Source: Clostridiales bacterium (GTDB lineage Bacteria; Bacillota; Clostridia; Lachnospirales; Lachnospiraceae). Taken from it: a DNA stretch of 64,000 bases. The stretch spans positions 62,001 through 126,000 of the forward strand of contig DUNO01000005.1 of NCBI GenBank assembly GCA_012839295.1, in the 5' to 3' direction. Under the pieces are notes generated by a model, which saw nothing but the letters and a program-made list of their open reading frames with translations, was not told where the DNA came from and made no database searches. This document shows positions 1 through 64,000 of this stretch, piece by piece. Position 1 is the stretch's first letter. Each line of letters starts with the position of its first letter. A program made the translations under genes and the position numbers.

Positions 1-132
1 CAGAGGGAGTATAAGGAATTTTTTTCAGGGCCGGATAGCTCCGGCAGGGAGAAGGAAAATCCGGGTACCTGCTTTAACCTCATTCTGCAGACTGACCTGC
101 CAATAAAGACTGCCAGGGGGACAAGTATCTGA
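1..132 (+). CDS. C-terminal end of a phage structural protein (partial)
   Basis: The first reading frame is open from the left edge and stops with TGA at 130-132, giving 43 C-terminal residues that end in KTARGTSI. The piece is too short to assign to a family. Its place just before a tail-completion protein and the sheath suggests a head-tail connector or minor tail protein (XkdI/XkdJ position in PBSX-type loci). That is inference from gene order only. Confidence 0.45.
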   Translation, partial: QREYKEFFSGPDSSGREKENPGTCFNLILQTDLPIKTARGTSI

Positions 133-204
133 AACAAAAGGATGAAAAATGAAATATGAGACAAACAATGTAATACAAAAAAGGAAAGGAAGTGAATATG
201 AAGC

Positions 205-615
205 ATGATCAGTGATGTTAAATCGGCAATTACCAGTAAGCTTATGGGGTTATACCCGACAGGCTATGCCATATATGATGAAGAGGCTCCTGAAACAGCT
301 GCAAAGCCATATTTTCTTATCTCCGTAACAAACCAGACCTACAGCAAGCGGTTTAATAATAAGTATAGCAGCGTGTTATACCTGGATATTGCCTACCATA
401 GTGACCAGGCGGAGGTCAGGGCTGATGGTATCAGCAAGCAGGAGGCTCTGCTCAGGGATTTTGATTACATAAGCACTTATAAGGTAAGGAATAAAGCCGC
501 GAAGATAACAGACAATGTGTTGCATTTCACCTTCGATCTCCAATATTACGAGCTGACTAAGGAAGAGTTCACTCTTATGCAACAGCAAACCATTAATACA
601 AGAGTAAAAATATAA
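205..615 (+). CDS. phage tail terminator/completion protein (DUF6838-like)
   Basis: The 136-residue product has the size and position of the small protein encoded immediately before the sheath in clostridial contractile-tail loci, and its sequence style (FLISVTNQTYSKRFNNKYSS, then a beta-rich C-terminal half ending FDLQYYEL) fits the DUF6838 tail terminator family. Such proteins cap the tail tube and set the head-tail junction. The ATG at 205 lies about 12 bases after a GGAAAGGAAG purine tract; an overlapping ATG at 198 gives only a five-codon frame. The gene ends 12 bases before the sheath gene, so the two are probably co-transcribed. Family assignment is from memory of the fold and context rather than a search. 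Confidence 0.7.
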   Translation: MISDVKSAITSKLMGLYPTGYAIYDEEAPETAAKPYFLISVTNQTYSKRFNNKYSSVLYLDIAYHSDQAEVRADGISKQEALLRDFDYISTYKVRNKAAKITDNVLHFTFDLQYYELTKEEFTLMQQQTINTRVKI

Positions 616-627
616 AGGAGGCTTATC

Positions 628-1677
628 ATGTCAGGAACATGGACCAGTCAAAACAAAATATTACCGGGAGCGTATATTAATTTTCTAACAAATGCTCCAT
701 TATCCATTACCCCGGGAGACAGAGGCGTAGTGGTATTACTTCAGGAAATGAGTGTTGGAGCTGCAGGAGAAATGTATACTATCACAGCTACTGAAGATAA
801 TTATCCGGAAGGAATTACCGCCGCGGATAAACTATTGGTAAATGAAGCACTAAAGAATGCGAAGAAAATTGTTTTATACAATCTAGGATCAACCTCCCCG
901 CATCTCATTTCAACAATCGAAACAGCATTGGCAGCTCTTAAAACAGTGCAATTCAACGTACTTTGCTATCCTTATTCAGCAGAAGAGCATAACAACGAAC
1001 AGGAAACCATTATGACCTGGATTAAGGCTATGCGCGACGATGAAGGGGTTAAGATACAGTACGTTACATCGAATTTCGGAGGTGACCACGAAGCTTGCAT
1101 TAACGTAATGAACGGTGTTGTATTATCGAATGGTACTATATTAACAGCAGCACAGGCAACCGCATGGGTAGCCGGTGCTACTGCTGGAGCAAAGGTCAAC
1201 CAATCTAATACAGGCAAGGCCTATGAAGGTGCGGTAGATGTAGCACCAAGGCTTACGAAATCGGAGATGGAGGCGGCAATTACAGCCGGTAAGTTTATCT
1301 TTAAAGTAAACAGTGCACAGAATGTTAGTGCGGTGTATGATATTAACTCCCTAGTAACCACAACGGTGGATAAAGGCGAAGTATTTAGGAAAAATAGGGT
1401 TGTTCGTACGGTTGATGGCATTAATAATGATATTATTGAAATTTTCGAAGCAAATTACGTTGGTAAAGTAAATAACAATGCGGACGGCAGATCGATGCTT
1501 CGTGCCACGCTGATTGAATATTTCGGTGAATTACAGCAATTGTCCGCCATTCAGAATTTCACGGAAAAGGATATAACAGTAACTGCTGGAACTGACAGCG
1601 ATGCGGTATTGGTGGAATGTAATATTCAACCAGTTGATAGTGTTGAAAAGATTTATATTACTGTCAAGCTGTCTTAA
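628..1677 (+). CDS. xkdK: contractile tail sheath protein (XkdK-like)
   Basis: This 349-residue protein polymerises around the tail tube and contracts to drive the tube through the host envelope. The N-terminal GTWTSQNKILPGAYINF opening is the hallmark start of Gram-positive phage/PBSX sheath proteins, and the C-terminal half (about 240-349) carries the conserved core that includes RSMLRATLIEYF and ends ECNIQPVDSVEKIYITVKLS. At about 350 residues it is a compact sheath, closer to clostridial prophage and R-type bacteriocin sheaths than to longer Bacillus XkdK, with no inserted decoration domain. AAAGGAGG precedes the ATG by eight bases. The tube gene follows after 19 bases. Confidence 0.93.
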   Translation: MSGTWTSQNKILPGAYINFLTNAPLSITPGDRGVVVLLQEMSVGAAGEMYTITATEDNYPEGITAADKLLVNEALKNAKKIVLYNLGSTSPHLISTIETALAALKTVQFNVLCYPYSAEEHNNEQETIMTWIKAMRDDEGVKIQYVTSNFGGDHEACINVMNGVVLSNGTILTAAQATAWVAGATAGAKVNQSNTGKAYEGAVDVAPRLTKSEMEAAITAGKFIFKVNSAQNVSAVYDINSLVTTTVDKGEVFRKNRVVRTVDGINNDIIEIFEANYVGKVNNNADGRSMLRATLIEYFGELQQLSAIQNFTEKDITVTAGTDSDAVLVECNIQPVDSVEKIYITVKLS

Positions 1678-1696
1678 TTAAGGGAGGGAAGAGTAA

Positions 1697-2170
1697 ATGG
1701 CAAATAATTATACTAGATTATCAGATACAATTACAGCGCAGGAAGGGACTGCCATCATTACAATTGATGGTCAGAACAGAGAGCTGTTTGAAATATCCAG
1801 CTTGAGAGCACAGCTTGATATGGTTGTCCAGGAAAGAAGAATGCTTGGACACAGGATGACACAGCATAAGGTGACAGGTGTCACAGGTACCGGTTCTGCA
1901 ACCTTATATTTCATGAATAGTGAACAATTAAACCTGGCAATTGATTTTATCAAAAATGGAACACGCAGTAATATCAAACTTAAGGTTAAAAACAATGATC
2001 CTCAGTCAACTGTCGGTGTGCAGGAAGTGGTTTTAAGCAATGTCATCTTTAATACGATACCGGTAACAGCATTAGAAGAGTCGGAGGATCCGATTACCTT
2101 TGATAGTGATTTCACCTTTGATGATATCACGAATCTAAAATCCTTCGATTTACCGGATAATTACAAATAA
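1697..2170 (+). CDS. xkdM: tail tube protein (XkdM-like)
   Basis: The 157-residue product matches the XkdM inner-tube family in length and in its opening RLSDTITAQEGTAIITIDGQNRELFEISSL. The conserved segment GHRMTQHKVTGVTGTGSATLY follows near residues 52-72, and the acidic PITFDSDFTFDDITNLKSF lies near the end. Tube hexamers stack inside the sheath and form the channel. AGGGAGGGAAG lies just upstream of the ATG. Sheath and tube are adjacent, as in all PBSX-type tails. Confidence 0.92.
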   Translation: MANNYTRLSDTITAQEGTAIITIDGQNRELFEISSLRAQLDMVVQERRMLGHRMTQHKVTGVTGTGSATLYFMNSEQLNLAIDFIKNGTRSNIKLKVKNNDPQSTVGVQEVVLSNVIFNTIPVTALEESEDPITFDSDFTFDDITNLKSFDLPDNYK

Positions 2171-2245
2171 ATTTGAAAATACAATAATAATTCATTAAAT
2201 AATTAAAGGGAGCGCTATGCTCCCTTTTCAAAAGGAGGATAAAAT

Positions 2246-2647
2246 ATGAGCTCATTAAATGCATTTTTACACCCAATTCAGGTGGAGAATCAAGAAGTTA
2301 TTGTATCAAATAGGTTTTTGGAAGGGGGTAAGCCGGTTCCATTTATTATCCGTCCCATTTCAGAAAAAGAGAATGGCCAGCTTATTAAAAAATATACCAG
2401 AAAAGATAGATCGGGAAGAGACATCCTTGACCGGACAGAATATGCTCACGCACTTGTAGCGAGCGCGGTGGTATTTCCTGAGCTTTCAAATGCAGAGTTG
2501 CAGAAGAAATATAATGTTCTTGGAGAGACGGCTCTGCTTACAGAAATGCTGAATGTAGGGGAATATGCGTTGTTATCCCAAAAAGTAAGTGAGTTAAGCG
2601 GGCTTAACCAAGATATTAATAAGGATATTGATGAAGTAAAAAACTAA
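2246..2647 (+). CDS. xkdN: tail assembly chaperone, short form (XkdN-like)
   Basis: The 133-residue product has the features of the XkdN-type tail assembly chaperone family: FIIRPISEKENGQLIKKYT, then residues on a DRTEYAHALVASAVVFPEL pattern and an ETALLTEMLNVGEYALL helix. Tail chaperones coat the tape-measure protein while the tube polymerises. AAAGGAGGATAAAAT gives a very strong ribosome site. The gene ends inside a classical -1 slippery sequence, so a second, longer product is expected (see 2638-2644 and 2644-2832), like gpG/gpGT of lambda. Confidence 0.88.
   Translation: MSSLNAFLHPIQVENQEVIVSNRFLEGGKPVPFIIRPISEKENGQLIKKYTRKDRSGRDILDRTEYAHALVASAVVFPELSNAELQKKYNVLGETALLTEMLNVGEYALLSQKVSELSGLNQDINKDIDEVKN
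2638..2644 (+). other. programmed -1 ribosomal frameshift site (A AAA AAC)
   Basis: The zero-frame codons GTA AAA AAC TAA place the heptamer A AAA AAC exactly in the X XXY YYZ register, one codon before the stop. Slipping back one base opens a frame that runs to 2832. A stem-loop lies downstream at 2672-2698: GTCTG pairs with CAGAC, and GCGCAT with ATGCGC. It starts about 28 bases after the heptamer, farther than usual for a stimulator. Tail chaperone genes of long-tailed phages commonly use this device. Confidence 0.85.
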
Positions 2648-2832
2648 TAAAGCAAGGTAATGCAGAATTTTGTCTGGCGCATTATGCGCTGCACAGACTG
2701 CATATCTTGCCGTCGACAATCAATAATATGAGCCAAAAAGAAAAAGCTTTCATATTCGCCAGTATTCAGATGCATAGTGAAGAGGAAAAGAATCAGTTGA
2801 GAAAGCGTAAAATGAAAGGTAGGAGCCGATAG
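2644..2832 (+). CDS. -1 frame extension of the tail chaperone (T domain)
   Basis: After the slip at AAAAAAC the ribosome reads CTA ATA AAG CAA and continues for 62 codons to TAG at 2830-2832. The fusion product would be about 195 residues. The extension (LIKQGNAEFCLAHYALHRLH, then SQKEKAFIFASIQMHSEEEK) is helical and charged with a basic end (RKRKMKGRSR), which suits a domain recruiting tape measure to tube subunits. It has no ribosome site of its own, which supports frameshift expression rather than a separate gene. Confidence 0.8.
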   Translation, partial: LIKQGNAEFCLAHYALHRLHILPSTINNMSQKEKAFIFASIQMHSEEEKNQLRKRKMKGRSR

Positions 2833-3024
2833 CATTCACCCGCTGGTGAGAGGATTCGGCCGATGAAATCTCCCTTGTTATCGTGTAAAGCAAGGAGATT
2901 GAGCTTTAAGATGATAACCATAGAAAAGTAAATGCCAAAGCAGCGAGCAATGATAAAAGTAATAGACCTCCTTCCTTATACAATAGCCAAAACGCAAGCA
3001 ACACCACGGCAACTAAGTAAATTT

Positions 3025-3053
3025 TTGACGGTTTAGTAAAGATATAGTATAAT
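3025..3053 (+). promoter_or_regulatory. sigma-A promoter of the zinc-ribbon cargo genes
   Basis: TTGACG at 3025-3030 and TATAAT at 3048-3053 are separated by exactly 17 bases. This near-consensus promoter sits inside an otherwise co-directional structural operon and immediately precedes two genes with no tail role, as is typical of a phage moron transcribed independently in the lysogen. Confidence 0.75.
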
Positions 3054-3208
3054 AAGAAAAAACACTATAACCATGAATTGTTAAGAAATTGAGGAGGGGG
3101 AAGTTGCAAGTGGAAGCAGCAAAGTATTGTCAGTATTGTGGGAGTCAAAGGGAAGAGTGGGCTAAATTTTGCCCGTCGTGCGGAGCATCCTTGGAGCCTG
3201 AAAAAGCC
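3054..3208 (+). repeat. direct repeat, copy 1 (leader plus zinc-ribbon coding start)
   Basis: The 155 bases from AAGAAAAAACACTATAA into the coding region recur with few changes at 3438-3591, including the untranslated leader, the ribosome site and the zinc-ribbon codons. The copies diverge after the ribbon. The two genes therefore arose by tandem duplication that included the leader. Confidence 0.85.
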
Positions 3209-3430
3209 TTTAATGTAGAACAAAACAGACAAGCCGACGAAAAGGATACAGATAATGTTACGGTTAAAAATAATGGACAACGTAACTATGGAAATGTTTT
3301 TATGACAGTTGGCTGTATTTTTGTGATCATATCTGTATGGTTGATACCTGCCTTATGTATACCCTTGTTTTTATTATTGGTTATTTGTATTGTAGTAAGA
3401 TACATGGTACGATTATTTCGCAATATGTGA
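3110..3430 (+). CDS. zinc-ribbon membrane protein, copy 1
   Basis: The product starts with a rubredoxin-like zinc ribbon, CQYCGSQ then CPSCGAS (two CxxC knuckles in the first 30 residues), followed by a polar linker and two hydrophobic segments in the last 50 residues (VGCIFVIISVWLIPALCIPL and a following stretch). I chose the GTG at 3110 because the paralogue has ATG at the same place (3493) after the same GAGGGGGAAG ribosome site; TTG at 3104 is the alternative. About 106 residues. The function is unknown; a small membrane protein with a cytoplasmic zinc ribbon could be a lysogenic-conversion factor. Confidence 0.75.
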   Translation: MEAAKYCQYCGSQREEWAKFCPSCGASLEPEKAFNVEQNRQADEKDTDNVTVKNNGQRNYGNVFMTVGCIFVIISVWLIPALCIPLFLLLVICIVVRYMVRLFRNM

Positions 3431-3437
3431 AGATGAT

Positions 3438-3591
3438 AAGAAAAACATTATAAGCATGAACTAATAAGAAATTGAGGAAGGGGAAGTTGCAAATGGAAGC
3501 AGCAAAGTATTGTCAGTATTGTGGGAGTCAAAGGGAAGAGTGGTCTAAATTTTGTCCGGCATGCGGAGCATCCTTGGAAACTGGAAAAGCC
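3438..3591 (+). repeat. direct repeat, copy 2
   Basis: This is the second copy of the leader and zinc-ribbon coding start seen at 3054-3208. Differences are scattered substitutions, several at third codon positions, so both copies appear to have been kept as coding sequence. Confidence 0.85.
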
Positions 3592-3891
3592 TCTATTGTG
3601 GAACCAAAGACGCAAGGTAGTAAAACGAATACCGATAATGTTACGGTTACAAAAGATGAGCAGAGAGGACTTGGAATTATCTTTATGATAGGTGGCTGGA
3701 TTTCTGTCGCTCTATCTTTGTGGGTTATACCCATACTATTCGTTGGTTTTGCTCTTATTCTGGGCAACTTGTACCGTAAGTATAACAAAACACATGGTAT
3801 GATTATAATGATTGCCGCTATAGGAGGATTAGTTATTAGATTTCTTATTGTACTTGTGGGACTTCAAATCTTTTCCCAGATCAAGGCGTGA
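3493..3891 (+). CDS. zinc-ribbon membrane protein, copy 2
   Basis: This paralogue of 3110-3430 has the same MEAAKYCQYCGSQREEW start and a second knuckle CPACGAS. The C-terminal half has about three hydrophobic segments (GIIFMIGGWISVALSLWVIP, ILFVGFALILGNLY and IIMIAAIGGLVIRFLIVLVG), one more than copy 1. ATG at 3493 has GAGGAAGGGG upstream. The pair lies between the tail chaperone and the tape measure, where no extra gene is expected. No known function recognised. Confidence 0.8.
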   Translation: MEAAKYCQYCGSQREEWSKFCPACGASLETGKASIVEPKTQGSKTNTDNVTVTKDEQRGLGIIFMIGGWISVALSLWVIPILFVGFALILGNLYRKYNKTHGMIIMIAAIGGLVIRFLIVLVGLQIFSQIKA

Positions 3892-4049
3892 CAATTTATT
3901 TGATTCAAAGTGGAACACAAAGTAATGGATACAGTAAATTGATATAGTTATTATAACTACTTTGATTTATCTAAGATAGTTGTTAGAAATATAAAAGAAA
4001 TAAAGGTATAAAGGAGTAAATCTGCAGCCCAAAAAGGGAGGTTTCAAAT

Positions 4050-4244
4050 CTGTATTGGAAGCAAGAAGATCTTGAGGATACAATCAATATGGCGGCAGCG
4101 AATCGATGGCGTGTATCTCAAATAATTCCACCCGGGTATGGCACAGTGTTTTCTGGATATTACATAGTATTTGAAAAAGAAATAGAATCAGATGCTTTAG
4201 AATTACTACCAACGATCAATATTCGGTTGGTAGTTTTTTTATAA
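4050..4244 (+). CDS. small hypothetical protein, CTG start
   Basis: A 64-codon frame begins at CTG 4050, eight bases after a perfect AGGGAGG at 4035-4041. It reads YWKQEDLEDTINMAAANRWR, then IIPPGYGTVFSGYYIVFEKE, and stops at 4242-4244. No ATG, GTG or TTG start lies near the ribosome site. Composition looks protein-like and the last 13 codons overlap the terminator hairpin. It may be a real gene with a rare start or a recently decayed one whose ATG became CTG. Function unknown. Confidence 0.4.
   Translation: MYWKQEDLEDTINMAAANRWRVSQIIPPGYGTVFSGYYIVFEKEIESDALELLPTINIRLVVFL
4206..4240 (+). terminator. intrinsic terminator closing the cargo segment
   Basis: CTACCAAC at 4206-4213 pairs with GTTGGTAG at 4226-4233 and is followed by seven T. 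With the promoter at 3025-3053 it bounds the zinc-ribbon genes as an independent transcription unit inside the tail operon. Confidence 0.8.
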
Positions 4245-4268
4245 AATTTTGAAAGGAGGAAGATAATC

Positions 4269-5621
4269 TTGGATGTATTTAATAACGTATATAATGCATT
4301 TGAATTAAAGCGGAATACAACCCGTAATCATAACGTCATTGATATTCTTTCAAATAATAATGTAGGAATATATATTATTAATAAGGATAATTCCGGTATA
4401 GAAAGAACAATTTTGGATTTAGCCGATGGATTAGAAAAGACAATGGGGTCTTTAAAAACAGAGTTTTTAGATAAATTAGAGACGCTTAATACAGATATAA
4501 ATACAGGTTTTGATAAACAAATAAATATTTTAACCCAAGCTGATGGCAGCAACAAATTGGATTCAATTATCAGTGTGTTATCTCAAGGGTTCATCACATT
4601 AAATGAGGGATTCTCGAATTTGACTACTTCATCTCCTCTTGTAGCAGATCCACAACAGAACCTGGATAGTAACACTGAAATTCTCCCAGAAACAAAAACT
4701 ACAGATAATAAAATAGAAGTGGATGTCGGAATGGATAATTTACTTCCAGAGGTTACAACAAGTATTGGGATAGATATACTTGCGGGACAAGTAGCCACAG
4801 CTTTATCAGCCACAGCTGCGGAAGGGGGAATGATAGCAGCACTTGATCCAAGGATACTACTAATGGCCTTTTCTCTAGTAGCTTTAGGGAACTCATCCGA
4901 TGAAATTACAGCTTATGTAGATAGCAAAGCAAACAATAATTCTTCGTATAATTTGCCATATAGGGATCCTGACATTGGCATATGGGATAAAGTTGTAGGG
5001 GCATTCTCAAAGGATGCATATAAGTTGGGTTATCCGTATAGTGATGGAACTATTTTGGCGGGTATATCTAATTTGGATTTTTTATCTTCGGCTGCCGTCT
5101 ATGACATAACTGGAATTGCTGGATGGTGGTATAACAAGGAAGTACAGGGTAAACGTGAAACGAGACCTGATATTTCACCTGATATTTCTTTTCAAGAGTA
5201 TAAGGATGCAATGGATCAATATACGCGAATGGTGGGTGGAGAGCTATTAATAGAAGCTTTTAATGAAATCGACTGGGAAAAGATATTAGCCGATGTAGAT
5301 TCCAGTGAAATTAAAATGGCCTCAGAGGTTACCAAATATGAATATGAACAACCTATTGCTGGTTTTTATAAAGATTTAAGCTCATTCGGAGCTTATTTAG
5401 GTGGTCAAAATAATATTCAAATGGATCCTGATGACTTAAAGACCCTCAATAGCCCCTTTTTAGAAAAATATAAAATTGTAAATAACACTCTGACACCTAA
5501 CATAACCATTAATTTTGGTGACATCTATGAAGCAATCAATAAAGACAAATTGGCTCAAGAAATAAACGACACCTTAAAGGAGGAGATTAAATTAGCGCCT
5601 GAAGGAGGATATAATGAATGA
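4269..5621 (+). CDS. short tape-measure protein
   Basis: The 450-residue product sits exactly where the tape measure belongs, after the frameshifted chaperone and before the LysM protein. Its parts fit: a helical N-terminal region (residues about 1-110), a hydrophobic Ala/Gly-rich segment near 160-205 (VATALSATAAEGGMIAALDP), and a C-terminal tail ending INFGDIYEAINKDKL and an acidic helix, similar to tape-measure ends of Gram-positive phages. Tape measures set tail length; 450 residues is short for this role and would give a tail of very roughly 65-70 nm at 1.5 angstrom per residue. The TTG at 4269 follows AAAGGAGGAAG at normal spacing. The assignment rests on position and features, not on close similarity. 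Confidence 0.7.
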   Translation: MDVFNNVYNAFELKRNTTRNHNVIDILSNNNVGIYIINKDNSGIERTILDLADGLEKTMGSLKTEFLDKLETLNTDINTGFDKQINILTQADGSNKLDSIISVLSQGFITLNEGFSNLTTSSPLVADPQQNLDSNTEILPETKTTDNKIEVDVGMDNLLPEVTTSIGIDILAGQVATALSATAAEGGMIAALDPRILLMAFSLVALGNSSDEITAYVDSKANNNSSYNLPYRDPDIGIWDKVVGAFSKDAYKLGYPYSDGTILAGISNLDFLSSAAVYDITGIAGWWYNKEVQGKRETRPDISPDISFQEYKDAMDQYTRMVGGELLIEAFNEIDWEKILADVDSSEIKMASEVTKYEYEQPIAGFYKDLSSFGAYLGGQNNIQMDPDDLKTLNSPFLEKYKIVNNTLTPNITINFGDIYEAINKDKLAQEINDTLKEEIKLAPEGGYNE

Positions 5622-6262
5622 GTAAGTATGCCATAATATTCCAGAAAAATAATAGTATAATTCGGCTTCCTGTAAATCCAGAGGAATTAGAAGTGAGTTC
5701 ATCCCAAGCAATTGCTAGATATGAAATTCTTAAATTGGGGCAGATAGCTATTCCTACTCATATGGAGTTAACGGAGTATAGTTTTCACGCCGAATTTCCT
5801 CATGATAAAAATCATTATATTGAATCGAGTAAAGATTTTAAGGATGCAAGTTCATGTTTAAAGCAGTTTAATAAATGGAGATTAGATCTTGAGCCGATTC
5901 GCTTCATGGCCGGAAAAGTTTTTACTGGCAGCAAGCTGGTAGATAGTGCCATTAATACTCTTGTTCTAATAGAAGGCTTAACGGTTACAGAAAAGGCAGG
6001 GGAAGAAGAGGACAAATATGTAACATTTAAAGTATTGGAATACAACCCATATACTATAAAAGTAATTAACCGCTCAAATACTTCAAGTAACCCCAAAAGC
6101 ACCGGATACCATGTTGTAAAATCTGGTGATACATTATGGGGAATTGCAAAAAAATACTATGGTGATGGAGCAAAATATACGAAGATTTATAATGCAAATA
6201 AAAGTATCATTAAGAATCCTTCGTTAATTTATCCTGGACAGAAGTTGGTGATCCCGGAATGA
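5618..6262 (+). CDS. xkdP: LysM-containing baseplate protein (XkdP-like)
   Basis: The 214-residue protein starts KYAIIFQKNNSIIRLPVNPE, a typical opening of XkdP-type proteins. It ends in a complete LysM domain (about 167-213: YHVVKSGDTLWGIAKKYYGD to LIYPGQKLVIPE) that binds peptidoglycan. These proteins sit in the baseplate hub and probably hold it at the cell wall during tube penetration. The ATG overlaps the tape-measure stop (ATGA), with GAAGGAGG upstream, so translation is likely coupled. Confidence 0.88.
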   Translation: MSKYAIIFQKNNSIIRLPVNPEELEVSSSQAIARYEILKLGQIAIPTHMELTEYSFHAEFPHDKNHYIESSKDFKDASSCLKQFNKWRLDLEPIRFMAGKVFTGSKLVDSAINTLVLIEGLTVTEKAGEEEDKYVTFKVLEYNPYTIKVINRSNTSSNPKSTGYHVVKSGDTLWGIAKKYYGDGAKYTKIYNANKSIIKNPSLIYPGQKLVIPE

Positions 6263-7197
6263 CAAAGCTGTTAACAAAAGTAAATGGTAAAGTCTACAAT
6301 ATTAGTGAATTGATTAGTGATATATCTTTTGAAGATTCTTTAAACAATGGCTGCAGCAAGTTGAGATTTTCATACATTGACAAGAATTTGGAAATAACAA
6401 ATGGTAGTGTTGTAAGTTTTACATTTAATGATACTCCTTTATTTTATGGTTATGTATTTAGCGTTAACAGAAATAAGAATCTAGATATCTCCGTCACAGC
6501 GTATGATCAGCTTAGATATTGCAAGGTGAGGGATTCAGTTGTAATTAAAAATGACACGGTAACTACCCTGACAAACAAAATGTGTAACTATTTTAATCTA
6601 AAAAAGGGTTCTTTGGAGGATACAGGGTACAAGCTATCAACGGATGTTAAGGAAGATACTACCTGGCTTGATATCATATATTCAAGCATTGAAGAGACAG
6701 AAAGAAATAATGGAAAAAAATATTTATTAAGGGATGAAAATGGCCTAATCTGTATTCGAAAGCTTGAGAGCCTTCAACTGAATCTTGCTATTGGTGACCA
6801 GAGCTTATTGCGTGATTATACATATTCTAAGTCAATTGACAATGAATTTTATAACCAGATCAAACTAAATCTTAAAGGAAGGTCAGATGGAGATAATCAA
6901 TATATCATAAAAAAGGATGCTGATTCTATTTCGAAATATGGACTTCTGCAATACTATGGGGATATTTATAATACAAATTCTTCAAAAGCCAAAGAAGAAG
7001 CCAAGACCCTATTAGAACAGTACAATAAGGAGAAAGAGACATTATCACTTAGTTGCATAGGGGATATTAGGATCAGAGCCGGAGTTAGCTTCTATGGCAA
7101 AGTTAGTGATATAGACTTTTATCAGAGACTAGTGGTTAAATCGGTAACTCATAGATTTGTTCCAACGCATACAATGGAGGTGGAGGCGAAGCTTTGA
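6259..7197 (+). CDS. xkdQ: baseplate hub protein (XkdQ-like)
   Basis: This 312-residue protein has the XkdQ/gpD-type hub layout: an N-terminal beta domain (ISFEDSLNNGCSKLRFSYID), VTAYDQLRY near residue 80, and a C-terminal region ending VKSVTHRFVPTHTMEVEAKL, which is the conserved close of this family. It forms the trimeric hub that joins tube and spike. The start overlaps the previous stop by four bases (ATGA), as expected for coupled translation in a tail operon. Confidence 0.9.
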   Translation: MTKLLTKVNGKVYNISELISDISFEDSLNNGCSKLRFSYIDKNLEITNGSVVSFTFNDTPLFYGYVFSVNRNKNLDISVTAYDQLRYCKVRDSVVIKNDTVTTLTNKMCNYFNLKKGSLEDTGYKLSTDVKEDTTWLDIIYSSIEETERNNGKKYLLRDENGLICIRKLESLQLNLAIGDQSLLRDYTYSKSIDNEFYNQIKLNLKGRSDGDNQYIIKKDADSISKYGLLQYYGDIYNTNSSKAKEEAKTLLEQYNKEKETLSLSCIGDIRIRAGVSFYGKVSDIDFYQRLVVKSVTHRFVPTHTMEVEAKL

Positions 7198-7514
7198 TTA
7201 ATGAGATAAAAATTATTGTAAGAAATTATATCAATAATGCAAAACTATGTTCATATATGTCAGGTTCTGTTAACAGTGAAGGGATCGCAATCAATGATAA
7301 GGTGACGATACCCCATGAGCTAATAAGAGGAAATTTAAAAGATCAAGTCAATGTTGGAGATAAGGTCAGAGTATTAAGAAATCACGGAGGAAAAGAGTAT
7401 TATATTCTTGAGATTATTGATAGACCAGTCCTTAAAAAAGGAACCATTTTAACACTTTCAATAAATGAAACAACATACGAATATAGAGTAGAGGATGTGA
7501 ATTATGATACCTAA
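7194..7514 (+). CDS. xkdR: baseplate protein, DUF2577 (XkdR-like)
   Basis: The 106-residue product matches the DUF2577 family: a short helix (INEIKIIVRNYINNA) and an OB-like beta domain with NVGDKVRVLRNHGGKEYYILEIIDR. Members occupy the position between hub and DUF2634 protein and are thought to contribute to the central spike or hub. The TTG at 7194 overlaps the previous stop; no ATG exists near the start. Confidence 0.85.
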   Translation: MINEIKIIVRNYINNAKLCSYMSGSVNSEGIAINDKVTIPHELIRGNLKDQVNVGDKVRVLRNHGGKEYYILEIIDRPVLKKGTILTLSINETTYEYRVEDVNYDT

Positions 7515-7899
7515 TACAAGTATGGACGTAACCGTTTCAACAACCGACACGATAGAAACATCAAAGACATATAAAATAATAAGTAACACCATACAAGGAT
7601 ACATAGATGATAACGATGCGCTATTGCAAGCGATATATAAAGTGCTGAATACTGAAAAATATGAATATCCAATCTATAGTTTTTCCTATGGAATAGAATT
7701 GGAAAACTTAATCGGGCAAGACAAGCTTTATGTCCAAATGGAATTGAGCCGTAGGATAAAGGAGTGCTTACTAGAGGATGAGAGGATAACTAGCGTAGAA
7801 AACTTTGTTTTCAGTTTTTTAAAAGATTCAATCTTATGTATCTTTGATGTTGTAAGTATTTATGGGAAAAACACAATCAGTAAGGCGGTGAGTACATAA
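7504..7899 (+). CDS. xkdS: baseplate wedge protein, DUF2634 (XkdS-like)
   Basis: The 131-residue product has the DUF2634 / gp25-like pattern: an N-terminal strand region, a helix with DNDALLQAIYKVLNTEKYEY, then YSFSYGIELENLIGQ and a C-terminal domain with ITSVENFVFSF. It is the gp25-like initiator that nucleates the sheath on the baseplate. It overlaps the preceding gene by 11 bases and abuts the baseplate J gene. Confidence 0.9.
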   Translation: MIPNTSMDVTVSTTDTIETSKTYKIISNTIQGYIDDNDALLQAIYKVLNTEKYEYPIYSFSYGIELENLIGQDKLYVQMELSRRIKECLLEDERITSVENFVFSFLKDSILCIFDVVSIYGKNTISKAVST

Positions 7900-8918
7900 T
7901 GTTTGAAACAATGACTTACGAAAATATTTTGAATGACATGCTAAATCGTGTAGAAACTGATGTAGATAAACGAGAGGGATCTATTATTTATGATGCCTTG
8001 GCACCTTGTGCATATCATCTTGCACAGACATATTTTTATCTTGATTCATTAGTTGATTTAGTAAGTGGAGATACTGCTGTTGGAGAGTATCTTGATAAAG
8101 TTGTTGCAGACTATGGGTTAGCCAGAAAAGTACCAACCCATGCAAAACGGAAGATAGAAACCAATGGAGCTGTTGAAATAGGTACCAGATGGGGGAAAAA
8201 TGAAATTACATATAAAATAACAGAACAATTGGCTGAAAATATTTATTCTGCAACCTGTGAGCAGCCTGGAGAAATCGGAAATCTTTATTCAGGTGCATTG
8301 GACAGCATTGATAATGTATCGGGAGTTACAGCCACATTAACAGGAGTCATTTCTTCAGGAGAAAATGAGGAATCAGATGATGAGCTTAGGGCGAGATTCT
8401 ACTCGATGGTACAATCAACCTCAACCAGCGGAAACGTGGCAGATTATAAAAATTGGGCATTAGAAGTTAGTGGGGTTGGCAGTGCAAAGGTATTTCCTCT
8501 TTGGAATGGGGCGGGCACTGTAAAGGTGTTGGTTCTAGACAGCAATATGGAAATTGATGAAACGCTTGAAGGGAAGGTATTTGATTATATTGAAACGGTA
8601 AGGCCGATTGGAGCAACCGTGACGGTTGACAGTCCCTCCGCGAAAACGATATCTATTAAGGCCAATATTAAATTAGATGGTACGAGGAAATATGATGAGA
8701 TTTTAGCTGAGTTCATTTCGTCGTATACATCTTATTTGGAGAGCATTGTTTTTAAAACATATGTGGTTAGCTATGCAAAAATAGGAAGCTTGCTATTAAC
8801 CACCTCTGGGGTTGCGGATTATTCTGATTTATTAATTAATGAGGATACTTCCAATATAATAATTGGGGATTATGAGATACCAGTTACTGGATCGGTAACT
8901 CTGATGGAGGTGGAGTGA
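7899..8918 (+). CDS. xkdT: baseplate J-like wedge protein (XkdT-like)
   Basis: The 339-residue protein has the baseplate J (gp6-like) signature: FETMTYENILNDMLNRV at the start, the DKREGSIIYDALAPCAYHLA motif near residues 25-44, ESDDELRARFYSMVQSTSTS near 155-175, and VSGVGSAKVFPLWNGAGTVK near 188-208. It forms the outer wedges that change shape on host contact. It starts on the A of the previous stop codon. Confidence 0.95.
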   Translation: MFETMTYENILNDMLNRVETDVDKREGSIIYDALAPCAYHLAQTYFYLDSLVDLVSGDTAVGEYLDKVVADYGLARKVPTHAKRKIETNGAVEIGTRWGKNEITYKITEQLAENIYSATCEQPGEIGNLYSGALDSIDNVSGVTATLTGVISSGENEESDDELRARFYSMVQSTSTSGNVADYKNWALEVSGVGSAKVFPLWNGAGTVKVLVLDSNMEIDETLEGKVFDYIETVRPIGATVTVDSPSAKTISIKANIKLDGTRKYDEILAEFISSYTSYLESIVFKTYVVSYAKIGSLLLTTSGVADYSDLLINEDTSNIIIGDYEIPVTGSVTLMEVE

Positions 8919-9454
8919 TGCATTTAATGGAACTACTGCCTGAATATTACGCTGGCAATTCATCTATGGAAAGGTTGCAGGGGATATTGACTACGGAAAT
9001 TAATAGTCTTGCGGCTGGATATGATGAAACCATCAACGAATGCTTTGTAAATACGGCTTCAAAATTGCTGTCGCGATATGAGAAAATCTATGGGTTAGAA
9101 GTCGATGTTTCAAAATCGGACATATTTAGAAGGGAACGTATTAAGGCTAAGATCCGAGGAGTAGGAACTGTCACAAAACAGATGCTGATTGATACGGCTA
9201 AATCATATAGTAATGGTGAAGTTGAGGTAATTGAAGAGCCTGAAAATTACAAATTTAAGATTAAATTTGTTGGATCTCTTGGAATACCTGGAAATATGGA
9301 AGGTCTCACATTGACGATTGAAGAAATCAAACCGGCACATTTAAGTTATACGTTTGAGTATGTTTTTAATACAAATTCTGTTTTGGGCAGGTTCACAAAT
9401 GCGCATCTTTCAAATTATACACATTACCAATTAAGAAATGAGGTGCTTACATAA
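8918..9454 (+). CDS. xkdU: tail protein, DUF2313 (XkdU-like)
   Basis: The 178-residue product belongs to the DUF2313 / YmfQ / XkdU family, which links baseplate J protein to the fibres. It opens HLMELLPEYYAGNSSMERLQ and carries RYEKIYGLEVDVSKSDIFRR then ERIKAKIRGVGTVTKQML. I place the start at ATG 8918, seven bases after GGAGG (8906-8910), rather than at the overlapping GTG 8915. Confidence 0.88.
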   Translation: MHLMELLPEYYAGNSSMERLQGILTTEINSLAAGYDETINECFVNTASKLLSRYEKIYGLEVDVSKSDIFRRERIKAKIRGVGTVTKQMLIDTAKSYSNGEVEVIEEPENYKFKIKFVGSLGIPGNMEGLTLTIEEIKPAHLSYTFEYVFNTNSVLGRFTNAHLSNYTHYQLRNEVLT

Positions 9455-10020
9455 TGGCAACACAGACGCCAAAATATAAGTTAATAAAGCAAGGGCAAGA
9501 GGAGTATTATAACGTTGATATACTGAATGAAAATATGGATATTATTGATGTGGCATTACAGGAGCATGATTTGCAGTTGGCCCAGAAAGCAGACAAAACC
9601 GCAGCTACCGCATCCAAAGGCGGCCTGATGAGTGCCGACGATAAGTCCAAACTTGATACGGTTGAACAAAATGCCAATAACTATGTGCATCCCAGTGATA
9701 CCAATACCCGCCATGTTACTGACGCTGAAAAAGTAGCATGGAACGGGAAGGCTTCCACAGCCACGGCTACTACCTCAGCTAATGGTCTGATGAGCGGTGC
9801 GGATAAAGCTAAACTGGATGGAATAGCCGCGAATGCCAATAACTACACCCATCCGGCAACGCACCCTGCATCCATGATTACCGGATTGCCTGCCTCCTTA
9901 CCTGCAAACGGGGGAAATGCAGACACGGTTGACGGTTATCATTTTACAGTTAGCACCACTGATTTGGCTGCCGGTTCATCCCCGCTGACTAATAACATGT
10001 TTTACTGTGTTTACCAATAA
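9454..10020 (+). CDS. tail fibre protein with GLMS/NANNY repeats
   Basis: The 188-residue protein has an N-terminal attachment segment (TPKYKLIKQGQEEYYNVDIL) and a short coiled region. Two diverged repeats typical of Gram-positive tail fibres follow: GGLMSADDKSKLDTVEQNAN with NYVHP, then NGLMSGADKAKLDGIAANAN with NYTHP. A short C-terminal cap ends in MFYCVYQ. It would connect baseplate and receptor-binding tip. G+C rises markedly in the second half compared with the AT-rich upstream tail genes, which suggests exchange of the fibre end. Confidence 0.82.
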   Translation: MATQTPKYKLIKQGQEEYYNVDILNENMDIIDVALQEHDLQLAQKADKTAATASKGGLMSADDKSKLDTVEQNANNYVHPSDTNTRHVTDAEKVAWNGKASTATATTSANGLMSGADKAKLDGIAANANNYTHPATHPASMITGLPASLPANGGNADTVDGYHFTVSTTDLAAGSSPLTNNMFYCVYQ

Positions 10021-10029
10021 GGAGGATAT

Positions 10030-11172
10030 ATGGCAAGAGGAATCTATGTAGGTGTGGGAGGTACTGCGAGGAAGGCTAAAAAGATCTATGTTGGGGTCGA
10101 TGGTGTCGCAAGGAAGGTAAGGAAGATCTATGTAGGTGTGGGCGGTGTCGCAAGGCTGACCTGGAGCGGATATGAATTCAGCCGGCATACCGGGAATGTA
10201 ACAGGCACAACGGAGCCAAATGCAAGGAACATGGGGTCGGCATCCAATGGCGCGTATGCAGTGTTTGCAGGCGGTCTGGGACAATATGGCACATTCTTCA
10301 GTGTTGATGCTTATAATGCATCCCTGGTAAAGACAACTGCACCCTCCCTGCATGTGGCTAGGGCGTTAGCGCATGGTACCAGTATTGGGAACTACGCGTT
10401 TTTCCCGGCAAACGGGATGGGAACCGCCTACGGTGATGCATATAACCAATCCCTGACAAGAACACTCGTTCCACAAGACGGTAATTATACCGGCCAGTGT
10501 GCGCAGCAGAACAGCTTAACCAATCCTGCATTTGCAGTCGTAGGGTTTGGCACATACAGGATGTATCCATATACTAAACAGGGTTCAACGGACATAATAG
10601 ATACTTCACTTGTAAAAACCACAGTATATGCATCCGATAATGCAGGTGTTGGCACGGCATGCATTGGCGGCAATGTATTATTGGCAGGAGGCAGTATAAA
10701 AGGTAACCCAGCAGAACCATATTCGGATACCGTATATTCGGTAAACCCGTCATACGTCAGGACGCAGATTGCGTCATTGTCATCTCCGGCGAAAATGACT
10801 GCAGGAATATGCAATGACAGTTTTGCCCTGTTTGTAGGGAACAATAAGCTGGATAATCCCTGTATAATAGAGGGTTATAATGCTTCGCTCGTTAAGCTTA
10901 CCCCATTTACGTTTGGTAATGCCACTATCAATACGTTCACGGCCATAGACGGTTATATACAGCATCCGGAATTTGCGGCATTTCAGACAATCGGATTAAT
11001 TAATTTGCCTTATTATGCCTACGATACATCCCTGATAAGACATGAATCACCCAGCATTGGGTCATTCGGCAACAGCCCCGGGCATAGGGGGGCGTTTATA
11101 GGCGATTATATGATCCTGGCTGGAGGAAACAATGCTTCGGCCAATGTGGTTGCATTCAATACGGCGGGTTAA
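10030..11172 (+). CDS. receptor-binding tail protein, repeat stem plus Kelch-like propeller
   Basis: Residues 1-50 hold three copies of an 18-residue unit of the type KKIYVGVDGVARKVR, which is also visible as a 54-base tandem repeat at about 10036-10160. The rest (about 60-380) is made of roughly 50-residue blades, each with a phrase like DAYNASLVKTTAPSLHVARA or YNQSLTRTLVPQDG and a glycine-rich strand, consistent with a Kelch-like beta-propeller. This layout is found in clostridial phage tail tips and points to binding of a cell-surface glycan or protein. It is ten bases after the fibre gene, with AAGGAGG at the start. Confidence 0.72.
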   Translation: MARGIYVGVGGTARKAKKIYVGVDGVARKVRKIYVGVGGVARLTWSGYEFSRHTGNVTGTTEPNARNMGSASNGAYAVFAGGLGQYGTFFSVDAYNASLVKTTAPSLHVARALAHGTSIGNYAFFPANGMGTAYGDAYNQSLTRTLVPQDGNYTGQCAQQNSLTNPAFAVVGFGTYRMYPYTKQGSTDIIDTSLVKTTVYASDNAGVGTACIGGNVLLAGGSIKGNPAEPYSDTVYSVNPSYVRTQIASLSSPAKMTAGICNDSFALFVGNNKLDNPCIIEGYNASLVKLTPFTFGNATINTFTAIDGYIQHPEFAAFQTIGLINLPYYAYDTSLIRHESPSIGSFGNSPGHRGAFIGDYMILAGGNNASANVVAFNTAG

Positions 11173-11200
11173 AATAATTAAAATTTAGGAGGAATCAATT

Positions 11201-11524
11201 ATGTTAAAATTAGAAATTTTTGATGGTACAAAGACTTATATGTTCCCCAATGGGGCAATAGCAACACCTGATATAATTAGGAGTGATTTTCCGGCAGTTG
11301 ATCTGTTCCCACATGTGATCGAGGTAAACGGTAACACTTGTCAGGCAATACAGGAGTTACAGGCACTCAGAAACATACATCGGATTGATGAAAGTTTATC
11401 TGATGAAGAGGCTTTATTGGCGATACAGGATAAAATAAATACACCGCCAGAAATAAATACGGAACCTTCCGTTGAGGAGCGGATTGCTGCCGCACTCGAA
11501 TTTCAGAACGTTTTATCAATGTAG
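11201..11524 (+). CDS. small tail-module protein of unknown function
   Basis: The 107-residue product follows the receptor-binding gene and precedes XkdX, the position of fibre-assembly or chaperone proteins. It opens LKLEIFDGTKTYMFPNGAIA and ends in an acidic helical region with SVEERIAAALEFQNVLSM. I recognise no catalytic motif. AGGAGG lies ahead of the ATG. It could be a fibre chaperone, but that is inference from position. Confidence 0.6.
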   Translation: MLKLEIFDGTKTYMFPNGAIATPDIIRSDFPAVDLFPHVIEVNGNTCQAIQELQALRNIHRIDESLSDEEALLAIQDKINTPPEINTEPSVEERIAAALEFQNVLSM

Positions 11525-11537
11525 GAGGGCTAAAGAT

Positions 11538-11672
11538 ATGAGTTTCAATATGATTAAAAAGAATTATGACAGAGGTTTATGGACAAAACAGATGGTAGCT
11601 ATATGTGTTATAAAAGGAGTAATTACCGCAGAACAATATATGGAGATTACCGGGGAGGTTTATGCGAATTAA
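11538..11672 (+). CDS. xkdX: XkdX family protein
   Basis: This 44-residue protein reads SFNMIKKNYDRGLWTKQMVA then VIKGVITAEQYMEITG, the standard XkdX pattern. XkdX proteins are encoded after the fibre genes in PBSX-type loci; their role is not known. I chose ATG 11538 because GGAGGGC at 11524-11530 precedes it and the family is about 45-50 residues long. Confidence 0.88.
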   Translation: MSFNMIKKNYDRGLWTKQMVAICVIKGVITAEQYMEITGEVYAN

Positions 11673-11927
11673 GGAGGATAAACCGAATTAGTAACATTGA
11701 TCAATGAGAACAAGAGTACGCAGTTGGGCACGATTGCGAAACATTTCAATCCAATTAATAAATACAATAAATATAGCGAGTAATTATTTCATGTTCTACA
11801 AATTAATTGGCAGGCACAGTAAAAAATGATATAATATTTCTAAACAAACCATTATTTTCATTAAATTTATCGAATTTCCCAGAATATATATATAATCATT
11901 CTAAAACCAAAGTTAATGGGGGTACAT

Positions 11928-12470
11928 ATGCTAATAAGAGAATTTTTTTCTAATGCTATCCATATCATTCTGGGAGCATTTAAAAAGCTAAAGATTGATG
12001 AGGGTGGGTCTCTTTTAAGAGTGTATAGAGGAGTATCTATTAATCGCAAGAATTGCAATATTATCATCGGTAAAAAAGTGATTATATACAGCAGGTGCAA
12101 GATAAGTGTTTGGGGAACTGATAAATGTGCCACCCTTACAATCGGTGATAATACTCGAATTGGTGACAATACGCAAATCCATTGTGGGGACAGCATTACA
12201 ATTGGAAGTAACTGTAATATATCATGGAATTGTACTATTTTGGACAGAGATTATCACAAACTTAATGGCGAAACCGAAATTTATCGGCCAACTAAAATAG
12301 GGGATAATGTTTGGATAGGATGCAATTCCATTATTCTTAAAGGTGTAACTATCGGAGATGGAGCAGTTGTTGGAGCAGGGAGCGTTGTAACAAAGGATGT
12401 TCCTCCAAAAGCTGTTGTAGCAGGTAATCCAGCTAAGATTGTAAAAGAAAATGTTTTTTGGAAGCCATAA
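11928..12470 (+). CDS. hexapeptide-repeat acyltransferase (cargo gene)
   Basis: The product is a left-handed beta-helix O-acyltransferase of the maltose/CysE-like family, with hexapeptide repeats from about residue 60 ([20 protein letters not shown]) to the close ([20 protein letters not shown] and [13 protein letters not shown]). The catalytic histidine is expected in the DRDYHKL segment. Such enzymes O-acetylate surface sugars using acetyl-CoA. ATG 11928 follows TGGGGGT; an in-frame ATG at 11916 is the alternative. It lies between tail-tip genes and lysis genes in unusually AT-rich DNA, so it reads as a moron that may alter the host surface after lysogeny. Confidence 0.85.
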
Positions 12471-12491
12471 TTATTATAGTAATAATATAAG

Positions 12492-12582
12492 TTATGAGAA
12501 GTTGCTTTTTAACTTCTCATAAAAGGCGCTGCATTTGCGCCGTGCATCCCGATTATAGAAAGATGTACTTACTTTCTATAAT
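12492..12582 (+). repeat. run of three strong hairpins after the acyltransferase
   Basis: Three inverted repeats follow one another: TTATGAGAAGTT (12492-12503) with AACTTCTCATAA (12511-12522); GGCGC (12525-12529) with GCGCC (12537-12541); ATTATAGAAAG (12552-12562) with CTTTCTATAAT (12572-12582). None has a T-run behind it, so they are not ordinary terminators. A 12-base perfect palindrome, TGCACTAGTGCA, follows at 12619-12630. The 437-base gap 12471-12907 holds no gene I can support. Confidence 0.6.
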
Positions 12583-12640
12583 ATATTGGGGCTAGGCTAT
12601 TGAAAGTAAAAAATTGATTGCACTAGTGCAGAAAAATTCA

Positions 12641-12664
12641 AGGCATCCGTGAGGGTGCCTTTTA
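12641..12664 (+). terminator. intrinsic terminator before the lysis genes
   Basis: AGGCATCC (12641-12648) pairs with GGGTGCCT (12653-12660) across a GTGA loop, with T residues behind. It would stop transcription leaving the acyltransferase or tail operon. Confidence 0.65.
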
Positions 12665-12766
12665 TAATTCACAATTGACCACAATTGCGGACTAAATAAT
12701 TCTTGCATGAGTAAGCCCCTAAGATTCTTTTATATACAAAAGCAATGATTTAAAACACAACAACCC

Positions 12767-12837
12767 AAGAGGCTGTGCCTAGCTCCCACCCCCTGCCCCA
12801 ACTAAAGCAGGAATACCGGAACTACCCACAGCCTCTT
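12767..12837. repeat. 11-bp inverted repeat with C-rich loop
   Basis: AAGAGGCTGTG (12767-12777) is exactly complementary to CACAGCCTCTT (12827-12837). The 49-base loop is rich in C (CTCCCACCCCCTGCCCC). It lies about 70 bases before the holin start. It may be a regulatory leader or a recombination scar; nothing decides between them here. Confidence 0.5.
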
Positions 12838-12907
12838 CAATATCACAACACCACATCCTTGGCGAGGGATATAAATAACTACGACTATAAAATATGAGAG
12901 TGATTGC

Positions 12908-13348
12908 ATGGAAAAATTAAATACATTAAAAATTTTATCCGTCAGCATATTCGGACTAATAGGAAGCTTTCTCGCTCAATTACTTGGAGGATGGGATATG
13001 GCATTACAGACGCTGGTACTTTTCATGGCCGTTGACTATATTACCGGACTCATCGTAGCCGGGGTGTTCAAAAAGTCAACAAAGACAGCCAATGGAGCCA
13101 TGGAGAGTAAGGCCGGATTCAAAGGATTATGTAAAAAAGGGATGATACTTCTATATGTCCTCGTAGCCGCCCAGGTGGACAAATTCACGGGGACGGAAAT
13201 CGTAAGAAATGCAGTAGTCATTGGATTTGCTGCAAATGAAGCCTTATCCATCCTTGAAAATGGCGGCCTTATGGGGATCAGGTACCCTGAGATTTTAAAG
13301 AATGCCATTGATTTACTTATCAATAAACCAAAAGAGGGATCCTTATGA
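12908..13348 (+). CDS. phage holin (holin_4_1 / TcdE-like)
   Basis: The 146-residue protein has three membrane segments: about 10-30, about 33-53 (LQTLVLFMAVDYITGLIVAG) and about 75-95. The family signature around VDYITGLIVAGVFKKS is followed by the ESKAGFKGLCKKGMILLYVL region. It would open the membrane to release the lysozyme. Start ATG 12908 follows GAGAGTGATTGC, a weak ribosome site. The endolysin start overlaps its end by four bases. Confidence 0.9.
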   Translation: MEKLNTLKILSVSIFGLIGSFLAQLLGGWDMALQTLVLFMAVDYITGLIVAGVFKKSTKTANGAMESKAGFKGLCKKGMILLYVLVAAQVDKFTGTEIVRNAVVIGFAANEALSILENGGLMGIRYPEILKNAIDLLINKPKEGSL

Positions 13349-13794
13349 AAACAAATGCTGCCGGTATCAGGCTGGTTAAATCCTTTGAAGGATGTCGGCT
13401 GACCGCCTATCAGTGTCCCGCAAAGGTATGGACAATCGGCTATGGGCACACAGGAACAGTGGAAGGAAAGCCAATTAAAGCGGGAATGCGCATCACGGAA
13501 GAAAAAGCGGCTGCCCTGCTGCAGGAAGACCTAACAGGCTTTGAGAAGTCAGTTACAAATTTGGTAAGGGTTAAGCTTACCGAGAACCAATTTGCAGCAC
13601 TGGTTAGCTTTACATATAACGTAGGGGCCGGCAACTTAAAGCGGTCTACCCTGCTAAAAAAGTTAAACGCAGGAGACTACAAGGGAGCAGCTGCTGAATT
13701 TATCAAATGGAACAAAGCAGGGGACATTGTGCTGGCAGGCCTGGTAAGGCGAAGAAAAGAAGAGCAGTCATTATTTTTGGCAAATCACAAGTAA
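13345..13794 (+). CDS. endolysin, GH24 lysozyme (T4/P21 type)
   Basis: The 149-residue protein is a one-domain muramidase. The catalytic arrangement E-x8-(D/C)-x5-T is visible as Glu15, Cys24 and Thr30 (FEGCRLTAYQCPAKVWTIGYG). The second position carries Cys, a variant also known in P22/P21-type enzymes. NQFAALVSFTYNVGAGNLKR follows near 76-95. No signal peptide or wall-binding domain is present, so release depends on the holin. The ATG overlaps the holin stop. Confidence 0.93.
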   Translation: MKTNAAGIRLVKSFEGCRLTAYQCPAKVWTIGYGHTGTVEGKPIKAGMRITEEKAAALLQEDLTGFEKSVTNLVRVKLTENQFAALVSFTYNVGAGNLKRSTLLKKLNAGDYKGAAAEFIKWNKAGDIVLAGLVRRRKEEQSLFLANHK

Positions 13795-13888
13795 GCCTGG
13801 CAAATTTCCTGCGGGCCTCGGGCCTCCGCGAAGCCTATGCCATTAGCCTATGAGCCTATGGATTAAAATTGTATACAGTACAATCTGG

Positions 13889-13933
13889 GCAGGGTATGAA
13901 CTAAAGCATCAAGGAATCATACCCTGCTTTTTT
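13889..13933 (+). terminator. intrinsic terminator at the end of the phage locus
   Basis: GCAGGGTATGA (13889-13899) pairs perfectly with TCATACCCTGC (13917-13927) and is followed by six T. It closes the holin-lysozyme unit. Confidence 0.88.
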
Positions 13934-14047
13934 GGGCAAAAAGCCCATTTCTTACTATCCCTATCAAAATTTTAACAAATTCCCCGCGTAAATGAATTGT
14001 TGGCCTAATCTGTCATATAATGAATTAAAAATAGTTAAGGATTACTT

Positions 14048-15349
14048 ATGGAAATCTACATTGTCCTACCAGGAGATACCATTGATTCTATAGCACGCAA
14101 TCATGGAATCACACCTTATAAATTGATACTGGATAATGGAATTGATTATTCACGCAACCTGGTGCCAGGCCAGGCTTTAATTATAATATATCCTACAGAA
14201 ACCTATATAGTCCAAGAAGGCGACACCCTGGGTAGCGTTGCGGCGCGCTACAACATAACCTTTCTGCAGCTGCTGAGAAATAATCCTTTTTTGTATTATA
14301 GGGAATATATTTATCCGGGAGAAACATTGGTTATCCGTTATAACCAGCAGGGCAGTATTGTTACAAATGGATATTCCTATGCTTTTAGTAGAAAAGATAT
14401 GCTGATCCAGTCATTGCCCTACCTGACCTATTTATCCGTGTTTAATTACAGCGCCTCAAGTGAAGGTGAAATTATTTCCTATGATGACGATACGGAAATG
14501 ATCCAGCTGGCCAAATCCTATGGGGTTGCCCCATTAATGATGCTTACCGCCCTGACGCAGAGGGGTGAAGTGAACTATGACCTGTTATATGAATTGTTAT
14601 TAAGCGACGAATATAACAGCCGGTTAATGGATAACATCATAAAAATCCTTCGGGACAAAGGCTTCTATGGGCTGAATATGTTAATCAGCAATATGAACGC
14701 CAGCAATGAACAGCTCTATTTAAGCTTATTTGAAAAAGAATCAAAAATCTTAAAGGACGAAGGCTTCTATTTTAACATTACCTTGAACCCTCAATTAGCA
14801 TTGGTTGATAACCAGGTAGTTTATGAACAGCTGGACTATAGTGCCATAAGCCGGTATGTGGACGGCATCACAATACTGCAGTATGCTTGGGGAACCAATC
14901 CCGGGCCTCCGGCACCGGTTAGCTCGGAATATCTGTTGAGAAGCTTTATAGGGGATATCTCGGCATTTGTTCCATCAGACAAGACCATCATTGGCAAGCC
15001 CCTAATCGGGTACGATTGGGAGCTTCCCTATGTTCCAGGCCGGTCCCAGGCTCTTTCTTTATCAATTGACAGGGCAGTTGCCCTGGCAAAGGAGGTAGGG
15101 GCGGAGATACAATTTGATGAAATGTCGAAGACGCCATTTTTTATGTACAACACCTCCTATAGCGGTCTGCCGATAGAACATATGGTATGGTTTATTGATA
15201 TCAGGAGTATTGATGCCCTGACAAGAATAATTGACGATTTTAATCTAAGCGGTTCAGGTATTTGGAATATCATGATATTTTATCAGCAAATGTGGAGCCT
15301 GCTAAATTATAAATATGATATCGTAAAGCTTATGCCGGGCCATCTATAA
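14048..15349 (+). CDS. LysM2-GH18-like protein with lost catalytic site (SleL/YaaH-like)
   Basis: Two LysM domains (about 2-48 and 51-97) precede a GH18-type barrel, the arrangement of spore cortex-lytic SleL/YaaH proteins, at a normal 433 residues. In active relatives the strand-4 motif ends in D-x-E (as in GLNIDFE). Here residues 208-216 read GLNMLISNM, so both acids are replaced. It should bind glycan but not hydrolyse it by the normal route. No signal peptide is seen, as in other coat-located relatives. CATATAAT lies about 20 bases before the start and resembles a mother-cell sigma -10, but the -35 is poor. The neighbouring phage lysozyme is unrelated. Confidence 0.82.
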   Translation: MEIYIVLPGDTIDSIARNHGITPYKLILDNGIDYSRNLVPGQALIIIYPTETYIVQEGDTLGSVAARYNITFLQLLRNNPFLYYREYIYPGETLVIRYNQQGSIVTNGYSYAFSRKDMLIQSLPYLTYLSVFNYSASSEGEIISYDDDTEMIQLAKSYGVAPLMMLTALTQRGEVNYDLLYELLLSDEYNSRLMDNIIKILRDKGFYGLNMLISNMNASNEQLYLSLFEKESKILKDEGFYFNITLNPQLALVDNQVVYEQLDYSAISRYVDGITILQYAWGTNPGPPAPVSSEYLLRSFIGDISAFVPSDKTIIGKPLIGYDWELPYVPGRSQALSLSIDRAVALAKEVGAEIQFDEMSKTPFFMYNTSYSGLPIEHMVWFIDIRSIDALTRIIDDFNLSGSGIWNIMIFYQQMWSLLNYKYDIVKLMPGHL

Positions 15350-15382
15350 GAAAGGAATAAAAGCTTATTCATTATGGCAATA

Positions 15383-15413
15383 AAGCCAGCAATAATGTTT
15401 AGGCTTTTTTTAA
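15383..15413 (+). terminator. intrinsic terminator after the LysM/GH18 gene
   Basis: AAAGCC pairs with GGCTTT across a 14-base loop and a run of seven T follows. The stem is short. Confidence 0.6.
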
Positions 15414-15433
15414 TCGGCCTTGACACACCAACC

Positions 15434-15466
15434 TTTAAACTTCATTTAAAGTAACCATGCTATACT
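15434..15466 (+). promoter_or_regulatory. direct-repeat operator and promoter of the alarmone/two-component operon
   Basis: Two 11-base units, TTTAAACTTCA (15434-15444) and TTTAAAGTAAC (15445-15455), lie five bases before a TATACT -10 at 15461-15466. The -35 position has no consensus, as expected when an OmpR-family activator bound to head-to-tail sites recruits polymerase. The 19-base stretch TTTAAACTTCATTTAAAGT matches 18534-18552 (TTTAAAGTTCATTTTAAGT) at all but two positions. Confidence 0.65.
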
Positions 15467-15530
15467 CCTCCTATAGGGAAACGGACCTACCGGATTAACC
15501 CAATCGATTTACAACAGGAGGAACAGGCTA

Positions 15531-16196
15531 ATGCTACAAACAAAACATGATATCGTATGTGAATCCTGGTCAACAGAACAGCAATTTTACCAGGAAGCGT
15601 ATGTCCTGTTGGAGGGTGCCATCACCGAGGTGCTGTCGAGGCTGGACATTATCCGTAAATACAGGGCAATGAAAAATGCCAAGGATCCCATTGAACACTG
15701 CAAGGCCAGGATTAAATCAGCAGAAAGCATGGGGGAAAAATTATCGCGGAGGGGGCTTCCCATCACCGTGGAAAATGCCCTGACAGAAATCTATGATGCA
15801 GCTGGGATCCGTGTGGTATGCACCTTTCTGGATGATATTTATTGGGTTGTGGACATGCTTAGGAACCAGAAGGATATCGCCGTCATGAAAGAAAAGGATT
15901 ATATCCGTGACCCGAAGCCTAACGGCTACCGCAGCTACCACATGATCCTGCAGGTGCCAATCCATTTGGAGGACCAGGTCCACATGGTGTACTGTGAGCT
16001 GCAGATACGCACCATTGCAATGGACTGCTGGGCCAGCCTGGAGCATCAGCTAAAATATAAGAAGGATATTCCAAACCAGGACATGATTGTCGGTGAATTA
16101 AAGCGGTGCGCCGATGAGATTGCTTCAACTGATTTGAATTTTCAAGCCATATGGGATATGATAGAGGAAGTACAGCAGGATGATATTTACGGTTAA
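15531..16196 (+). CDS. small alarmone synthetase, (p)ppGpp synthetase RelQ/YjbM type
   Basis: The 221-residue protein has only the RelA/SpoT synthetase fold, with no HD hydrolase, TGS or ACT domain. Visible motifs are DAAGIRVVCTFLDDIYWV (about 85-102), RDPKPNGYRSYHM (about 123-135) and VYCELQIRTIAMDCWASLEH (about 148-167); the last holds the catalytic ELQIRT. It transfers pyrophosphate from ATP to GDP or GTP. A strong AGGAGGAAC precedes the ATG. It sits 138 bases upstream of a response regulator-kinase pair and shares their promoter region, so envelope or stress signals may set alarmone level. No clear terminator separates them. Confidence 0.9.
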   Translation: MLQTKHDIVCESWSTEQQFYQEAYVLLEGAITEVLSRLDIIRKYRAMKNAKDPIEHCKARIKSAESMGEKLSRRGLPITVENALTEIYDAAGIRVVCTFLDDIYWVVDMLRNQKDIAVMKEKDYIRDPKPNGYRSYHMILQVPIHLEDQVHMVYCELQIRTIAMDCWASLEHQLKYKKDIPNQDMIVGELKRCADEIASTDLNFQAIWDMIEEVQQDDIYG

Positions 16197-16334
16197 TAGC
16201 TGGCAGCCTTAATCCGGAGGCCATGGGCTTTGGAGCTTTTTTGGGTTTTCTGGAGCTTATTTCATAGAAACAGGTATTTTGATGCAAATTAAAGGTGGGG
16301 CATATTACAAGGGAAATTGATTTGGGAGGTTACA

Positions 16335-17006
16335 ATGAGAGTATTGTTGGCGGAAGATGAAAAGGAAATGTCAAACGCCCTGGTTGCGATTTTAAAACAC
16401 AACAATTATTCCGTGGATGCCGTATATGATGGGGCGGACGCGCTGGACTATGGGCTGTCGGAAAACTATGACGTGATCGTATTAGATATTATGATGCCGA
16501 AGCTAAGCGGGATCGAGGTGCTGGAGAAATTAAGGGCAAGCGGGATACATACCCCGATTCTTATGCTTACGGCAAAATCACAGATTGAGGACCGTATTCT
16601 CGGACTGGATAAGGGAGCGGATGATTATTTGAGTAAACCCTTTGCGATGGGGGAGCTCCTGGCCAGGATCCGTGCCATGGGCAGGAGGAAGTCGGAATTC
16701 ACCCCGAATTTGCTTCAGGTTGGGAATATCAGTTTAAATAAAGAAAACTATGAGCTTTCCAATGAGAAGTCATCCCTACGGCTGGGAAATAAAGAGTTCC
16801 AGATGATGGAGATGCTTATGACAAACCCGAAACGGCTTATTTCCACGGAGCAGTTCATGGAGCGCATCTGGGGCTATGATGCCGAGGCGGAGATCAATGT
16901 GGTTTGGGTCTACATTTCCTATCTGCGCCGTAAGCTGGAGTCCCTGAATGCAAATATCAGGATTAAAGCGGTCAGAGGAAGCGGCTATAGCCTGGAGGAA
17001 ATATAG
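16335..17006 (+). CDS. OmpR-family response regulator
   Basis: This 223-residue protein has an N-terminal receiver (phospho-acceptor Asp51 in IVLDIMMPK, acidic pocket at AEDE, Lys in DDYLSKPFA) and a C-terminal winged helix with YISYLRRKLE and RGSGYSL. I chose ATG 16335, seven bases after GGGAGG, rather than the in-frame TTG at 16317. The kinase starts on the next base after the stop. Its likely targets are its own operon and the VTC operon, which share 11-base-phased repeats of the kind OmpR-type dimers bind. Confidence 0.93.
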   Translation: MRVLLAEDEKEMSNALVAILKHNNYSVDAVYDGADALDYGLSENYDVIVLDIMMPKLSGIEVLEKLRASGIHTPILMLTAKSQIEDRILGLDKGADDYLSKPFAMGELLARIRAMGRRKSEFTPNLLQVGNISLNKENYELSNEKSSLRLGNKEFQMMEMLMTNPKRLISTEQFMERIWGYDAEAEINVVWVYISYLRRKLESLNANIRIKAVRGSGYSLEEI

Positions 17007-18260
17007 ATGATTAAAAAGCTGCAGCGAAAGTTCATTATGATAACGATGGGATCCCTTTTCCTGGTCATGCTTTTCCTGATTGGACTGACCAATGGCATTT
17101 ATTTTGTCCAGACGGAGATAAAGACCAACGAGTCAATCAGCATCATCGCAGAAAATGAGGGTAAATTTCCGGAATTCATTAAGGGTGACCACATGAACGG
17201 TCCCCCAAAAACAGACGAGCCCTTTACCCCTTTATTTGGCTTTAGGATGAATGCGGAAACCCCCTATGAAAAAAGGTATTTTATCGTGGAGCTAGGGTTC
17301 GACGGCTCCGTTAACCAGATTAATACCAGCCATATTGCGGCTGTCACCTCTAAGGATGCCCTGGAATACGCAACGGATATTATTGAAAGCGGAAAGACTG
17401 GCGGATATATGGGTATCTATAAGTACAAGGTAATAGAAAAGGATACCGGGAATATGATCGTGTTCATGGATTGTAGGAGCCAGATCCAGTCAGAGCTTTT
17501 GCTGCTTGTGATCTCCTGTGTTGTTGGTGTGTCGACATTGATCCTGATGTTTGTCCTTTTAACTGTCCTGTCCCGGAGGGCAATGCGACCCTTTGTAGAA
17601 AATGCAGAAAAACAGAAGCTGTTTATTACGGATGCCGGGCACGAAATAAAAACACCCCTTGCAATTATTTCCGCAAATGCAGATGTTCTGGAGCTGACAG
17701 GCGGAGAGAATGAGTGGATCGGGAGCATCCGCAACCAGGTGGCCCGCCTGGATAAGCTGGTTAAGAACCTCCTGACCTTATCTAAGATGGAGGAAGAAGG
17801 CCTTAAGCTGACCTTTGCACATTTTAATTTAAGTGAGGCGGTAGCTAAAATCGCCGGATCCTTTGAGGCGGTAGCAGAAGCTAAGAATAAGAGGCTTCGA
17901 ATGGATATACAGCCTGGTATCATGTTAAATGGGGATGAGGACAGTATGGAGCAGCTTGTGTCCACCCTGATGGACAATGCCATGAAATATTCTAATGATG
18001 GAGGCAGCATTAAGATAAGTCTGGCAGGGACGAAAAAAGGCGTGAAGTTAGAGGTTTATAATACGGCGGAAAGCCTGGATGCGTCAAATCTGGACCGGCT
18101 ATTTGACCGTTTCTACCGGGCGGATTCCTCAAGGGCAAGGGAAACCGGCGGTTATGGAATCGGGCTTTCTATTGCAAAATCCATTGTAGAAGCACACAAG
18201 GGGAGGATTTCAGTTAAAAGTGAGGATGGCAAATCCATCTGCTTTACGGTGCTGATTTAG
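17007..18260 (+). CDS. sensor histidine kinase
   Basis: This 417-residue kinase has two membrane segments (about 9-34 and 163-188) around an extracytoplasmic sensor of about 125 residues. A HisKA domain follows with His212 in DAGHEIKTPLAII, then an HATPase domain with the N box (TLMDNAMKYS), G1 region and YGIGLSIAKSIVEAHKG. It pairs with the regulator at 16335, whose stop it directly follows. The ligand cannot be told from sequence. Confidence 0.92.
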   Translation: MIKKLQRKFIMITMGSLFLVMLFLIGLTNGIYFVQTEIKTNESISIIAENEGKFPEFIKGDHMNGPPKTDEPFTPLFGFRMNAETPYEKRYFIVELGFDGSVNQINTSHIAAVTSKDALEYATDIIESGKTGGYMGIYKYKVIEKDTGNMIVFMDCRSQIQSELLLLVISCVVGVSTLILMFVLLTVLSRRAMRPFVENAEKQKLFITDAGHEIKTPLAIISANADVLELTGGENEWIGSIRNQVARLDKLVKNLLTLSKMEEEGLKLTFAHFNLSEAVAKIAGSFEAVAEAKNKRLRMDIQPGIMLNGDEDSMEQLVSTLMDNAMKYSNDGGSIKISLAGTKKGVKLEVYNTAESLDASNLDRLFDRFYRADSSRARETGGYGIGLSIAKSIVEAHKGRISVKSEDGKSICFTVLI

Positions 18261-18278
18261 CTTTCTTGTCAGGTGGTT

Positions 18279-18352
18279 CATAGTCAAGAATGGTGTATAG
18301 CCAAGGATGAGGTACAGTCGAGAATAAGGCATAGTCAAGAGTAAGATATAGT
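18279..18352 (+). repeat. 17-bp tandem repeat, about 4.3 copies
   Basis: Units start at 18279 (CATAGTCAAGAATGGTG), 18296 (TATAGCCAAGGATGAGG), 18313 (TACAGTCGAGAATAAGG), 18330 (CATAGTCAAGAGTAAGA) and 18347 (partial). The period is exactly 17. They lie between the kinase stop and its terminator, so they are transcribed into the 3' untranslated region. Confidence 0.8.
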
Positions 18353-18354
18353 AA

Positions 18355-18400
18355 AAAGCTTCCGGAGTCTTAGCAGCTAAGGCTGGCGGAAGCTTTTTTT
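18355..18400 (+). terminator. intrinsic terminator of the two-component operon
   Basis: AAAGCTTCCG (18355-18364) pairs with CGGAAGCTTT (18387-18396), followed by T to 18400. Confidence 0.88.
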
Positions 18401-18511
18401 GTTTTGTCCCCAGATTTCTAATAGATTGATTTATTAATTCTGAAACGAAAGAAGCCATTTTATCCATTATAGTCATCTCTTTCTCCAGCCCAATGAAAAA
18501 GTTCTGCAAAT

Positions 18512-18579
18512 TTAAGGTTAAATTAAGGTTAATTTTAAAGTTCATTTTAAGTTGGACGGTTAAAATAAATTCATAAGAT
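18512..18579 (+). promoter_or_regulatory. four-unit 11-bp operator array and promoter of the VTC operon
   Basis: Four head-to-tail units with an 11-base step occupy 18512-18555: TTAAGGTTAAA, TTAAGGTTAAT, TTTAAAGTTCA, TTTTAAGTTGG. The last overlaps a -35 TTGGAC (18552-18557); TAAGAT (18574-18579) follows after 16 bases. Head-to-tail sites with one helical turn spacing are typical for OmpR/PhoB regulators. The last two units nearly equal the site at 15434-15455. Confidence 0.72.
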
Positions 18580-18647
18580 AAAGAAACAGCAGGAAACAAG
18601 GGCGACAAAACAAGCCAGGAAGATGTGGCGGATTGGAGGACAATTAT

Positions 18648-19382
18648 ATGGGTGGTTTTCAAGATACCTTTAAAAGATATGAGATGAAGTATTTGTTAGA
18701 GGAGAAGAAGTATGATTTACTGCGAGAAAGGCTTCAAGAGAAAATGGAGGTTGACCACTTTGGAAAAGTGACCATATGCAATATTTATTTTGATACACCG
18801 GAGCATCTGCTTATCCGGACTTCCATGGATAAGCCGGTTTATAAAGAAAAGCTGAGATTACGAAGCTACGGAACACCGGATGAAGGAGATAAGGTATTTG
18901 TGGAAATTAAGAAGAAATACAAAGGTGTTGTATATAAAAGACGGGAAAAGCTGGAATTGACGGATGCGGAGCACTATTTATATGATAACTATCCCAGCAA
19001 AAAGCAGACACAGATAACAAAGGAAATTGATTGGTTTATAAAATCTTATCAGAATTTAATTCCTTCCATGTATATCTCCTACGAACGGGTAGCAATGTAT
19101 GCAGTTGATAATCCGGAAGTTAGAGTGACCTTTGATAATAATATTTTATGGAGGGAGGAAGAGCTTTGGCTGGAAAGCGGAGCCTGGGGCAATCCGATTC
19201 TAAAGGAGGGCCAAAGGCTGATGGAAATAAAGATTCCCGGAACAATGCCACTATGGTTAGCACACATATTAAATGAGTTAGAGATATTTCCATCATCATT
19301 TTCAAAATACGGAAAAGGATATCTTCAATCAATAGAAATTCAGAAAGAAACAATTACAAAAGGAGAGAAATTATATGCTTAA
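18648..19382 (+). CDS. VTC-domain protein, putative polyphosphate polymerase
   Basis: The 244-residue protein is a bacterial VTC-fold enzyme of the triphosphate tunnel type. It has RYEMKYLLEEKKYDLL at the start, NIYFDTPEHLLIRTSMDKP (about 48-66), KEKLRLRSYG (about 69-78), VFVEIKKKYKGVVYKRR (about 86-102) and ISYERVAMY (about 149-157). These basic strands line the tunnel that holds polyphosphate. In yeast Vtc4 the domain makes polyphosphate from ATP. ATG 18648 follows GGAGGACAATT. The stop overlaps the DUF4956 start by eight bases, and the pair is a recurrent neighbourhood in Firmicutes. Confidence 0.88.
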   Translation: MGGFQDTFKRYEMKYLLEEKKYDLLRERLQEKMEVDHFGKVTICNIYFDTPEHLLIRTSMDKPVYKEKLRLRSYGTPDEGDKVFVEIKKKYKGVVYKRREKLELTDAEHYLYDNYPSKKQTQITKEIDWFIKSYQNLIPSMYISYERVAMYAVDNPEVRVTFDNNILWREEELWLESGAWGNPILKEGQRLMEIKIPGTMPLWLAHILNELEIFPSSFSKYGKGYLQSIEIQKETITKGEKLYA

Positions 19383-20040
19383 TTCTATTTTAACTAATAC
19401 ATGGTCCATTGAGATTTTCCTAATCTGTACAGTTGCCTCTTTGGCTTTAGGAGCCGTACTTGCCATTGTTCATGGAAGATTCAATAACAGCAGCAAAGGC
19501 TTTGTAATGACAATGGCGCTATTGCCGGCTGTTGTGCAGATTGTAATTTTACTGGTTAACGGTAACCTGGGAACGGGTGTTGCGGTTATGGGTGCTTTCA
19601 GCTTAATCAGGTTCCGGTCTGTTCCAGGCAGTGCAAAGGAAATCAGCAGCTTATTCATGGCTATGGCAGTCGGATTAGCCACAGGAACAGGTTATGTTGG
19701 AGTAGCAGTGCTATTTGTCCTAATCGTTGGAGGCGTCAGTGTTCTCTTTAACGTTACCAGCTTCGGGGAAACAAAAACCAGAGAAAAGGAGTTAAGGATC
19801 ACGATACCCGAAGGTATGGATTATATGGAGATATTTAATGATGTTTTTGACGAGTATACAAAAAAGACCGAGCTAATCCGGGTAAGGACTTCAAACATGG
19901 GAAGCCTCTATAAATTACATTATCAAATCCTATTAAAAGATCCTGCGAAGGAAAAAGCACTTATTGATGAACTTCGTTGCAGGAACGGAAACCTGGAAAT
20001 CTCCTGCGGCATAGTTTCAGGCCAGGCAGAGGGGCTATAA
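19375..20040 (+). CDS. DUF4956 membrane protein
   Basis: The 221-residue protein has about four hydrophobic segments in residues 10-125 (LICTVASLALGAVLAIVHG, MALLPAVVQIVILLVNG, then two around VGLATGTGYVGVAVLF). A conserved cytoplasmic stretch FSLIRFRSVPGSAKEISSLF lies between them, and a soluble C-terminal domain of about 85 residues follows. DUF4956 proteins are nearly always encoded next to VTC-domain proteins. A role in moving or sensing the polymer is plausible but unproven. It overlaps the VTC gene. Confidence 0.88.
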   Translation: MLNSILTNTWSIEIFLICTVASLALGAVLAIVHGRFNNSSKGFVMTMALLPAVVQIVILLVNGNLGTGVAVMGAFSLIRFRSVPGSAKEISSLFMAMAVGLATGTGYVGVAVLFVLIVGGVSVLFNVTSFGETKTREKELRITIPEGMDYMEIFNDVFDEYTKKTELIRVRTSNMGSLYKLHYQILLKDPAKEKALIDELRCRNGNLEISCGIVSGQAEGL

Positions 20041-20062
20041 CACAAGAAAGAAGGAATAAAAT

Positions 20063-21820
20063 ATGAAGAAAAAATTATTAGGAATACTATCAGCCCTTTT
20101 AATCACAGCGATGCTGTTAACGGGCTGTACAAATGCAGGCACCGGTTCTGAAGCTACTACGGAAGGGACATCCGCCTCATCCTCCTCAGATTCAACCGCT
20201 TCTAAGGATGGGAATTCTTCCTCAGCAGTGGCTACTACGACCTCATCAGAGATAGTGGTGGATACGGAGTTTTCAGCAAGAGATCTGGAAGTTGGGTATA
20301 ATGAAAGTACAGCCACAACGATAACGTTAAATGGCAGCAGTATTGAAATAGCCGGCAATGGTGCAACGGCGGATGGAAGCATACTAACAATCAGTGAAGA
20401 AGGTACTTATGTCATCAGCGGAACGCTGAATGACGGTCAGATTATTGTAGACGCAAATGCAGACGAAGCAAAGGTTCAATTGGTCTTAAACGGTGTAACG
20501 ATTCAATGTTCAGATAATGCACCCATCTATGTTAAGAATGCAGATAAAGTGTTCATTACTTTGGCTGAGAATTCAAAGAATAGCCTGACAGATGGCACAG
20601 AATATGTTCAGACCGATGATAATACGGTAGATGGAGTAATCTTTAGTAAGGCTGATCTTACCTTAAATGGTAACGGAAGCCTGGACATAACAGGAAATTA
20701 TAAGCATGGAATTGTTTCGAAGGATGATCTGGTAATCACAAGCGGTACCTATAATATAACCGTAGCTAAGGATGCTCTTAACGGTAAGGATTGCGTAAAG
20801 ATTAAAGATGGAACCCTAACCTTAAGTGCAACGGAAGGAAACGGCATTCAGTCCAAGAACGGAGATGATACAACAAAAGGATATGTATATATCGCAGGAG
20901 GAACAATTACAGTTACCAACAGCCAGGAAGGTATTGAAGGAACGGCAATTGTGATAGCCGGTGGTACCATTGACGTAACAGCGCAGGACGATGGCTTAAA
21001 TGCAGCCGCTGGAAGTGCTTCTACGGCAGATACAACAACTACACAGCCAGATACAACAGCTCCTCAACCAGATGCAGCTGCACAGGATTCAGCAAAAACG
21101 CTTTCTGCTGATTCTACCGAAATCCCAGTGACTACTTTGTCAACTATGACAGTTACAACCTCCTCAGATACCTCAACGGATGGAGCATCCCCTGCAACAG
21201 CACAGGGTGAGACAGCAATGAGAAGAGGCCCCGGAAGGGATGGAGAAATGAACGGCGGAATGGGAGGCGGTGAAATGGCAAATAACCCAAACTGCTACAT
21301 CTCCATTTCTGGCGGTACCATCACCATTAATGCAGAAGGTGATGGCATTGATTCCAACGGCTCTATTGAGATCTCTGGCGGTAATGTCTATGTAAACGGT
21401 CCGACAAATAGCGGCAATGGGGCAATGGATTATAATGGAACAGCTAATATAACAGGAGGAACCGTTGTAATAGCAGGAAGTGTTGGAATGGCTCAAGGGT
21501 TTTCTGGCACCTCAACACAGTATTCCATTTTATATAATTTTTCTGCCAGCAGTGCAGCTGGCACAGAGGTAACAATAAAAGATGCTGACGGCAATGTAGT
21601 AATTTCCTATACTCCTGAGAAGCAGTATCAGTCAGTAGTAATCAGCTCACCTGACCTTCAAAAGGATGCAACTTATACGATAACCAGCGGTGACCAAACA
21701 GCAGACCTTACATTAAGCTCTGTCTCCACCAGCGGAGGCGAAGCAGGCGCCAGCTTCCCAGGAGGTATGGGTGGTGGAAGAAATGGTGAAAGAAATGGCG
21801 GAGGAACAATGCCAAACTAA
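20063..21820 (+). CDS. carbohydrate-binding (DUF4353-type) lipoprotein
   Basis: The 585-residue protein begins with a lipoprotein signal peptide with lipobox LLTGC (Cys22). A Ser/Thr linker (about 25-75) follows, then a beta-rich domain with repeated NGN/ISGGT turns (TLNGNGSLDITGNYKHGIVS, YIAGGTITVTNSQEGIEG, ISGGTITINAEGDGIDSNGS) like that of the DUF4353 carbohydrate-binding family. Low-complexity Thr/Pro/Asp (about 315-390) and Gly/Met/Arg-rich stretches (RRGPGRDGEMNGGMGGGE, and near the C-terminus) separate or follow the repeats. It is the third gene of the VTC operon, 22 bases after DUF4956. In related clusters this place may hold CotH-kinase proteins. It is likely surface exposed. Confidence 0.85.
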   Translation: MKKKLLGILSALLITAMLLTGCTNAGTGSEATTEGTSASSSSDSTASKDGNSSSAVATTTSSEIVVDTEFSARDLEVGYNESTATTITLNGSSIEIAGNGATADGSILTISEEGTYVISGTLNDGQIIVDANADEAKVQLVLNGVTIQCSDNAPIYVKNADKVFITLAENSKNSLTDGTEYVQTDDNTVDGVIFSKADLTLNGNGSLDITGNYKHGIVSKDDLVITSGTYNITVAKDALNGKDCVKIKDGTLTLSATEGNGIQSKNGDDTTKGYVYIAGGTITVTNSQEGIEGTAIVIAGGTIDVTAQDDGLNAAAGSASTADTTTTQPDTTAPQPDAAAQDSAKTLSADSTEIPVTTLSTMTVTTSSDTSTDGASPATAQGETAMRRGPGRDGEMNGGMGGGEMANNPNCYISISGGTITINAEGDGIDSNGSIEISGGNVYVNGPTNSGNGAMDYNGTANITGGTVVIAGSVGMAQGFSGTSTQYSILYNFSASSAAGTEVTIKDADGNVVISYTPEKQYQSVVISSPDLQKDATYTITSGDQTADLTLSSVSTSGGEAGASFPGGMGGGRNGERNGGGTMPN

Positions 21821-21882
21821 GCCCTGTAGATCCATATGGATTTATAAAACATATATTTATTGAAGGATATGATAAGATAATA

Positions 21883-21934
21883 GAAGAGGCATGTCACAGA
21901 TAACTTGTTAAGTTAGTCTGCGGCATGCCTCTTC
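21883..21934 (+). terminator. cruciform-type inverted repeat after the VTC operon
   Basis: GAAGAGGCATG (21883-21893) pairs with CATGCCTCTTC (21924-21934), and inside it CAGATAACTTG pairs with a near-mirror AAGTTAGTCTG. There is no T-run, so this may be a terminator remnant or an RNA-stability hairpin. Confidence 0.5.
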
Positions 21935-21951
21935 AAAGCGCCGGACAGCTG

Positions 21952-22083
21952 ATGAACAAATATGAGGAAGCTATCAGCGCTTTAGAATACTGTGCTTTTG
22001 TAGGCAGAGGAAAAATTGTCTATTATGAAGGTATAAAGAGCAAAAGTCAGGTAAATATGATTGAGCAGTACAGGGAGGTATAG
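21952..22083 (+). pseudogene. short open frame, probable gene remnant
   Basis: A 43-codon frame from ATG 21952 to TAG 22081-22083 reads NKYEEAISALEYCAFVGRGK and ends NMIEQYREV. The frame stays open upstream into the hairpin and there is no ribosome site, so it looks like the tail of a lost gene rather than an intact one. Family not recognised. Confidence 0.3.
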
Positions 22084-22157
22084 AATTCGGGGTTTGGGAA
22101 ATGCTACAGCAGGAGAGTTATTTTAAATAAACAAAATAAATGAATTGAGGAATTCAT

Positions 22158-22418
22158 ATGGAAGCTGCAACCTATCAATGTCCAATATGCCTGGGAAAAA
22201 AGCTCACACTACGGTATGAAGCGGGTTATGTTTATTCTTATGTGATTGACTCAGATGCACCGGGCTTAAAGAATCATGAGGAATTTCTATCTTTTCTATA
22301 CGACAAACGAGAACAAAAGGATACAAGGACGTATATTGAATGTAACCAATGCGGTACTCAGTATCCGTATACCTTTCTAAATGGTGTATTAGAAAGCGGC
22401 AACCGCACAGAAGAATAA
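22158..22418 (+). CDS. small two-zinc-knuckle hypothetical protein
   Basis: The 86-residue protein has CPICLGKK near residue 9 and CNQCGTQYPY near residue 67, two CxxC pairs that can bind one zinc. Between them is an acidic region with SDAPGLKNHEEFLSFLYD. ATG 22158 follows TTGAGGAATTC. It stands alone between the VTC operon and a decayed regulator. Function unknown; a small zinc-binding adaptor is possible. Confidence 0.6.
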   Translation: MEAATYQCPICLGKKLTLRYEAGYVYSYVIDSDAPGLKNHEEFLSFLYDKREQKDTRTYIECNQCGTQYPYTFLNGVLESGNRTEE

Positions 22419-22501
22419 AGTAAGAGAAAAAAGATGAGAGAATAAAGGAAAAGAATAAAATTAAGAAAGTAAAGTAAATAAAGTAAAGAGAATAAAGTTA
22501 A
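22412..22501 (+). repeat. 90-base tract without cytosine
   Basis: From the end of the small zinc protein to 22501 the top strand has no C. It is built of degenerate GAATAAAG / AAGTAAAG words. It lies just before the hairpin at 22509-22552 and would be a purine-rich 3' untranslated region. Confidence 0.7.
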
Positions 22502-22508
22502 CGCTGGA

Positions 22509-22552
22509 AGCCCTAATTAGCCGGATTGGAAAACCGTCCACTAGTTAGGGCT
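22509..22552 (+). terminator. hairpin, probable terminator
   Basis: AGCCCTAATTAG (22509-22520) pairs with CTAGTTAGGGCT (22541-22552) with one wobble, and an inner CGG/CCG pairing closes the loop. The tail (GTTGTATCTTG) is only moderately T-rich. Confidence 0.6.
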
Positions 22553-22681
22553 GTTGTATCTTGTGGGACATTTAATGTTTACAGCTTCGCATAAAAACAC
22601 TTGCTATTATTCTGGTAAATGAATACAATGGGTAGTAAGAATAGGAGGATAAAACCTCCGAGGGACAAAGGAGGATTTGTC

Positions 22682-22864
22682 ATGGAGTATTTAACGACGG
22701 TTGAAATGTCAGAAAGATGGGGGATCAGCTCCAGAAGGATTGCACTGTTATGTGAGCAGCAGAGAATCGACGGCGTCATAAAAAAAGGAAAGACATGGTT
22801 GATTCCTGACAATGTAAATAAACCGGAGGATAAGAGGAGGAAGCAAAGCAAGGAGAATTTATAA
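22682..22864 (+). CDS. small HTH (excisionase/MerR-like) DNA-binding protein
   Basis: The 60-residue protein reads EYLTTVEMSERWGISSRRIA then RIDGVIKKGKTWLIPDN, the winged-helix pattern of small Xis/MerR-type proteins. The basic end is RRKQSKEN. ATG 22682 follows AAAGGAGGATTTGT. It precedes the AlbA/ATPase-type regulator remnant at 22914, an arrangement often seen in Clostridia, so it was probably its partner. Confidence 0.75.
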   Translation: MEYLTTVEMSERWGISSRRIALLCEQQRIDGVIKKGKTWLIPDNVNKPEDKRRKQSKENL

Positions 22865-22913
22865 AAATTTTTATACCGAGCGATCGAACATATTTATTAA
22901 AAAGAAGTAGGAG

Positions 22914-24316
22914 GTGATTTCTATCATACCATTAAAGTTAGAAACCCTGCTGGAAGGACGGGTCGTAGAGCAGGACCGCGTAGAATACAAAAAGGGGTGG
23001 AACCCGGCGGATATCATTCATACGATATGTGCTTATGCAAATGATTATCCTAATATTAATGGTGGTTATATCGTCATAGGCATTGAAGAAAAAAATGGGA
23101 AGCCGGTGCTGCCGCCGGGGAAAACGGGCCATATAAGGCGCCAAAGGACGTGTATTCCGGTAAGAGTGAGGCTGGACTGAAAGCGGATAAGCATAAAGAC
23201 TACTGGATTAAGCCTGTTTCAGTAAAGACGATAGCAAAGGATGAGGAGCTATCAGAGTTGTTTGATAAATTTAATTCTATTCCATTTGATGACAGGGTAA
23301 ATAGGGAAGCAACAATATCAGATATCCGGAGAGGGTATTTGGAAGATTTTCTGAGGGAAAGCAATAGTTCGTTAGTTCGGGATATTAATTCAAAATCCAT
23401 GGAAGAACTGCTGATCGCAGAAGAGGCAGCAAATAAAACGGATACGGATGTTGCAATACGCAACATTGGTATTTTGATGTTTTCGGAGTATCCTGAAAAA
23501 TTTATACCAGGAGCCCAAATTGAACTGATTAAATTCAATTCAGCGGAAGCAGAGGCATCGGATGATTTTACGGAAAAGACATTTACGGGACCAATCTTTA
23601 AGCAAATAAGGGATACCTTGGACTATATTAAGACAAACGTAATTGAGGAAAAGGTAGTCAAAATCCCCAATCAGGCAGAAGCTGAGCGATATTTCAATTA
23701 TCCGTATAATGCTTTAGAAGAAGCATTAGTGAACGCCCTGTTCCATAAATCATACAGAGAACCCGAGCCGGTAGAAGTAAGGATTTATGTTGACTGTATC
23801 AAGATCATTAATTATCCTGGACCAGCAAAGTGGATTGATATGGAGAAATTTATTCAAGGAAAGGCTTTAGCCCGTAAATACAGAAATCGGCGTATTGGTG
23901 AATTCTTAAAGGAAATTGATTTATCTGAAAAGAAATCAACAGGGATATCTAAAATTTTACGAGAATTAAAGGGGAATGGATCACCGCTACCGGAATTTGA
24001 GACGGATAACGACAGAACCTACCTGATAGCAACAATTAGAATGCACGAAGGGTTTAAAATTAGTAATGGGCTAAGCGATAAAATGAGCGATAAAATGAGC
24101 GATAAAGAAAAACAGTTTTATACCCTAACCTTTGCATTGTTTGAAAACTCAGAATTTATCACCAATATAGATGTTTCCAGACGAACAGGCATGCCGGCTT
24201 CGACGGTCCGGAGATACTTGAAAAAATTATGTGAATTAAATATTCTAGACACACAGGGAACGAATAAAGGCACCAAATATTATTTAAAAAATGATGATAA
24301 AACAAAGAGAACATAA
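22914..24316 (+). pseudogene. Schlafen/AlbA_2-type ATP-binding transcriptional regulator, disrupted
   Basis: The first frame (22914-23180) has the AlbA_2 start: LLEGRVVEQDRVEYKKGWNP, GGYIVIGIEEKNGKPVLPP. It then goes out of frame. The second frame is open from about 23114 (AGENGPYKAPKDV) to 24316 and holds the rest: a region ending PEKFIPGAQIELIKF, the HATPase-like NALEEALVNALFHKSY, and a C-terminal winged helix (DVSRRTGMPASTVRRYLKKL). The roughly 50 residues normally found between PVLPP and GENxPYKAP are missing, so an internal deletion and frameshift occurred near 23112-23125. The first frame also lacks a normal start: the only GTG lies within the ribosome site, and an ATA stands where an ATG would fit. 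A 12-base repeat encoding MSDK occurs three times near 24070. Confidence 0.75.
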
Positions 24317-24505
24317 TATACGGGAATCAGGGCAGCCTCCAAGCAGCTAATTTCAAAAGGGTGATGTAAGGTAGCGCATAGCAATTTCGTAGAACCAATT
24401 TTTTTTGCTGAAACTTGTTTTTTCATGGAACTTAGTATATAGTAACTCTGTATGGAAATGTATAAAATTATCAAAATAAATTTAAAAAGGCGGGCATGAT
24501 TAACA

Positions 24506-26080
24506 TTGGCAGGATTATATGAGCAGTTAATTTCATATACAAATGAGGACTATTATCCGATGCACATGCCCGGGCATAAGAGAAATATGGAGCTAATGCG
24601 GATGGGCAACCCCATAGGGATTGATATTACAGAGATTGAAGGCTTTGATAACCTTCATCAGCCTGAGGATATTCTAAGGAGCCTGTCAGAACGGTTAGCG
24701 GAATTATACGGTGCAAAAAAATCCTATCCTCTAGTGAATGGAAGCACCGCGGGAATCCTGGCCGGTATATCTGCGGCGACAAGTCCGGGGGATATGGTAT
24801 TAATCGCGAGAAACTCCCACAAATCCGTGTACCACGGGGCAATGGTCAGGAATCTTAGGCCGGTCTATTGTTATCCACAGAAGCTGGGGCAGATACCGGT
24901 TAACGGTGGAATTCTTCCTGAAAATATCGAGGGCCTGTTGATAAAGCACCCTGAAACAAGGTTGGTGGTAATCACTTCTCCTACCTATGAAGGTATTGCA
25001 TCCGATGTCAGGGCCATTGCGGAGATCGTTCATCGCCAAAATGCCCTGCTTTTAGTGGATGAGGCTCATGGAGCCCATTTTGGATTCCATAGCGCATTCC
25101 CGGAAAGCGCCGTCATGCAAGGGGCGGATATTATAATTCAGAGCCTGCATAAAACACTGCCGGCAATGACCCAGTCCGCAGTACTGCATTGTAACCGGGA
25201 GGAGTTAAATGGCAGGCTGCAGAAGTATTTAGCTGTTTACCAGAGCAGCAGTCCCTCCTATGTATTGATGGCAGGCATTGACCAGTGTATTAAGCTGCTG
25301 GAGGAACAGGGAAAAGAGCTTTTTGAGAAATATACCGTACTTTTGCAAGAGTTTTATGCTTCGCTGCAGGATTTGCGCTTTCTTAAAATAGTAGATTTTA
25401 GAATGGAAGATCAGGAACTGGCAGGCCATAAGATAGTAGATTATAAGATGGAAGATCAGGAATTGGCAGGCCATAAAATAATAAATCACAAACCAGCAAA
25501 CAATATTCCTGGTGAAAAACATGGGATATATGATGTTGACCGGTCCAAAATAACGGTATCCGTCCGTGGCACAGGGCTTACGGGACATGAGCTGCAGGTT
25601 TTGCTCCGGGAAAAGTACCATATCGAATTGGAGATGGCGGCTTCTGAATATGCATTGGCAATGACCAGTATTGCGGATACTGAGGAAGGTCTGACACGTT
25701 TTGCTAAAGCCCTGGGTTCCATTGACCGTATGCTTGGGGATAGGGGAAGGATATCATCCGTTAAGGAGCGGACAGACTGCCGGGAATATGGGGATTTCCC
25801 GAAAGCAGGAGCAGAGCTAATCCTTCTTCCGGGAGAAGCCATGGAAAGCCAATCAGAAACGGTCAAGCTGCCTGAGAGCGCAGGGAGGATTTCGGCAGCG
25901 TTCATTAGCCAGTTTCCGCCGGGCGTCCCGCTCCTGGTACCGGGAGAACGAATTGATGCGGAGCTGGTCCGTTATATTGAAAAAGTAAAAAACGAGGGAA
26001 TTACAATCACAGGCCTTACCGGTATAGGGATGGATGAGCTTGAGGTTGTAATAGGGAAAGGAACAAGCTTTCATGGGTAA
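24506..26080 (+). CDS. Orn/Lys/Arg decarboxylase family PLP enzyme
   Basis: The 524-residue protein has the fold type I decarboxylase layout: DYYPMHMPGHKRN (about 12-24), ITEIEGFDNLHQPEDIL, LVNGSTAGILAGISAA, and LLVDEAHGAHFGFHS (Asp and Ala contacts to PLP). PLP is expected on the lysine of IIQSLHKTLPAMTQ (about 211-224). It would make cadaverine, agmatine or putrescine; the substrate is not decidable. TTG 24506 is the only start before the motifs. Residues 295-324 carry two copies of a 15-residue unit (see findings). It overlaps the guanylate-kinase-like gene by eight bases. Confidence 0.92.
   Translation: MAGLYEQLISYTNEDYYPMHMPGHKRNMELMRMGNPIGIDITEIEGFDNLHQPEDILRSLSERLAELYGAKKSYPLVNGSTAGILAGISAATSPGDMVLIARNSHKSVYHGAMVRNLRPVYCYPQKLGQIPVNGGILPENIEGLLIKHPETRLVVITSPTYEGIASDVRAIAEIVHRQNALLLVDEAHGAHFGFHSAFPESAVMQGADIIIQSLHKTLPAMTQSAVLHCNREELNGRLQKYLAVYQSSSPSYVLMAGIDQCIKLLEEQGKELFEKYTVLLQEFYASLQDLRFLKIVDFRMEDQELAGHKIVDYKMEDQELAGHKIINHKPANNIPGEKHGIYDVDRSKITVSVRGTGLTGHELQVLLREKYHIELEMAASEYALAMTSIADTEEGLTRFAKALGSIDRMLGDRGRISSVKERTDCREYGDFPKAGAELILLPGEAMESQSETVKLPESAGRISAAFISQFPPGVPLLVPGERIDAELVRYIEKVKNEGITITGLTGIGMDELEVVIGKGTSFHG
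25388..25477 (+). repeat. 45-bp in-frame tandem duplication within the decarboxylase
   Basis: Unit 1 (25388-25432) encodes IVDFRMEDQELAGHK and unit 2 (25433-25477) encodes IVDYKMEDQELAGHK; a third, decayed start (IINHK) follows. The insertion lies between the large domain and the C-terminal domain. Confidence 0.85.
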
Positions 26081-26666
26081 GATATTTATTGTCATGGGTA
26101 AGAGCTCAACAGGAAAAGACACTATTTACAAAAAGCTAATGGATTGCGGGGAGCTGGGACTAAAGACAGCAGTTATGTATACGACACGGCCGATCAGGAA
26201 ATCAGAAGAGAACGGGGTGGAATATTATTTTGTTAATGAGGATACCTTAAGGGAGCTTCAAATGCAGAATAAGATAATTGAACACCGTTCCTATCAGACA
26301 ATCCATGGCATATGGCATTATTTTACTGTCAATGACGGGCAGATTAACCTGGATGAGGCGGATTACTTAATGATAGGCACCCTGGAAACCTTTGAACAGA
26401 TCCGTGAATATTTTGGTAAGGATAAGGTGGTTCCGGTCTATCTTGAGGTGGAGGATGGAATTCGCCTGATGAGGGCCTTAAAAAGGGAGCAAAAGCAGGA
26501 GCATCCGAAATATGCGGAGATGTGCAGGCGTTATTTGGCGGATGAGGAGGACTTCTCGGAGGAAAACCTGCGAAAGGCCGGAATAATAAAGAGATATAAT
26601 AATTATGATATCAGCCGGTGTCTGGCCGAGGTAATCAGTGACATCAAAAGTTATACTGTAAAGTAG
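26073..26666 (+). CDS. guanylate kinase-like protein
   Basis: The 197-residue protein has the P-loop VMGKSSTGKDTIYKKL (about 7-22) and the guanylate-kinase landmarks MYTTRPIRKSEENGVEYYFV (about 35-54), plus a conserved ERNNGxxxYG-like region replaced by IEHRSYQTIHGIWHYF. It is a diverged relative rather than the housekeeping Gmk and is regularly found between the decarboxylase and the yaaR-holB block. It would phosphorylate a nucleoside monophosphate or act as a regulator. Its last 60 bases recur in decayed form at 30679-30741. Confidence 0.82.
   Translation: MGKIFIVMGKSSTGKDTIYKKLMDCGELGLKTAVMYTTRPIRKSEENGVEYYFVNEDTLRELQMQNKIIEHRSYQTIHGIWHYFTVNDGQINLDEADYLMIGTLETFEQIREYFGKDKVVPVYLEVEDGIRLMRALKREQKQEHPKYAEMCRRYLADEEDFSEENLRKAGIIKRYNNYDISRCLAEVISDIKSYTVK
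26631..26666 (+). repeat. cassette-flanking direct repeat, left copy (gene 3' end)
   Basis: These 36 bases, the last codons of the guanylate-kinase-like gene including its TAG, match 30706-30741 at 34 positions. Upstream, GATATCAG also occurs in both copies (26607 and 30679). See the right copy for the interpretation. Confidence 0.85.
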
Positions 26667-26778
26667 CAGGGGCATATCATTGATCTTCGTTAGTTTCTAT
26701 TAATGTGAAGAACCATATTCTATACCTTGGCATTGACAATGAGTGAATGACTATTATAAGAAACAGATGGATGAAAAC

Positions 26779-26808
26779 ATAAGAAAGCATAAGATAGTAT
26801 AAGAAAGT
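26779..26808 (+). repeat. 10-bp tandem repeat, three copies
   Basis: ATAAGAAAGC, ATAAGATAGT and ATAAGAAAGT follow each other without gaps and run into the terminator hairpin. Confidence 0.7.
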
Positions 26809-26841
26809 CCCTTCCCCTAATAAGCGGGAAAGGGACTTTCT
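26802..26841. terminator. bidirectional intrinsic terminator
   Basis: AGAAAGTCCCTTCCC (26802-26816) pairs with GGGAAAGGGACTTTCT (26826-26841), with T behind on the plus strand and A-rich sequence ahead. It separates the guanylate-kinase-like gene from the convergent sulfotransferase-like gene. Confidence 0.85.
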
Positions 26842-26889
26842 TTGGGATAGGATACCCCTGAAAATAAGAAGGTATCTATTTGGGGTTAT

Positions 26890-28521
26890 TTATTTAAAGT
26901 AGAAATTTTCAAAGGTGTATTTATAGGTCCGGTAAGACTGCTTGCTGCTTCCGGTTTCAAAGGAGCGTATAAGGTTATTATCCTTATCATATTCCTGGAA
27001 TACCTTTGGATTGCTGGGACTGATAACGGTATTGGAGCCAATTTCCTGGGCGCTGCTCTGATACCCGGAGTAGGGAACCTCAAAGCTTTCTACCAAACTG
27101 TAGTTTTTCTTATTCTCATCGACTAAATATTTGTAGAACAGGGAGGTTTCATCGCCTTCGGCGCTTCCTGCCGAGCCGATATTATCAAAATGCTCCTGCC
27201 AATTATAATCCGGTCTGGTAGAGCTGATTCCAATATTATTGCTAAACAAATAAAGATAATACTGTCCTTCCTCCAGGGAACTATCCTTGACATAGGTTAT
27301 GGTGTGCTGACCAAGCTGGCTTTTGAAATCACCTGCTTTCCCGTAAAGGTAGGAGCTATAAGGTGTGTCCTGCCAAAAGGATTCGGTTCCCAGCATGTAC
27401 TCCAATGAAGGAGTGGTAAAGATATTATTTATTTTCAAGATGGAAGAGGTCTCTCTTGAGCTTAATAACAAAGTGTCATTACCCAGCCATTGGATGGTAT
27501 TAATATGCATCCAGTCCAGTTTACCATCCTTATTCGGTGTACAGTTTATATAATAATCCGGGAAAATATCGGTCAAGTCAAGTATCTGGTTTATTTCCCC
27601 GGTATCAGGCTTCAGATACAGGATTCTATCCTCTTCCTGTGGTGACTGGGTATCAGTAGCCAATAAAAGAATATTTCCGCTGTCGTCAAAGGTATAGTCG
27701 TGATGGACATTATACGTTCCCAAATCATAAATGTTAGTCAGTCTGCCCAGGGAATTCATCTCTACAAAAGCAGAAACGCCTGCACTGTAATACATTTTAT
27801 CATCCTTGAAAATCAGACGCAAAGCCCTGTAATCTAAGATCGGAAATTCGCTGCGGAGAATGCCGTCATTATCATAATAATAAAAGAAGGAGTCGCCCGC
27901 AAAAACGGTATAAAGTCCATCCGCCAAAGCCTCACTTGTCTCTCCGTCCGTATAGGTCAGGATGAGATTGCCGCCCCCGGTCAGAGCCGGCGCATTATAA
28001 GTGAAGCTTCTGGCCTCTGTTCTACCTGAGGAATAGGTAAGTGTCAGAGTGATTTCATTGTCGGTTTCCGGAACCGCACCGAGTATCTGGTACTCGTGCT
28101 CCGTTGTCATATTGTCCTCCCCAGAATTAAAACAGGTTCTGGTGAAATCCGGTATGTCGGTATTTTCCACATGAATTGTATATTCCATACTGGCAGGCTC
28201 TTGTGTTTTGAAATAAATGTACATGCTCTGGGAATTCGTCTGAAATGGATTCTCAATAATAAGGGCGTCCCCAAAGGTGTAATCCTTGCTGTCCTTATAT
28301 GCCTCAATATCTGCCCATATTTCATTCTGGGTGTCTATATTGTATATGTCTTCGGCCGCTGTTAAGGACAAGGGAGAGGTTTTGATATCATAGGAGGTAC
28401 TGATAACGGCACCCGTTTCTTTTGTATTCCTTAGTTGTACAAGAACAACAGTGGTAATGATGGCAATAACAGCCAGGACAGCAGTTGTTATAAATGCAGT
28501 TTTTAAATATTTTGGTTTCAT
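26890..28521 (-). CDS. aryl-sulfate sulfotransferase (ASST)-like membrane-anchored protein
   Basis: The 543-residue product has one N-terminal membrane segment (about 9-28) and an extracytoplasmic part. That part consists of an N-terminal beta domain (about 60-190) and a propeller with the ASST landmarks NVHHDYTFDDSGNILLL, DWMHINTIQWLGNDTLLLSS followed by the arginine in RETSSILKI, and LGQHTITYVKD, the expected place of the catalytic histidine. ASST moves sulfate between phenolic compounds without PAPS. No DsbA/DsbI-type partner is present. It is divergent from the two-component system at 28791, with a 10-base repeat near its promoter, so that system probably controls it. Confidence 0.85.
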   Translation of the reverse strand: MKPKYLKTAFITTAVLAVIAIITTVVLVQLRNTKETGAVISTSYDIKTSPLSLTAAEDIYNIDTQNEIWADIEAYKDSKDYTFGDALIIENPFQTNSQSMYIYFKTQEPASMEYTIHVENTDIPDFTRTCFNSGEDNMTTEHEYQILGAVPETDNEITLTLTYSSGRTEARSFTYNAPALTGGGNLILTYTDGETSEALADGLYTVFAGDSFFYYYDNDGILRSEFPILDYRALRLIFKDDKMYYSAGVSAFVEMNSLGRLTNIYDLGTYNVHHDYTFDDSGNILLLATDTQSPQEEDRILYLKPDTGEINQILDLTDIFPDYYINCTPNKDGKLDWMHINTIQWLGNDTLLLSSRETSSILKINNIFTTPSLEYMLGTESFWQDTPYSSYLYGKAGDFKSQLGQHTITYVKDSSLEEGQYYLYLFSNNIGISSTRPDYNWQEHFDNIGSAGSAEGDETSLFYKYLVDENKKNYSLVESFEVPYSGYQSSAQEIGSNTVISPSNPKVFQEYDKDNNLIRSFETGSSKQSYRTYKYTFENFYFK

Positions 28522-28576
28522 ATCATCATCCTTTCATAATAAGTATTCACCTAAAAGTCCATAGATAAAATAAGGG

Positions 28577-28596
28577 TTTAAAGATTTTTAAGGATT
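28577..28596. promoter_or_regulatory. 10-bp tandem repeat, candidate response-regulator site
   Basis: TTTAAAGATT (28577-28586) is followed directly by TTTAAGGATT (28587-28596). The site is about 56-75 bases upstream of the sulfotransferase-like start on the minus strand and resembles the TTTAA-based sites of the first two-component system, but with a 10-base step. Confidence 0.5.
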
Positions 28597-28717
28597 TTAC
28601 GGGTCTATTGTAGCTGGTAAAGCTTGAATTAGCCTTTAAAAATGAAAAATATATACTAACGAACATTTGAGGCCACTCAATTTGGGATGTAAAATGTTCT
28701 TTCTTTCACACTATTTT

Positions 28718-28746
28718 TTGATTTTTGTAACAAAATAGGATAAAAT
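28718..28746 (+). promoter_or_regulatory. promoter of the second two-component system
   Basis: TTGATT (28718-28723) and TAAAAT (28741-28746) are 17 bases apart, 45 bases before the regulator start. Confidence 0.6.
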
Positions 28747-28790
28747 AAAGATAGCTTGTACCTAATGGATTGGAAAATGTGAGGCAGGAA

Positions 28791-29468
28791 ATGAAGATAC
28801 TGGTTATAGAAGATGAGCTTATGCTTGCGGATACGCTTGTGGAAATATTAAAACAAAATAATTATTCTGTTGATCTCTGCCATAACGGGAAAAAGGGATG
28901 GGAATGCATACAGACAGAAGTTTATGACGGCATAGTATTAGACATTATGATACCGAAAATGAGCGGTTACGAGATTTTGAAGGCAATGCGGGCGGCAAAT
29001 ATTAATACACCGGTTCTCATACTTACCGCCAGATCGGAAATGGAGGATATTGTAACGGGCCTTGACTGTGGAGCGGATGATTATATGACCAAGCCTTTTG
29101 CAATTACAGAGTTTTTGGCACGGATCAGGGCCGTTACAAGAAGAAAGGAATATATCCTTCCTGATAATCCGTCAATGGGAAATGTGGTATTATTACAGCA
29201 GCAATGCACACTGTCCTGTAAAGGCAATTCGATCAGCCTGGGAAAAAAGGAATATCAGATCATGGAGCTGCTGTTGAATAATTGCAGCCAGAAGGTATCA
29301 AAGGAGCAGCTGATTGAAAAGGTCTGGGGCTTTGACAGCGACTGTGAATATAACAATATTGAAGTCTACATTTCCTTTCTGCGTAAAAAGCTAAAGGCAA
29401 TCGAAGCGGATATTACGATCAGCAATACCAGAGGCCTGGGCTATTATCTGGAGGTTCTGAATGATTAA
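28791..29468 (+). CDS. OmpR-family response regulator (second system)
   Basis: This 225-residue protein is a paralogue of the regulator at 16335, with the same layout: receiver with Asp51 (IVLDIMIPKMSGYEILKAMR), conserved ADDYMTKPFA, and a winged helix ending YISFLRRKLKA-like and TRGLGYYLEV. ATG 28791 follows GAGG at good spacing; TTG 28772 and GTG 28779 are less likely. It overlaps the kinase start by eight bases. It is part of the cassette bounded by the direct repeats. Confidence 0.92.
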   Translation: MKILVIEDELMLADTLVEILKQNNYSVDLCHNGKKGWECIQTEVYDGIVLDIMIPKMSGYEILKAMRAANINTPVLILTARSEMEDIVTGLDCGADDYMTKPFAITEFLARIRAVTRRKEYILPDNPSMGNVVLLQQQCTLSCKGNSISLGKKEYQIMELLLNNCSQKVSKEQLIEKVWGFDSDCEYNNIEVYISFLRKKLKAIEADITISNTRGLGYYLEVLND

Positions 29469-30675
29469 GGAAATGAGGTATAAATTTATACTGGTCACCT
29501 TTAGTGCGCTGCTTCTGATTGTCATCCTGATCTTGGGAACCATCTATATCTCAGTCGCCTATAGCAATGAGAGCAATATGAATAAAAAGATGGAGAAGGT
29601 TCTGGGAAATGACGGAAGGACTTTAAGAAACTGGACGAAGAATATAAACAGCCATGCCTTTTCTAACTCCCGGGAGGAATTTCTAAATAGTACCTTTGCC
29701 GTCAGATTGGATGAATCAAAGAGAATTTTAGAGATTATCGGGTATCAGGAAGAGGACTACCCCGATGTAAGTATTCAGGAGCTGGCAGATAAGGCCCTGC
29801 AAATAAAAAAGGAAAAGGGAAGCATCGGAGACCTTAAATTTCTCTCAGGCAAAAAGGCTTATGGCTATATGCTGGTATTTTCTGATTACAGTGAGCAAAA
29901 CAGCATGCTGGATAATCTTTTTCATACCTGCCTTTTCATGGGGATCGCGGGAAGCCTTCTTATCGGCTTGTTTATTATTAGGCTGTCCTATTGGGTAGTA
30001 GGTCCTGTGGACAGAGCTTTCAAAATGCAGAAAAATTTTATTTCCAATGCCAGCCATGAGCTGAAGACGCCTCTCACGGTTATTTCTGCCAATGCGGAGC
30101 TGTTGGAGAATAGTAATGCGAATAGGAAATGGGTCAGGACGATTAAGGAAAATACGGAGCGGATGAATGCCCTGGTCAATGACCTGCTAAGCTTAAGCCG
30201 CATGGAGGATAAGGCAAAGATAAAGGAGTTCCAAACCTTTAATTTAAGCAAAGTCGTAGTCAATGCGGTGCTTACGATGGACAGTGTGGCCTATGAACAG
30301 CAAAAAGAGCTGTCTACTGGGATTACAGAAAATATTTTTTACTATGGTGAGCAGGATAAAATTAAGGAACTGGTTATCATTCTCCTGGATAATGCCATTA
30401 AATATTCGGATGAAAAAGGAAGGGTTAAGGTAAGCCTTTATGAAAAAAATAAAAGGGCGGTCCTGGAGGTATTTAATACCGGACCTATAATACCAAAGGA
30501 AGAAGGGGATAAAATCTTTGAACGATTTTACCGGGGTAATACGAACGCCGAAAACATCACCGACGGTTTTGGCTTAGGGTTGCCTATAGCAAAGGCAATA
30601 ACGGTCATGCATAAAGGGAAAATTGGCTTTGAGAACATAAAAGGGGCAGGGGTTAAATTTGTAGTCAAGCTTTGA
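29461..30675 (+). CDS. sensor histidine kinase (second system)
   Basis: This 404-residue kinase has membrane segments at about 10-33 and 155-178, a sensor loop of about 120 residues, the phospho-acceptor His199 in NASHELKTPLTVISA, an HATPase domain with ILLDNAIKYSDEKG, and FGLGLPIAKAITVMHKGKIG. It is a paralogue of the kinase at 17007. The stop at 30673-30675 lies three bases before the decayed copy of the guanylate-kinase-like gene end. Confidence 0.92.
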   Translation: MIKEMRYKFILVTFSALLLIVILILGTIYISVAYSNESNMNKKMEKVLGNDGRTLRNWTKNINSHAFSNSREEFLNSTFAVRLDESKRILEIIGYQEEDYPDVSIQELADKALQIKKEKGSIGDLKFLSGKKAYGYMLVFSDYSEQNSMLDNLFHTCLFMGIAGSLLIGLFIIRLSYWVVGPVDRAFKMQKNFISNASHELKTPLTVISANAELLENSNANRKWVRTIKENTERMNALVNDLLSLSRMEDKAKIKEFQTFNLSKVVVNAVLTMDSVAYEQQKELSTGITENIFYYGEQDKIKELVIILLDNAIKYSDEKGRVKVSLYEKNKRAVLEVFNTGPIIPKEEGDKIFERFYRGNTNAENITDGFGLGLPIAKAITVMHKGKIGFENIKGAGVKFVVKL

Positions 30676-30678
30676 CAG

Positions 30679-30741
30679 GATATCAGGGACTGGCTGAAAT
30701 AACCAGTAATCAGTGACATCAAAAATTATGCTGTAAAGTAG
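30679..30741 (+). repeat. cassette-flanking direct repeat, right copy (decayed gene 3' end)
   Basis: Read in the frame of the guanylate-kinase-like gene, this stretch gives DIRDWLK, a stop, then PVISDIKNYAVK and a stop, beside the intact DISRCLAEVISDIKSYTVK at the left copy. The last 36 bases (30706-30741) match 26631-26666 at 34 positions. The sulfotransferase/two-component cassette is thus flanked by two copies of one gene end. Either it inserted into the gene and brought a replacement end, or a duplication preceded it. Confidence 0.8.
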
Positions 30742-30832
30742 TTTGGTTATATGATATAATATGGATGGTAGCTTGCGAAGAAGGTATAATATCAAGTGCA
30801 GGCAATGCTTTACGCCCGAGTGGAGGTTTGTT

Positions 30833-31273
30833 ATGGAAATTAAAGTGAACCAGTTGCAGCAACTGAATCAGGTTGAAAAGAAAGCACCTATGCCGGAAGC
30901 AGATGGTTCGTTTAAATTTACCCTGGTTTCCCATATTGAGGAGCAGGAGCTCCAGGCCAGAATAAATTTCATGCTGGAGGAGATATCAGCCCAGGGCAAA
31001 AAGATCGCTAAACACATGGATATCACGGATATGAAGCGCTACCGTGAGCTGATCCGGGAATTTATGAATGAGATCGTTAACCGTTCCCATAAGTTTTTCC
31101 GGGAGAACTTCCTTGATAAAAGAGGCAGGCATAGAGTCTATACCATGATTAAGCTGATTGATAAGAACCTGGATGATTTGGCAGCGGAGCTGATCAAGGA
31201 TGAGAAGGATCATCTTGTGATTCTTGGGAAAATTGATGAGATCAGGGGGCTGCTCCTGGATATCTTTTCGTAA
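30833..31273 (+). CDS. yaaR: YaaR family protein (DUF327)
   Basis: The 146-residue protein is largely helical, with the DUF327 landmarks [40 protein letters not shown] and [20 protein letters not shown]. Its function is not known; it is the constant upstream neighbour of holB in Firmicutes. I chose ATG 30833 after GGAGGTTTGTT; the open frame from 30761 lacks a ribosome site. A TATAAT at about 30755-30760 may be its -10. Confidence 0.88.
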
Positions 31274-31307
31274 TGCAATTGCATGTAAATAAAGGCTTTA
31301 GGTTAAT

Positions 31308-31350
31308 TTTTGGATTGATTTTGGATTGATTAATTGATTTTGGATTGATT
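31308..31350 (+). repeat. TTTTGGATTGATT repeated three times
   Basis: The 13-base word TTTTGGATTGATT starts at 31308, 31319 and 31338 in the 158-base gap between yaaR and holB, with further partial words (GTGAATTGAC, TAATTATTGA) behind. Confidence 0.7.
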
Positions 31351-31431
31351 GTGAATTGACTGTTTTAGATTAATTATTGATTATTATATAGAAATTTATA
31401 TAGAAATTATCATAGCAATTTGGAGGTCAGG

Positions 31432-32427
31432 ATGCAGGATTTCGAGCAGATTATAGGTCACGAGAGTATCATACAGCATTTACAGAACGGGATTGCCTCC
31501 CATAAGATTTCCCATGCCTATATCCTGCATGGGGAAGAGGGCATGGGCAAGAAGCTGCTGGCGGACACCTTTGCAAAAACCCTGCAATGTGAAGAGGGTG
31601 GCATACTATCCTGTAACCGCTGCAAATCCTGTATACAGGCGGAATCCGGTAACCACCCGGATATTATCCATGTTACCCATGAAAAGGCCAGTATCGGCGT
31701 AGAGGATATCAGGCTTCAAGTGAATGCGGACATTCAGGTAAAGCCCTATAGCAGCCAGTTTAAGATATATATCATAGATGATGCGGATAAAATGACGGAG
31801 CAGGCTCAGAATGCCTTATTAAAGACCATTGAAGAGCCGCCGGAATATGCAGTTATCCTATTGTTGGTCAGCAATATCAATGTCATATTGCCGACCATTC
31901 TTTCCCGGTGCGTGGTGCTTAATTTAAAGCCGGTGGATAAGCAGTCCATCAAGGAGTTTTTGATGGCCCGGCACCAGATACCGGATTATATGGCGGAGAT
32001 GGCAGCGGCATTTTCCGGCGGTAATGTGGGAAAAGCTATAAAGTATGCTTCCTCTGAGGATTTTGAACGGATGAAGGGTGAGGTGCTCCACATATTAAAA
32101 TATATTGACGATATGGAGCTTCATGAGATTATATCCGGTTTAAAAACTCTGACTGCGAGCAAGAATAATATAGAAGACTATATTGACTTAATGATGCTGT
32201 GGTACAGGGATGTTCTGATGTATAAGGCGACAATGGATCCGGATCTGTTGCTATACAGGGATGAGCTGACCTTTATCAAAGCCCAGGCAAATACCAGAAG
32301 CTATGAAGGCCTGGAGAAAATTATAGGTGCAATGGAAAAGGCAAAAATCAGGTTGAAGGCAAATGTTAACTTTGACATTGCAATTGAGCTGATGCTGCTC
32401 AGTATAAAGGAGAACAGTAATGGTTAA
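31432..32427 (+). CDS. holB: DNA polymerase III delta' subunit
   Basis: The 331-residue protein has the clamp-loader layout: FEQIIGHESIIQHLQNGI, Walker A-like HGEEGMGKKLLADTFA (about 35-50), a zinc-binding module CNRCKSCIQ (about 64-72, with Cys upstream), Walker B-like IYIIDDADKMTEQAQNALLK, EEPPEYAVILLLVSN, and the SRC arginine-finger motif in TILSRCVVL. It opens the sliding clamp with tau and delta. ATG 31432 follows TTGGAGGTC. It overlaps yaaT by eight bases. Confidence 0.93.
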   Translation: MQDFEQIIGHESIIQHLQNGIASHKISHAYILHGEEGMGKKLLADTFAKTLQCEEGGILSCNRCKSCIQAESGNHPDIIHVTHEKASIGVEDIRLQVNADIQVKPYSSQFKIYIIDDADKMTEQAQNALLKTIEEPPEYAVILLLVSNINVILPTILSRCVVLNLKPVDKQSIKEFLMARHQIPDYMAEMAAAFSGGNVGKAIKYASSEDFERMKGEVLHILKYIDDMELHEIISGLKTLTASKNNIEDYIDLMMLWYRDVLMYKATMDPDLLLYRDELTFIKAQANTRSYEGLEKIIGAMEKAKIRLKANVNFDIAIELMLLSIKENSNG

Positions 32428-33328
32428 TGTAATCGGAGTTAGGTTTCGGCGTGCCGGCAAGGTATATTTCTTTGACCCGGCAGGTTACGATATTAAGCAA
32501 GGGGACAACGTTATCGTTGAAACTGCTAGAGGAATTGAATATGGCCATGTAGTACTAGGGCCAAGGGATGTTGAGGATGATAAGATTATCCAGCCCTTAA
32601 AGCCGGTGATCCGCCAGGCGACGGAGGAAGACAACCAGATTGAAAAAAGGAACAAGGAAAAGGAGAAGGAAGCCTTCCAGATCTGCCTCGAAAAAATCCA
32701 CAAGCACGGCCTTGAGATGAAGCTGATCGATTCCGAATATACCTTTGATAATAATAAGGTGTTATTCTATTTTACTGCGGACGGAAGGATCGACTTCAGG
32801 GAGCTGGTAAAGGATTTGGCAAGTGTTTTCAAGACACGTATTGAACTGCGCCAGATCGGCGTCAGGGATGAGACTAAGATTGTCGGCGGTATCGGTATCT
32901 GCGGAAGGCCTTTGTGCTGCCATACCCATCTGTCCGAGTTTGCGCCGGTATCCATCAAGATGGCGAAGGAACAGAATCTTTCCCTGAATCCTACTAAGAT
33001 CTCAGGCGTCTGCGGCAGGCTCATGTGCTGCTTAAAGAATGAGGAGGAGGCCTATGAGGAGCTTAACAGTAAGCTTCCGAATGTAGGCGATTATGTAACG
33101 ACAAAGGACAGCTTAAAGGGCGAGGTACAAAGCGTCAGCGTGCTAAAGCAATTGGTAAAGGTAATCGTTACCCTCGAAAATGATGAGAAGGAAGTCCGTG
33201 AATATAAGGTAGAGGACCTGCGCTTTAATAAGAAGAGAAGGAAAGAGCGGATTACCCTTGATGATGAAGAGTTAAGGGTATTGGAATTATTAGAGAGGAA
33301 GGAAGGGAATTCCTCACTCGATGACTGA
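32420..33328 (+). CDS. yaaT: PSP1 domain protein YaaT (RicT)
   Basis: The 302-residue PSP1 protein has VGVRFRRAGKVYFFDP-like start, VETARGIEYGHVVLGPR, and the cysteine cluster GGIGICGRPLCCHTHLSEF and SGVCGRLMCCLKNEEEAYEE (about 155-215), which in the Ric complex binds an iron-sulfur cluster. In Bacillus it helps RNA maturation by RNase Y and supports sporulation. It is in the conserved holB-yaaT-yabB order and overlaps both neighbours. Confidence 0.93.
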   Translation: MVNVIGVRFRRAGKVYFFDPAGYDIKQGDNVIVETARGIEYGHVVLGPRDVEDDKIIQPLKPVIRQATEEDNQIEKRNKEKEKEAFQICLEKIHKHGLEMKLIDSEYTFDNNKVLFYFTADGRIDFRELVKDLASVFKTRIELRQIGVRDETKIVGGIGICGRPLCCHTHLSEFAPVSIKMAKEQNLSLNPTKISGVCGRLMCCLKNEEEAYEELNSKLPNVGDYVTTKDSLKGEVQSVSVLKQLVKVIVTLENDEKEVREYKVEDLRFNKKRRKERITLDDEELRVLELLERKEGNSSLDD

Positions 33329-34079
33329 TTATAATTTTACAAAGGAGGAGCATCTAAGACCCGGGGAACGGATCGATGACCTCCACCGGAACAATTATCA
33401 AATTATTCAAAATACAAAGAAATTCTGTTTTGGAATGGATGCGGTGCTGCTTTCCGGGTTCACAAAGGTGTTGCCAGGGGAAAGGGTGCTGGATCTGGGG
33501 ACCGGAACAGGAATCATACCGATTTTATTAGAGGCAAAGACAAAAGGAGAGCATTTTACCGGACTGGAAATCCAGGAGGAAAGTGCGGATATGGCAAGGC
33601 GGAGCGTCGCCTTAAATAAGCTGGAAGATAAAGTTGATATTGTCGTGGGTGATATCAAGGAAGCCTCTGCCTTATTTGGCCCGGCTTCCTTTGATGTTGT
33701 TACCAGCAATCCGCCCTATATGAACCATAACCATGGGCTTGTTAACCCGGGGGAGGCGAAGGCAATCGCGCGCCATGAGATTTTGTGCTCCCTGGAGGAT
33801 GTAATCCGTGAGGCCTCCAGATGCCTGAAGCCAAACGGAAGGTTTTACCTGGTCCACCGGCCCTTCCGTCTGGTGGAGATTATAACGGTATTAACGGCCT
33901 ATAAGCTGGAGCCAAAGAGGATGAAGCTGGTCTATCCCTATGTTGATAAGGAGCCGAACATGGTGCTGCTGGAATGCATCAAGGGAGCGAGGTCCCGGGT
34001 GACAGTGGAGGCGCCGTTGATTGTATATAAGGAACCAAAGGTATATACGGATGAAATATATGATATCTATGGGTATTAG
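33321..34079 (+). CDS. yabB: tRNA1(Val) adenine-N6 methyltransferase-like (YabB)
   Basis: The 252-residue methyltransferase has motif I VLDLGTGTGIIPILLEAKT (about 57-75), the NPPY catalytic motif in VTSNPPYMNHNHG (about 128-140), FCFGMDAVLLSGF ahead of the fold and a C-terminal GRFYLVHRPFRLVEI. It uses S-adenosylmethionine to methylate an adenine. It overlaps yaaT by eight bases. GIY-YIG yazA, often next in line, is absent here. Confidence 0.9.
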   Translation: MTDYNFTKEEHLRPGERIDDLHRNNYQIIQNTKKFCFGMDAVLLSGFTKVLPGERVLDLGTGTGIIPILLEAKTKGEHFTGLEIQEESADMARRSVALNKLEDKVDIVVGDIKEASALFGPASFDVVTSNPPYMNHNHGLVNPGEAKAIARHEILCSLEDVIREASRCLKPNGRFYLVHRPFRLVEIITVLTAYKLEPKRMKLVYPYVDKEPNMVLLECIKGARSRVTVEAPLIVYKEPKVYTDEIYDIYGY

Positions 34080-34110
34080 GTCTTGATATTATATAGAAAG
34101 GGCTTGGATT

Positions 34111-34959
34111 ATGTCCGGAATTTTATATTTATGCGCCACGCCGATTGGCAACCTGGAGGATATGACCTTCCGGGTACTGCGTACCTTAAAGGAAGTTGAC
34201 CTGATTGCAGCGGAGGATACGAGACACAGTATTAAGCTGCTGAACCATTTTGAGATAAAGACACCGATGACCAGCTACCACGAATACAACAAGGTAGAGA
34301 AGGCGAGATACCTGGTGGAGCAGCTGCTGGAGGGGCAAAATATTGCCCTGATTACTGATGCCGGGACACCGGGGATCTCAGACCCGGGGGAGGAGCTGGT
34401 GAGGCAGGCATATGCCGCCGGGATTGAAGTTACATCCCTGCCGGGAGCCTGTGCGGCCATTACGGCATTGACCTTATCGGGATTATCTACGAGAAGATTT
34501 TGCTTTGAAGCATTTCTTCCATCAGATAAAAAGGAAAGACAGAGGATTCTTGAGGAATTAAAGTCCGAAACCAGGACAGTGGTGGTCTATGAGGCGCCCC
34601 ACAGGCTGGCCAGAACGCTCCAGGAGCTGCTGGCTGCACTTGGAGACCGGACTGCAGTAATTATAAAGGAATTGACAAAAAAGCATGAAACCGTATGGCA
34701 GACCACGCTTTCCCAGGCACTTGATACCTTTGGCAGGCAGGAGCCCAAGGGGGAATATGTAGTTGTACTTGAGGGAAAGTCCTTTGAAGAGCTGGAGGCC
34801 AGGAAGCAGGAGCAATGGGGTGCTCTTGCCCTGGAGGACCACATGAAGCTTTATTTGGAACGTGGGATGGACAGGAAGGAGGCAATGAAGGCTGTTGCGA
34901 AGGACAGGGGGATGAGCAAGCGGGATGTTTACCAGCAGCTGATTCCGGGGGAAGAATAG
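34111..34959 (+). CDS. rsmI: 16S rRNA (cytidine-2'-O)-methyltransferase RsmI
   Basis: The 282-residue protein is a tetrapyrrole-methylase-fold enzyme with LYLCATPIGNLEDMTFRVLR at the start, AAEDTRHSIKLLNHF, ALITDAGTPGISDPG (about 78-92), LPGACAAITALTLSGL, and RELTKKHET-type IKELTKKHETVWQ. It methylates C1402 of 16S rRNA. AGAAAGGGC precedes ATG 34111 after a 31-base gap from yabB. Confidence 0.94.
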   Translation: MSGILYLCATPIGNLEDMTFRVLRTLKEVDLIAAEDTRHSIKLLNHFEIKTPMTSYHEYNKVEKARYLVEQLLEGQNIALITDAGTPGISDPGEELVRQAYAAGIEVTSLPGACAAITALTLSGLSTRRFCFEAFLPSDKKERQRILEELKSETRTVVVYEAPHRLARTLQELLAALGDRTAVIIKELTKKHETVWQTTLSQALDTFGRQEPKGEYVVVLEGKSFEELEARKQEQWGALALEDHMKLYLERGMDRKEAMKAVAKDRGMSKRDVYQQLIPGEE

Positions 34960-35010
34960 GGAAGGTAATAGTAATGTTAATGTGGGATTCTATCTTTTGG
35001 AGGTGAAATT

Positions 35011-35928
35011 ATGTTTTATAGGGGATTTCGCGCAAAAGAGGGGAAAATACTTGTTTGGGGATTAACGGTTATTTTAATTGCTGTAATATTTTTTATACAG
35101 GAAAATTATTATAATAGTAAGCATTTTAGGGAACAGACCGTAAATGCGGAGAATCTGTTGTCTGCAGGGGATTATAAGCAAGCCGTGCAGGCCTATAAAA
35201 GTGCGCTTTCAGATAAGAACCATGATGAGGAGCTCACCATAGGCCTGGCTAACGCATATGCGGGCCTGGAGGAATACGATAAGGCGCTTGAGGTACTGCG
35301 CGCCAGCTATAAGGTAAAGCCTTCAAAACGGCTGTGCGGGGAAATTGAAGCCATCAGCCAGAAGAAGACGGAATATGAATACAGCCAGTATATCAGCAGG
35401 GCAGAGGTCTACCATGCCAATAAGGAATACAAGAAGGCCATAACCGCTTACGAAAAGGCAAAAGGGATCAAAAGCAAGGAGGTAACCCCCTATCAGAGGA
35501 TAACCGCAGCCTATATCGCTATGCAGGAATATGAGCTGGCCAGGGAAGAGGCGGCCAAGGGTCAGGCAATAACGAAGGATGAAAGCTTTTCTCTCCTATT
35601 GGAGTTGATTGATGCCGATATCCTTCAGGAAGAATACGATAAGCTGATCGACCAGGGCCGGGAATATACCTACCACGAAAATTATAACAAAGCCATTAAC
35701 CAATATAAGCAGGCGATGGAGCTGAAGCCTGAGGACATCACGGCCTATAAGGAGATAGCACAGGTTTACATGACCATGGAGGTTTATGGCGAAGCTGCAA
35801 GGATTCTTGGCAAGGCCTTGGCGCTGGAGCAGGATAAAGAGCTGGATAACCTTTTGGCCCAGGCAGAGGAGCAGCTTGCCCAGCAGGAGGAGGTAACGGT
35901 GACCGCCTTCCAGCAGGCAGCCCCATAG
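35011..35928 (+). CDS. membrane-anchored TPR protein
   Basis: The 305-residue protein has one membrane segment (about 12-30, VWGLTVILIAVIFFIQ) and then about six TPR units across residues 45-295 (for example AGDYKQAVQAYKSALSDKNH, NKEYKKAITAYEKAKGIKSK, HENYNKAINQYKQAMELKPE). It ends in a Gln/Ala-rich tail. TTGGAGGTG precedes ATG 35011. It is the last gene before a terminator. It would act as an extracytoplasmic scaffold; partners are unknown. Confidence 0.82.
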   Translation: MFYRGFRAKEGKILVWGLTVILIAVIFFIQENYYNSKHFREQTVNAENLLSAGDYKQAVQAYKSALSDKNHDEELTIGLANAYAGLEEYDKALEVLRASYKVKPSKRLCGEIEAISQKKTEYEYSQYISRAEVYHANKEYKKAITAYEKAKGIKSKEVTPYQRITAAYIAMQEYELAREEAAKGQAITKDESFSLLLELIDADILQEEYDKLIDQGREYTYHENYNKAINQYKQAMELKPEDITAYKEIAQVYMTMEVYGEAARILGKALALEQDKELDNLLAQAEEQLAQQEEVTVTAFQQAAP

Positions 35929-35953
35929 CAGGTGTGCCTGCGGAATATATAGT

Positions 35954-35988
35954 AAAAAAGCCCGCCGCAATTTACGGCAGGCTTTTTT
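35954..35988. terminator. bidirectional terminator between TPR gene and abrB
   Basis: AAAAAAGCCCGCCG pairs with CGGCAGGCTTTTTT across a CAATTTA loop with one mismatched step, with T/A runs on both sides. It ends the converging yaaR-rsmI-TPR and abrB units. Confidence 0.88.
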
Positions 35989-36054
35989 GCTATAATACTG
36001 GTCGTTACTTAAAAACTTCCTGTTGGACTGTATGTAGGATAACCGGCAGCTGAA

Positions 36055-36312
36055 TTATTCGATAATTCCAGCAAGCTTAGCCAGTTCAACAATTGTATCC
36101 TTAGAGATTCTTTTTCCGTGATATTCTAACAGATTGTCCTTGTTGCCGTTAAAAATATCAGTGGGTTCATACTTCTGAAGGATGATTCTTCCTTCGTCAA
36201 CAAAAATCTCCAATGGATCTCTCTCACTTACATCCAATGTCCTTCTTAACTCGATGGGAAGAGTAATTCTTCCAAGCTCATCAAGTCTCCTTACGATACC
36301 TGTACTTTTCAT
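36055..36312 (-). CDS. abrB: AbrB-family transition-state regulator
   Basis: The 85-residue protein has the swapped-hairpin SpoVT/AbrB domain: KSTGIVRRLDELGRITLPIE, LRRTLDVSERDPLEIFVDEG and RIILQKYEP, then a C-terminal multimerisation part. AbrB represses post-exponential genes. AAAGGAGGCCT precedes the ATG on the minus strand. It converges on the rsmI block, as in Bacillus subtilis. Upstream, TATAAT (complement of 36363-36368) is a likely -10. Confidence 0.93.
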   Translation of the reverse strand: MKSTGIVRRLDELGRITLPIELRRTLDVSERDPLEIFVDEGRIILQKYEPTDIFNGNKDNLLEYHGKRISKDTIVELAKLAGIIE

Positions 36313-36582
36313 AGTAGGCCTCCTTTTCTCACTAGCGTATTGGGGAATAAAATAGAATGCATATTATACAAAAAAGTAACACCATTTTTGAAATTACATA
36401 ATTTGTATATGGCATTTTATAAGATATCATAGGATTTTTTCAATGTCAACTAAAATAATTGTCAAAACATAGCACAAATTCAGAAATAAATGTAAAACGG
36501 ATACAATTAATACCATTAATACCTCGGAAATCGGCAGTTTTTTGATAAAAAAGGAAGAGATATAAAATGTCTCACAATTTTC

Positions 36583-36613
36583 GTCATAAAAGTTTGTGAA
36601 AAACGTATACTGT
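36583..36613 (+). promoter_or_regulatory. sigma-E-like promoter of spmA
   Basis: GTCATAAA (36583-36590) and GTATACTGT (36605-36613), with about 14 bases between the core elements, resemble the mother-cell sigma-E pattern (-35 xATAxx, -10 CATACxxT) but with one or two mismatches. The 347-base gap 36313-36659 also holds the abrB promoter region and no gene. Confidence 0.45.
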
Positions 36614-36659
36614 TATAAATGTATATTTTGAATAAAAATAAAGGAAGACGAGGAGTTTT

Positions 36660-37244
36660 ATGCTTAATTATTTGTGGGGTATCATGATCGTCCTTGGGGT
36701 TACGGTCGGGGTATTGCGGGGAGAAATTGGGGCGGTGAGTAATGCGACCATTAATTCCTCGAAGGAAGCGGTATCGTTATGTATCACAATGCTGGGAATC
36801 ATGGCTATGTGGACAGGTGTCATGCAGGTAGCCAAGAAATGCGGGCTGGTGGCCGCCTTTACACGGGCGCTGCATCCGATCATCCGTTTTCTGTATCCCA
36901 GCATTCCAAAAGGGCATATCGTAAATGAGTACATAGCCTCCAACATGATCGCCAATATCCTGGGGCTGGGCTGGGCGGCCACTCCCATGGGGCTTATGGC
37001 GATGAAGGAATTGAAGGCACTGAACCGTTCCTCGGAGGTAGCAAGCTGTGATATGTGTACACTGCTGATTGTTAATATTTCCTCCCTGCAGCTGATTCCG
37101 GTGAACATCATAGCCTACCGGAGCCAGTACGGCTCCGTGAACCCGGCGGAGATCCTTGCAGCGGGCCTTATAGCAACGGTCTGCTCCAGTCTTATCGGGG
37201 TAACCTTTGCAGTTATTGCAAGAAAATTAAGCAGGACAAAATAA
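36660..37244 (+). CDS. spmA: spore maturation protein A
   Basis: This 194-residue nucleoside-recognition/Gate-domain membrane protein has about five hydrophobic segments. It has NATINSSKEAVSLCITMLG, MALWTGVMQVAKKCGL-like, the conserved FLYPSIPKGHIVNEYIASNM (about 80-99), NILGLGWAATPMGLMAMKEL, and a C-terminal membrane pair. With SpmB it is needed for dehydration of the spore core. Its usual partner spmB is 4.5 kb away rather than adjacent. Confidence 0.92.
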   Translation: MLNYLWGIMIVLGVTVGVLRGEIGAVSNATINSSKEAVSLCITMLGIMAMWTGVMQVAKKCGLVAAFTRALHPIIRFLYPSIPKGHIVNEYIASNMIANILGLGWAATPMGLMAMKELKALNRSSEVASCDMCTLLIVNISSLQLIPVNIIAYRSQYGSVNPAEILAAGLIATVCSSLIGVTFAVIARKLSRTK

Positions 37245-37266
37245 ACAGGGAACAAATAGGCAGAGG

Positions 37267-38127
37267 TTAAATAAGCTGGTGGCCCGAGGCCTTATATTGC
37301 TTCGGGGTAACGCCCTTTGCCTTGCGGAAGGATTTAATAAAATAGCTGATGTCATTAAAGCCGCAGCCTAAGGCCACTTCGGTTATGCTATATTTCATTT
37401 CCGCCAGCTGCTCGCAGGCCGCCTCAATACGGTAGTAGTTAAGGTATTCTGTGGGGGTGTACTGGGTCATTTTGCGGAAGAAGCGGCAGAAGTACCTGGG
37501 GCTTAAGCAGGCTGCCTGTGCCATATCCTCCAGCGAGATGGTGTCGGTATAGTGTTCTTCAATATAATTAAGGACATCCTTAAACCGCTTTATCTGCTGG
37601 GAGGAAGCGGAAGGAACCGTATCCACCGTATAGGCCTGTGCTTTCAATATGGCGCCAATAAGCTTAAACAGGGTGCCTTGGATGATGAATTCATAACCAG
37701 GCCTGCGTTCATTCATGGTGCAGAATAAATCCCGGACCGTTTCATGGAATAGGTCTGACCCTTCATGGTGCTGTAAATGGACTGTGATCTCCTGGTTAAT
37801 TATTTTCTGGATTTGCTTGTTACATAATTTATTATTCCCCAGTAGAAGGCGCATATCAAAAACAAAGCATTCATAAATGCAGTCTTCCGGGACACCTCCG
37901 TGGGGCATCCCGCCTTGGATGAAGAGGATATCCCCCTGGTCCGCATGGATTGGGACGCCGTCAACGGTAAGATGGAAGCTGCCCTCCAAAATACGAATAA
38001 TCTCATATTCCGGGTGCCAGTGATAGGGCATCTGATAGCGTGGGTGGCTTGATTCTATATGATAAAAGGCAACGGGAAAATCAAAGGTTCCCTGCTGTTT
38101 ATCCTCTCTGTAATCCAAATATTTCAT
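37267..38127 (-). CDS. AraC-family transcriptional regulator (sugar-sensing type)
   Basis: The 286-residue protein has an N-terminal cupin (about 20-100: YHWHPEYEIIRILEGSFHLT, DILFIQGGMPHGG) and two C-terminal HTH motifs (about 185-280: LEDMAQAACLSPRYFCRFFR, CGFNDISYFIKSFRKAKGVT). I place the start at 38127, after AAGGGGGATTTTCGG, rather than at the longer frame start. It is divergent from fucI, so the sugar isomerase-kinase operon is its likely target. Confidence 0.88.
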   Translation of the reverse strand: MKYLDYREDKQQGTFDFPVAFYHIESSHPRYQMPYHWHPEYEIIRILEGSFHLTVDGVPIHADQGDILFIQGGMPHGGVPEDCIYECFVFDMRLLLGNNKLCNKQIQKIINQEITVHLQHHEGSDLFHETVRDLFCTMNERRPGYEFIIQGTLFKLIGAILKAQAYTVDTVPSASSQQIKRFKDVLNYIEEHYTDTISLEDMAQAACLSPRYFCRFFRKMTQYTPTEYLNYYRIEAACEQLAEMKYSITEVALGCGFNDISYFIKSFRKAKGVTPKQYKASGHQLI

Positions 38128-38244
38128 CCGAAAATCCCCCTTGCTCCAAAAAGTGAATATCGTCATATTTTATTGTCATTTTAGCACAAGTAATACAGGG
38201 AATGCAATGGTATAATAAAATCGATACCAGGTGTGATGTGCGGA

Positions 38245-38263
38245 GCATGGACATAATTATGAA
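38245..38263 (+). repeat. GCATGGACATAATTATGAA element, right end only
   Basis: This 19-base word occurs identically at 50905-50923 and with its last base changed at 53904-53922. Here it lies in the fucI leader, 50 bases before the start, and reads as a tiny frame MDIIMKEP. The TCCATGC left arm of the other copies is absent. Confidence 0.65.
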
Positions 38264-38312
38264 GGAACCATAATTTTATAGCCGCAGGGGATTGCGGCAG
38301 AAGGAGGATAAG

Positions 38313-40106
38313 ATGGCAAAAAGCAGATTAATCGGGGACTATCCTGTAATAGGAATTCGTCCTACCATTGACGGAAGAAGAGGCGCAGTAAAGGTACGTG
38401 AGTCCTTGGAAGTGCAGACCATGGAGATGGCGAAGGCAGCAGCCAGGCTATTTGAGGAAAACCTTAGGTATTCTAACGGGGAACCGGTAAAGGTTGTTAT
38501 TGCTGACACCACCATTGGCGGAGTAGCAGAGAGTGCTGCCTGTGCGTCAAAATTTAAAAAAGCAGGGGCCGATATTACCTTGACTGTAACGCCCTGCTGG
38601 TGTTATGGGGCGGAGACCATGGACATGGATCCCATGACCATTAAGGGTGTCTGGGGCTTTAACGGAACGGAACGCCCGGGAGCTGTGTACCTGGCATCCG
38701 TACTTGCTACCCATGCCCAGAAGGGGCTTCCTGCCTTTGGTATTTATGGACATGATGTGCAGAATGCAGACGATACTTCAATTCCTGAGGATGTAAAGGA
38801 GAAACTGCTCCGCTTCGGACGTGCCGCAGTGGCAGCAGCGACCATGAGAGGGAAATCCTATCTCCAGATCGGCTCTATCTGTATGGGAATCGGCGGCTCC
38901 ATCATTGACCCGGCCTTTATTGAAGAATATCTTGGCATGAGGGTTGAATCCGTGGATGAGGTAGAGATCATCCGTAGAATGACGGAAGGAATTTATAATG
39001 AAGAGGAATTCCAGAGGGCACTGGCCTGGACAAAGAAATATTGCAAGGAAGGCTTTGACAAGAATCCTCCCGAGGTTCAAAAGAGTGCAGAGGAGAAGGA
39101 AAAGGATTGGGAATTTGTTGTAAAGATGATGGTTATTATAAAGGACTTAATGAATGGCAATCCAAACCTTCCGGAAGGCTGCGAAGAAGAAGCAGCAGGC
39201 CACAATGCAATCTGCGCAGGCTTCCAGGGACAGAGACAGTGGACAGACTTCTATCCAAATGCTGATTTTGCGGAGGCATTAATGAATACCTCCTTTGACT
39301 GGGAAGGAGTAAGGGAGCCTTATATTGTTGCGACTGAAAATGATGTTTTGAATGGCATCAGCATGCTGTTCATGAAGCTGTTAACTAACCGGGCACAGAT
39401 TTTTGCGGATGTCCGTACCTATTGGAGCCCTGAGGCAGTAAAAAAAGCTACCGGGTATGAGCTTGAAGGTGCAGCAAAGGAAGCAGGCGGCTTTATTCAC
39501 CTGATTAACTCAGGAGCAGCATGCCTTGATGGCAATGGTGAGGCCAGGGATGAGAATGGCAATGCCGTAATTAAGCCTTGGTATGAGGTGACCCAGAAGG
39601 ATCAGGAAGCCATCCTTGCGGCAACGACCTGGAATGCAGCAGACACAGGCTATTTCAGAGGCGGCGGCTACTCCTCCAGATTCCTTACAAAGGTAGAGAT
39701 GCCGGTTACAATGATCCGTTTGAACCTTGTGAAAGGACTTGGGCCGGTGCTCCAGATTGCAGAGGGCTGGACAGTAGAGCTTCCCGACCAGGTATCCGAC
39801 GCATTATGGAAGCGTACGGACTACACCTGGCCTTGTACCTGGTTCGCTCCAAGAACTACAGGAGATGGAGCATTTAAGACCGCTTATGAGGTTATGAATA
39901 ACTGGGGTGCCAACCATGGTGCCATTTCTTACGGACATATCGGGGCAGACCTGATCTCCCTTTGCTCTATGCTGCGTATTCCTGTAGCAATGCATAATGT
40001 GCCGGAGGAGAAGATCTTCAGGCCCGCAGCCTGGAATGCCTTTGGCATGGATAAAGAGGGTCAGGACTACAGGGCTTGCCAGACCTACGGACCTTTATTT
40101 AAGTAA
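38313..40106 (+). CDS. fucI: L-fucose isomerase
   Basis: The 597-residue protein has the FucI family layout: [62 protein letters not shown], and near residues 330-360 the metal-binding [19 protein letters not shown], then [19 protein letters not shown] at the end. It converts L-fucose to L-fuculose and usually also D-arabinose to D-ribulose, with Mn2+. ATG 38313 follows AAGGAGGATAAG. It is followed by an FGGY kinase; no aldolase is nearby, so the pathway is completed elsewhere. Confidence 0.94.
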
Positions 40107-40224
40107 GTAACAGGTAATTGGAGGTATAGCTTCTGCGTTAGAATAGTATCTGCTATGCATGGTTTACTTTCTGGCTTTGATTGTTTAAAATGGGAAGAAA
40201 AGAGAGTGTTTAAGGAGGGTTGAT

Positions 40225-41592
40225 ATGCAAAAATACTATTTGGCGATTGATATTGGGGCTTCCGGCGGGCGGCATATCCTTGGGAGTGTTGTTGATGGCA
40301 GGATATGCCTTGAGGAGGTATACCGCTTCGAAAATGGAATGGAAAAGGTAGGCGGCTCCCTCTGCTGGAATACCCATAAGATTTTTCATGAGATCCTGGA
40401 AGGAATGAAGCGTTGCAAGGAGATAGGCAAGATTCCCGTAAGCGTTGGTGTGGACACCTGGGGAGTGGATTTCGTATTGATCAATAAGGACGGGAATATT
40501 GTAGGAAATACGGTGGGCTACCGTGACAGCAGAACCTTAAATATGCCGGCAGAGCTGGAGAAGGTCATTCCGGCACAGGAGCTGTACGAGCGGACGGGTA
40601 TCCAGAGTCAGGTATATAATACGGTGTACCAGCTGATGGCACTTCAAAGGGAGCATCCTGAGCAGCTGGAAGAGGCTGAATTCCTGCTGTTTACACCGGA
40701 TTATTATCATTTCCTCCTGTCAGGTGAGAAAAGGCAGGAGTATACCATTGCTTCAACGAGCATGATGCTGGATGTCAACAAAAAAACCTGGGACTATGAG
40801 CTGATAGAAAAGCTGGGGCTGCCTAAGAAATTATTTCAGGAGCTTCAAATGCCGGGTACGGTAGTGGGTAACCTAAGGCCTGGGATACGGGCAGCAGTGG
40901 GATATGACTGCAGGGTAGTCGCACCGGCTTCCCATGATACGGCATCAGCCGTGGCAGCAGTTCCAAGCATTGAAAAGGATACCCTTTACATCAGCTCGGG
41001 AACCTGGTCCCTGATGGGAATTGAGTCGGAGACACCGAACTGCTCCGAGGCCTGCAGACAGTGGGGCTTTACAAATGAGGGGGGCTATGCCTATAGATAC
41101 CGTATTTTAAAAAATATTATGGGTCTGTGGATGATCCAGTCAGTCCGCAGGGAAATCGGGGAAGGCAGGTCCTTTGCCGAGATCTGTGAGAGTGCATCAA
41201 AGGAAAGCATTCCCTCCATTGTGGACTGCAACGATTCCTGCTTCCTGGCTCCGGACAGCATGACCCAGGCGGTGAAGGATTACTGTGAAAGAACAAAGCA
41301 GCAGATCCCCCAAACCCTGGCTGAAATTGCGGCTGTGATTTATAACAGCCTGGCAAAATGCTATGCAGAAACCCTGACGGAGATTGAAAAAATGACCGGA
41401 AAGCATTATCCCTGTATCAACATTATTGGCGGAGGCTCCAATGCAGCCTACTTAAATGAACTGACAGCAAAGTATACGGGCCGTAAGGTAGCGGCAGGCC
41501 CTTCCGAAGCAACGGCAATCGGCAACCTGATCTGCCAGATGATAGAAGATGGGGAATTTGCAACCTTGGAAGAAGCCAGAATGAGTATTTAG
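40225..41592 (+). CDS. FGGY-family sugar kinase (rhamnulokinase/fuculokinase)
   Basis: The 455-residue kinase has the FGGY phosphate motif YLAIDIGASGGRHILG at the start, SVGVDTWGVDFVLINKDGNI, YRDSRTLNMP, VAPASHDTASAVAAVPS (about 232-248, catalytic Asp), SSGTWSLMGIE and NIIGGGSNAAYLNELTA. By family it is closest to rhamnulokinase, but beside fucI it probably phosphorylates L-fuculose. AAGGAGGGTTG precedes the ATG. Confidence 0.9.
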   Translation: MQKYYLAIDIGASGGRHILGSVVDGRICLEEVYRFENGMEKVGGSLCWNTHKIFHEILEGMKRCKEIGKIPVSVGVDTWGVDFVLINKDGNIVGNTVGYRDSRTLNMPAELEKVIPAQELYERTGIQSQVYNTVYQLMALQREHPEQLEEAEFLLFTPDYYHFLLSGEKRQEYTIASTSMMLDVNKKTWDYELIEKLGLPKKLFQELQMPGTVVGNLRPGIRAAVGYDCRVVAPASHDTASAVAAVPSIEKDTLYISSGTWSLMGIESETPNCSEACRQWGFTNEGGYAYRYRILKNIMGLWMIQSVRREIGEGRSFAEICESASKESIPSIVDCNDSCFLAPDSMTQAVKDYCERTKQQIPQTLAEIAAVIYNSLAKCYAETLTEIEKMTGKHYPCINIIGGGSNAAYLNELTAKYTGRKVAAGPSEATAIGNLICQMIEDGEFATLEEARMSI

Positions 41593-41606
41593 TAACTGGA
41601 ATTTTT

Positions 41607-41648
41607 AATATGGGCCTGAAAACTATAATGAGTTTTCAGGCCCATATT
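41607..41648. repeat. perfect 18-bp inverted repeat after the kinase gene
   Basis: AATATGGGCCTGAAAACT (41607-41624) is exactly complementary to AGTTTTCAGGCCCATATT (41631-41648), with a six-base loop. No T-run follows, so termination would be by a structure alone or on factor help. It separates the sugar module from spmB. Confidence 0.85.
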
Positions 41649-41678
41649 AAGTTGGAACGGCTTTTCTTAGGTAAAATT

Positions 41679-41706
41679 CATATGTTCTGGGATAACCTCA
41701 TAAAAT
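41679..41706 (+). promoter_or_regulatory. sigma-E-like promoter of spmB
   Basis: CATATG (41679-41684) and CATAAAAT (41699-41706) with 14 bases between fit the sigma-E consensus (ATA core in the -35, CATAxxxT -10). It would let spmB be expressed in the mother cell although it is cut off from spmA. Confidence 0.55.
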
Positions 41707-41736
41707 ACAATAAGTACATATTAAGGTTGTTGGTGC

Positions 41737-42267
41737 ATGAAATTCCTGATCTATATCTCAGATTATATTATTCCGTTTATTTTGTTCTATATCATAGGCA
41801 TGGGTTTGTTATCAAAGCAGAATGTCTTTGATGATTTTATTGATGGTGCTAAGGATGGCTTTAAGGTGGTTCTTGATATTTTACCGACCTTAATCGGGCT
41901 TATGGTGGCTATCGGTATCCTACGCGCTTCAGGAGCCCTCCAGATCATAGCAGGCATGTTGCAGCCGGTTACGGATTTTTTACATTTCCCGTCTCAGGCG
42001 GTTCCTTTGGTTATCATTAAAATGTTTTCTTCCTCGGCCGCTACCAGCCTGCTTTTAGATATTTTCAAGGAATACGGACCTGATTCCTATCTGGGAAGGT
42101 TGTGCAGCATTATTATGAGCTGCACGGAGACTATTTTCTATACCTTGGCCGTATATTTTATGGCAGCAGGGGTGAAGAAGACCCGGTATACACTGCTGGG
42201 ATGCCTCCTGGCCACGTTTTCCGGGGTGGTGGCGAGTACGATTATCACAAACCTGGTATTTAAATAA
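41737..42267 (+). CDS. spmB: spore maturation protein B
   Basis: The 176-residue membrane protein is the second Gate-domain partner, with IIPFILFYIIGMGLL at the N-terminus, FVVLDILPTLIGLMVAIGIL-like (about 44-62), VPLVIIKMFSSSAATSLLLD (about 89-108), GRLCSIIMSCTETIFYTLAV and a last membrane segment. Like SpmA, it serves core dehydration. The ribosome site is poor (AAGG ten bases upstream). Confidence 0.92.
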   Translation: MKFLIYISDYIIPFILFYIIGMGLLSKQNVFDDFIDGAKDGFKVVLDILPTLIGLMVAIGILRASGALQIIAGMLQPVTDFLHFPSQAVPLVIIKMFSSSAATSLLLDIFKEYGPDSYLGRLCSIIMSCTETIFYTLAVYFMAAGVKKTRYTLLGCLLATFSGVVASTIITNLVFK

Positions 42268-42306
42268 GGTCTGCTGATTGGTTAAAGCTTTTGGAACCAG
42301 GTGTTA

Positions 42307-42353
42307 GCCGGTTCGGGTGCTGTAGGGTTTATTGCATCCGGGCCGGTTTTTTT
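42307..42353 (+). terminator. intrinsic terminator after spmB
   Basis: GCCGGTTCGGGTGC pairs with GCATCCGGGCCGGT with one small bulge and is followed by seven T. Confidence 0.85.
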
Positions 42354-42431
42354 AAAATGATTTCCTAAACTGTAAAAAGAGTATATAATTAGGGATAGAT
42401 AGGGATGCTTAGTTTATAAGGAGGTGGCTTT

Positions 42432-43817
42432 ATGGCACTTGTTGGTGCATTTATTGTTCCTCATCCGCCGCTGGTGGTTCCTGAGGTCGGCAGGGGGCAG
42501 GAAAGGGAGGTCAGTAAGACGGTAGGCAGCTACCACGAAATAGCAAGGCGTATCGCGGAATTAAAACCGGAGACAATCATTCTTACTTCACCCCATTCGA
42601 TTATGTATTCGGATTATTTCCATATCTCTCCGGGGCGGGCGGCGGCGGGTAATTTTGGACAGTTTGGTGCCGGTAAGGTATCATTTCGCTCCGAGTATGA
42701 TGAAGAGTTTGTGGAGGCTCTGGAGAGCTGTGCAGAGGGAGCCGGCGTTGAGGCGGGGACGCTGGGTGAAAAGAACCCCCACCTGGATCATGGAACGATG
42801 GTTCCATTATATTTTATCAACCAGTATTATAAGGATTATAAATTAGTCCGGATAGGCTTGTCGGGACTGTCCGGCACAGACCATTACAGGCTGGGAAGCT
42901 GCGTGGCTAAGACGGCGGACAAGCTGGGCAGGAGAATCGTCTTTGTGGCAAGCGGCGATCTTTCCCATAAGCTGAAGGAGGATGGACCTTACGGGTTTGC
43001 GAAGGAGGGGCCGGAATTTGATGAAGAGGTTACCCGGGCAATGAAGGAAGGGGATTTCCTGAAATTTATGGAGATTGGTCCGGATTTTTGTGAAGCAGCC
43101 GCGGAATGTGGGCTTAAATCCTTTATCATTATGGCAGGAGCCCTAAGCGGTAAGGCGGTGGAACCGGATTTTTTATCCTATGAAGGAACCTTTGGAGTGG
43201 GATATGCATTATGTGAGTTCAAGATCAAAGGTGAAGGTGAGAACAGGGATTTTGGCCGGATCTTTACGGAGAAACAGAGGGAACTCGTGAGGAAACAGCA
43301 GGAGAAGGAGGATCCTTATGTGCATCTGGCAAGGCAGGCCCTCGAACATTATGTAACTACAGGAAAGTATATGGCTCTTCCTGGAGGGCTTCCTGCCGAA
43401 ATGACGGGCCGGAAGGCAGGGGTCTTCGTATCCTTGAAAAAGCATGGAAGCCTGCGGGGCTGCATTGGGACAATCAGCCCTGTGACAGGCAGCATCGCAA
43501 AGGAAATTATGCGCAACAGTGTCAGCTCTGGTATGGAGGATCCAAGATTCCCGCCGGTAACAGAGGAAGAGCTGCCGGAGCTGATTTATAGTGTGGACGT
43601 GCTGGGGGAACCGGAGCCCATCAGTTCTATGGCAGAGCTGGATGTTGTACGCTATGGCGTTATTGTGACCTCAGGCAGAAAACGGGGGTTGCTGCTTCCC
43701 AACCTGGACAATGTGAATACAGTGGAAGAGCAGGTTTCCATTGCAAAGAAGAAAGCGGGCATTTACGATAATGAGGCCTTCTCAATGGAGCGCTTTGAGG
43801 TGGTGAGGCATAAATGA
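42432..43817 (+). CDS. AmmeMemoRadiSam system protein: LigB/Memo-like plus AMMECR1 fusion
   Basis: Residues 1-265 form a LigB/Memo-like domain (ALVGAFIVPHPPLVVPEVG, LTSPHSIMYSDYFHISPG, the metal-type histidines in PHLDHGTMVPLYFI, VFVASGDLSHKLKEDGPYG). Residues 285-461 form an AMMECR1 domain with the family signature SLRGCIGTISPVTGSI and DPRFPPVTEEELPELIYSVDVL. In many bacteria these are separate genes next to a radical-SAM gene; here two are one protein and the radical-SAM gene overlaps by four bases. Function of the system is unknown. AAGGAGGTGG precedes the ATG. Confidence 0.9.
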   Translation: MALVGAFIVPHPPLVVPEVGRGQEREVSKTVGSYHEIARRIAELKPETIILTSPHSIMYSDYFHISPGRAAAGNFGQFGAGKVSFRSEYDEEFVEALESCAEGAGVEAGTLGEKNPHLDHGTMVPLYFINQYYKDYKLVRIGLSGLSGTDHYRLGSCVAKTADKLGRRIVFVASGDLSHKLKEDGPYGFAKEGPEFDEEVTRAMKEGDFLKFMEIGPDFCEAAAECGLKSFIIMAGALSGKAVEPDFLSYEGTFGVGYALCEFKIKGEGENRDFGRIFTEKQRELVRKQQEKEDPYVHLARQALEHYVTTGKYMALPGGLPAEMTGRKAGVFVSLKKHGSLRGCIGTISPVTGSIAKEIMRNSVSSGMEDPRFPPVTEEELPELIYSVDVLGEPEPISSMAELDVVRYGVIVTSGRKRGLLLPNLDNVNTVEEQVSIAKKKAGIYDNEAFSMERFEVVRHK

Positions 43818-44641
43818 AAGTCCAGTGTGAAATCTGTCCCCATCATTGTAAGCTGGAAGAGGGGCATATTGGCCTGTGCAGGGCCAGACTAAACCGGAAT
43901 GGCAGGATCATCAGCGAAAATTACGGGAAGCTGACGGCAGTAGCCCTGGATCCCATAGAGAAGAAGCCCTTGTACCACTTTTATCCCGGCAGCAGGATTC
44001 TGTCCGTTGGAAGCTATGGCTGTAACTTAAAATGCTCCTTTTGCCAGAACAGTGATATCTCCATGACCGGAGGCAATGATATCCCGGTACAGGAGACCGC
44101 CTGTGAGGAGCTGGTAAAGAAGGCTCTTCTGCTGCAGGAACGGGGAAACATTGGTATTGCCTATACCTACAACGAGCCCCTGATAGGATATGAATTTGTC
44201 CGTGATTGCGCAAAGCTGGCCCATCAGCACAGATTAAAAAATGTAGTAGTATCAAACGGATATATCTGCGAGGAGCCGTTAAAACAGCTGCTGCCGTGGA
44301 TTGATGCCCTTAATATTGACCTGAAGTGCTTTACTGAAGCGTATTACCATGAGCTGGGAGGTGACCTGGCTACGGTAAAGCGCTCGATTGAAATAGCCTC
44401 TGAAAAAAGCCATGTGGAGGTCACTACCTTAATTATACCAGGAGAAAATGACAGCGACGAAGAGATGGAGGAGCTGTCGGGCTGGCTGGCAGGGATCAGC
44501 CCGGAAATCCCCCTCCATATTTCCCGTTTCTTCCCGAGATGGCAGATGCAGGACCGGGAGGCTACTCCGGTAAAAAGGGTATACCATCTGGCACAGGTTG
44601 CCAGGAAGCATTTGAAGTTTGTTTATGAAGGGAATTGCTGA
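43814..44641 (+). CDS. amrS: AmmeMemoRadiSam system radical-SAM enzyme
   Basis: The 275-residue enzyme has an N-terminal cysteine cluster (CEICPHHCKLEEGHIGLCRA), a radical-SAM motif GCNLKCSFCQNSD (CxxxCxxC, about 74-86), YTYNEPLIGYEFV, NGYICEEPL and DIDLKCF-like NIDLKCFTEAYYHELGG. The motif spacing and the pyruvate formate-lyase-activase-like fold are shared with AmrS proteins. Its start overlaps the preceding stop, so the two products are made together and probably act on one substrate. Confidence 0.92.
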   Translation: MKVQCEICPHHCKLEEGHIGLCRARLNRNGRIISENYGKLTAVALDPIEKKPLYHFYPGSRILSVGSYGCNLKCSFCQNSDISMTGGNDIPVQETACEELVKKALLLQERGNIGIAYTYNEPLIGYEFVRDCAKLAHQHRLKNVVVSNGYICEEPLKQLLPWIDALNIDLKCFTEAYYHELGGDLATVKRSIEIASEKSHVEVTTLIIPGENDSDEEMEELSGWLAGISPEIPLHISRFFPRWQMQDREATPVKRVYHLAQVARKHLKFVYEGNC

Positions 44642-44722
44642 TGGGATAATGGGAAGGCTTTTGTCTGAGACGGTCCTGGAAGCTTTAAGAAGGCTTATGA
44701 AGAGAAAATAGTTTATTTATGA

Positions 44723-44781
44723 TTACCGCATGGGATTACAGATATATTTATAGCTGTATGGCCTTATGCGGTAATTTTATT
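44723..44781 (+). terminator. intrinsic terminator after the radical-SAM gene
   Basis: TTACCGCAT (44723-44731) pairs with ATGCGGTAA (44766-44774), followed by TTTTATT. A second hairpin, TTATTACC with GGTAATAA (44788-44809), follows. The 306-base gap 44642-44947 holds these and the next promoter only. Confidence 0.75.
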
Positions 44782-44813
44782 GTCATATTATTACCATATA
44801 AGGTAATAATAAG

Positions 44814-44842
44814 TTGATTTATTGGATTGGATATGGTAAAAT
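44814..44842 (+). promoter_or_regulatory. promoter of the HTH-Uma2 gene
   Basis: TTGATT (44814-44819) and TAAAAT (44837-44842) are 17 bases apart. The hairpin at 44788-44809 lies just upstream of the -35 and might be an operator. Confidence 0.6.
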
Positions 44843-44947
44843 AAAGACGAATGGAATATGTAACCTATTTAAGATATGGAAGCTTATGCCCAAATAATTA
44901 GGATAAAAGGATAATGTTAACAATATCAGGTTGAGGAGGTGTGAAAA

Positions 44948-45739
44948 GTGGAAATTGAATTATTAAAGAGCTTGAAGAAGATGCAGAAATTGACGAATGA
45001 AGAATTGGCACAGAAGTCTGGAGTACCGCTTGGAACCTTGAATAAGATACTAAGCGGAGCAACCAAATCACCCCAGCACAATACAGTGAAGGCTATTGCA
45101 GAGGCCTTAAAGGTGAATTCCTATGACATGGAAGGGGTAGAGACGGAAATCCTAAGGGAAGCCGTTGCATATGATGTGACACGTAAATATACTCTGGATG
45201 ACTATTATGCATTGCCGGAGGATATGCGGGTAGAGCTGATTGATGGGAATTTTTATTTCATGGAGGCACCGACATCAGTGCATCAGACTATTATTAGTGA
45301 ACTGCATTACATGATAAAGAGTCATATAAAGCTTAACAAGGGCCAATGCAAAATATACCTATCGCCCTTTGATGTCCGCCTCGATAAGGACAACAAAACC
45401 ATGGTACAGCCTGATCTTATGATAATATGCGATAAGAATAAGATAGACAGTAAGAGGTGTAATGGTGCGCCGGATTTTATCGCTGAGGTCGTATCAAAGA
45501 GCAGTGAGAGGCTGGATTATATTAAAAAACTGAATAAATATCTGGATGCAGGAGTAAGGGAGTATTGGATTATATCGCCTGATAAAAGGTTGGTTACCAC
45601 GTATGACTTTACAGAGGGAAGTATGCCAAGGCAGTATAGCTTCTCTGATAGAATACCGCTTGGCATCTTCGAAGGTTTCATGATTGATTTTTCTGAAATA
45701 GAGAAAGAGATCAACGATATCGGAATGGATCAGGCTTAA
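44948..45739 (+). CDS. XRE-type HTH fused to an Uma2 (PD-(D/E)XK) nuclease-like domain
   Basis: Residues 1-65 are a Cro/C1 HTH (LTNEELAQKSGVPLGTLNKI, AIAEALKV). Residues 78-260 are an Uma2/DUF820 domain: YTLDDYYALPEDMRVELIDG, MEAPTSVHQTIISELHYMI, VQPDLMIICDKNKI and the nuclease core FIAEVVSKSSERLDYIKKLN, with VREYWIISPDKRLV. The PD...E-x-V-x-K pattern is kept. The role of Uma2 proteins is not established. GTG 44948 follows GAGGAGGTG. It stands alone. Confidence 0.85.
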   Translation: MEIELLKSLKKMQKLTNEELAQKSGVPLGTLNKILSGATKSPQHNTVKAIAEALKVNSYDMEGVETEILREAVAYDVTRKYTLDDYYALPEDMRVELIDGNFYFMEAPTSVHQTIISELHYMIKSHIKLNKGQCKIYLSPFDVRLDKDNKTMVQPDLMIICDKNKIDSKRCNGAPDFIAEVVSKSSERLDYIKKLNKYLDAGVREYWIISPDKRLVTTYDFTEGSMPRQYSFSDRIPLGIFEGFMIDFSEIEKEINDIGMDQA

Positions 45740-45797
45740 CCGCAGGATTCCAAGCTTCCAATATTTTGAGGACCACATTCCTATTATGGTTCAGAAT

Positions 45798-46490
45798 CTA
45801 TTCTTCCGAGATGCTTTTCGAATAAAGGACAGACGCTATTACACATAGGATAATAAAATTAGCCCCTAATACAATCAATCCAAAGCCGGTGAACTCCTTG
45901 CCCGCCAACAGGTAGCTGACCTGCTGGCTAAAGGTGAATTTAGAAACAGTCTCAATGCCGGAACTGAAGTTTGCCAGCATGGGAAGGAAGGCAAATACCA
46001 TTCCAAAGGGAACCGACAGCCCGTTGGCAGCAGAAGCATTTTTGGAGAATAGTGCAAGACAGGCGCCTAAAATGATTGAGACCAGGCTGCCGATACCTAT
46101 GGCCAGCAGGAAAAGCAAGGCTTGCTTCAGTGTAAATTCCCTAAGGAGCAAGAAGAAGCAGCTTGTTACCAGGTTAGAAACCAGTACAAACCCACCGATG
46201 CTTAACAGGTACTCCTTCAAGGTCACGTTGGACATGAACAGCACCCTAAGGGTATTGTTTTCTTTTTCCTCTGAGATAATGCTGCTTGTAGTGACAATGG
46301 GGGTAAATACACAGTGCATTGTTGCAAAGATGGACACGAAGAAGGTTCCCATCCCCACCTGGTTCTTCATAGCCTGGGTCATAACCAGGGCTATGATAGG
46401 ATATACAAAGAATAAGACCAGGACCGGCATATTCCTCAGGGAATCCTTAAGCTGTTTCTGAAATAAAGCAGTTATATTCTGGACATGCAT
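45798..46490 (-). CDS. ABC-2 type transporter permease
   Basis: The 230-residue protein has six hydrophobic segments and an N-terminal amphipathic start (VQNITALFQKQLKDSLRNMP), the ABC-2 permease pattern, with a coupling loop at SEEKENNTLRVLFMSNVTLK. Its ATG overlaps the stop of the ATPase gene (TAATG). With the ATPase it probably exports an antimicrobial or lipid-like compound. It is the last gene of the LytTR operon. Confidence 0.85.
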   Translation of the reverse strand: MHVQNITALFQKQLKDSLRNMPVLVLFFVYPIIALVMTQAMKNQVGMGTFFVSIFATMHCVFTPIVTTSSIISEEKENNTLRVLFMSNVTLKEYLLSIGGFVLVSNLVTSCFFLLLREFTLKQALLFLLAIGIGSLVSIILGACLALFSKNASAANGLSVPFGMVFAFLPMLANFSSGIETVSKFTFSQQVSYLLAGKEFTGFGLIVLGANFIILCVIASVLYSKSISEE

Positions 46491-47347
46491 TAGAGATCCA
46501 ACTCCTTTCCTGTTAATGACATGAATACGGATTCCAGATTAGGCTCGGAGGAATGGATTGCTTCTACCTTATCCTCAGCAAAATAGGCAGCAATCTGCTT
46601 TGCATTGTCTGGATTGTTAATAATGGTTATGGTCCGGCCATCGCGGCTTAAGATGGAGATAATATTATCCTTATTGTATTTTCTGCAGATCTCATCGGGT
46701 TTTCCAAATTCGACAATATTGCCCTCGTTTAATAAAGCAATGTGGTCACACAGCTTATGGGCTTCCACCATGTTGTGGGTTGTCAGGAATATGGTGGTAC
46801 CCTCTGCCTGCAGCTTTAGCAATAGCTTGTGGATTTCACTTGCGGTTACAGGATCCAGTCCGCTGGTTGGCTCATCTAAAAATAATATTTTAGGATGGTG
46901 GAGCAGGGCCCTTGCCAAAACCAGCCTTTGCCTCATACCCTTTGACAGCCTTCCCGCCGGAGTTTTGATATCAGTCAGCCCCACCTGTTTTAAGCTGTCA
47001 ATCACCTGTTCCTTTTTTATATGGTTAAATTTTGCGAAAAGGATCATGTTATCATAACAGGTCAGGCGTTCATATATTCCACTGTTATCCATTACCATGC
47101 CAATCTCGGAATAGATATTGCGGTCCAGGCTGTTGCAGCTTTTTCCCATGATTTCGGCAGTACCGGTATAGGAGAGCTGGCCGGTTAATATTTTGATTAA
47201 GGTTGTTTTCCCGGCTCCGGAGGGGCCGAGTAAACCAAATATTTCTCCTGGTAAGACCGTTAGGGAAAGCTTTGTCAATACTTCCTTTTGGCCGAAGCTT
47301 TTGGAGAGCCTGTTCATGTAGATACTATTTGTGTAAATACTATTCAT
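46490..47347 (-). CDS. ABC transporter ATPase
   Basis: The 285-residue ATPase has Walker A LLGPSGAGKTTLIKILTG, the Q-loop in MDNSGIYERLT, signature LSKGMRQRLVLARALLHHP, Walker B KILFLDEPTSGLDP and H-loop LTTHNMVEAHKL. A C-terminal domain of the BcrA/DrrA type follows. I use the ATG at 47347 (after GGGAGGAAGACA), which overlaps the DUF3021 stop; the longer frame start has no ribosome site. Confidence 0.93.
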   Translation of the reverse strand: MNSIYTNSIYMNRLSKSFGQKEVLTKLSLTVLPGEIFGLLGPSGAGKTTLIKILTGQLSYTGTAEIMGKSCNSLDRNIYSEIGMVMDNSGIYERLTCYDNMILFAKFNHIKKEQVIDSLKQVGLTDIKTPAGRLSKGMRQRLVLARALLHHPKILFLDEPTSGLDPVTASEIHKLLLKLQAEGTTIFLTTHNMVEAHKLCDHIALLNEGNIVEFGKPDEICRKYNKDNIISILSRDGRTITIINNPDNAKQIAAYFAEDKVEAIHSSEPNLESVFMSLTGKELDL

Positions 47348-47831
47348 TATTGTCTTCCTCCCTTTGCTCTTTATAAAAATAGAGCAGCTCATCATAGCGC
47401 CTGCTATCAAGCTTTGTCTTTAGGATCATGGCAGAGGAGCCTATCAGGAAGCCTCCCCCAAAGCAGATAAAAAAACCTGCCCATGCAAGATGGTTATCAT
47501 ATCGGAACCAGCCAAATAGCAGAATAAATACCATATGGACCAGAAGAATACTTAGCAGCATGAGAATGGTCCGCCATAGAGCCATCATTTTCTTAGAGAT
47601 AAGGTCACTGTAGAAGAGATTTTTTAATAAGACAGTAACAGCGGCACTTAATAGAAACTGCAGCATGGTTGTTGAGGCCAATCCCTTTGAACCAAACTGG
47701 AACATGGTGGACATCCCCTTCGTCATTTCTCCGAACAGGGCTGCGATGAGCATCATCATCAGGATATCTGCCGCGAATAAAATGAGTGTCCAGGCTATAA
47801 ATTGAAAGAAAGAGTTATGCTTGTGTTCCAT
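47340..47831 (-). CDS. DUF3021 membrane protein
   Basis: The 163-residue protein has four membrane segments (for example FIAWTLILFAADILMMMLIA and LWRTILMLLSILLVHMVFIL) and an acidic C-terminal tail. DUF3021 proteins are the standard partners of stand-alone LytTR regulators and may hold them at the membrane. It sits between the LytTR gene, with which it shares one base, and the ABC ATPase. Confidence 0.85.
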   Translation of the reverse strand: MEHKHNSFFQFIAWTLILFAADILMMMLIAALFGEMTKGMSTMFQFGSKGLASTTMLQFLLSAAVTVLLKNLFYSDLISKKMMALWRTILMLLSILLVHMVFILLFGWFRYDNHLAWAGFFICFGGGFLIGSSAMILKTKLDSRRYDELLYFYKEQREEDNNE

Positions 47832-48271
47832 TATTTCACCCCCAGCTTTTTCTTGATTGCAGGTGCATATTGCCTTGATACAAATAACTTTTCCTGGTTG
47901 CTCATAGTAACGAGAAGCTTACCGTCAATATCTGCTTTAATGGAGATAATCTGGTTGAAGTTAAGGATACAGGATTTATTTACACGGATAAAATCCAGGG
48001 CGGCAAGTTGTTCCTCCAGCTCATATAATTTTAAATCTGTTTCATAAATATCTTTTTTAGTATAAAAGAAGGTCTTTTTATCCACCGTATCAATGTAGAG
48101 TACCTTGGATGCATCCAGTATGTAAGTCTGGTCATCTTTTCTGCCGGTAAGCTTTAAGTCCAAAACCCGCAGCATTGAGATGAGCTTTTCCACCTCGGTG
48201 CTGATTTTATTGCAGCTGATGGTGATTTCAGTCTCCCTCAGCCCGGGATCTTCGTTAATGTGTATCCTCAA
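47831..48271 (-). CDS. LytTR-domain DNA-binding regulator
   Basis: The 146-residue protein has no receiver. Residues about 45-146 are the LytTR domain (VLYIDTVDKKTFFYTKKDIY, LEEQLAALDFIRVNKSCILN, FNQIISIKADIDGKLLVTMS, LFVSRQYAPAIKKKL). I place the start at TTG 48271 because the GGAGGTG ribosome site is inside the first codons of the longer frame. The operon promoter has a 21-base-spaced direct repeat of the type LytTR proteins bind, so autoregulation is likely. Confidence 0.9.
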   Translation of the reverse strand: MRIHINEDPGLRETEITISCNKISTEVEKLISMLRVLDLKLTGRKDDQTYILDASKVLYIDTVDKKTFFYTKKDIYETDLKLYELEEQLAALDFIRVNKSCILNFNQIISIKADIDGKLLVTMSNQEKLFVSRQYAPAIKKKLGVK

Positions 48272-48295
48272 ACGGTGCACCTCCATTTCAATTTT

Positions 48296-48324
48296 AATAT
48301 ACTAATTCTACCATTTATTTTCAA
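48296..48324 (-). promoter_or_regulatory. promoter of the LytTR-ABC operon
   Basis: On the minus strand TTGAAA (complement of 48319-48324) and TATATT (complement of 48296-48301) are exactly 17 bases apart, about 25 bases before the start codon. Confidence 0.75.
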
Positions 48325-48333
48325 TCTTTCCAG

Positions 48334-48367
48334 CCTATGTTGCGGAAAATGGAACCTATGTTGCGGA
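48334..48367 (-). promoter_or_regulatory. LytTR-type operator (two 13-bp direct repeats, 21-bp step)
   Basis: CCTATGTTGCGGA occurs at 48334-48346 and again at 48355-48367. A 21-base centre distance, two turns on one DNA face, is the classic spacing of LytTR binding sites. The near copy ends ten bases upstream of the -35, a normal activator position. Confidence 0.75.
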
Positions 48368-48520
48368 TATTTAAGTTCAGCTTCGATGCAGGCTCAGGAT
48401 CCTTGTCATGTTGCTGCTGGTGTGTCCGGCTTTAGCATAAGAAGCATACATAAATCGGGGAAAGCTTCCAATACTATTTATGCAGCCGATGAATTTGTAT
48501 TGAAATGATTGGAGGTAATC

Positions 48521-48676
48521 ATGGGCAAGGAAAAGGATGAGAAAATGCACCAGAAAAAACAGCAGGAGAAATTCAATACCGTCACGAACTCCGTTAAGCC
48601 TGAGAATCAGAACCAGCACCATAATGTAAAGCAGGAGGGTGTGGGAAGACAGAATTTTAAATACCGGGATAAGTGA
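48521..48676 (+). CDS. small hydrophilic protein of unknown function
   Basis: A 51-residue frame starts at ATG 48521 after a perfect TTGGAGGTAATC. It is rich in Lys, Gln, Asn and Glu (KEKDEKMHQKKQQEKFNTVT, GVGRQNFKYRDK), has no hydrophobic segment, and looks disordered. Size and composition recall small spore proteins, but I recognise no family. It lies alone between the LytTR operator and tatD. Confidence 0.6.
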   Translation: MGKEKDEKMHQKKQQEKFNTVTNSVKPENQNQHHNVKQEGVGRQNFKYRDK

Positions 48677-48828
48677 CAGATACAGGAAGACGGGGGTATT
48701 AAGCATTCCGGATTTTCCGGCAGGTTTGGCAAACCCTTTGGTGCCCCTGTCTTTCCTGTGTTGAAATAGCTGCCAGGCTGGTGTATAATGAGAGCCAGAC
48801 AAAAACAAAAGAGATAAGAGGACAGATT

Positions 48829-49593
48829 ATGATATTTGAAACACACGCCCATTATGATGATGAGGCATTTGACATAGACAGGGATGAACTGCTGGAGGGC
48901 TTTCCTGGAAAGGGAATCGGATATGTGGTCAATATAGGCTCCGAGGTCGGCTCGGTAGATAAGGTACTGGCCCTGGCTGACAAATATCCCTTTGTTTATG
49001 CTACAGTCGGCGTTCACCCTAGCAGTACGGCAGAATTAAATGAGGAGGTATTCGCCTGGATTAAGGAAAAGGCGAAGCACCCAAAGAATCTGGCAATCGG
49101 GGAAATTGGCCTGGATTATTATTGGGATACCCCGGACAGGCCTGTTCAAAAGAAGTGGTTTGAGCGTCAGATGGAGCTGGCGGGGGAATTAAGTCTTCCG
49201 TTGGTCATCCACAGCAGGGATGCGGCAAATGATACCTATCATATGTTAAAGGAAGCAAGGGCAGATGAATTGGGCGCAATCATCCATTGCTTTGGATATG
49301 GGGTGGAGCAGGCAAGACAATACCTGAATATGGATTTCTACCTCGGGATTGGAGGGGTAGTAACCTTTACCAATGGAAAGAAGCTGAAGGAGGTTGTGGA
49401 ATATGCACCCTTGGAGAAGCTGGTGTTAGAGACGGACAGCCCTTACTTGTCCCCGGTGCCCCACAGGGGCAAGAGGAATACTTCCCTGAACCTGACCTAT
49501 GTAGCCCAGGAAATTGCCAGGATTAAGCAGGTTGATTATGAGACGGTATTGCGGGTCACCGGGGAGAACGCTAAAAGGTTCTACCGTTTATAG
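48829..49593 (+). CDS. tatD: TatD-family metal-dependent DNase/hydrolase
   Basis: The 254-residue protein has metal-binding ETHAHYDDEAF at the start, VGVHPSST, IGEIGLDYYWD (about 89-99), LVIHSRDAANDTYHML, IIHCFGYGVEQA and LETDSPYLSPVPHRGKRN. It is a Mg2+/Mn2+ exonuclease-type hydrolase. I use ATG 48829, after AGAGGACAGATT. In Bacillus subtilis the homologue (yabD) also lies between abrB and rsmA; here about 12 kb separate abrB and tatD. Confidence 0.93.
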   Translation: MIFETHAHYDDEAFDIDRDELLEGFPGKGIGYVVNIGSEVGSVDKVLALADKYPFVYATVGVHPSSTAELNEEVFAWIKEKAKHPKNLAIGEIGLDYYWDTPDRPVQKKWFERQMELAGELSLPLVIHSRDAANDTYHMLKEARADELGAIIHCFGYGVEQARQYLNMDFYLGIGGVVTFTNGKKLKEVVEYAPLEKLVLETDSPYLSPVPHRGKRNTSLNLTYVAQEIARIKQVDYETVLRVTGENAKRFYRL

Positions 49594-49708
49594 CGTAAAA
49601 GCGTAGCAAAGAAGAGGAAGAATGCAAAGCTAAGTAAGCTGCAGCCCTGGCAGCGGTTTATTGGAATAGAAAACAAAAGACTATCAAAATAGATATGTGA
49701 GGATAAGA

Positions 49709-50581
49709 ATGGCGACACTGGGAAATCCCAAAAATACGATAGAAATTTTAAATAAATACAAGTTTGTATTCCAAAAAAAATTCGGACAAAACTTTTTAAT
49801 TGATACCCATGTGCTGGATAAGATTATCCATGCGGCGGATATTATGAAGGAGGATTTTGTACTGGAAATCGGCCCTGGAATCGGTACACTGACCCAATAT
49901 CTCTGTGAAAATGCCAGGGAGGTTGTGGCAGTAGAAATTGACCGGATGTTAATTCCGATCTTAGAGGATACCCTGTCGGAATATAATAATGTAACTGTAA
50001 TCAATAATGATATTCTTAAATTGGATCTGAATGCCCTGGTTGATGAAAGAAATCACGGGAAGCCGATTAAGGTAGTGGCGAATCTCCCCTATTACATCAC
50101 CACACCGATTGTCATGGATTTGTTCGAAAGGCATTTGCCGTTAAAAAATATCACGGTGATGGTCCAGAAAGAGGTGGCCGACCGTATGCAGGCAGCCCCG
50201 GGAGGGAAGGACTATGGAGCCCTGTCCCTTGCAGTGCAATACTATGCGAAGCCCTATATAGCGGCTAATGTCCCTCCGAACTGCTTTATGCCAAGACCAA
50301 ATGTAGGGTCAGCCGTTATTAACCTTACCTTACATGAGAATCCCCCGGTAAAGGTTAAAGATGAAAAGCTGTTATTCCGGATGATCCGTGCATCCTTTAA
50401 CCAAAGGAGAAAGACCCTGGTCAATGGCCTGAACAATTCAACGGAGCTGTCCTTTTCAAAGGAGGATATCATAAAAGCTCTGGGGCAGCTGGGCATATCT
50501 GAAAATATCAGGGGTGAGGCCCTGACCCTGGAACAGTTTGCCGCATTGGCGGATGTGCTGTCGGTGCATAGCCAGGGATAA
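49709..50581 (+). CDS. rsmA: 16S rRNA dimethyladenosine transferase RsmA (KsgA)
   Basis: The 290-residue enzyme has KKFGQNFLIDTHVLDKII, motif I LEIGPGIGTLTQYL (about 52-65), AVEIDRML, VVANLPYYITTPIVM (catalytic NLPY, about 113-127), MVQKEVADRM and FNQRRKTLVNGL. It dimethylates two adenines near the 3' end of 16S rRNA. I use ATG 49709 after TGAGGATAAG. Confidence 0.95.
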   Translation: MATLGNPKNTIEILNKYKFVFQKKFGQNFLIDTHVLDKIIHAADIMKEDFVLEIGPGIGTLTQYLCENAREVVAVEIDRMLIPILEDTLSEYNNVTVINNDILKLDLNALVDERNHGKPIKVVANLPYYITTPIVMDLFERHLPLKNITVMVQKEVADRMQAAPGGKDYGALSLAVQYYAKPYIAANVPPNCFMPRPNVGSAVINLTLHENPPVKVKDEKLLFRMIRASFNQRRKTLVNGLNNSTELSFSKEDIIKALGQLGISENIRGEALTLEQFAALADVLSVHSQG

Positions 50582-50713
50582 ATCCACAAAGACCGGCCTG
50601 ATTGTGGAATTCTTACCGGAAAAACAGGCGTGGCGTGGATAAGAAGAGCAGTCCAGGGAGCAATTACGAAATGTGGACTAGGATCAATACAGTTAAGGAA
50701 ACTGATAAAAAGG

Positions 50714-50764
50714 AAGATCTCTCTGAAAAGCAGCTTTGCTGCGGACCGGGAAGATCTTTTTTTA
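50714..50764 (+). terminator. intrinsic terminator after rsmA
   Basis: AAGATCT (50714-50720) pairs with AGATCTT (50752-50758), with an inner GCAGC/GCTGC stem, and a T-run to 50764. Confidence 0.7.
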
Positions 50765-50854
50765 CGGGATGAATGGATTATTACATAGGAATATTGACGC
50801 TTCCACTAGAATATATTGAATAGAAGGTTGAGAGCAATAAGATTAATCCACAAG

Positions 50855-50926
50855 GGAAGGATCGGGTCCATGCTAGAATTTCATGGCAATTTGTGAAGTA
50901 AAAAGCATGGACATAATTATGAAACA
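50855..50926 (+). repeat. TCCATGC...GCATGGA intergenic element, copy A
   Basis: The left arm TCCATGC (50867-50873) can pair with GCATGGA (50905-50911); the right end is GCATGGACATAATTATGAA. A second copy with about 30 of 40 left-part bases matching lies at 53831-53921. It reads as the small frame MDIIMKQSGLE and ends 35 bases before the next gene. The gap 50582-50960 holds the rsmA terminator and this element. Confidence 0.7.
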
Positions 50927-50960
50927 ATCCGGTTTGGAATAGGAAAGCGAGGGAGTGGTT

Positions 50961-52442
50961 ATGGCTGATTATAAAAGAATGATTTCTTATATGTACCAAT
51001 ATGAAAATGGCGTGAAGAGGAGAAATGTAGGATATGCCCGGATCGAATCAAAGAATGGGCAGTTGAAGATTACCTTACATATGCAATTGCTCGGTCAGTT
51101 GGACAGCATCTTCCCCACCTACTTGATCCAAAGGGACAAACATAACATGGAGCTGATCTATCTTGGGGACTCGGTCTTAAAGGGGCAAATGCTGGACAGC
51201 AAGCTTACCGCGGATGCGGAAAATATTATGAATTCAGGTTACCGTCTTTCAGATACGGGAGGACTTCTTCTGTTTTTAAATGAGAATGTTTTCTTCGGGA
51301 CGGAATGGGATGATACTCCGATTGTTGCCAAGGAAGTGATGGCAGCCTTAAAGCCTAAAAGCCAGCAAGGGAGCCTGGGAGAAAAGCGGCAGGAAAAAGG
51401 GAAAACAGAGGAAACGGTCCTAGCTAAAGCCCCGGAAATAAAAGAGGTTTTAAAGGAAGGGCCTGAAATTATCCAGACCTCCAAGCTTCAGGAGGATTTT
51501 CCCGGGATAGAGGATTCCATCAGCGGATTAACGATAGAAGAGCAGTTGGCAATCCCAAAGTATCAGCTGCCCCGGGGATGGAAGACCATTGAGCGGCTGT
51601 ATAAGCCTCCACAGGAGAAGAATGGAAAGGGTATTCATCCTTCCGAGTTTTTTGATCTGCCGGAGATGTCTTCAAACCAGGATATTTCTGATTTGTTTTT
51701 CCGGCCTGAGGCTGGGGAAAACAGCAGTAGGAAGGAGAAGCAGGGAGATAGGACTGCGGATGGGGCACCAGCGGATGAAGGACAAATGAGTGAAGACGCA
51801 GGGCAAACCGGTGAGGATGCATGGCAAACAGGCGAAGACGCAGGGCAAACCGGTGAGGATGCATGGCAAACAGGCGAAGACGCAGGGCAAACCGGTGAGG
51901 ATGCATGGCAAATAGATGAAGACACAGGGCAAACAGGCGAAGGCGCAGGGCAAACCGGTGAAGATGCGGGGCAAACAGGCGAAGGAACAGAACAAAGAGG
52001 CGGGAACCTGGACAGAAGCGGGGCAGGAGAGGCAAGGGAGCCGGGACAGGAGCAGCAGCCGCAGCCGGAGCATCCCACGGCAAAGTACTTCTTTGAGAAT
52101 TTTACACGGATTTATCCTTTTGAGGATAATGAAATTATTTTCTGCGTGAAGATAGAACCAAAGGATATCGGCATGCTTCCAAAGGAAACCTGGAGCCTTA
52201 GCAATAATAGCTTCTTGATGCATGGCTTTTACTGCTACCATCATTTGATTTTCGCAAAGAAAAAGGATCGGTATGGCAGCCAATATATTATAGGTATCCC
52301 AGGGATTTTCCATAACAGGGAGTGCTTTATGGCAAAAATGTTTGGCTTTGAAAGCTTTAAATCCATCCGAAAGAGGGAGCTGCAACAGGGCGATTTTGGA
52401 TACTGGTATCTCCCGGTTAATTTTAACAGTGAAACGGATTGA
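50961..52442 (+). CDS. DUF6128-type protein with acidic 7-residue repeats
   Basis: The 493-residue protein has an N-terminal domain (about 1-130, KRMISYMYQYENGVKRRNVG then IESKNGQLKITLHMQLLGQL). A variable linker follows, then ten units of the type EDAGQTG/EDAWQTG (about 278-347), and a C-terminal domain (about 375-493) with FTRIYPFEDNEIIFCVKIEP and LMHGFYCYHHLIFAKKKDR. Such proteins are common in Lachnospiraceae and have no known function. I use ATG 50961 after AGGGAGTGGTT. It overlaps the convergent GNAT gene by 20 bases. Confidence 0.7.
   Translation: MADYKRMISYMYQYENGVKRRNVGYARIESKNGQLKITLHMQLLGQLDSIFPTYLIQRDKHNMELIYLGDSVLKGQMLDSKLTADAENIMNSGYRLSDTGGLLLFLNENVFFGTEWDDTPIVAKEVMAALKPKSQQGSLGEKRQEKGKTEETVLAKAPEIKEVLKEGPEIIQTSKLQEDFPGIEDSISGLTIEEQLAIPKYQLPRGWKTIERLYKPPQEKNGKGIHPSEFFDLPEMSSNQDISDLFFRPEAGENSSRKEKQGDRTADGAPADEGQMSEDAGQTGEDAWQTGEDAGQTGEDAWQTGEDAGQTGEDAWQIDEDTGQTGEGAGQTGEDAGQTGEGTEQRGGNLDRSGAGEAREPGQEQQPQPEHPTAKYFFENFTRIYPFEDNEIIFCVKIEPKDIGMLPKETWSLSNNSFLMHGFYCYHHLIFAKKKDRYGSQYIIGIPGIFHNRECFMAKMFGFESFKSIRKRELQQGDFGYWYLPVNFNSETD
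51792..52001 (+). repeat. 21-bp coding minisatellite, ten units
   Basis: Ten 21-base units run from 51792 to 52001, with a higher-order 42-base unit (EDAGQTG then EDAWQTG) repeated three times at 51792-51917 with almost no change, and more diverged units after. Near-identity of the 42-base units points to recent expansion. Confidence 0.9.
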
Positions 52443-52986
52443 TGAGGGCATACCGTCTGTGGTCCCTCCAGGCCCCCTGGACGCGTGCATAGGATCTGGC
52501 TAAGCCCTCCTGATGGAAGTGCAGCTTCTCAATTACATGCAGGGAAGATTTGTTTTCCGGCATAATATAGGCTTCAATCCTGTGGAAATGAAGCTCCTGG
52601 AATATAATATCAATCCCCTTTTGGATGCTTTCAAGGGCATAGCCCTGATGCTGGTATTTATAGCTGACCTTATAGCCCATGGTACAGCTTTGGTAGGGCT
52701 CACGGAGAAAATTCTGGAAGCATACAGAGCCAATGATTTCCTCAGGATTATTTTTTAAAAATGCCCAGAGCCTGAGGAGCTTTCCTTCTGCCATTTGATT
52801 GTATTCAGCAGTGAGGGAAGCTTTCTGATAGGGGAGGGTATAAAAATTCATGTTGCGTGCCGGTTCCCAGGGCTCGAAGTTTTCTTTGTTTTCCTCATAG
52901 AAGGACAAGACCGGGTAGGCAAAATCCTTATTCAGGGTTCTTAAAGTAAGACGTTCGGTTTCATAGGCTTTTAGGATAAGGTCCAC
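52423..52986 (-). CDS. GNAT-family N-acetyltransferase (RimJ/RimL type)
   Basis: The 187-residue protein has TERLTLRTLNKDFAYPVLSF at the start, the GNAT core EIIGSVCFQNF, acetyl-CoA loop region MGYKVSYKYQHQGYALESIQ (about 105-124) and FHRIEAYIMPENKSSLHVIE (about 135-154). It acetylates an amino group, possibly on a ribosomal protein or antibiotic. It starts with GTG 52986. Its last 20 bases overlap the end of the opposite gene. Confidence 0.88.
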   Translation of the reverse strand: MDLILKAYETERLTLRTLNKDFAYPVLSFYEENKENFEPWEPARNMNFYTLPYQKASLTAEYNQMAEGKLLRLWAFLKNNPEEIIGSVCFQNFLREPYQSCTMGYKVSYKYQHQGYALESIQKGIDIIFQELHFHRIEAYIMPENKSSLHVIEKLHFHQEGLARSYARVQGAWRDHRRYALINPFHC

Positions 52987-53027
52987 CCCGCTTCCAAGAA
53001 GTTATTTAAAACTCATTTTCGAAAAAA

Positions 53028-53723
53028 TTAATCAACCCCACGCAGGGATATCCGGTTTACATAGGGCTTTAATATTGCGGTAAAAGCCTCTAATTCCTCT
53101 TTCGGATAGGGATTGAATCCAGGCTCAATGATGTCACCGGAGGCTTGGTAGGACTGGAGATAATAAGCCTTAGCGCCTGCTATCCATTCACCGATGGAGC
53201 GCATGTCCTCCCGTGTATGAAGCTCCTTAACTATGGTAGTGCGCAGCTCATAATCGAGGAGGCCGGATAATAAAAAGTCCACGCTTTCCTCTATTTTATC
53301 CAGCTCGAGGCCGGCAATACCGGAAGTGGGAGCATATTTTGCCTTGGAATTTTTTATATCCATAGCAATATAGTCGATCAGGCCGTCCTGCACCAGGACT
53401 TTTAGCAGGGCGGGATTTGTACCATTGGTATCCAGCTTAACCTTAAAGTCATAGGACTTAAGCTGACGGATAAAATCTGTAAGGCCCGGGTTAAGGGTGG
53501 GTTCACCGCCTGTAATACAGATGCCTTCCAGAAGGTGCCTGCGCCGGAAGAGGGTATTTAAGACCTCCTCAGCGGGAAGCGTCGGCTGGGAAGCGGCCCT
53601 GGTGACCAGTGAAGCATTGTGGCAGAAGGGGCACCGCATATTGCAGCCGCCAAGAAAGACAGTAGCAGCCATATGGCCGGGATAGTCCAGCAGGGTTAAT
53701 TTATTAAAGCCATGGATCTTCAT
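53028..53723 (-). CDS. anaerobic ribonucleotide reductase activase-like radical-SAM protein
   Basis: The 231-residue enzyme has LTLLDYPGHMAATVFLGGCN and the radical-SAM motif CNMRCPFC (CxxxCxxC, about 27-34), GICITGGEPTLNPGLTDFI, VKLDTNGTNP and YIAMDIKNSKAKYAP. This is the NrdG2/YjjW-like group that activates glycyl radical enzymes, usually the class III reductase. The partner is not in the window. A ribosome site AAGGTGACAAT precedes ATG 53723 on the minus strand. Confidence 0.9.
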   Translation of the reverse strand: MKIHGFNKLTLLDYPGHMAATVFLGGCNMRCPFCHNASLVTRAASQPTLPAEEVLNTLFRRRHLLEGICITGGEPTLNPGLTDFIRQLKSYDFKVKLDTNGTNPALLKVLVQDGLIDYIAMDIKNSKAKYAPTSGIAGLELDKIEESVDFLLSGLLDYELRTTIVKELHTREDMRSIGEWIAGAKAYYLQSYQASGDIIEPGFNPYPKEELEAFTAILKPYVNRISLRGVD

Positions 53724-53830
53724 ATTGTCACCTTCTTTTCCTTATGCTAAAATAACTATACCAAAATACTTTAGAATCGTCCAGATGTAAAGGAATACTT
53801 AAAGGTTGAAAGATATAAAAATAATGAACG

Positions 53831-53921
53831 AAGGAGGGATCGGATCCATGCCAGCACTTTCATGGCGGTTTATGCAGTATAAGGGCAATGCCCGTAAGGA
53901 CGGGCATGGACATAATTATGA
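53831..53921 (+). repeat. TCCATGC...GCATGGA intergenic element, copy B, joined to tadA
   Basis: TCCATGC (53845-53851) can pair with GCATGGA (53904-53910). An inner hairpin GCCCGT/ACGGGC (53890-53905) exposes AAGG of the tadA ribosome site in its loop. The right end supplies the tadA start codon (ATG 53906) and its first four codons. Confidence 0.65.
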
Positions 53922-54397
53922 TAAATGAGAAATACATGCGGGAGGCACTGAAGGAAGCGGGGAAGGCGATCCGTCTTGGAGAGGTTCCCATTGGCTGTGT
54001 CATCGTATATCAGGATAAAATAATAGGCAGAGGATATAATAAGAGGAACACGAAAAAAACAACCCTGGCCCATGCAGAGCTGATTGCTATCCAAAAGGCA
54101 AGCAAGGCAGTGGGAGACTGGAGGCTGGAGGACTGTACCATGTATGTAACCCTGGAGCCCTGCCAGATGTGCTCCGGTGCAATTGTACAAGCCCGGATTA
54201 AAAAGGTGGTGGTAGGAACCATGAACCCCAAGGCCGGCTGTGCAGGGTCAATCTTGAATATCCTGCAGATGAAGGAGTTCAACCATCAGGTGGAGCTGGA
54301 GACAGGTGTCCTTGAGGCGGAGTGCACCCAGGTGCTCCAAACCTTCTTCAAGGAATTGCGGATCCGTAATAAGCAGGAAAAAGCCGATGCCCAATAG
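53906..54397 (+). CDS. tadA: tRNA-specific adenosine deaminase TadA
   Basis: The 163-residue deaminase has MREALKEAGKAIRLGEVPIG, zinc motif TLAHAELIAIQKA (HAE) and PCQMCSGAIVQARI (PCxxC). It makes inosine at position 34 of tRNA-Arg. ATG 53906 has AAGGA five bases upstream; ATG 53918 lacks a ribosome site. The first residues (MDIIM) come from the repeated element at 53831-53921. The SRP RNA gene follows, as in Bacillus. Confidence 0.93.
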   Translation: MDIIMINEKYMREALKEAGKAIRLGEVPIGCVIVYQDKIIGRGYNKRNTKKTTLAHAELIAIQKASKAVGDWRLEDCTMYVTLEPCQMCSGAIVQARIKKVVVGTMNPKAGCAGSILNILQMKEFNHQVELETGVLEAECTQVLQTFFKELRIRNKQEKADAQ

Positions 54398-54475
54398 CAA
54401 GCAGGAAAAGATGCGGCAGTAGCGGCAGTAATTAAAAGGATAGCAAAACGACAGTAAAATGGTAAAGTCTGAGGC

Positions 54476-54504
54476 TTGACATTCCCTCTTAAAAATTATA
54501 TACT
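54476..54504 (+). promoter_or_regulatory. promoter of the SRP RNA gene
   Basis: TTGACA (54476-54481) and TATACT (54499-54504) are 17 bases apart. Transcription would start near 54511, about 80 bases before the predicted mature RNA, suggesting a processed precursor as known for Bacillus scRNA. Confidence 0.8.
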
Positions 54505-54593
54505 GTGCATACAGCTTTTTTGAAAGCAGAAAAATAAGAACCTGGGATGCCTGGCATCCTACGTCAAAGAAGCCATGAATAAGTCATAAGATT

Positions 54594-54857
54594 TCCGTGC
54601 AGCCGGGGAGATAGCGGTGCCCTGTACCTGCAATCCGCTACAGCAGGGGTGATGTTCTGCCTAGGATGACTTACTGTAGGGCTGCCCTTTATAAGTGATG
54701 TTGACGTTTGGGTCTTACGCAACAGGAATTTGTGAACCGTGTCAGGTCAGGAATGAAGCAGCACTAAGCAAAAGCTCTTGTGTGCCGTAAGGTCGCCTGG
54801 ACCGAGTTAACTGTAAAGGTAACGCTTATGGTAAGCATTCGAAGCAGAGCGCACGGA
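54594..54857 (+). ncRNA. ffs: signal recognition particle RNA, large (Bacillus) type
   Basis: The core GTGTCAGGTCAGGAATGAAG with AGCAGCAC (about 54738-54766) is helix 8 with the conserved SRP54-binding loop. The 5' part GGTGCCCTGTACCTGCAATC and TACAGCAGGGGTGAT (about 54617-54655) is the Alu domain. TCCGTGC at 54594 pairs with GCACGGA at 54851-54857 and closes the molecule, giving about 264 bases. Ends are inferred from that pairing. It guides signal-sequence proteins to the membrane with Ffh. Confidence 0.92.
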
Positions 54858-54904
54858 ATTAAAAATATCCGCGATACGAACTGAGACCATTAAAAAAGAA
54901 TTAG

Positions 54905-54940
54905 AAAGCAACTTGCAAGCTCGCTTGGAAGTTGCTTTTT
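54905..54940 (+). terminator. terminator of the SRP RNA gene
   Basis: AAAGCAACTT (54905-54914) pairs with AAGTTGCTTT (54929-54938), followed by T-rich sequence. Confidence 0.85.
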
Positions 54941-55149
54941 ATTTCTTTTTTTATTAGCGAAGCTGCATATCATTTTGTAAGAATTTTGTCCTAGTTAGTA
55001 AAAATAAGACATATTTTGCTTTTTGAAATGTCGGATATAGTATATAATAGAGGAAACATGAAAGCAGGGGGGATTCCTGCGCCTGTCGGAGGCCTGAGGG
55101 GCTTCCGGTATCTTGACTTATGTTAATAAATTGATTGGGCGGTGTATTA

Positions 55150-57486
55150 ATGGACATAAAATTAAACCCAAATGCAGTAAACCAATTTTTAAAAGGAACC
55201 GTAATTTTTAAGGAAGAAGAGCCTGTATACCATATTGCTATGGTAATTAAAGGCAGGGTTTTGATTTCGAATGAAGGCTCCCGTATTATTGTGGGTTCAG
55301 GTACATTCCTAGGTATCAACGATCTTTATGCAGGTAGGTTCCAAAGCACTTATACGGCGGTGGATGACCTGATGCTCTATGTTTTCCCGATGGAACACAG
55401 GGATGAGATGGAAACAGTATTATCGGTGAATAAGGACTACCATGGATTTATGGTTGCTTCTTTTTATAAAATGATCAGTGAATTGGAACAGATTTATCAG
55501 GGAATATTACGACACGGTGCGGAGCTTTACCGGTTTCTGGAAGGCACTTACCAGAAATATCAAGACCAGTCCAACAGGCTGGGGATCAGGGCGAAGGTCT
55601 CTGAGCGGCTTGATGCGCTCACACCACTGGAGAGCGGCCTGGAGCTGATCAGTGACAGGATCAATTATTATGTGGAATGCAATAAGTTACCATTAGATGT
55701 AGTGAAGCAATTTTATTCCTATGGCAATGCGGTGACGCTGTACCAGGTGGAGGACCAGGCAGGGATAGTAAACCAGCAGCTCGAAGGCTTAAAGGAGCTG
55801 TCCCGTGAGTATTTGGCCATGGCCCAGTGCCTGGCTGATGACAGGGATAACAGCCTGTTCCAGCTGATTGCGGAGCTGTCGGCTCCGGGAAGCAGCTATG
55901 CCGGACGGAGTGATGACCTCCTTGACATCATGGACAGTATTATTGAAGAAATAAATAAGGCGGAGATTTTTACGGAACGGATGCTTGGCAGAACCCTGAA
56001 GGTAAACAGACAGAAGCTGGAAGAGGTTTACCATATGCTGTTAACCGGGGATAGAAGCCAGGACATCAGCATGGAAACCCTTTTGAAATACTCAAAGGAT
56101 GATACCAACAATGCGCTGAGGGAGATGGAGGATTCCTTCCAGACAATTCTTAGCTACGCTGAAATCCCTGAAGAGCAGGCGGAGGGAATGAAGGGGACAA
56201 TGCTTGATTTTGTCCACTTAAAGGATAAGACCTCCAGTGAGGATTCGGCGCGGATCCTCAGGAGAAAGCTGGCAGAAAACCACTATGAAATATATAAGAG
56301 GGCTTTTATCCGGGCCTATAAGGAAAAGAAACCGCCCCGGATTGTTGACCTGTTCTTAAAATATGGGTATGCGGATGAACGGCTGTTAACAAAGGAGCAG
56401 CTGATATCCCTTTATTTCCTTGAAGAAGAGGAACAGCAGCAGGGAATCTGCAAGGTATATGATATTAAGGTCTGGCTTACCTTGATCTACGAAGGGAAGA
56501 AGGAGCCCTCCAAGAATGAATTTGACCTGGAATACACGGAGATGTTAAATGGGCTGAAAAAGCAGGGAAAGCTGACAGATAAGAATGTGCGGGAGTGGGC
56601 GGAGGATCCCCAGAGAAGGATAGAGTATGAGATCCAGAACATGTTCCGTTACAATAACAGGACCACCAGCGGCCAGATCACGACCTTTGTTCCGGTCCTG
56701 CATAAGGACAGCTGGATGAACAGCATTGAGAAATCCTTAATTACAGCAACCACAGTCAATAAGGCATTGGAAGGAATCATGCAGATAGACTACTCCGTCT
56801 TTGACCGGGAGATACTTTATACTAACAAGGAAAAGAATATCCAGAAGGAATATATTATAAAGAGGGTGTTTCCTGACATTATCCTACTGCCGAATGTGGG
56901 CAGCAATGGGATTATGTGGCAGGAGATCTCCGGGAAGCGGCGGGACAGCGCCGGGCGTTTCCTGCTTCCCATATTCACGGAGGCAAAGCTTGAAAACCTG
57001 CTGATCCGCATTCTGGGAAGGTTCCGCTGGGAGCTTTGCCGTACGGTTGAGGGTACCATGTGGAATGACATAATCCACAAGTCCCTTACCTCAGAATATT
57101 CCGATTACCTGCAGTTCTACCGGAAGAATAAGGAGCTTTCAGAGGAACGGAAGGAAAGGCTCAAGGCACAGATCCAGAAGGGCCGTGGCAGCAGCCGTGA
57201 GGTCTTTGTTATGGATTATGAGCAATGGGTCAGCTTTGAATCAACGGGCGCCATGAAATTAAATAAGCCGGTAAGGGAAGTCATGGCAACCTATTGCCCC
57301 TTTTCGAAGGACATTAGGGAAAGATTAATGCGGCAGCCGGTATTTGAGGAGGCAATGCAGCGGTATTACCGGGAAAAGCAAAAGAAAATCCGGGAGGTGG
57401 AGGGACGTTACCGTGCACTCCAGAGGGATAATATAGAGCTGACAGAGGAGCTTGTGGATACATTGAACTACTATAAGGATATGTAG
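55150..57486 (+). CDS. large protein with N-terminal cNMP-binding-like domain
   Basis: Residues about 10-115 of this 778-residue protein look like a cyclic-nucleotide-binding/Crp-type beta-roll (VIFKEEEPVYHIAMVIKGRV, GSGTFLGINDLYAGRFQSTY). The remaining 650 residues are helical, charged and partly coiled (for example IIEEINKAEIFTERMLGRTL, and the C-terminal REKQKKIREVEGRYRALQRD). There is no DNA-binding HTH and no membrane segment that I can see. I recognise no family for the main part. ATG 55150 is chosen since upstream TTG 55135 gives only five more residues. It is followed by a terminator and then the TPR/AAA-like gene. Confidence 0.7.
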   Translation: MDIKLNPNAVNQFLKGTVIFKEEEPVYHIAMVIKGRVLISNEGSRIIVGSGTFLGINDLYAGRFQSTYTAVDDLMLYVFPMEHRDEMETVLSVNKDYHGFMVASFYKMISELEQIYQGILRHGAELYRFLEGTYQKYQDQSNRLGIRAKVSERLDALTPLESGLELISDRINYYVECNKLPLDVVKQFYSYGNAVTLYQVEDQAGIVNQQLEGLKELSREYLAMAQCLADDRDNSLFQLIAELSAPGSSYAGRSDDLLDIMDSIIEEINKAEIFTERMLGRTLKVNRQKLEEVYHMLLTGDRSQDISMETLLKYSKDDTNNALREMEDSFQTILSYAEIPEEQAEGMKGTMLDFVHLKDKTSSEDSARILRRKLAENHYEIYKRAFIRAYKEKKPPRIVDLFLKYGYADERLLTKEQLISLYFLEEEEQQQGICKVYDIKVWLTLIYEGKKEPSKNEFDLEYTEMLNGLKKQGKLTDKNVREWAEDPQRRIEYEIQNMFRYNNRTTSGQITTFVPVLHKDSWMNSIEKSLITATTVNKALEGIMQIDYSVFDREILYTNKEKNIQKEYIIKRVFPDIILLPNVGSNGIMWQEISGKRRDSAGRFLLPIFTEAKLENLLIRILGRFRWELCRTVEGTMWNDIIHKSLTSEYSDYLQFYRKNKELSEERKERLKAQIQKGRGSSREVFVMDYEQWVSFESTGAMKLNKPVREVMATYCPFSKDIRERLMRQPVFEEAMQRYYREKQKKIREVEGRYRALQRDNIELTEELVDTLNYYKDM

Positions 57487-57523
57487 CTTGTTCTGGATTC
57501 CGGCATTATTTTATCAGCATATA

Positions 57524-57573
57524 AGCAGAGCTTGGGGGTACTGTTTCACCGTATTGTCCAAGCTCTGCTTTTT
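57524..57573 (+). terminator. intrinsic terminator after the cNMP-like gene
   Basis: AGCAGAGCTTGG (57524-57535) pairs with CCAAGCTCTGCT (57558-57569), then T to 57573. Beyond it, 57618-57690 has three TTTATGC words between weak complementary arms (TTTAGATAAG, CTTGTCTAAA). Confidence 0.85.
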
Positions 57574-57745
57574 GTTGGTTGGTCCAGCTGCACGGGTTAC
57601 AGGTGCCAGGCAGCAGGATTTAGATAAGTGGTATTATGTGGTATCCATGCTTTATGCGCGTTTTATGCATGTTTTATGCTTGTCTAAATAGGTCACTAAT
57701 GGTAGTATTTATAGTAGAATAGCTTGGTATTTAGGAGGTTATGTC

Positions 57746-59173
57746 ATGGGAAGCTACGAAAAGATAATGAAATTAGAAGAAATGAGACGCAAAGTAGACG
57801 AAGGCGACCTGTTATCCGCCTTAAGGATACTTGATACGATAGAGCTTAAGAAAATTAAGCATTTAAGTGACCTGCACCTGATCGCTGATGTATTAACTGA
57901 GAATGGAAAATACGAGGAGGCGGCGCAAATTTATTTAAAGGTATATGAAAAATCAAAGTCAAGGAAGGCTCTGTTCCAGCTTACGGAGATTTCAATTAAA
58001 TTGAATAATGAGGAGGATGCGGATTATTTCCTGCAGCAATACCGGAAGCTGGCTCCAAAGGATTTTTATAACTATGTATTCCGTTATAAGCTGGATAAGC
58101 TTAAGGGTGAATCCTACGAGCATTTGATTGGGATACTGGAAGAGCTGAAACGGGTGGAATATACGGAGAAATGGGCCTACGAGCTGGCAAAGCTTTATTA
58201 TAAAGCAGGAATGGAGCAGAAGTGCATTGATGAATGCAATGATATCATATTGTGGTTTGGGGACGGGATCTTTGTAGAAAAGGCTAAAATTCTCAGGTCA
58301 TACTATTTGAGCGAAACAGATACAAACGGCATCATGAAGGAAATAAAGCGGCAGGCGGGAATCCTCAATGAGGATGGGCTGACGGCAACCCCAGCCATGG
58401 ATGGTGGCGGACAGACCGGTGTGGGAGACGACTCCGGTGCGGATTCTATGGCAGGCCAGGAAGAGCTTGTAGATGGCCTGGGTGTGGAAGTCCAGGGTAT
58501 GCTCCAGGATGAAATGGAAGATACAGTACAGGAAGATATGCTACGGGAAGATACAGTGAGGGGGGCTATGGTGCAGGAGGCAGTACAGCCTGGCCTTAAT
58601 CCCCGTGAAATTGCGGAGCAGGAGGTAGAAAAAGCGCTTTACGATATGCTGGAGGAAGAAAATCTGGAGAAGGAGAATAAGAAGCTGCGGCAGATGGAGG
58701 AGGAGCTGCCCTTTCATGTTGGAGAGATCTTTGGGGATTTTATGCAGGTATTGCCCGTGAAAAAACAGCTGGTAAACAGCCTGGATACCATATTACAGGA
58801 ACAGTCTAAAACAAGTATGCTGATCATTACCGGACAGCATTCTTCTGAAAAAACAAGGCTGGCCAAGGACCTGGCCTTATTCTTATATAAAACCGGTAAG
58901 CTAAAGTCCTCTAAAATGGCTAAAATCACTGCAGAAAAATTGAATACGTTAGAGGTGGTAACAAAAAAAGAGAGATTAAAGGATTGCTGCCTGCTTATTG
59001 AAAATGCCGGCGGGCTGAAAGCCAAGACGATAGAGGGCTTATTAGAGCTGGCCTCCATATTGCAGGGGGATATTGCCGTGATCTTTGAGGAAGAGGAAGG
59101 GAATTTAAACCAGATGTTCCAGGAGTATCCCAAGCTGATTGATTTATTGCAAAACCGTATCCACTTATCATGA
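57746..59173 (+). CDS. TPR protein with degenerate AAA-like C-terminal domain
   Basis: Residues about 1-200 of this 475-residue protein are TPR-like (DEGDLLSALRILDTIELKKI, NGKYEEAAQIYLKVYEKSKS, YELAKLYYKAGMEQKCIDEC). A Gly/Asp/Glu/Met-rich linker (about 215-295) follows. The end (about 340-475) resembles an AAA ATPase: MLIITGQHSSEKTRLAKDLA at the Walker A place and CCLLIENAGGLKAKTIEGLL at the Walker B place. Walker A lacks the final glycine of GxxxxGK(T/S) and Walker B lacks the acidic pair, so ATP hydrolysis is doubtful. TAGGAGGTTATGTC precedes the ATG. Confidence 0.68.
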   Translation: MGSYEKIMKLEEMRRKVDEGDLLSALRILDTIELKKIKHLSDLHLIADVLTENGKYEEAAQIYLKVYEKSKSRKALFQLTEISIKLNNEEDADYFLQQYRKLAPKDFYNYVFRYKLDKLKGESYEHLIGILEELKRVEYTEKWAYELAKLYYKAGMEQKCIDECNDIILWFGDGIFVEKAKILRSYYLSETDTNGIMKEIKRQAGILNEDGLTATPAMDGGGQTGVGDDSGADSMAGQEELVDGLGVEVQGMLQDEMEDTVQEDMLREDTVRGAMVQEAVQPGLNPREIAEQEVEKALYDMLEEENLEKENKKLRQMEEELPFHVGEIFGDFMQVLPVKKQLVNSLDTILQEQSKTSMLIITGQHSSEKTRLAKDLALFLYKTGKLKSSKMAKITAEKLNTLEVVTKKERLKDCCLLIENAGGLKAKTIEGLLELASILQGDIAVIFEEEEGNLNQMFQEYPKLIDLLQNRIHLS

Positions 59174-59250
59174 CATAACTTATGGAAGCGATTTTTTGCA
59201 CCTTATATCACGATTATCAGAGTGTGGTGCTTCCTGGTAATACATAAAAT

Positions 59251-59309
59251 AAAAAGAAAGGGGGAGCCAAGGTATGTTAGTTGATACATGGCAAAACCGC
59301 TTTCTTTTT
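59251..59309. terminator. hairpin with A/T arms, probable bidirectional terminator
   Basis: AAAAAGAAAG (59251-59260) pairs with CTTTCTTTTT (59300-59309). It lies between converging genes. Confidence 0.65.
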
Positions 59310-59369
59310 ATATAGTCTATAGCCGGGAGGACATCCTGCTAAGGCATTATGCCGGGTGCCCGGTTTTCA

Positions 59370-59708
59370 TTAAACCTTAAATTGGATTGTAATTTCATTC
59401 GGTAAGGACTGGCCTTTTTTTGATTTGACATTTGTGGTTACATGCAGGAGATAGGATTCATTTCTTTTATAGGGGTCAAGCGGTTCTATCTCAATGCAGT
59501 TATTAACGGTGTCGTATCTGATATTAGTTGCAAGAGGAATATTGTTCATGGAAGTAACATATAGATTACGGTTGTTGACCGTAGAAGGGTTCAAAGGAGC
59601 GGTAAACTTGATTTTCCAGACAAAGCTTCCGGTTTTGAACTTCAGATCCTGCTTTACTCTGTTCTTTCCACTGCCCAGGATGGATTCTATTGTAATATAG
59701 TTTGACAT
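59370..59708 (-). CDS. small Ig-like (Big_5/SbsA-type) domain protein
   Basis: The 112-residue product is a single beta-sandwich: FVWKIKFTAPLNPSTVNNRN-type strand-turn (family signature F-x-x-P-L-(N/D)-x-x-T), IRYDTVNNCIEIEPLDPYKR and YLLHVTTNVKSKKGQSLPNE. Big_5 domains normally sit in large surface proteins; a free one without signal peptide is odd. GAGGAGATGATGTC precedes the start. It lies downstream of the candidate RNA at 59764-60009. Confidence 0.75.
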   Translation of the reverse strand: MSNYITIESILGSGKNRVKQDLKFKTGSFVWKIKFTAPLNPSTVNNRNLYVTSMNNIPLATNIRYDTVNNCIEIEPLDPYKRNESYLLHVTTNVKSKKGQSLPNEITIQFKV

Positions 59709-59763
59709 GACATCATCTCCTCATAAATTTAATATCCCACCTCTGGGGCTAAATATTAAAATC

Positions 59764-60009
59764 AAAAAAATGGTATTTTCATACAGGCAAGGAAGCTGCC
59801 TGTAGTTTCATCTTGTTTTTATATGGTATTTTTGTAATCAGATACCTTTACGGCTTAACATAGGCTTTTCAAACTTCCCGATATGGTGCCGTAGGCAGCA
59901 CAAACATAATCGGGAAGAACGCTGCCCTTGCGTTCTTCCAGTGTGAAGCATAGAAGTTGTTAGGTACCGTCTTTTGGTGCCTTAGAGCTTACCATTACAC
60001 TTTTATCAT
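59764..60009 (-). ncRNA. candidate structured RNA, class not recognised
   Basis: Behind a strong minus-strand promoter lies about 245 bases with nested pairing. GGTACCT (complement of 59962-59968) pairs with AGGTATC (complement of 59841-59847); AACTTC with GAAGTT (59953-59958 and 59872-59877); a 10-bp hairpin GGAAGAACGC/GCGTTCTTCC lies at 59913-59939; and CCCGAT/ATCGGG encloses GTGC/GCAC. The end is a terminator: TACAGGCA/TGCCTGTA (59782-59804) followed downstream by seven T. It does not match the riboswitch, 6S, tmRNA or RNase P signatures I know. Confidence 0.5.
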
Positions 60010-60015
60010 GAGCTT

Positions 60016-60043
60016 ATTATAGCATAAAATGGTGAAGATTCAA
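60016..60043 (-). promoter_or_regulatory. promoter of the candidate RNA
   Basis: On the minus strand TTGAAT (complement of 60038-60043) and TATAAT (complement of 60016-60021) are 16 bases apart. The remainder of the gap, 60044-60517, is AT-rich with no gene I can support. Confidence 0.7.
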
Positions 60044-60517
60044 CAGGATTACGGATAATGTCTGCTTTTTCTGAAGATAAATAGAAAATTTTGGAATAAA
60101 GCTGCTGAAAGGATGCAGAAAATGGATGCTTTAAAGCTCTGACTTTTCCTTTCTTGCCGTTGTTCTGCATGTATAGAATATCAATTTCGATTTACAATAA
60201 ATAATAGATCCATGGATATAACTTAATATGATTGGAACAAAAATATGTTCTGGTCATGAAGCTGCACGGTGCAAAAGTAGTGCCTATTATTGGAATAGGA
60301 GGAAATTTCTGATAATATTTACTGCCAAAATAATCTATAATTTATAAAAACTGTTATGAAAATTATGGTAAAAAGTATTTAATGAAGTAGTCCGGTAAAG
60401 AGCTGCAAAGGTGAAGAAATGGCTACTTTGGGCGCATGTAAGGAGGAAGGGGTGAGGAAGTATGTCAGATCTGGTTGGATTAATAAATATTAAAAAAACT
60501 TAATTAATAAAAAACAA

Positions 60518-60545
60518 TTTACAAAACACCACATTGTGGTATAAT
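60518..60545 (+). promoter_or_regulatory. murA promoter with an inverted repeat in its spacer
   Basis: TTTACA (60518-60523) and TATAAT (60540-60545) are 16 bases apart. The spacer and the first -10 base contain ACCACA-T-TGTGGT (60528-60540), a perfect inverted repeat that could be an operator. Confidence 0.7.
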
Positions 60546-60629
60546 CAAAATTGGCAATGATGCTGACAAAAAATAACTTGTTTTATATATGAATATATAA
60601 ATAAGGTTTGATAATAAATGAGGTGTGCA

Positions 60630-61928
60630 ATGGAACAATATATCATAAAAGGCGGAAAGCCACTCATTGGTGAAGTAACAATAAGTGGATATAAGAACGC
60701 GGCACTCGGGATTATAGCAGCAGCGGTGATGACAGACGAGACCGTTACAATAGAGAATGTACCAGATGTAAGGGATATCAGGGTTTTATTACAGGCAATT
60801 GAGGATATTGGGGCAAAGGTTGATTATATAAAAGGGGATACGGTCAGGATTAACGGTGGCTTGATCCAGACGGTGGATGTTGATTTTGATTATGTGAGAA
60901 AAATTCGTGCTTCTTACTATTTAGTCGGAGCATTGCTTGGAAAATATAAAAGTGCAAAGGTGGCGCTTCCGGGAGGCTGTAATATCGGAAGCAGGCCAAT
61001 TGACCAGCATATAAAAGGCTTTGATGCCTTAGGCGCAGCAGTAAAGATTGAGCATGGTTTAATCTGTGCGGATGCAAAAAAGCTGGCCGGAGCCCATGTC
61101 TATTTTGACTGCTCCAGTGTGGGAGCAACGATTAATACAATGCTGGCTGCCTGTCTGGCGGACGGGCAGACCATTCTGGAAAATGCGGCAAAGGAGCCGC
61201 ACATTGTTGATATTGCCAATTTCTTGAACAGTATGGGTGCCAATATTAAAGGTGCAGGTACGGATGTAATCCGTATCAAGGGTGTCTCCAAGCTCCATGG
61301 TACGGAATATTCAATTATTCCGGATCAGATTGAGGCCGGAACCTTTATGTTTGCTGCGGCAGCATCAAAGGGCGATATTTTGATTAGGAATGTAATTCCC
61401 AAGCATTTGGAGGCATTTACTGCAAAGCTGATTGAGATTGGCGCGCAGGTTGATGAATTTGATGATGCAATCCGTGTCAGGGCAGAAGGCAAGCTGGGAA
61501 ATACCCATGTTAAGACATTGATCTATCCTGGCTTCTTAACGGATATGCAGCCGCAGATGACGACGCTTTTGGCGGTATCCAAGGGCACCAGTGTCGTTAC
61601 GGAGAGTATATTTGAGAACCGTTTTAAATACGTGGATGAATTGTCCCGCATGGGAGCTTCGATCAAGGTGGAAAGCAATACGGCCATCATTGACGGGGTT
61701 GAAAAGCTTACGGGGGCAGTGGTATCCGCACCGGATCTGCGCGGCGGGGCCGCATTAGTCATTGCGGGCCTTATGGCGGAGGGCTTTACCATCGTTGAAA
61801 ATGTAGAGTATATTGAACGGGGCTATGAAAAGTTTGAATATAAGATGCAGCAGCTGGGAGCCAACATGGTTAAGGTGGATTCCGAGGATATTAAAGCAAT
61901 TAAAAAATTCAAATTAAAGGTTGGCTGA
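60630..61928 (+). CDS. murA: UDP-N-acetylglucosamine 1-carboxyvinyltransferase
   Basis: The 432-residue protein has the MurA layout: GYKNAALGIIAAAVMTDETV (Lys-Asn of the active site), KIRASYYLVGALLGKYKSAK, the catalytic cysteine in LPGGCNIGSRPIDQHIKGF (fosfomycin target position), PDQIEAGTFMFAAA, YPGFLTDMQPQMTTLLAVS and DLRGGAALVIAGLMAEG. It catalyses the first step of peptidoglycan precursor synthesis. ATG 60630 follows GAGGTGTGCA; ATG 60618 lacks a ribosome site. Confidence 0.95.
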   Translation: MEQYIIKGGKPLIGEVTISGYKNAALGIIAAAVMTDETVTIENVPDVRDIRVLLQAIEDIGAKVDYIKGDTVRINGGLIQTVDVDFDYVRKIRASYYLVGALLGKYKSAKVALPGGCNIGSRPIDQHIKGFDALGAAVKIEHGLICADAKKLAGAHVYFDCSSVGATINTMLAACLADGQTILENAAKEPHIVDIANFLNSMGANIKGAGTDVIRIKGVSKLHGTEYSIIPDQIEAGTFMFAAAASKGDILIRNVIPKHLEAFTAKLIEIGAQVDEFDDAIRVRAEGKLGNTHVKTLIYPGFLTDMQPQMTTLLAVSKGTSVVTESIFENRFKYVDELSRMGASIKVESNTAIIDGVEKLTGAVVSAPDLRGGAALVIAGLMAEGFTIVENVEYIERGYEKFEYKMQQLGANMVKVDSEDIKAIKKFKLKVG

Positions 61929-61980
61929 TAAGAAGTGTGCTGTCTGGAGTATAGTGGGACAGTGTGTTTGGTGTATATAA

Positions 61981-62017
61981 AAAAGCGGGGCAGGTTCACT
62001 TGGAACAGCCCCTTTTA
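61981..62017 (+). terminator. intrinsic terminator after murA
   Basis: GGGGC pairs with GCCCC, extended by AAAA/TTTT past a two-base bulge. Confidence 0.65.
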
Positions 62018-62021
62018 TATA

Positions 62022-62084
62022 TTAGCCCGAAGGGCGCATTAGCTGAATGATTGACCGGAAGGGCGAATTGACCCGAAAGGCATA
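62022..62084 (+). repeat. 17-bp repeat, three copies
   Basis: TTAGCCCGAAGGGCGCA (62022-62038), TTGACCGGAAGGGCGAA (62051-62067) and TTGACCCGAAAGGCATA (62068-62084) are variants of one word; the last two are contiguous. The first contains a small GCCC-GAA-GGGC hairpin. They lie between the converging murA and HD-GYP genes. Confidence 0.65.
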
Positions 62085-62131
62085 TTTGCGGAGAAAAGGA
62101 TATTCTTCCAAAGGAGTATTGTTTGGCGTCC

Positions 62132-63217
62132 TTAGGCGAGGGACACAATCTGCAGATCCCGGTGCTTCATCAGGTTGATATAGTCGTCCCCGATTTTTAT
62201 GGTGGGTCTTGATAATTCCAATTTATTTATCAGGATAATTTCACCGACCATACCATTGTTTAACTGGACGGTGTTGTGGATGTAGGTCTGCACAATGCCC
62301 TCCAGGAAGGTTATGATATATTTGGGGTCATATTTTGTATAGCCCTCGGTCTCAAATAGGTGAATGACCTCAAAGGGACAAAGGGGACCACGGTAAACCC
62401 TGGCGCAGGTCATGGCATCATACACATCTGCGATGGATACCAGCTTCGCGAAGGGGTCAATCTGATCGCTGTAGAAGCCATAGGGGTAACCGGTTCCGTC
62501 ACAACGTTCGTGATGCATTAGCGCAGCATGCTTGATCCTCGGATCCAGGGAACAGCTTTTCAATATCTGATAGCCCCGTGTGGTATGTGTTTTGACCGTT
62601 GAAAATTCTTCGGAGGTGAGCTTTGAAGGCTTGGTGATGATTTGGGATGGAATCGTTAGTTTGCCGATATCGTGGAGCAAGCCGCATAAGGTAATGACCT
62701 CCAGGTCTTTTTTGCTAAAATGGAGCCACCTGCCTATAATGTTGCAGATAATAGCAACATTTAAGCTATGTATATAGGTGGCATCATCATAATTCCGCAT
62801 ACAATGAAGCATGTCAAATAATTCAATGGTAGAACCGGAATTGGCGATAATATCAGTCGCTTCCTTCAGTAAATGATCCGTGTTGACCTCCTGGGGTGAG
62901 GTGGGAATTTCATCCAGGGAGCTTTTTAACTGAAGCACGGTGTTTTGGTATGCCATATGGAACCGCTTAAAGGATTCCCGCTGCTTTATCTTCTCATAAT
63001 AGGTAGCCTGTTCGGGAAAGCTGTCTGTACCCTTCTTCCCGGACATAGAGTAAATTGAGAGCTCCAATACGGAGTAGAATTTAAGGCGGGTAATGATTTT
63101 GTCGGTTAATACGGTTTCCTTTGCGATTACGAGATGGTCATCCTTAGTGTAGATATCAGCTGCAGCAACCATGCCAGGAATCGCCTGGCTGATTAGAATT
63201 TTCACTTTATTCATCAT
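62132..63217 (-). CDS. HD-GYP domain protein, putative cyclic di-GMP phosphodiesterase
   Basis: The 361-residue protein has an N-terminal region of about 140 residues (LISQAIPGMVAAADIYTKDD) and an HD-GYP domain (about 145-310): HSLNVAIICNIIGRWL, LCGLLHDIGKLTIP (HD), KTHTTRGYQIL, HHERCDGTGYPYG (GYP) and IADVYDAMT. It would open cyclic di-GMP using two or three metals. The only clear ribosome site (AAAGGAG) lies about 25 bases before the ATG, so the start is somewhat uncertain. It converges with murA. Confidence 0.92.
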   Translation of the reverse strand: MMNKVKILISQAIPGMVAAADIYTKDDHLVIAKETVLTDKIITRLKFYSVLELSIYSMSGKKGTDSFPEQATYYEKIKQRESFKRFHMAYQNTVLQLKSSLDEIPTSPQEVNTDHLLKEATDIIANSGSTIELFDMLHCMRNYDDATYIHSLNVAIICNIIGRWLHFSKKDLEVITLCGLLHDIGKLTIPSQIITKPSKLTSEEFSTVKTHTTRGYQILKSCSLDPRIKHAALMHHERCDGTGYPYGFYSDQIDPFAKLVSIADVYDAMTCARVYRGPLCPFEVIHLFETEGYTKYDPKYIITFLEGIVQTYIHNTVQLNNGMVGEIILINKLELSRPTIKIGDDYINLMKHRDLQIVSLA

Positions 63218-63301
63218 CGTTACTAACCCGTGTAAATGAAGGGTTCTCCTTTCGTAGATACCTGATGTAGATTAAAAATCCGAGCCGTATTCCTATCTAA
63301 A

Positions 63302-63330
63302 AGTATAGGTAACATTTAGAAAAAAGTCAA
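63302..63330 (-). promoter_or_regulatory. promoter of the HD-GYP gene
   Basis: On the minus strand TTGACT (complement of 63325-63330) and TATACT (complement of 63302-63307) are 17 bases apart. Confidence 0.75.
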
Positions 63331-63398
63331 TCAATTTGCAAATAATAGGTATTTTGTAGGTATTTTGACGAAAAAACGCTGCTTCCTAAAAAATCTAC

Positions 63399-63427
63399 TT
63401 GACGAACGCAGGGTTTCGTTATATCCT
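63399..63427 (+). promoter_or_regulatory. metK promoter
   Basis: TTGACG (63399-63404) and TATCCT (63422-63427) are 17 bases apart and precede the riboswitch by 47 bases. Confidence 0.65.
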
Positions 63428-63473
63428 TATAGTACTTAATTTAGATGACAAATAATTGAATTTTTTAGCATTT

Positions 63474-63569
63474 CTCTTATTCAGAGTGACGGAGAGTAAG
63501 GCTCTATGAAGTCACGGCAACCCCGATAACGGAAGGTGCCAACCTGAGCGAGCAATCGAACAATAAGAG
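63474..63569 (+). promoter_or_regulatory. SAM-I (S-box) riboswitch
   Basis: The aptamer is closed by CTCTTAT (63474-63480) with ATAAGAG (63563-63569). It carries the S-box core CAGAGTGACGGAG, CTCTATGAAGTCACGGCAAC, GGAAGGTGCCAACCTG and GAGCGAGCAATCGAAC. SAM binding favours the terminator at 63593-63617 and turns off metK, which makes SAM: end-product feedback. Confidence 0.95.
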
Positions 63570-63592
63570 GATTTGATTATCTTTATGTACTC

Positions 63593-63617
63593 AAGTCCGC
63601 AGATTGCGGACTTTTTT
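63593..63617 (+). terminator. riboswitch-controlled terminator
   Basis: AAGTCCGCA (63593-63601) pairs with TGCGGACTT (63605-63613) across GAT, followed by T to 63617. Confidence 0.9.
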
Positions 63618-63674
63618 AAGTTTAAAAAGAATTGATTCAACCTGTATATAAAATAATAGAATTGGAGGATTATT

Positions 63675-64000
63675 ATGCAGAAACGTTTATTTACCTCAGA
63701 GTCAGTTACAGAGGGGCATCCAGATAAAATATGTGACCAGATTTCAGATGCCGTCCTTGATGCATTAATGGCCCAGGATCCCATGAGCCGGGTAGCATGT
63801 GAGACTGCAATTACGACAGGACTGGTGCTCGTCATGGGTGAGATCACCACCGAAGGATATGTAGATATCCAGAAGCTGGCCAGGGATACCATCCGTGAGA
63901 TCGGATACGACCATTCTGAATATGGGTTTGACGCAAATACCTGCGGGGTCATAGTTGCACTGGATGAACAGTCAAAGGATATTGCGATGGGCGTTGATAC
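63675..64000 (+). CDS. metK: S-adenosylmethionine synthetase (partial, cut by window end)
   Basis: The first 108 codons read [20 protein letters not shown], then [20 protein letters not shown] and [20 protein letters not shown], the standard MetK N-terminal domain with the methionine/ATP-binding GHPDK. The enzyme makes SAM from methionine and ATP. TTGGAGGATTATT precedes ATG 63675. No stop is reached before the window ends. Confidence 0.97.

Follow-up and report, generated by a model that had tools for sequence, protein, structure and literature searches.

Does one operator, present ahead of two neighbouring operons, tie the synthesis of an alarmone to that of polyphosphate in this genome of the Lachnospiraceae? 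The question arises from a window (the whole stretch of DNA analysed, 64,000 nucleotides) in which a small alarmone synthetase and a two-component system lie next to genes for a VTC-domain protein and its neighbours. A sequence-only reading had proposed that the kinase-regulator pair controls both operons, as well as itself, through two nearly identical sites. According to the comparative analysis described here, one operator is common to the synthetase-regulator-kinase operon and the VTC operon and is most likely read by the regulator encoded between its copies, while the synthetase appears to be an accessory rather than a core part of this wiring.

Two operons and their operators

The features of the locus, all on the + strand, are as follows.

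15434 to 15452, +: operator 1, a single site, TTTAAACTTCATTTAAAGT, heading the synthetase-regulator-kinase operon (matrix score 23.7, second best in the 64 kb)
15461 to 15466, +: -10-like hexamer TATACT, 8 nt past operator 1 (read off the sequence)
15531 to 16196, +: small alarmone synthetase of the RelP/SasA (YwaC) type, 221 aa (Pfam RelA_SpoT, 8.1e-33)
16134 to 16162, +: promoter-like TTGAAT-17-TATGAT in the 3' end of the synthetase gene (9 of 12 in a sigma-70 scan)
16335 to 17006, +: OmpR-type response regulator of clade A (domain search, tree, recognition helix)
17007 to 18260, +: histidine kinase, partner of the regulator (domain search, kinase-family matches, tree)
18353 to 18398, +: strong intrinsic-terminator-like hairpin parting the two operons (MFE -27.1 kcal/mol for 18345-18410, z -4.40)
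18511 to 18529, +: distal VTC operator, TTTAAGGTTAAATTAAGGT, offset by 23 nt upstream from the proximal one (15.8 bits)
18534 to 18552, +: proximal VTC operator, TTTAAAGTTCATTTTAAGT (25.3 bits, top score in the window)
18561 to 18566, +: -10-like hexamer TAAAAT, 8 nt past the proximal operator (read off the sequence)
18648 to 19382, +: VTC-domain protein with the triphosphate-tunnel fold of the yeast polyphosphate polymerase Vtc4 (Pfam VTC, 8.3e-43)
19375 to 20040, +: DUF4956 protein with a predicted helical N-terminal part (Pfam, 4.7e-14; structure model)
20063 to 21820, +: Cthe_2159-type carbohydrate-binding protein (Pfam, 7.2e-77) with an N-terminal lipobox-like LLTGC, read by eye

The two 19-base sites (15434-15452 and 18534-18552) are present as had been reported, differ at 2 of 19 positions and each stop 8 nt short of a -10-like hexamer; the OmpR-type regulator, followed by the histidine kinase, indeed lies between them. 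Their description as 11-base head-to-tail units holds plainly for operator 1 (TTTAAACTTCA/TTTAAAGT), but the supposed extension of the second site to four units is rather a pair of 19-mers offset by 23, not 22, bases. The sigma-70 scan gave no -35/-10 pair over either operator.

Loose matching is weak evidence on its own, as 20 of 100 shuffled versions of the window contained at least two matches with up to 3 mismatches; the two sites themselves match with 0 mismatches, but to a pattern that had been derived from them. A + strand 19-mer within 2 mismatches of operator 1 was found in none of 4000 shuffles of the 387-nt stretch upstream of the VTC gene. Throughout the 6.36 Mb genome only the two window sites match this pattern at 0 or 1 mismatch, and the 61 matches at up to 3 mismatches, compared with 69 for a reversed control, represent background. 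With a consensus derived mainly from relatives, five places matched at up to 1 mismatch, three of them in this locus. With neither of the two patterns scanned is the motif common elsewhere in the genome; its being common in unrelated places would have counted against the sequence-only reading. A large regulon in this genome was rejected, because among 39 match loci read (drawn from scan lists of 61 and 34 matches) a TAnnnT hexamer at 8 nt was found, apart from the two window sites, only at one site of 3.7 bits.

The synthetase consists of a lone synthetase domain without a hydrolase domain and is nearer to RelP/YwaC than to RelQ/YjbM: phmmer gave 4.9e-46 for YwaC versus 5.3e-30 at best for YjbM, and the NCBIfam YjbM model reached 155 bits (cut-off 320). 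Judged by its alignment with YwaC, the enzyme should make an alarmone ((p)ppGpp or pGpp). The gap of 138 bases between synthetase and regulator contains a hairpin no stabler than those of shuffled sequences (z 0.62), and directly ahead of the regulator gene there is no matching site in the window (best 4.1 bits). The claim that the pair controls itself therefore survives only in an indirect form, in which transcription from the synthetase promoter would have to read through into the regulator gene. The sigma-70 scan as a whole was not above chance (15 sites, 15.5 expected), and the argument for the internal promoter at 16134-16162 thus comes entirely from its survival: some relatives without the synthetase gene retain the stretch that holds it, left as a remnant ahead of their regulator gene. 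The hairpin that parts the two operons was matched in stability by 0 of 200 shuffles of 18345-18410, and is absent from the list of a simple terminator scan.

The VTC protein is 93% identical to one in a Herbinix record, on which the assignment to the Lachnospiraceae is based. A structure model of it (pLDDT 91.6) gave 3g3r as the top Foldseek match (4.4e-12); a profile search matched Vtc4 at 1.7e-12, whereas phmmer with the single protein gave no PDB match. Counted by hand along the profile alignment, R70 and R72 align to R264 and R266 of Vtc4, which are described as essential in PMC8749416. The domain search gave VTC and CYTH matches alone and no SPX domain. The protein is thus a predicted polymerase, and the polyphosphate part of our interpretation depends solely on its fold and active-site residues. 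The start of the DUF4956 gene overlaps the VTC stop, and DUF4956 is present in 78 of 80 VTC-anchored loci. Its fold matches (ACT-like domains and the MgtC C-terminal domain) are weak, with E values no better than 0.0068; Pfam MgtC was found in 12 of 43 DUF4956 members at a best E of only 0.0069, the window protein not being among them.

Conservation of the motif in relatives

In the orthologous promoters of nine other genomes, the motif occurs with the same spacing to TAnnnT (8 nt, read by eye) in 17 of 17 cases, and we regard it as a phylogenetic footprint on this comparative evidence. The two window sites seeded the matrix, whose final version was built from the 17 relatives' promoters alone and does not include the -10. 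At a cut-off of at least 12 bits, chosen by us, it recovered 15 of 23 held-out VTC promoters in loci L210-L249 (kinase matches from the top of the list, some omitted; L291-L298 are eight more) and, when the sampling was broadened to L022-L100, 10 of 75. Among held-out regulator promoters, counted per locus and including second regulators where present, 18 of 41 at clade A loci reached the cut-off, 17 of these with a -10 at 8 nt, as compared to 0 of 33 at loci of the sister clade B and 7 of 1818 other genes. In L210-L249, three of the four other genes above 15 bits are situated near the clade A two-component genes. The many promoters below 12 bits (23/41 clade A regulator promoters, 65/75 and 8/23 VTC promoters) indicate that the motif drifts or that other control exists; 12 bits are still reached by 6 of 48 VTC promoters for which the fetched stretch contains no regulator. 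L172 and L021 contain one identical Herbinix-like stretch, and near relatives of the window may be absent from the genomes compared.

Where a second operator is present, it lies exactly 23 nt upstream of the first, in 13 of 13 VTC promoters (among 43 with a proximal site, window and training promoters included; 5 of the 13 were held out). No second operator at this distance was found in 27 regulator or synthetase promoters or in 43 background stretches. In genome G004, the Cthe_2159-type gene itself bears a site, and the 19 kb read showed neither VTC nor DUF4956; a lipoprotein-like target gene in L234 gave no Cthe_2159 match and merely a beta-helix below the cut-off.

Regulator clades and the place of the synthetase

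In a tree that omits G029 and G012, whose pairs are cut by contig ends, VTC is found no more than 5 kb away at 31 of 48 clade A tips, 7 of which come from VTC-anchored loci, and at 0 of 32 clade B tips, and the recognition helix of clade A is nearly invariant. The regulator-kinase pair together with VTC-DUF4956-Cthe_2159 is thus the core wiring, in which the regulator-VTC link is conserved on sequence evidence.

The synthetase shows a different pattern. It lies within 5 kb of 9 of 48 clade A tips and in the fetched stretch of 2 of 80 VTC-anchored loci, and 4 of 12 upstream regions contain 3' synthetase remnants. The synthetases of clade A loci come from two distinct regions of the synthetase tree and vary in position: they may precede the regulator, follow the kinase, or lie within or just after the VTC operon. 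The clade A operons that contain them are headed by a site of at least 13.4 bits; in L241 and L231, where the synthetase is held in the VTC operon, the best sites score 14.6 and 18.1. Apparently, the synthetase is an accessory that was recruited more than once and often lost, and it looks ancestral but frequently lost in the subgroup of the window. Among the synthetase matches listed (best 150 per query), 36 of 71 have a kinase of this family no more than 4 kb away, with about 0.2 expected for an assumed genome size of 3 Mb. Most of these belong to clade B operons without VTC and therefore support a tie to the sensor pair, not to VTC; the 32 of 32 clade B tips linked to a synthetase are no frequency, as L259-L290 were picked for a synthetase beside the kinase.

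Comparison with known systems

The layout of the operators resembles that of the CiaRH regulon of streptococci, for which PMC3091779 gives a CiaR site of TTTAAG-N5-TTTAAG with the -10 ten bases on and a required G at the sixth hexamer base. Repeat core, 5-base spacer and -10 distance are the same at both window promoters and at 17 of 17 promoters of relatives, and 8 of the 13 residues of the recognition helix, to which the comparison is confined, are alike by hand count. Unlike in CiaRH, site 1 of the window has TTTAAA twice (relatives have A or G), the targets are VTC-DUF4956-Cthe_2159 and the synthetase, and there is a double operator with a 23-base period. Two-component control of RelP/SasA(YwaC) synthetases is described, in PMC6853874, PMC7533549 and PMC10117726, for VraRS in S. 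aureus and WalKR in B. subtilis. The window presumably shares such control of an enzyme of this type, but in it the genes of the presumed controllers follow the synthetase gene, and their operator also heads the VTC operon. Thus, the CiaR-type promoter layout and two-component control of RelP-type enzymes are already known, and the window contains a variant; for the arrangement as such, said by the earlier reading to lack a description, we likewise found none in the open-licence PMC literature.

Gram-positive Pel loci contain CotH / polyphosphate-polymerase / DUF4956 accessory genes (PMC7112168). The window shares the order of a VTC-type gene followed by DUF4956, and a CotH gene (Pfam, 4.2e-35) follows the clade A kinase of L210, but the window itself has a Cthe_2159-type protein instead of CotH and a dedicated regulator. 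With yeast Vtc4 the VTC protein has the triphosphate-tunnel fold and two essential arginines in common; unlike in the eukaryotic VTC complex, no SPX domain was found and the membrane partner would be DUF4956.

Proposed wiring and alternative explanations

We propose that the OmpR-type regulator encoded between the repeats activates at them, the repeats being its candidate activator sites. The phosphorylated regulator would bind the 11-base repeat head-to-tail, taking the place of a -35 element with a constant gap of 8 nt to the -10. At the single site it would switch on the synthetase-regulator-kinase operon, and read-through from the synthetase promoter would create a positive loop and a transcriptionally set dose of a RelP/SasA-type alarmone; at the double site, with its fixed 23-base period, it would switch on the VTC-DUF4956-Cthe_2159 operon. 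Having a single and a double site, respectively, the two operons could differ in threshold or strength. That the regulator switches on both operons in this way is, taken as a whole, quite probable; we infer that this regulator binds, that it activates instead of repressing and that read-through occurs, activation being argued from site position alone.

The most serious alternative is that the core amounts to no more than a regulator of a common sort dedicated to the VTC-DUF4956-surface-protein operon, with the synthetase as a passenger behind an autoregulated promoter and without a functional tie to VTC. The 39 of 48 clade A tips that lack a synthetase within 5 kb, the upstream regions that retain the 3' remnant alone and the near absence of the synthetase from VTC-anchored loci would all fit; repeated recruitment into varied positions of operons headed by a site, and the proximity of synthetases to kinases of this family (mostly in clade B without VTC), argue against it, and we consider it possible but rather doubtful. 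It is clearly unlikely that the sites are bound by a different OmpR-type regulator (such as one resembling PhoP or WalR) and that the neighbouring pair is not their reader. Regulators of the OmpR type commonly use 11-base direct repeats, which leaves room for such a protein, but the motif tracks clade A and is missing from all 33 regulator promoters at clade B loci, and the near restriction of full matches to this locus fits a dedicated better than a global regulator.

Repression instead of activation by the regulator has a precedent in WalR, which represses sasA in B. subtilis (PMC6853874); the sites occupy the place of the -35 at a fixed distance to the -10, as in CiaR-activated promoters, and lack an overlying -35/-10 pair, which makes repression still a little less likely than a foreign regulator. 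Chance similarity of AT-rich sequence, finally, could account for the loose matches, which are at background in the genome and, at 3 mismatches, in the window. As an origin of the sites it was rejected on the conservation in relatives, the held-out loci, the 23-nt spacing and the shuffles, and its probability is negligible. We favour the regulator as activator of both operons; the shared operator and its likely reader are supported by relatives and held-out loci, and the synthetase is accessory, not core.

Biological significance

The kinase might report the state of the envelope or surface, with the VTC operon building or decorating a (phospho)polymer of the surface and the alarmone slowing growth, an interpretation to which we give somewhat less than an even chance. 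The link between alarmone and polyphosphate proposed earlier is partly retained: the VTC protein has the Vtc4-like fold and residues, but its setting points more to a polymer of the surface than to the PPX circuit of E. coli. In E. coli, the link between alarmone and polyphosphate is biochemical; if one sensor co-induces the synthesis of both, this link would here be transcriptional. The operators also offer a regulatory handle on the VTC/DUF4956 genes, on whose bacterial role little was found in the open-licence PMC literature.

More tentatively, the locus may represent a self-contained envelope-response module of the Lachnospiraceae, in which one two-component system co-doses, by a conserved single-versus-double operator code, a RelP-type alarmone along with a VTC/DUF4956 machine in the membrane that makes polyphosphate (or a phospho-glycan). 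The clade B synthetase-regulator-kinase operons would be its relative, with the alarmone enzyme as dedicated partner of the sensor pair. If this holds true, the tie between alarmone and polyphosphate would be written in transcription and would have arisen at least twice. The locus provides a testable wiring diagram, with operators defined to the single base, for the conditions under which these bacteria might produce alarmone independently of the stringent response tied to the ribosome.

Locus layout and a shared operator

The sequence-only reading proposed that a near-identical operator ties an alarmone synthetase/two-component operon to an operon headed by a VTC gene, which encodes a triphosphate-tunnel-fold protein like the yeast polyphosphate polymerase Vtc4. 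Both 19-mers are indeed present in the window, at 15434-15452 (site 1) and 18534-18552; they differ at 2 of 19 positions, and each ends 8 nt ahead of a -10-like hexamer. The locus comprises:

14048-15349, LysM/GH18 gene
15531-16196, small alarmone synthetase
16335-17006, OmpR-type regulator
17007-18260, histidine kinase
18353-18398, strong terminator-like hairpin between the two operons (z -4.40)
18648-19382, VTC gene
19375-20040, DUF4956 gene
20063-21820, Cthe_2159-type carbohydrate-binding protein with a lipobox-like signal

Because the hairpin splits the synthetase and VTC operons, the VTC genes are expected to have a promoter of their own. The window VTC protein is 93% identical to that of a metagenome-assembled genome of Herbinix (Lachnospiraceae).

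Several further features surround the cluster. The adjoining LysM/GH18 gene has relatives near the cluster, on differing sides, in the relatives' genomes G016, G012, G004 and G029. A tandem repeat of 17-base period (four degenerate copies, 18279-18351) lies between kinase gene and terminator. A small ORF with two CxxC pairs (22158-22418), for which no Pfam match was found, also stands beside the VTC operon in G016 (81% identical) and in the Herbinix stretch (97%). Positions 28770-30675 encode another OmpR-type regulator with its kinase (32% identical to the first kinase), and a similar pair trails the VTC operon of the Herbinix stretch. Two phage genes, for a holin (Pfam 2e-34) and a lysozyme (3e-53), occupy 12908-13794, immediately ahead of the locus; ORF 10030-11172 gave no Pfam match.

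Conservation and rarity of the operator

An operator weight matrix was seeded by the window sites and then rebuilt from relatives' promoters alone, namely 17 regions of nine other genomes (G039 belonging to another family of the order). Each region stands ahead of a VTC, synthetase or regulator gene, or ahead of the Cthe_2159-type gene in the case of G004; for G012, the VTC promoter came from L021, one of the fetched loci of relatives (L numbers). A matrix site with a TAnnnT hexamer 8 nt on was found in 17/17 promoters, and over the 64 kb the two window sites rank top (25.3 and 23.7 bits); next come the window VTC promoter's distal unit (18511-18529; 15.8 bits) and a minus-strand site at 26244 (15.3 bits). 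In held-out loci, the matrix reaches 12 bits or more upstream of 15 of 23 VTC genes from L210-L249 (kinase matches), 10 of 75 from L022-L100 and 7 of 1818 other genes. Four other genes of L210-L249 reach at least 15 bits, three of them near two-component genes. Those three may be further targets: in L215 (8898-11071; 24.1 bits) an operon ahead of the regulator for a glycosyltransferase (GT2/GtrA) and a phosphodiester glycosidase (NAGPA), in L234 a beta-helix-like lipoprotein gene behind the synthetase, and in L246 an FtsX-type ABC transporter that follows the kinase.

Commonness of the motif elsewhere in the genome was not borne out. Within the organism's own 6,362,661 bases, the originally proposed pattern occurs with 0-1 mismatch at just the two window sites, and with 2 or 3 mismatches at 59 further places (reversed control, 69). 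The consensus TTTAARGTNNNTTTAARGT is found with at most one mismatch at 5 places, 3 of them within the window locus, and with at most two at 34 places versus 59 for the control. Among the 39 genome match loci read, just three have TAnnnT at 8 nt, the two window sites and another of 3.7 bits, and none of 4000 shuffled VTC upstream stretches contained a 19-mer within two mismatches of site 1. The two operons do share a conserved operator, one that is almost restricted to the synthetase/VTC locus.

We also searched for a second 19-mer (at least 7 bits, 12-35 nt upstream of the proximal site). Among 43 VTC promoters with a proximal site and a -10, it was present in 13 (including the window and seven training promoters), in all 13 exactly 23 nt upstream; the same search found none in 27 regulator/synthetase promoters or 43 background stretches. 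This unlike operator number suggests that the synthetase and VTC operons would differ in threshold or strength of control.

Regulator clade and predicted conserved wiring

A tree of 119 regulator-kinase pairs, rooted at its midpoint, places the window pair in clade A (48 pairs, support 0.81), distinct from clade B (32 pairs, support 0.99). A VTC gene lies within 5 kb in 31/48 clade A tips (7 of these 31 being VTC-anchored loci) versus 0/32 clade B tips, and a site scoring 12 bits or more stands ahead of 18/41 held-out regulators at clade A loci and 0/33 at clade B loci. The clade A recognition helix is nearly invariant, with tryptophan at its third position in 48/48. At the sequence level, the motif tracks clade A. 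CiaR promoters, described as TTTAAG-N5-TTTAAG with the -10 ten bases on (PMC3091779), have the same layout, but the sixth base is A or G in the operators here. Control of both operons by the window regulator is putative. Of the wiring originally proposed, the predicted link from regulator-kinase to VTC, DUF4956 and surface protein is the conserved part, whereas the alarmone synthetase, within 5 kb in 9/48 clade A tips, is by gene neighbourhood a recurrent accessory.

The window synthetase is of the RelP/SasA (YwaC) type. Two-component systems are already described as controlling genes of this type, VraRS in S. aureus and WalKR in B. subtilis; the apparently new feature here is a regulator-kinase pair in the same operon. 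The synthetase and kinase searches covered 397 genomes of the family; among the best 150 matches of each, 71 synthetase matches fall in genomes with a listed kinase match, and 36 of these are within 4 kb of it, compared with ~0.2 expected. Most such pairs are tight clade B synthetase-regulator-kinase operons without VTC in the stretch read; operons of this kind (L259-L290, chosen for a synthetase beside the kinase) were found repeatedly in the family. A different small alarmone synthetase, ~40% identical, occurs at G000:C5:125784 and in same-genus genomes; in a number of genomes a PhoR-like kinase is found about 5-8 kb away.

In the synthetase tree, the window type groups with G004, G029 and G236 (support 0.90; deeper placement weak, 0.25), and L289, L234, L241, L231, L072 and L094 form a separate group (0.99 with L272). 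Two separated types suggest that the synthetase may have been recruited twice, at differing positions in the locus. The window subgroup has apparently lost the gene on several occasions: the last codons of the gene persist upstream of the regulator in G016, G039, G227 and G139 (4/12 regions; tblastn E 2e-6 to 4e-4), interrupted by stops in G139, and in G012 it is broken into two open frames. In the window, the persisting 3' piece contains TTGAAT-17-TATGAT, perhaps kept as a regulator promoter; a promoter scan alone gave this element no support above chance.

Possible role of the VTC operon

The fetched stretches of 80 VTC-anchored loci contain a DUF4956 gene in 78, a Cthe_2159-type gene in 45 and an OmpR-type regulator match in 30. 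The predicted VTC model (pLDDT 91.6) best matches Vtc4 (Foldseek 4.4e-12), which a 34-sequence VTC profile also matches at 1.7e-12. Counted along the profile alignment, the invariant R70 and R72 align with the RLR pair of Vtc4 (R264 and R266), arginines described as essential there. In the DUF4956 model (pLDDT 76.7), five helices lie at the N-terminus and an ACT-like domain at the C-terminus; the resemblance to MgtC is weak. Accessory genes described for Gram-positive Pel loci combine VTC-type, DUF4956 and CotH genes (PMC7112168), and in L210 a CotH gene follows the kinase. By this analogy, the likeness points to a VTC operon that would serve a surface polymer more than storage granules.
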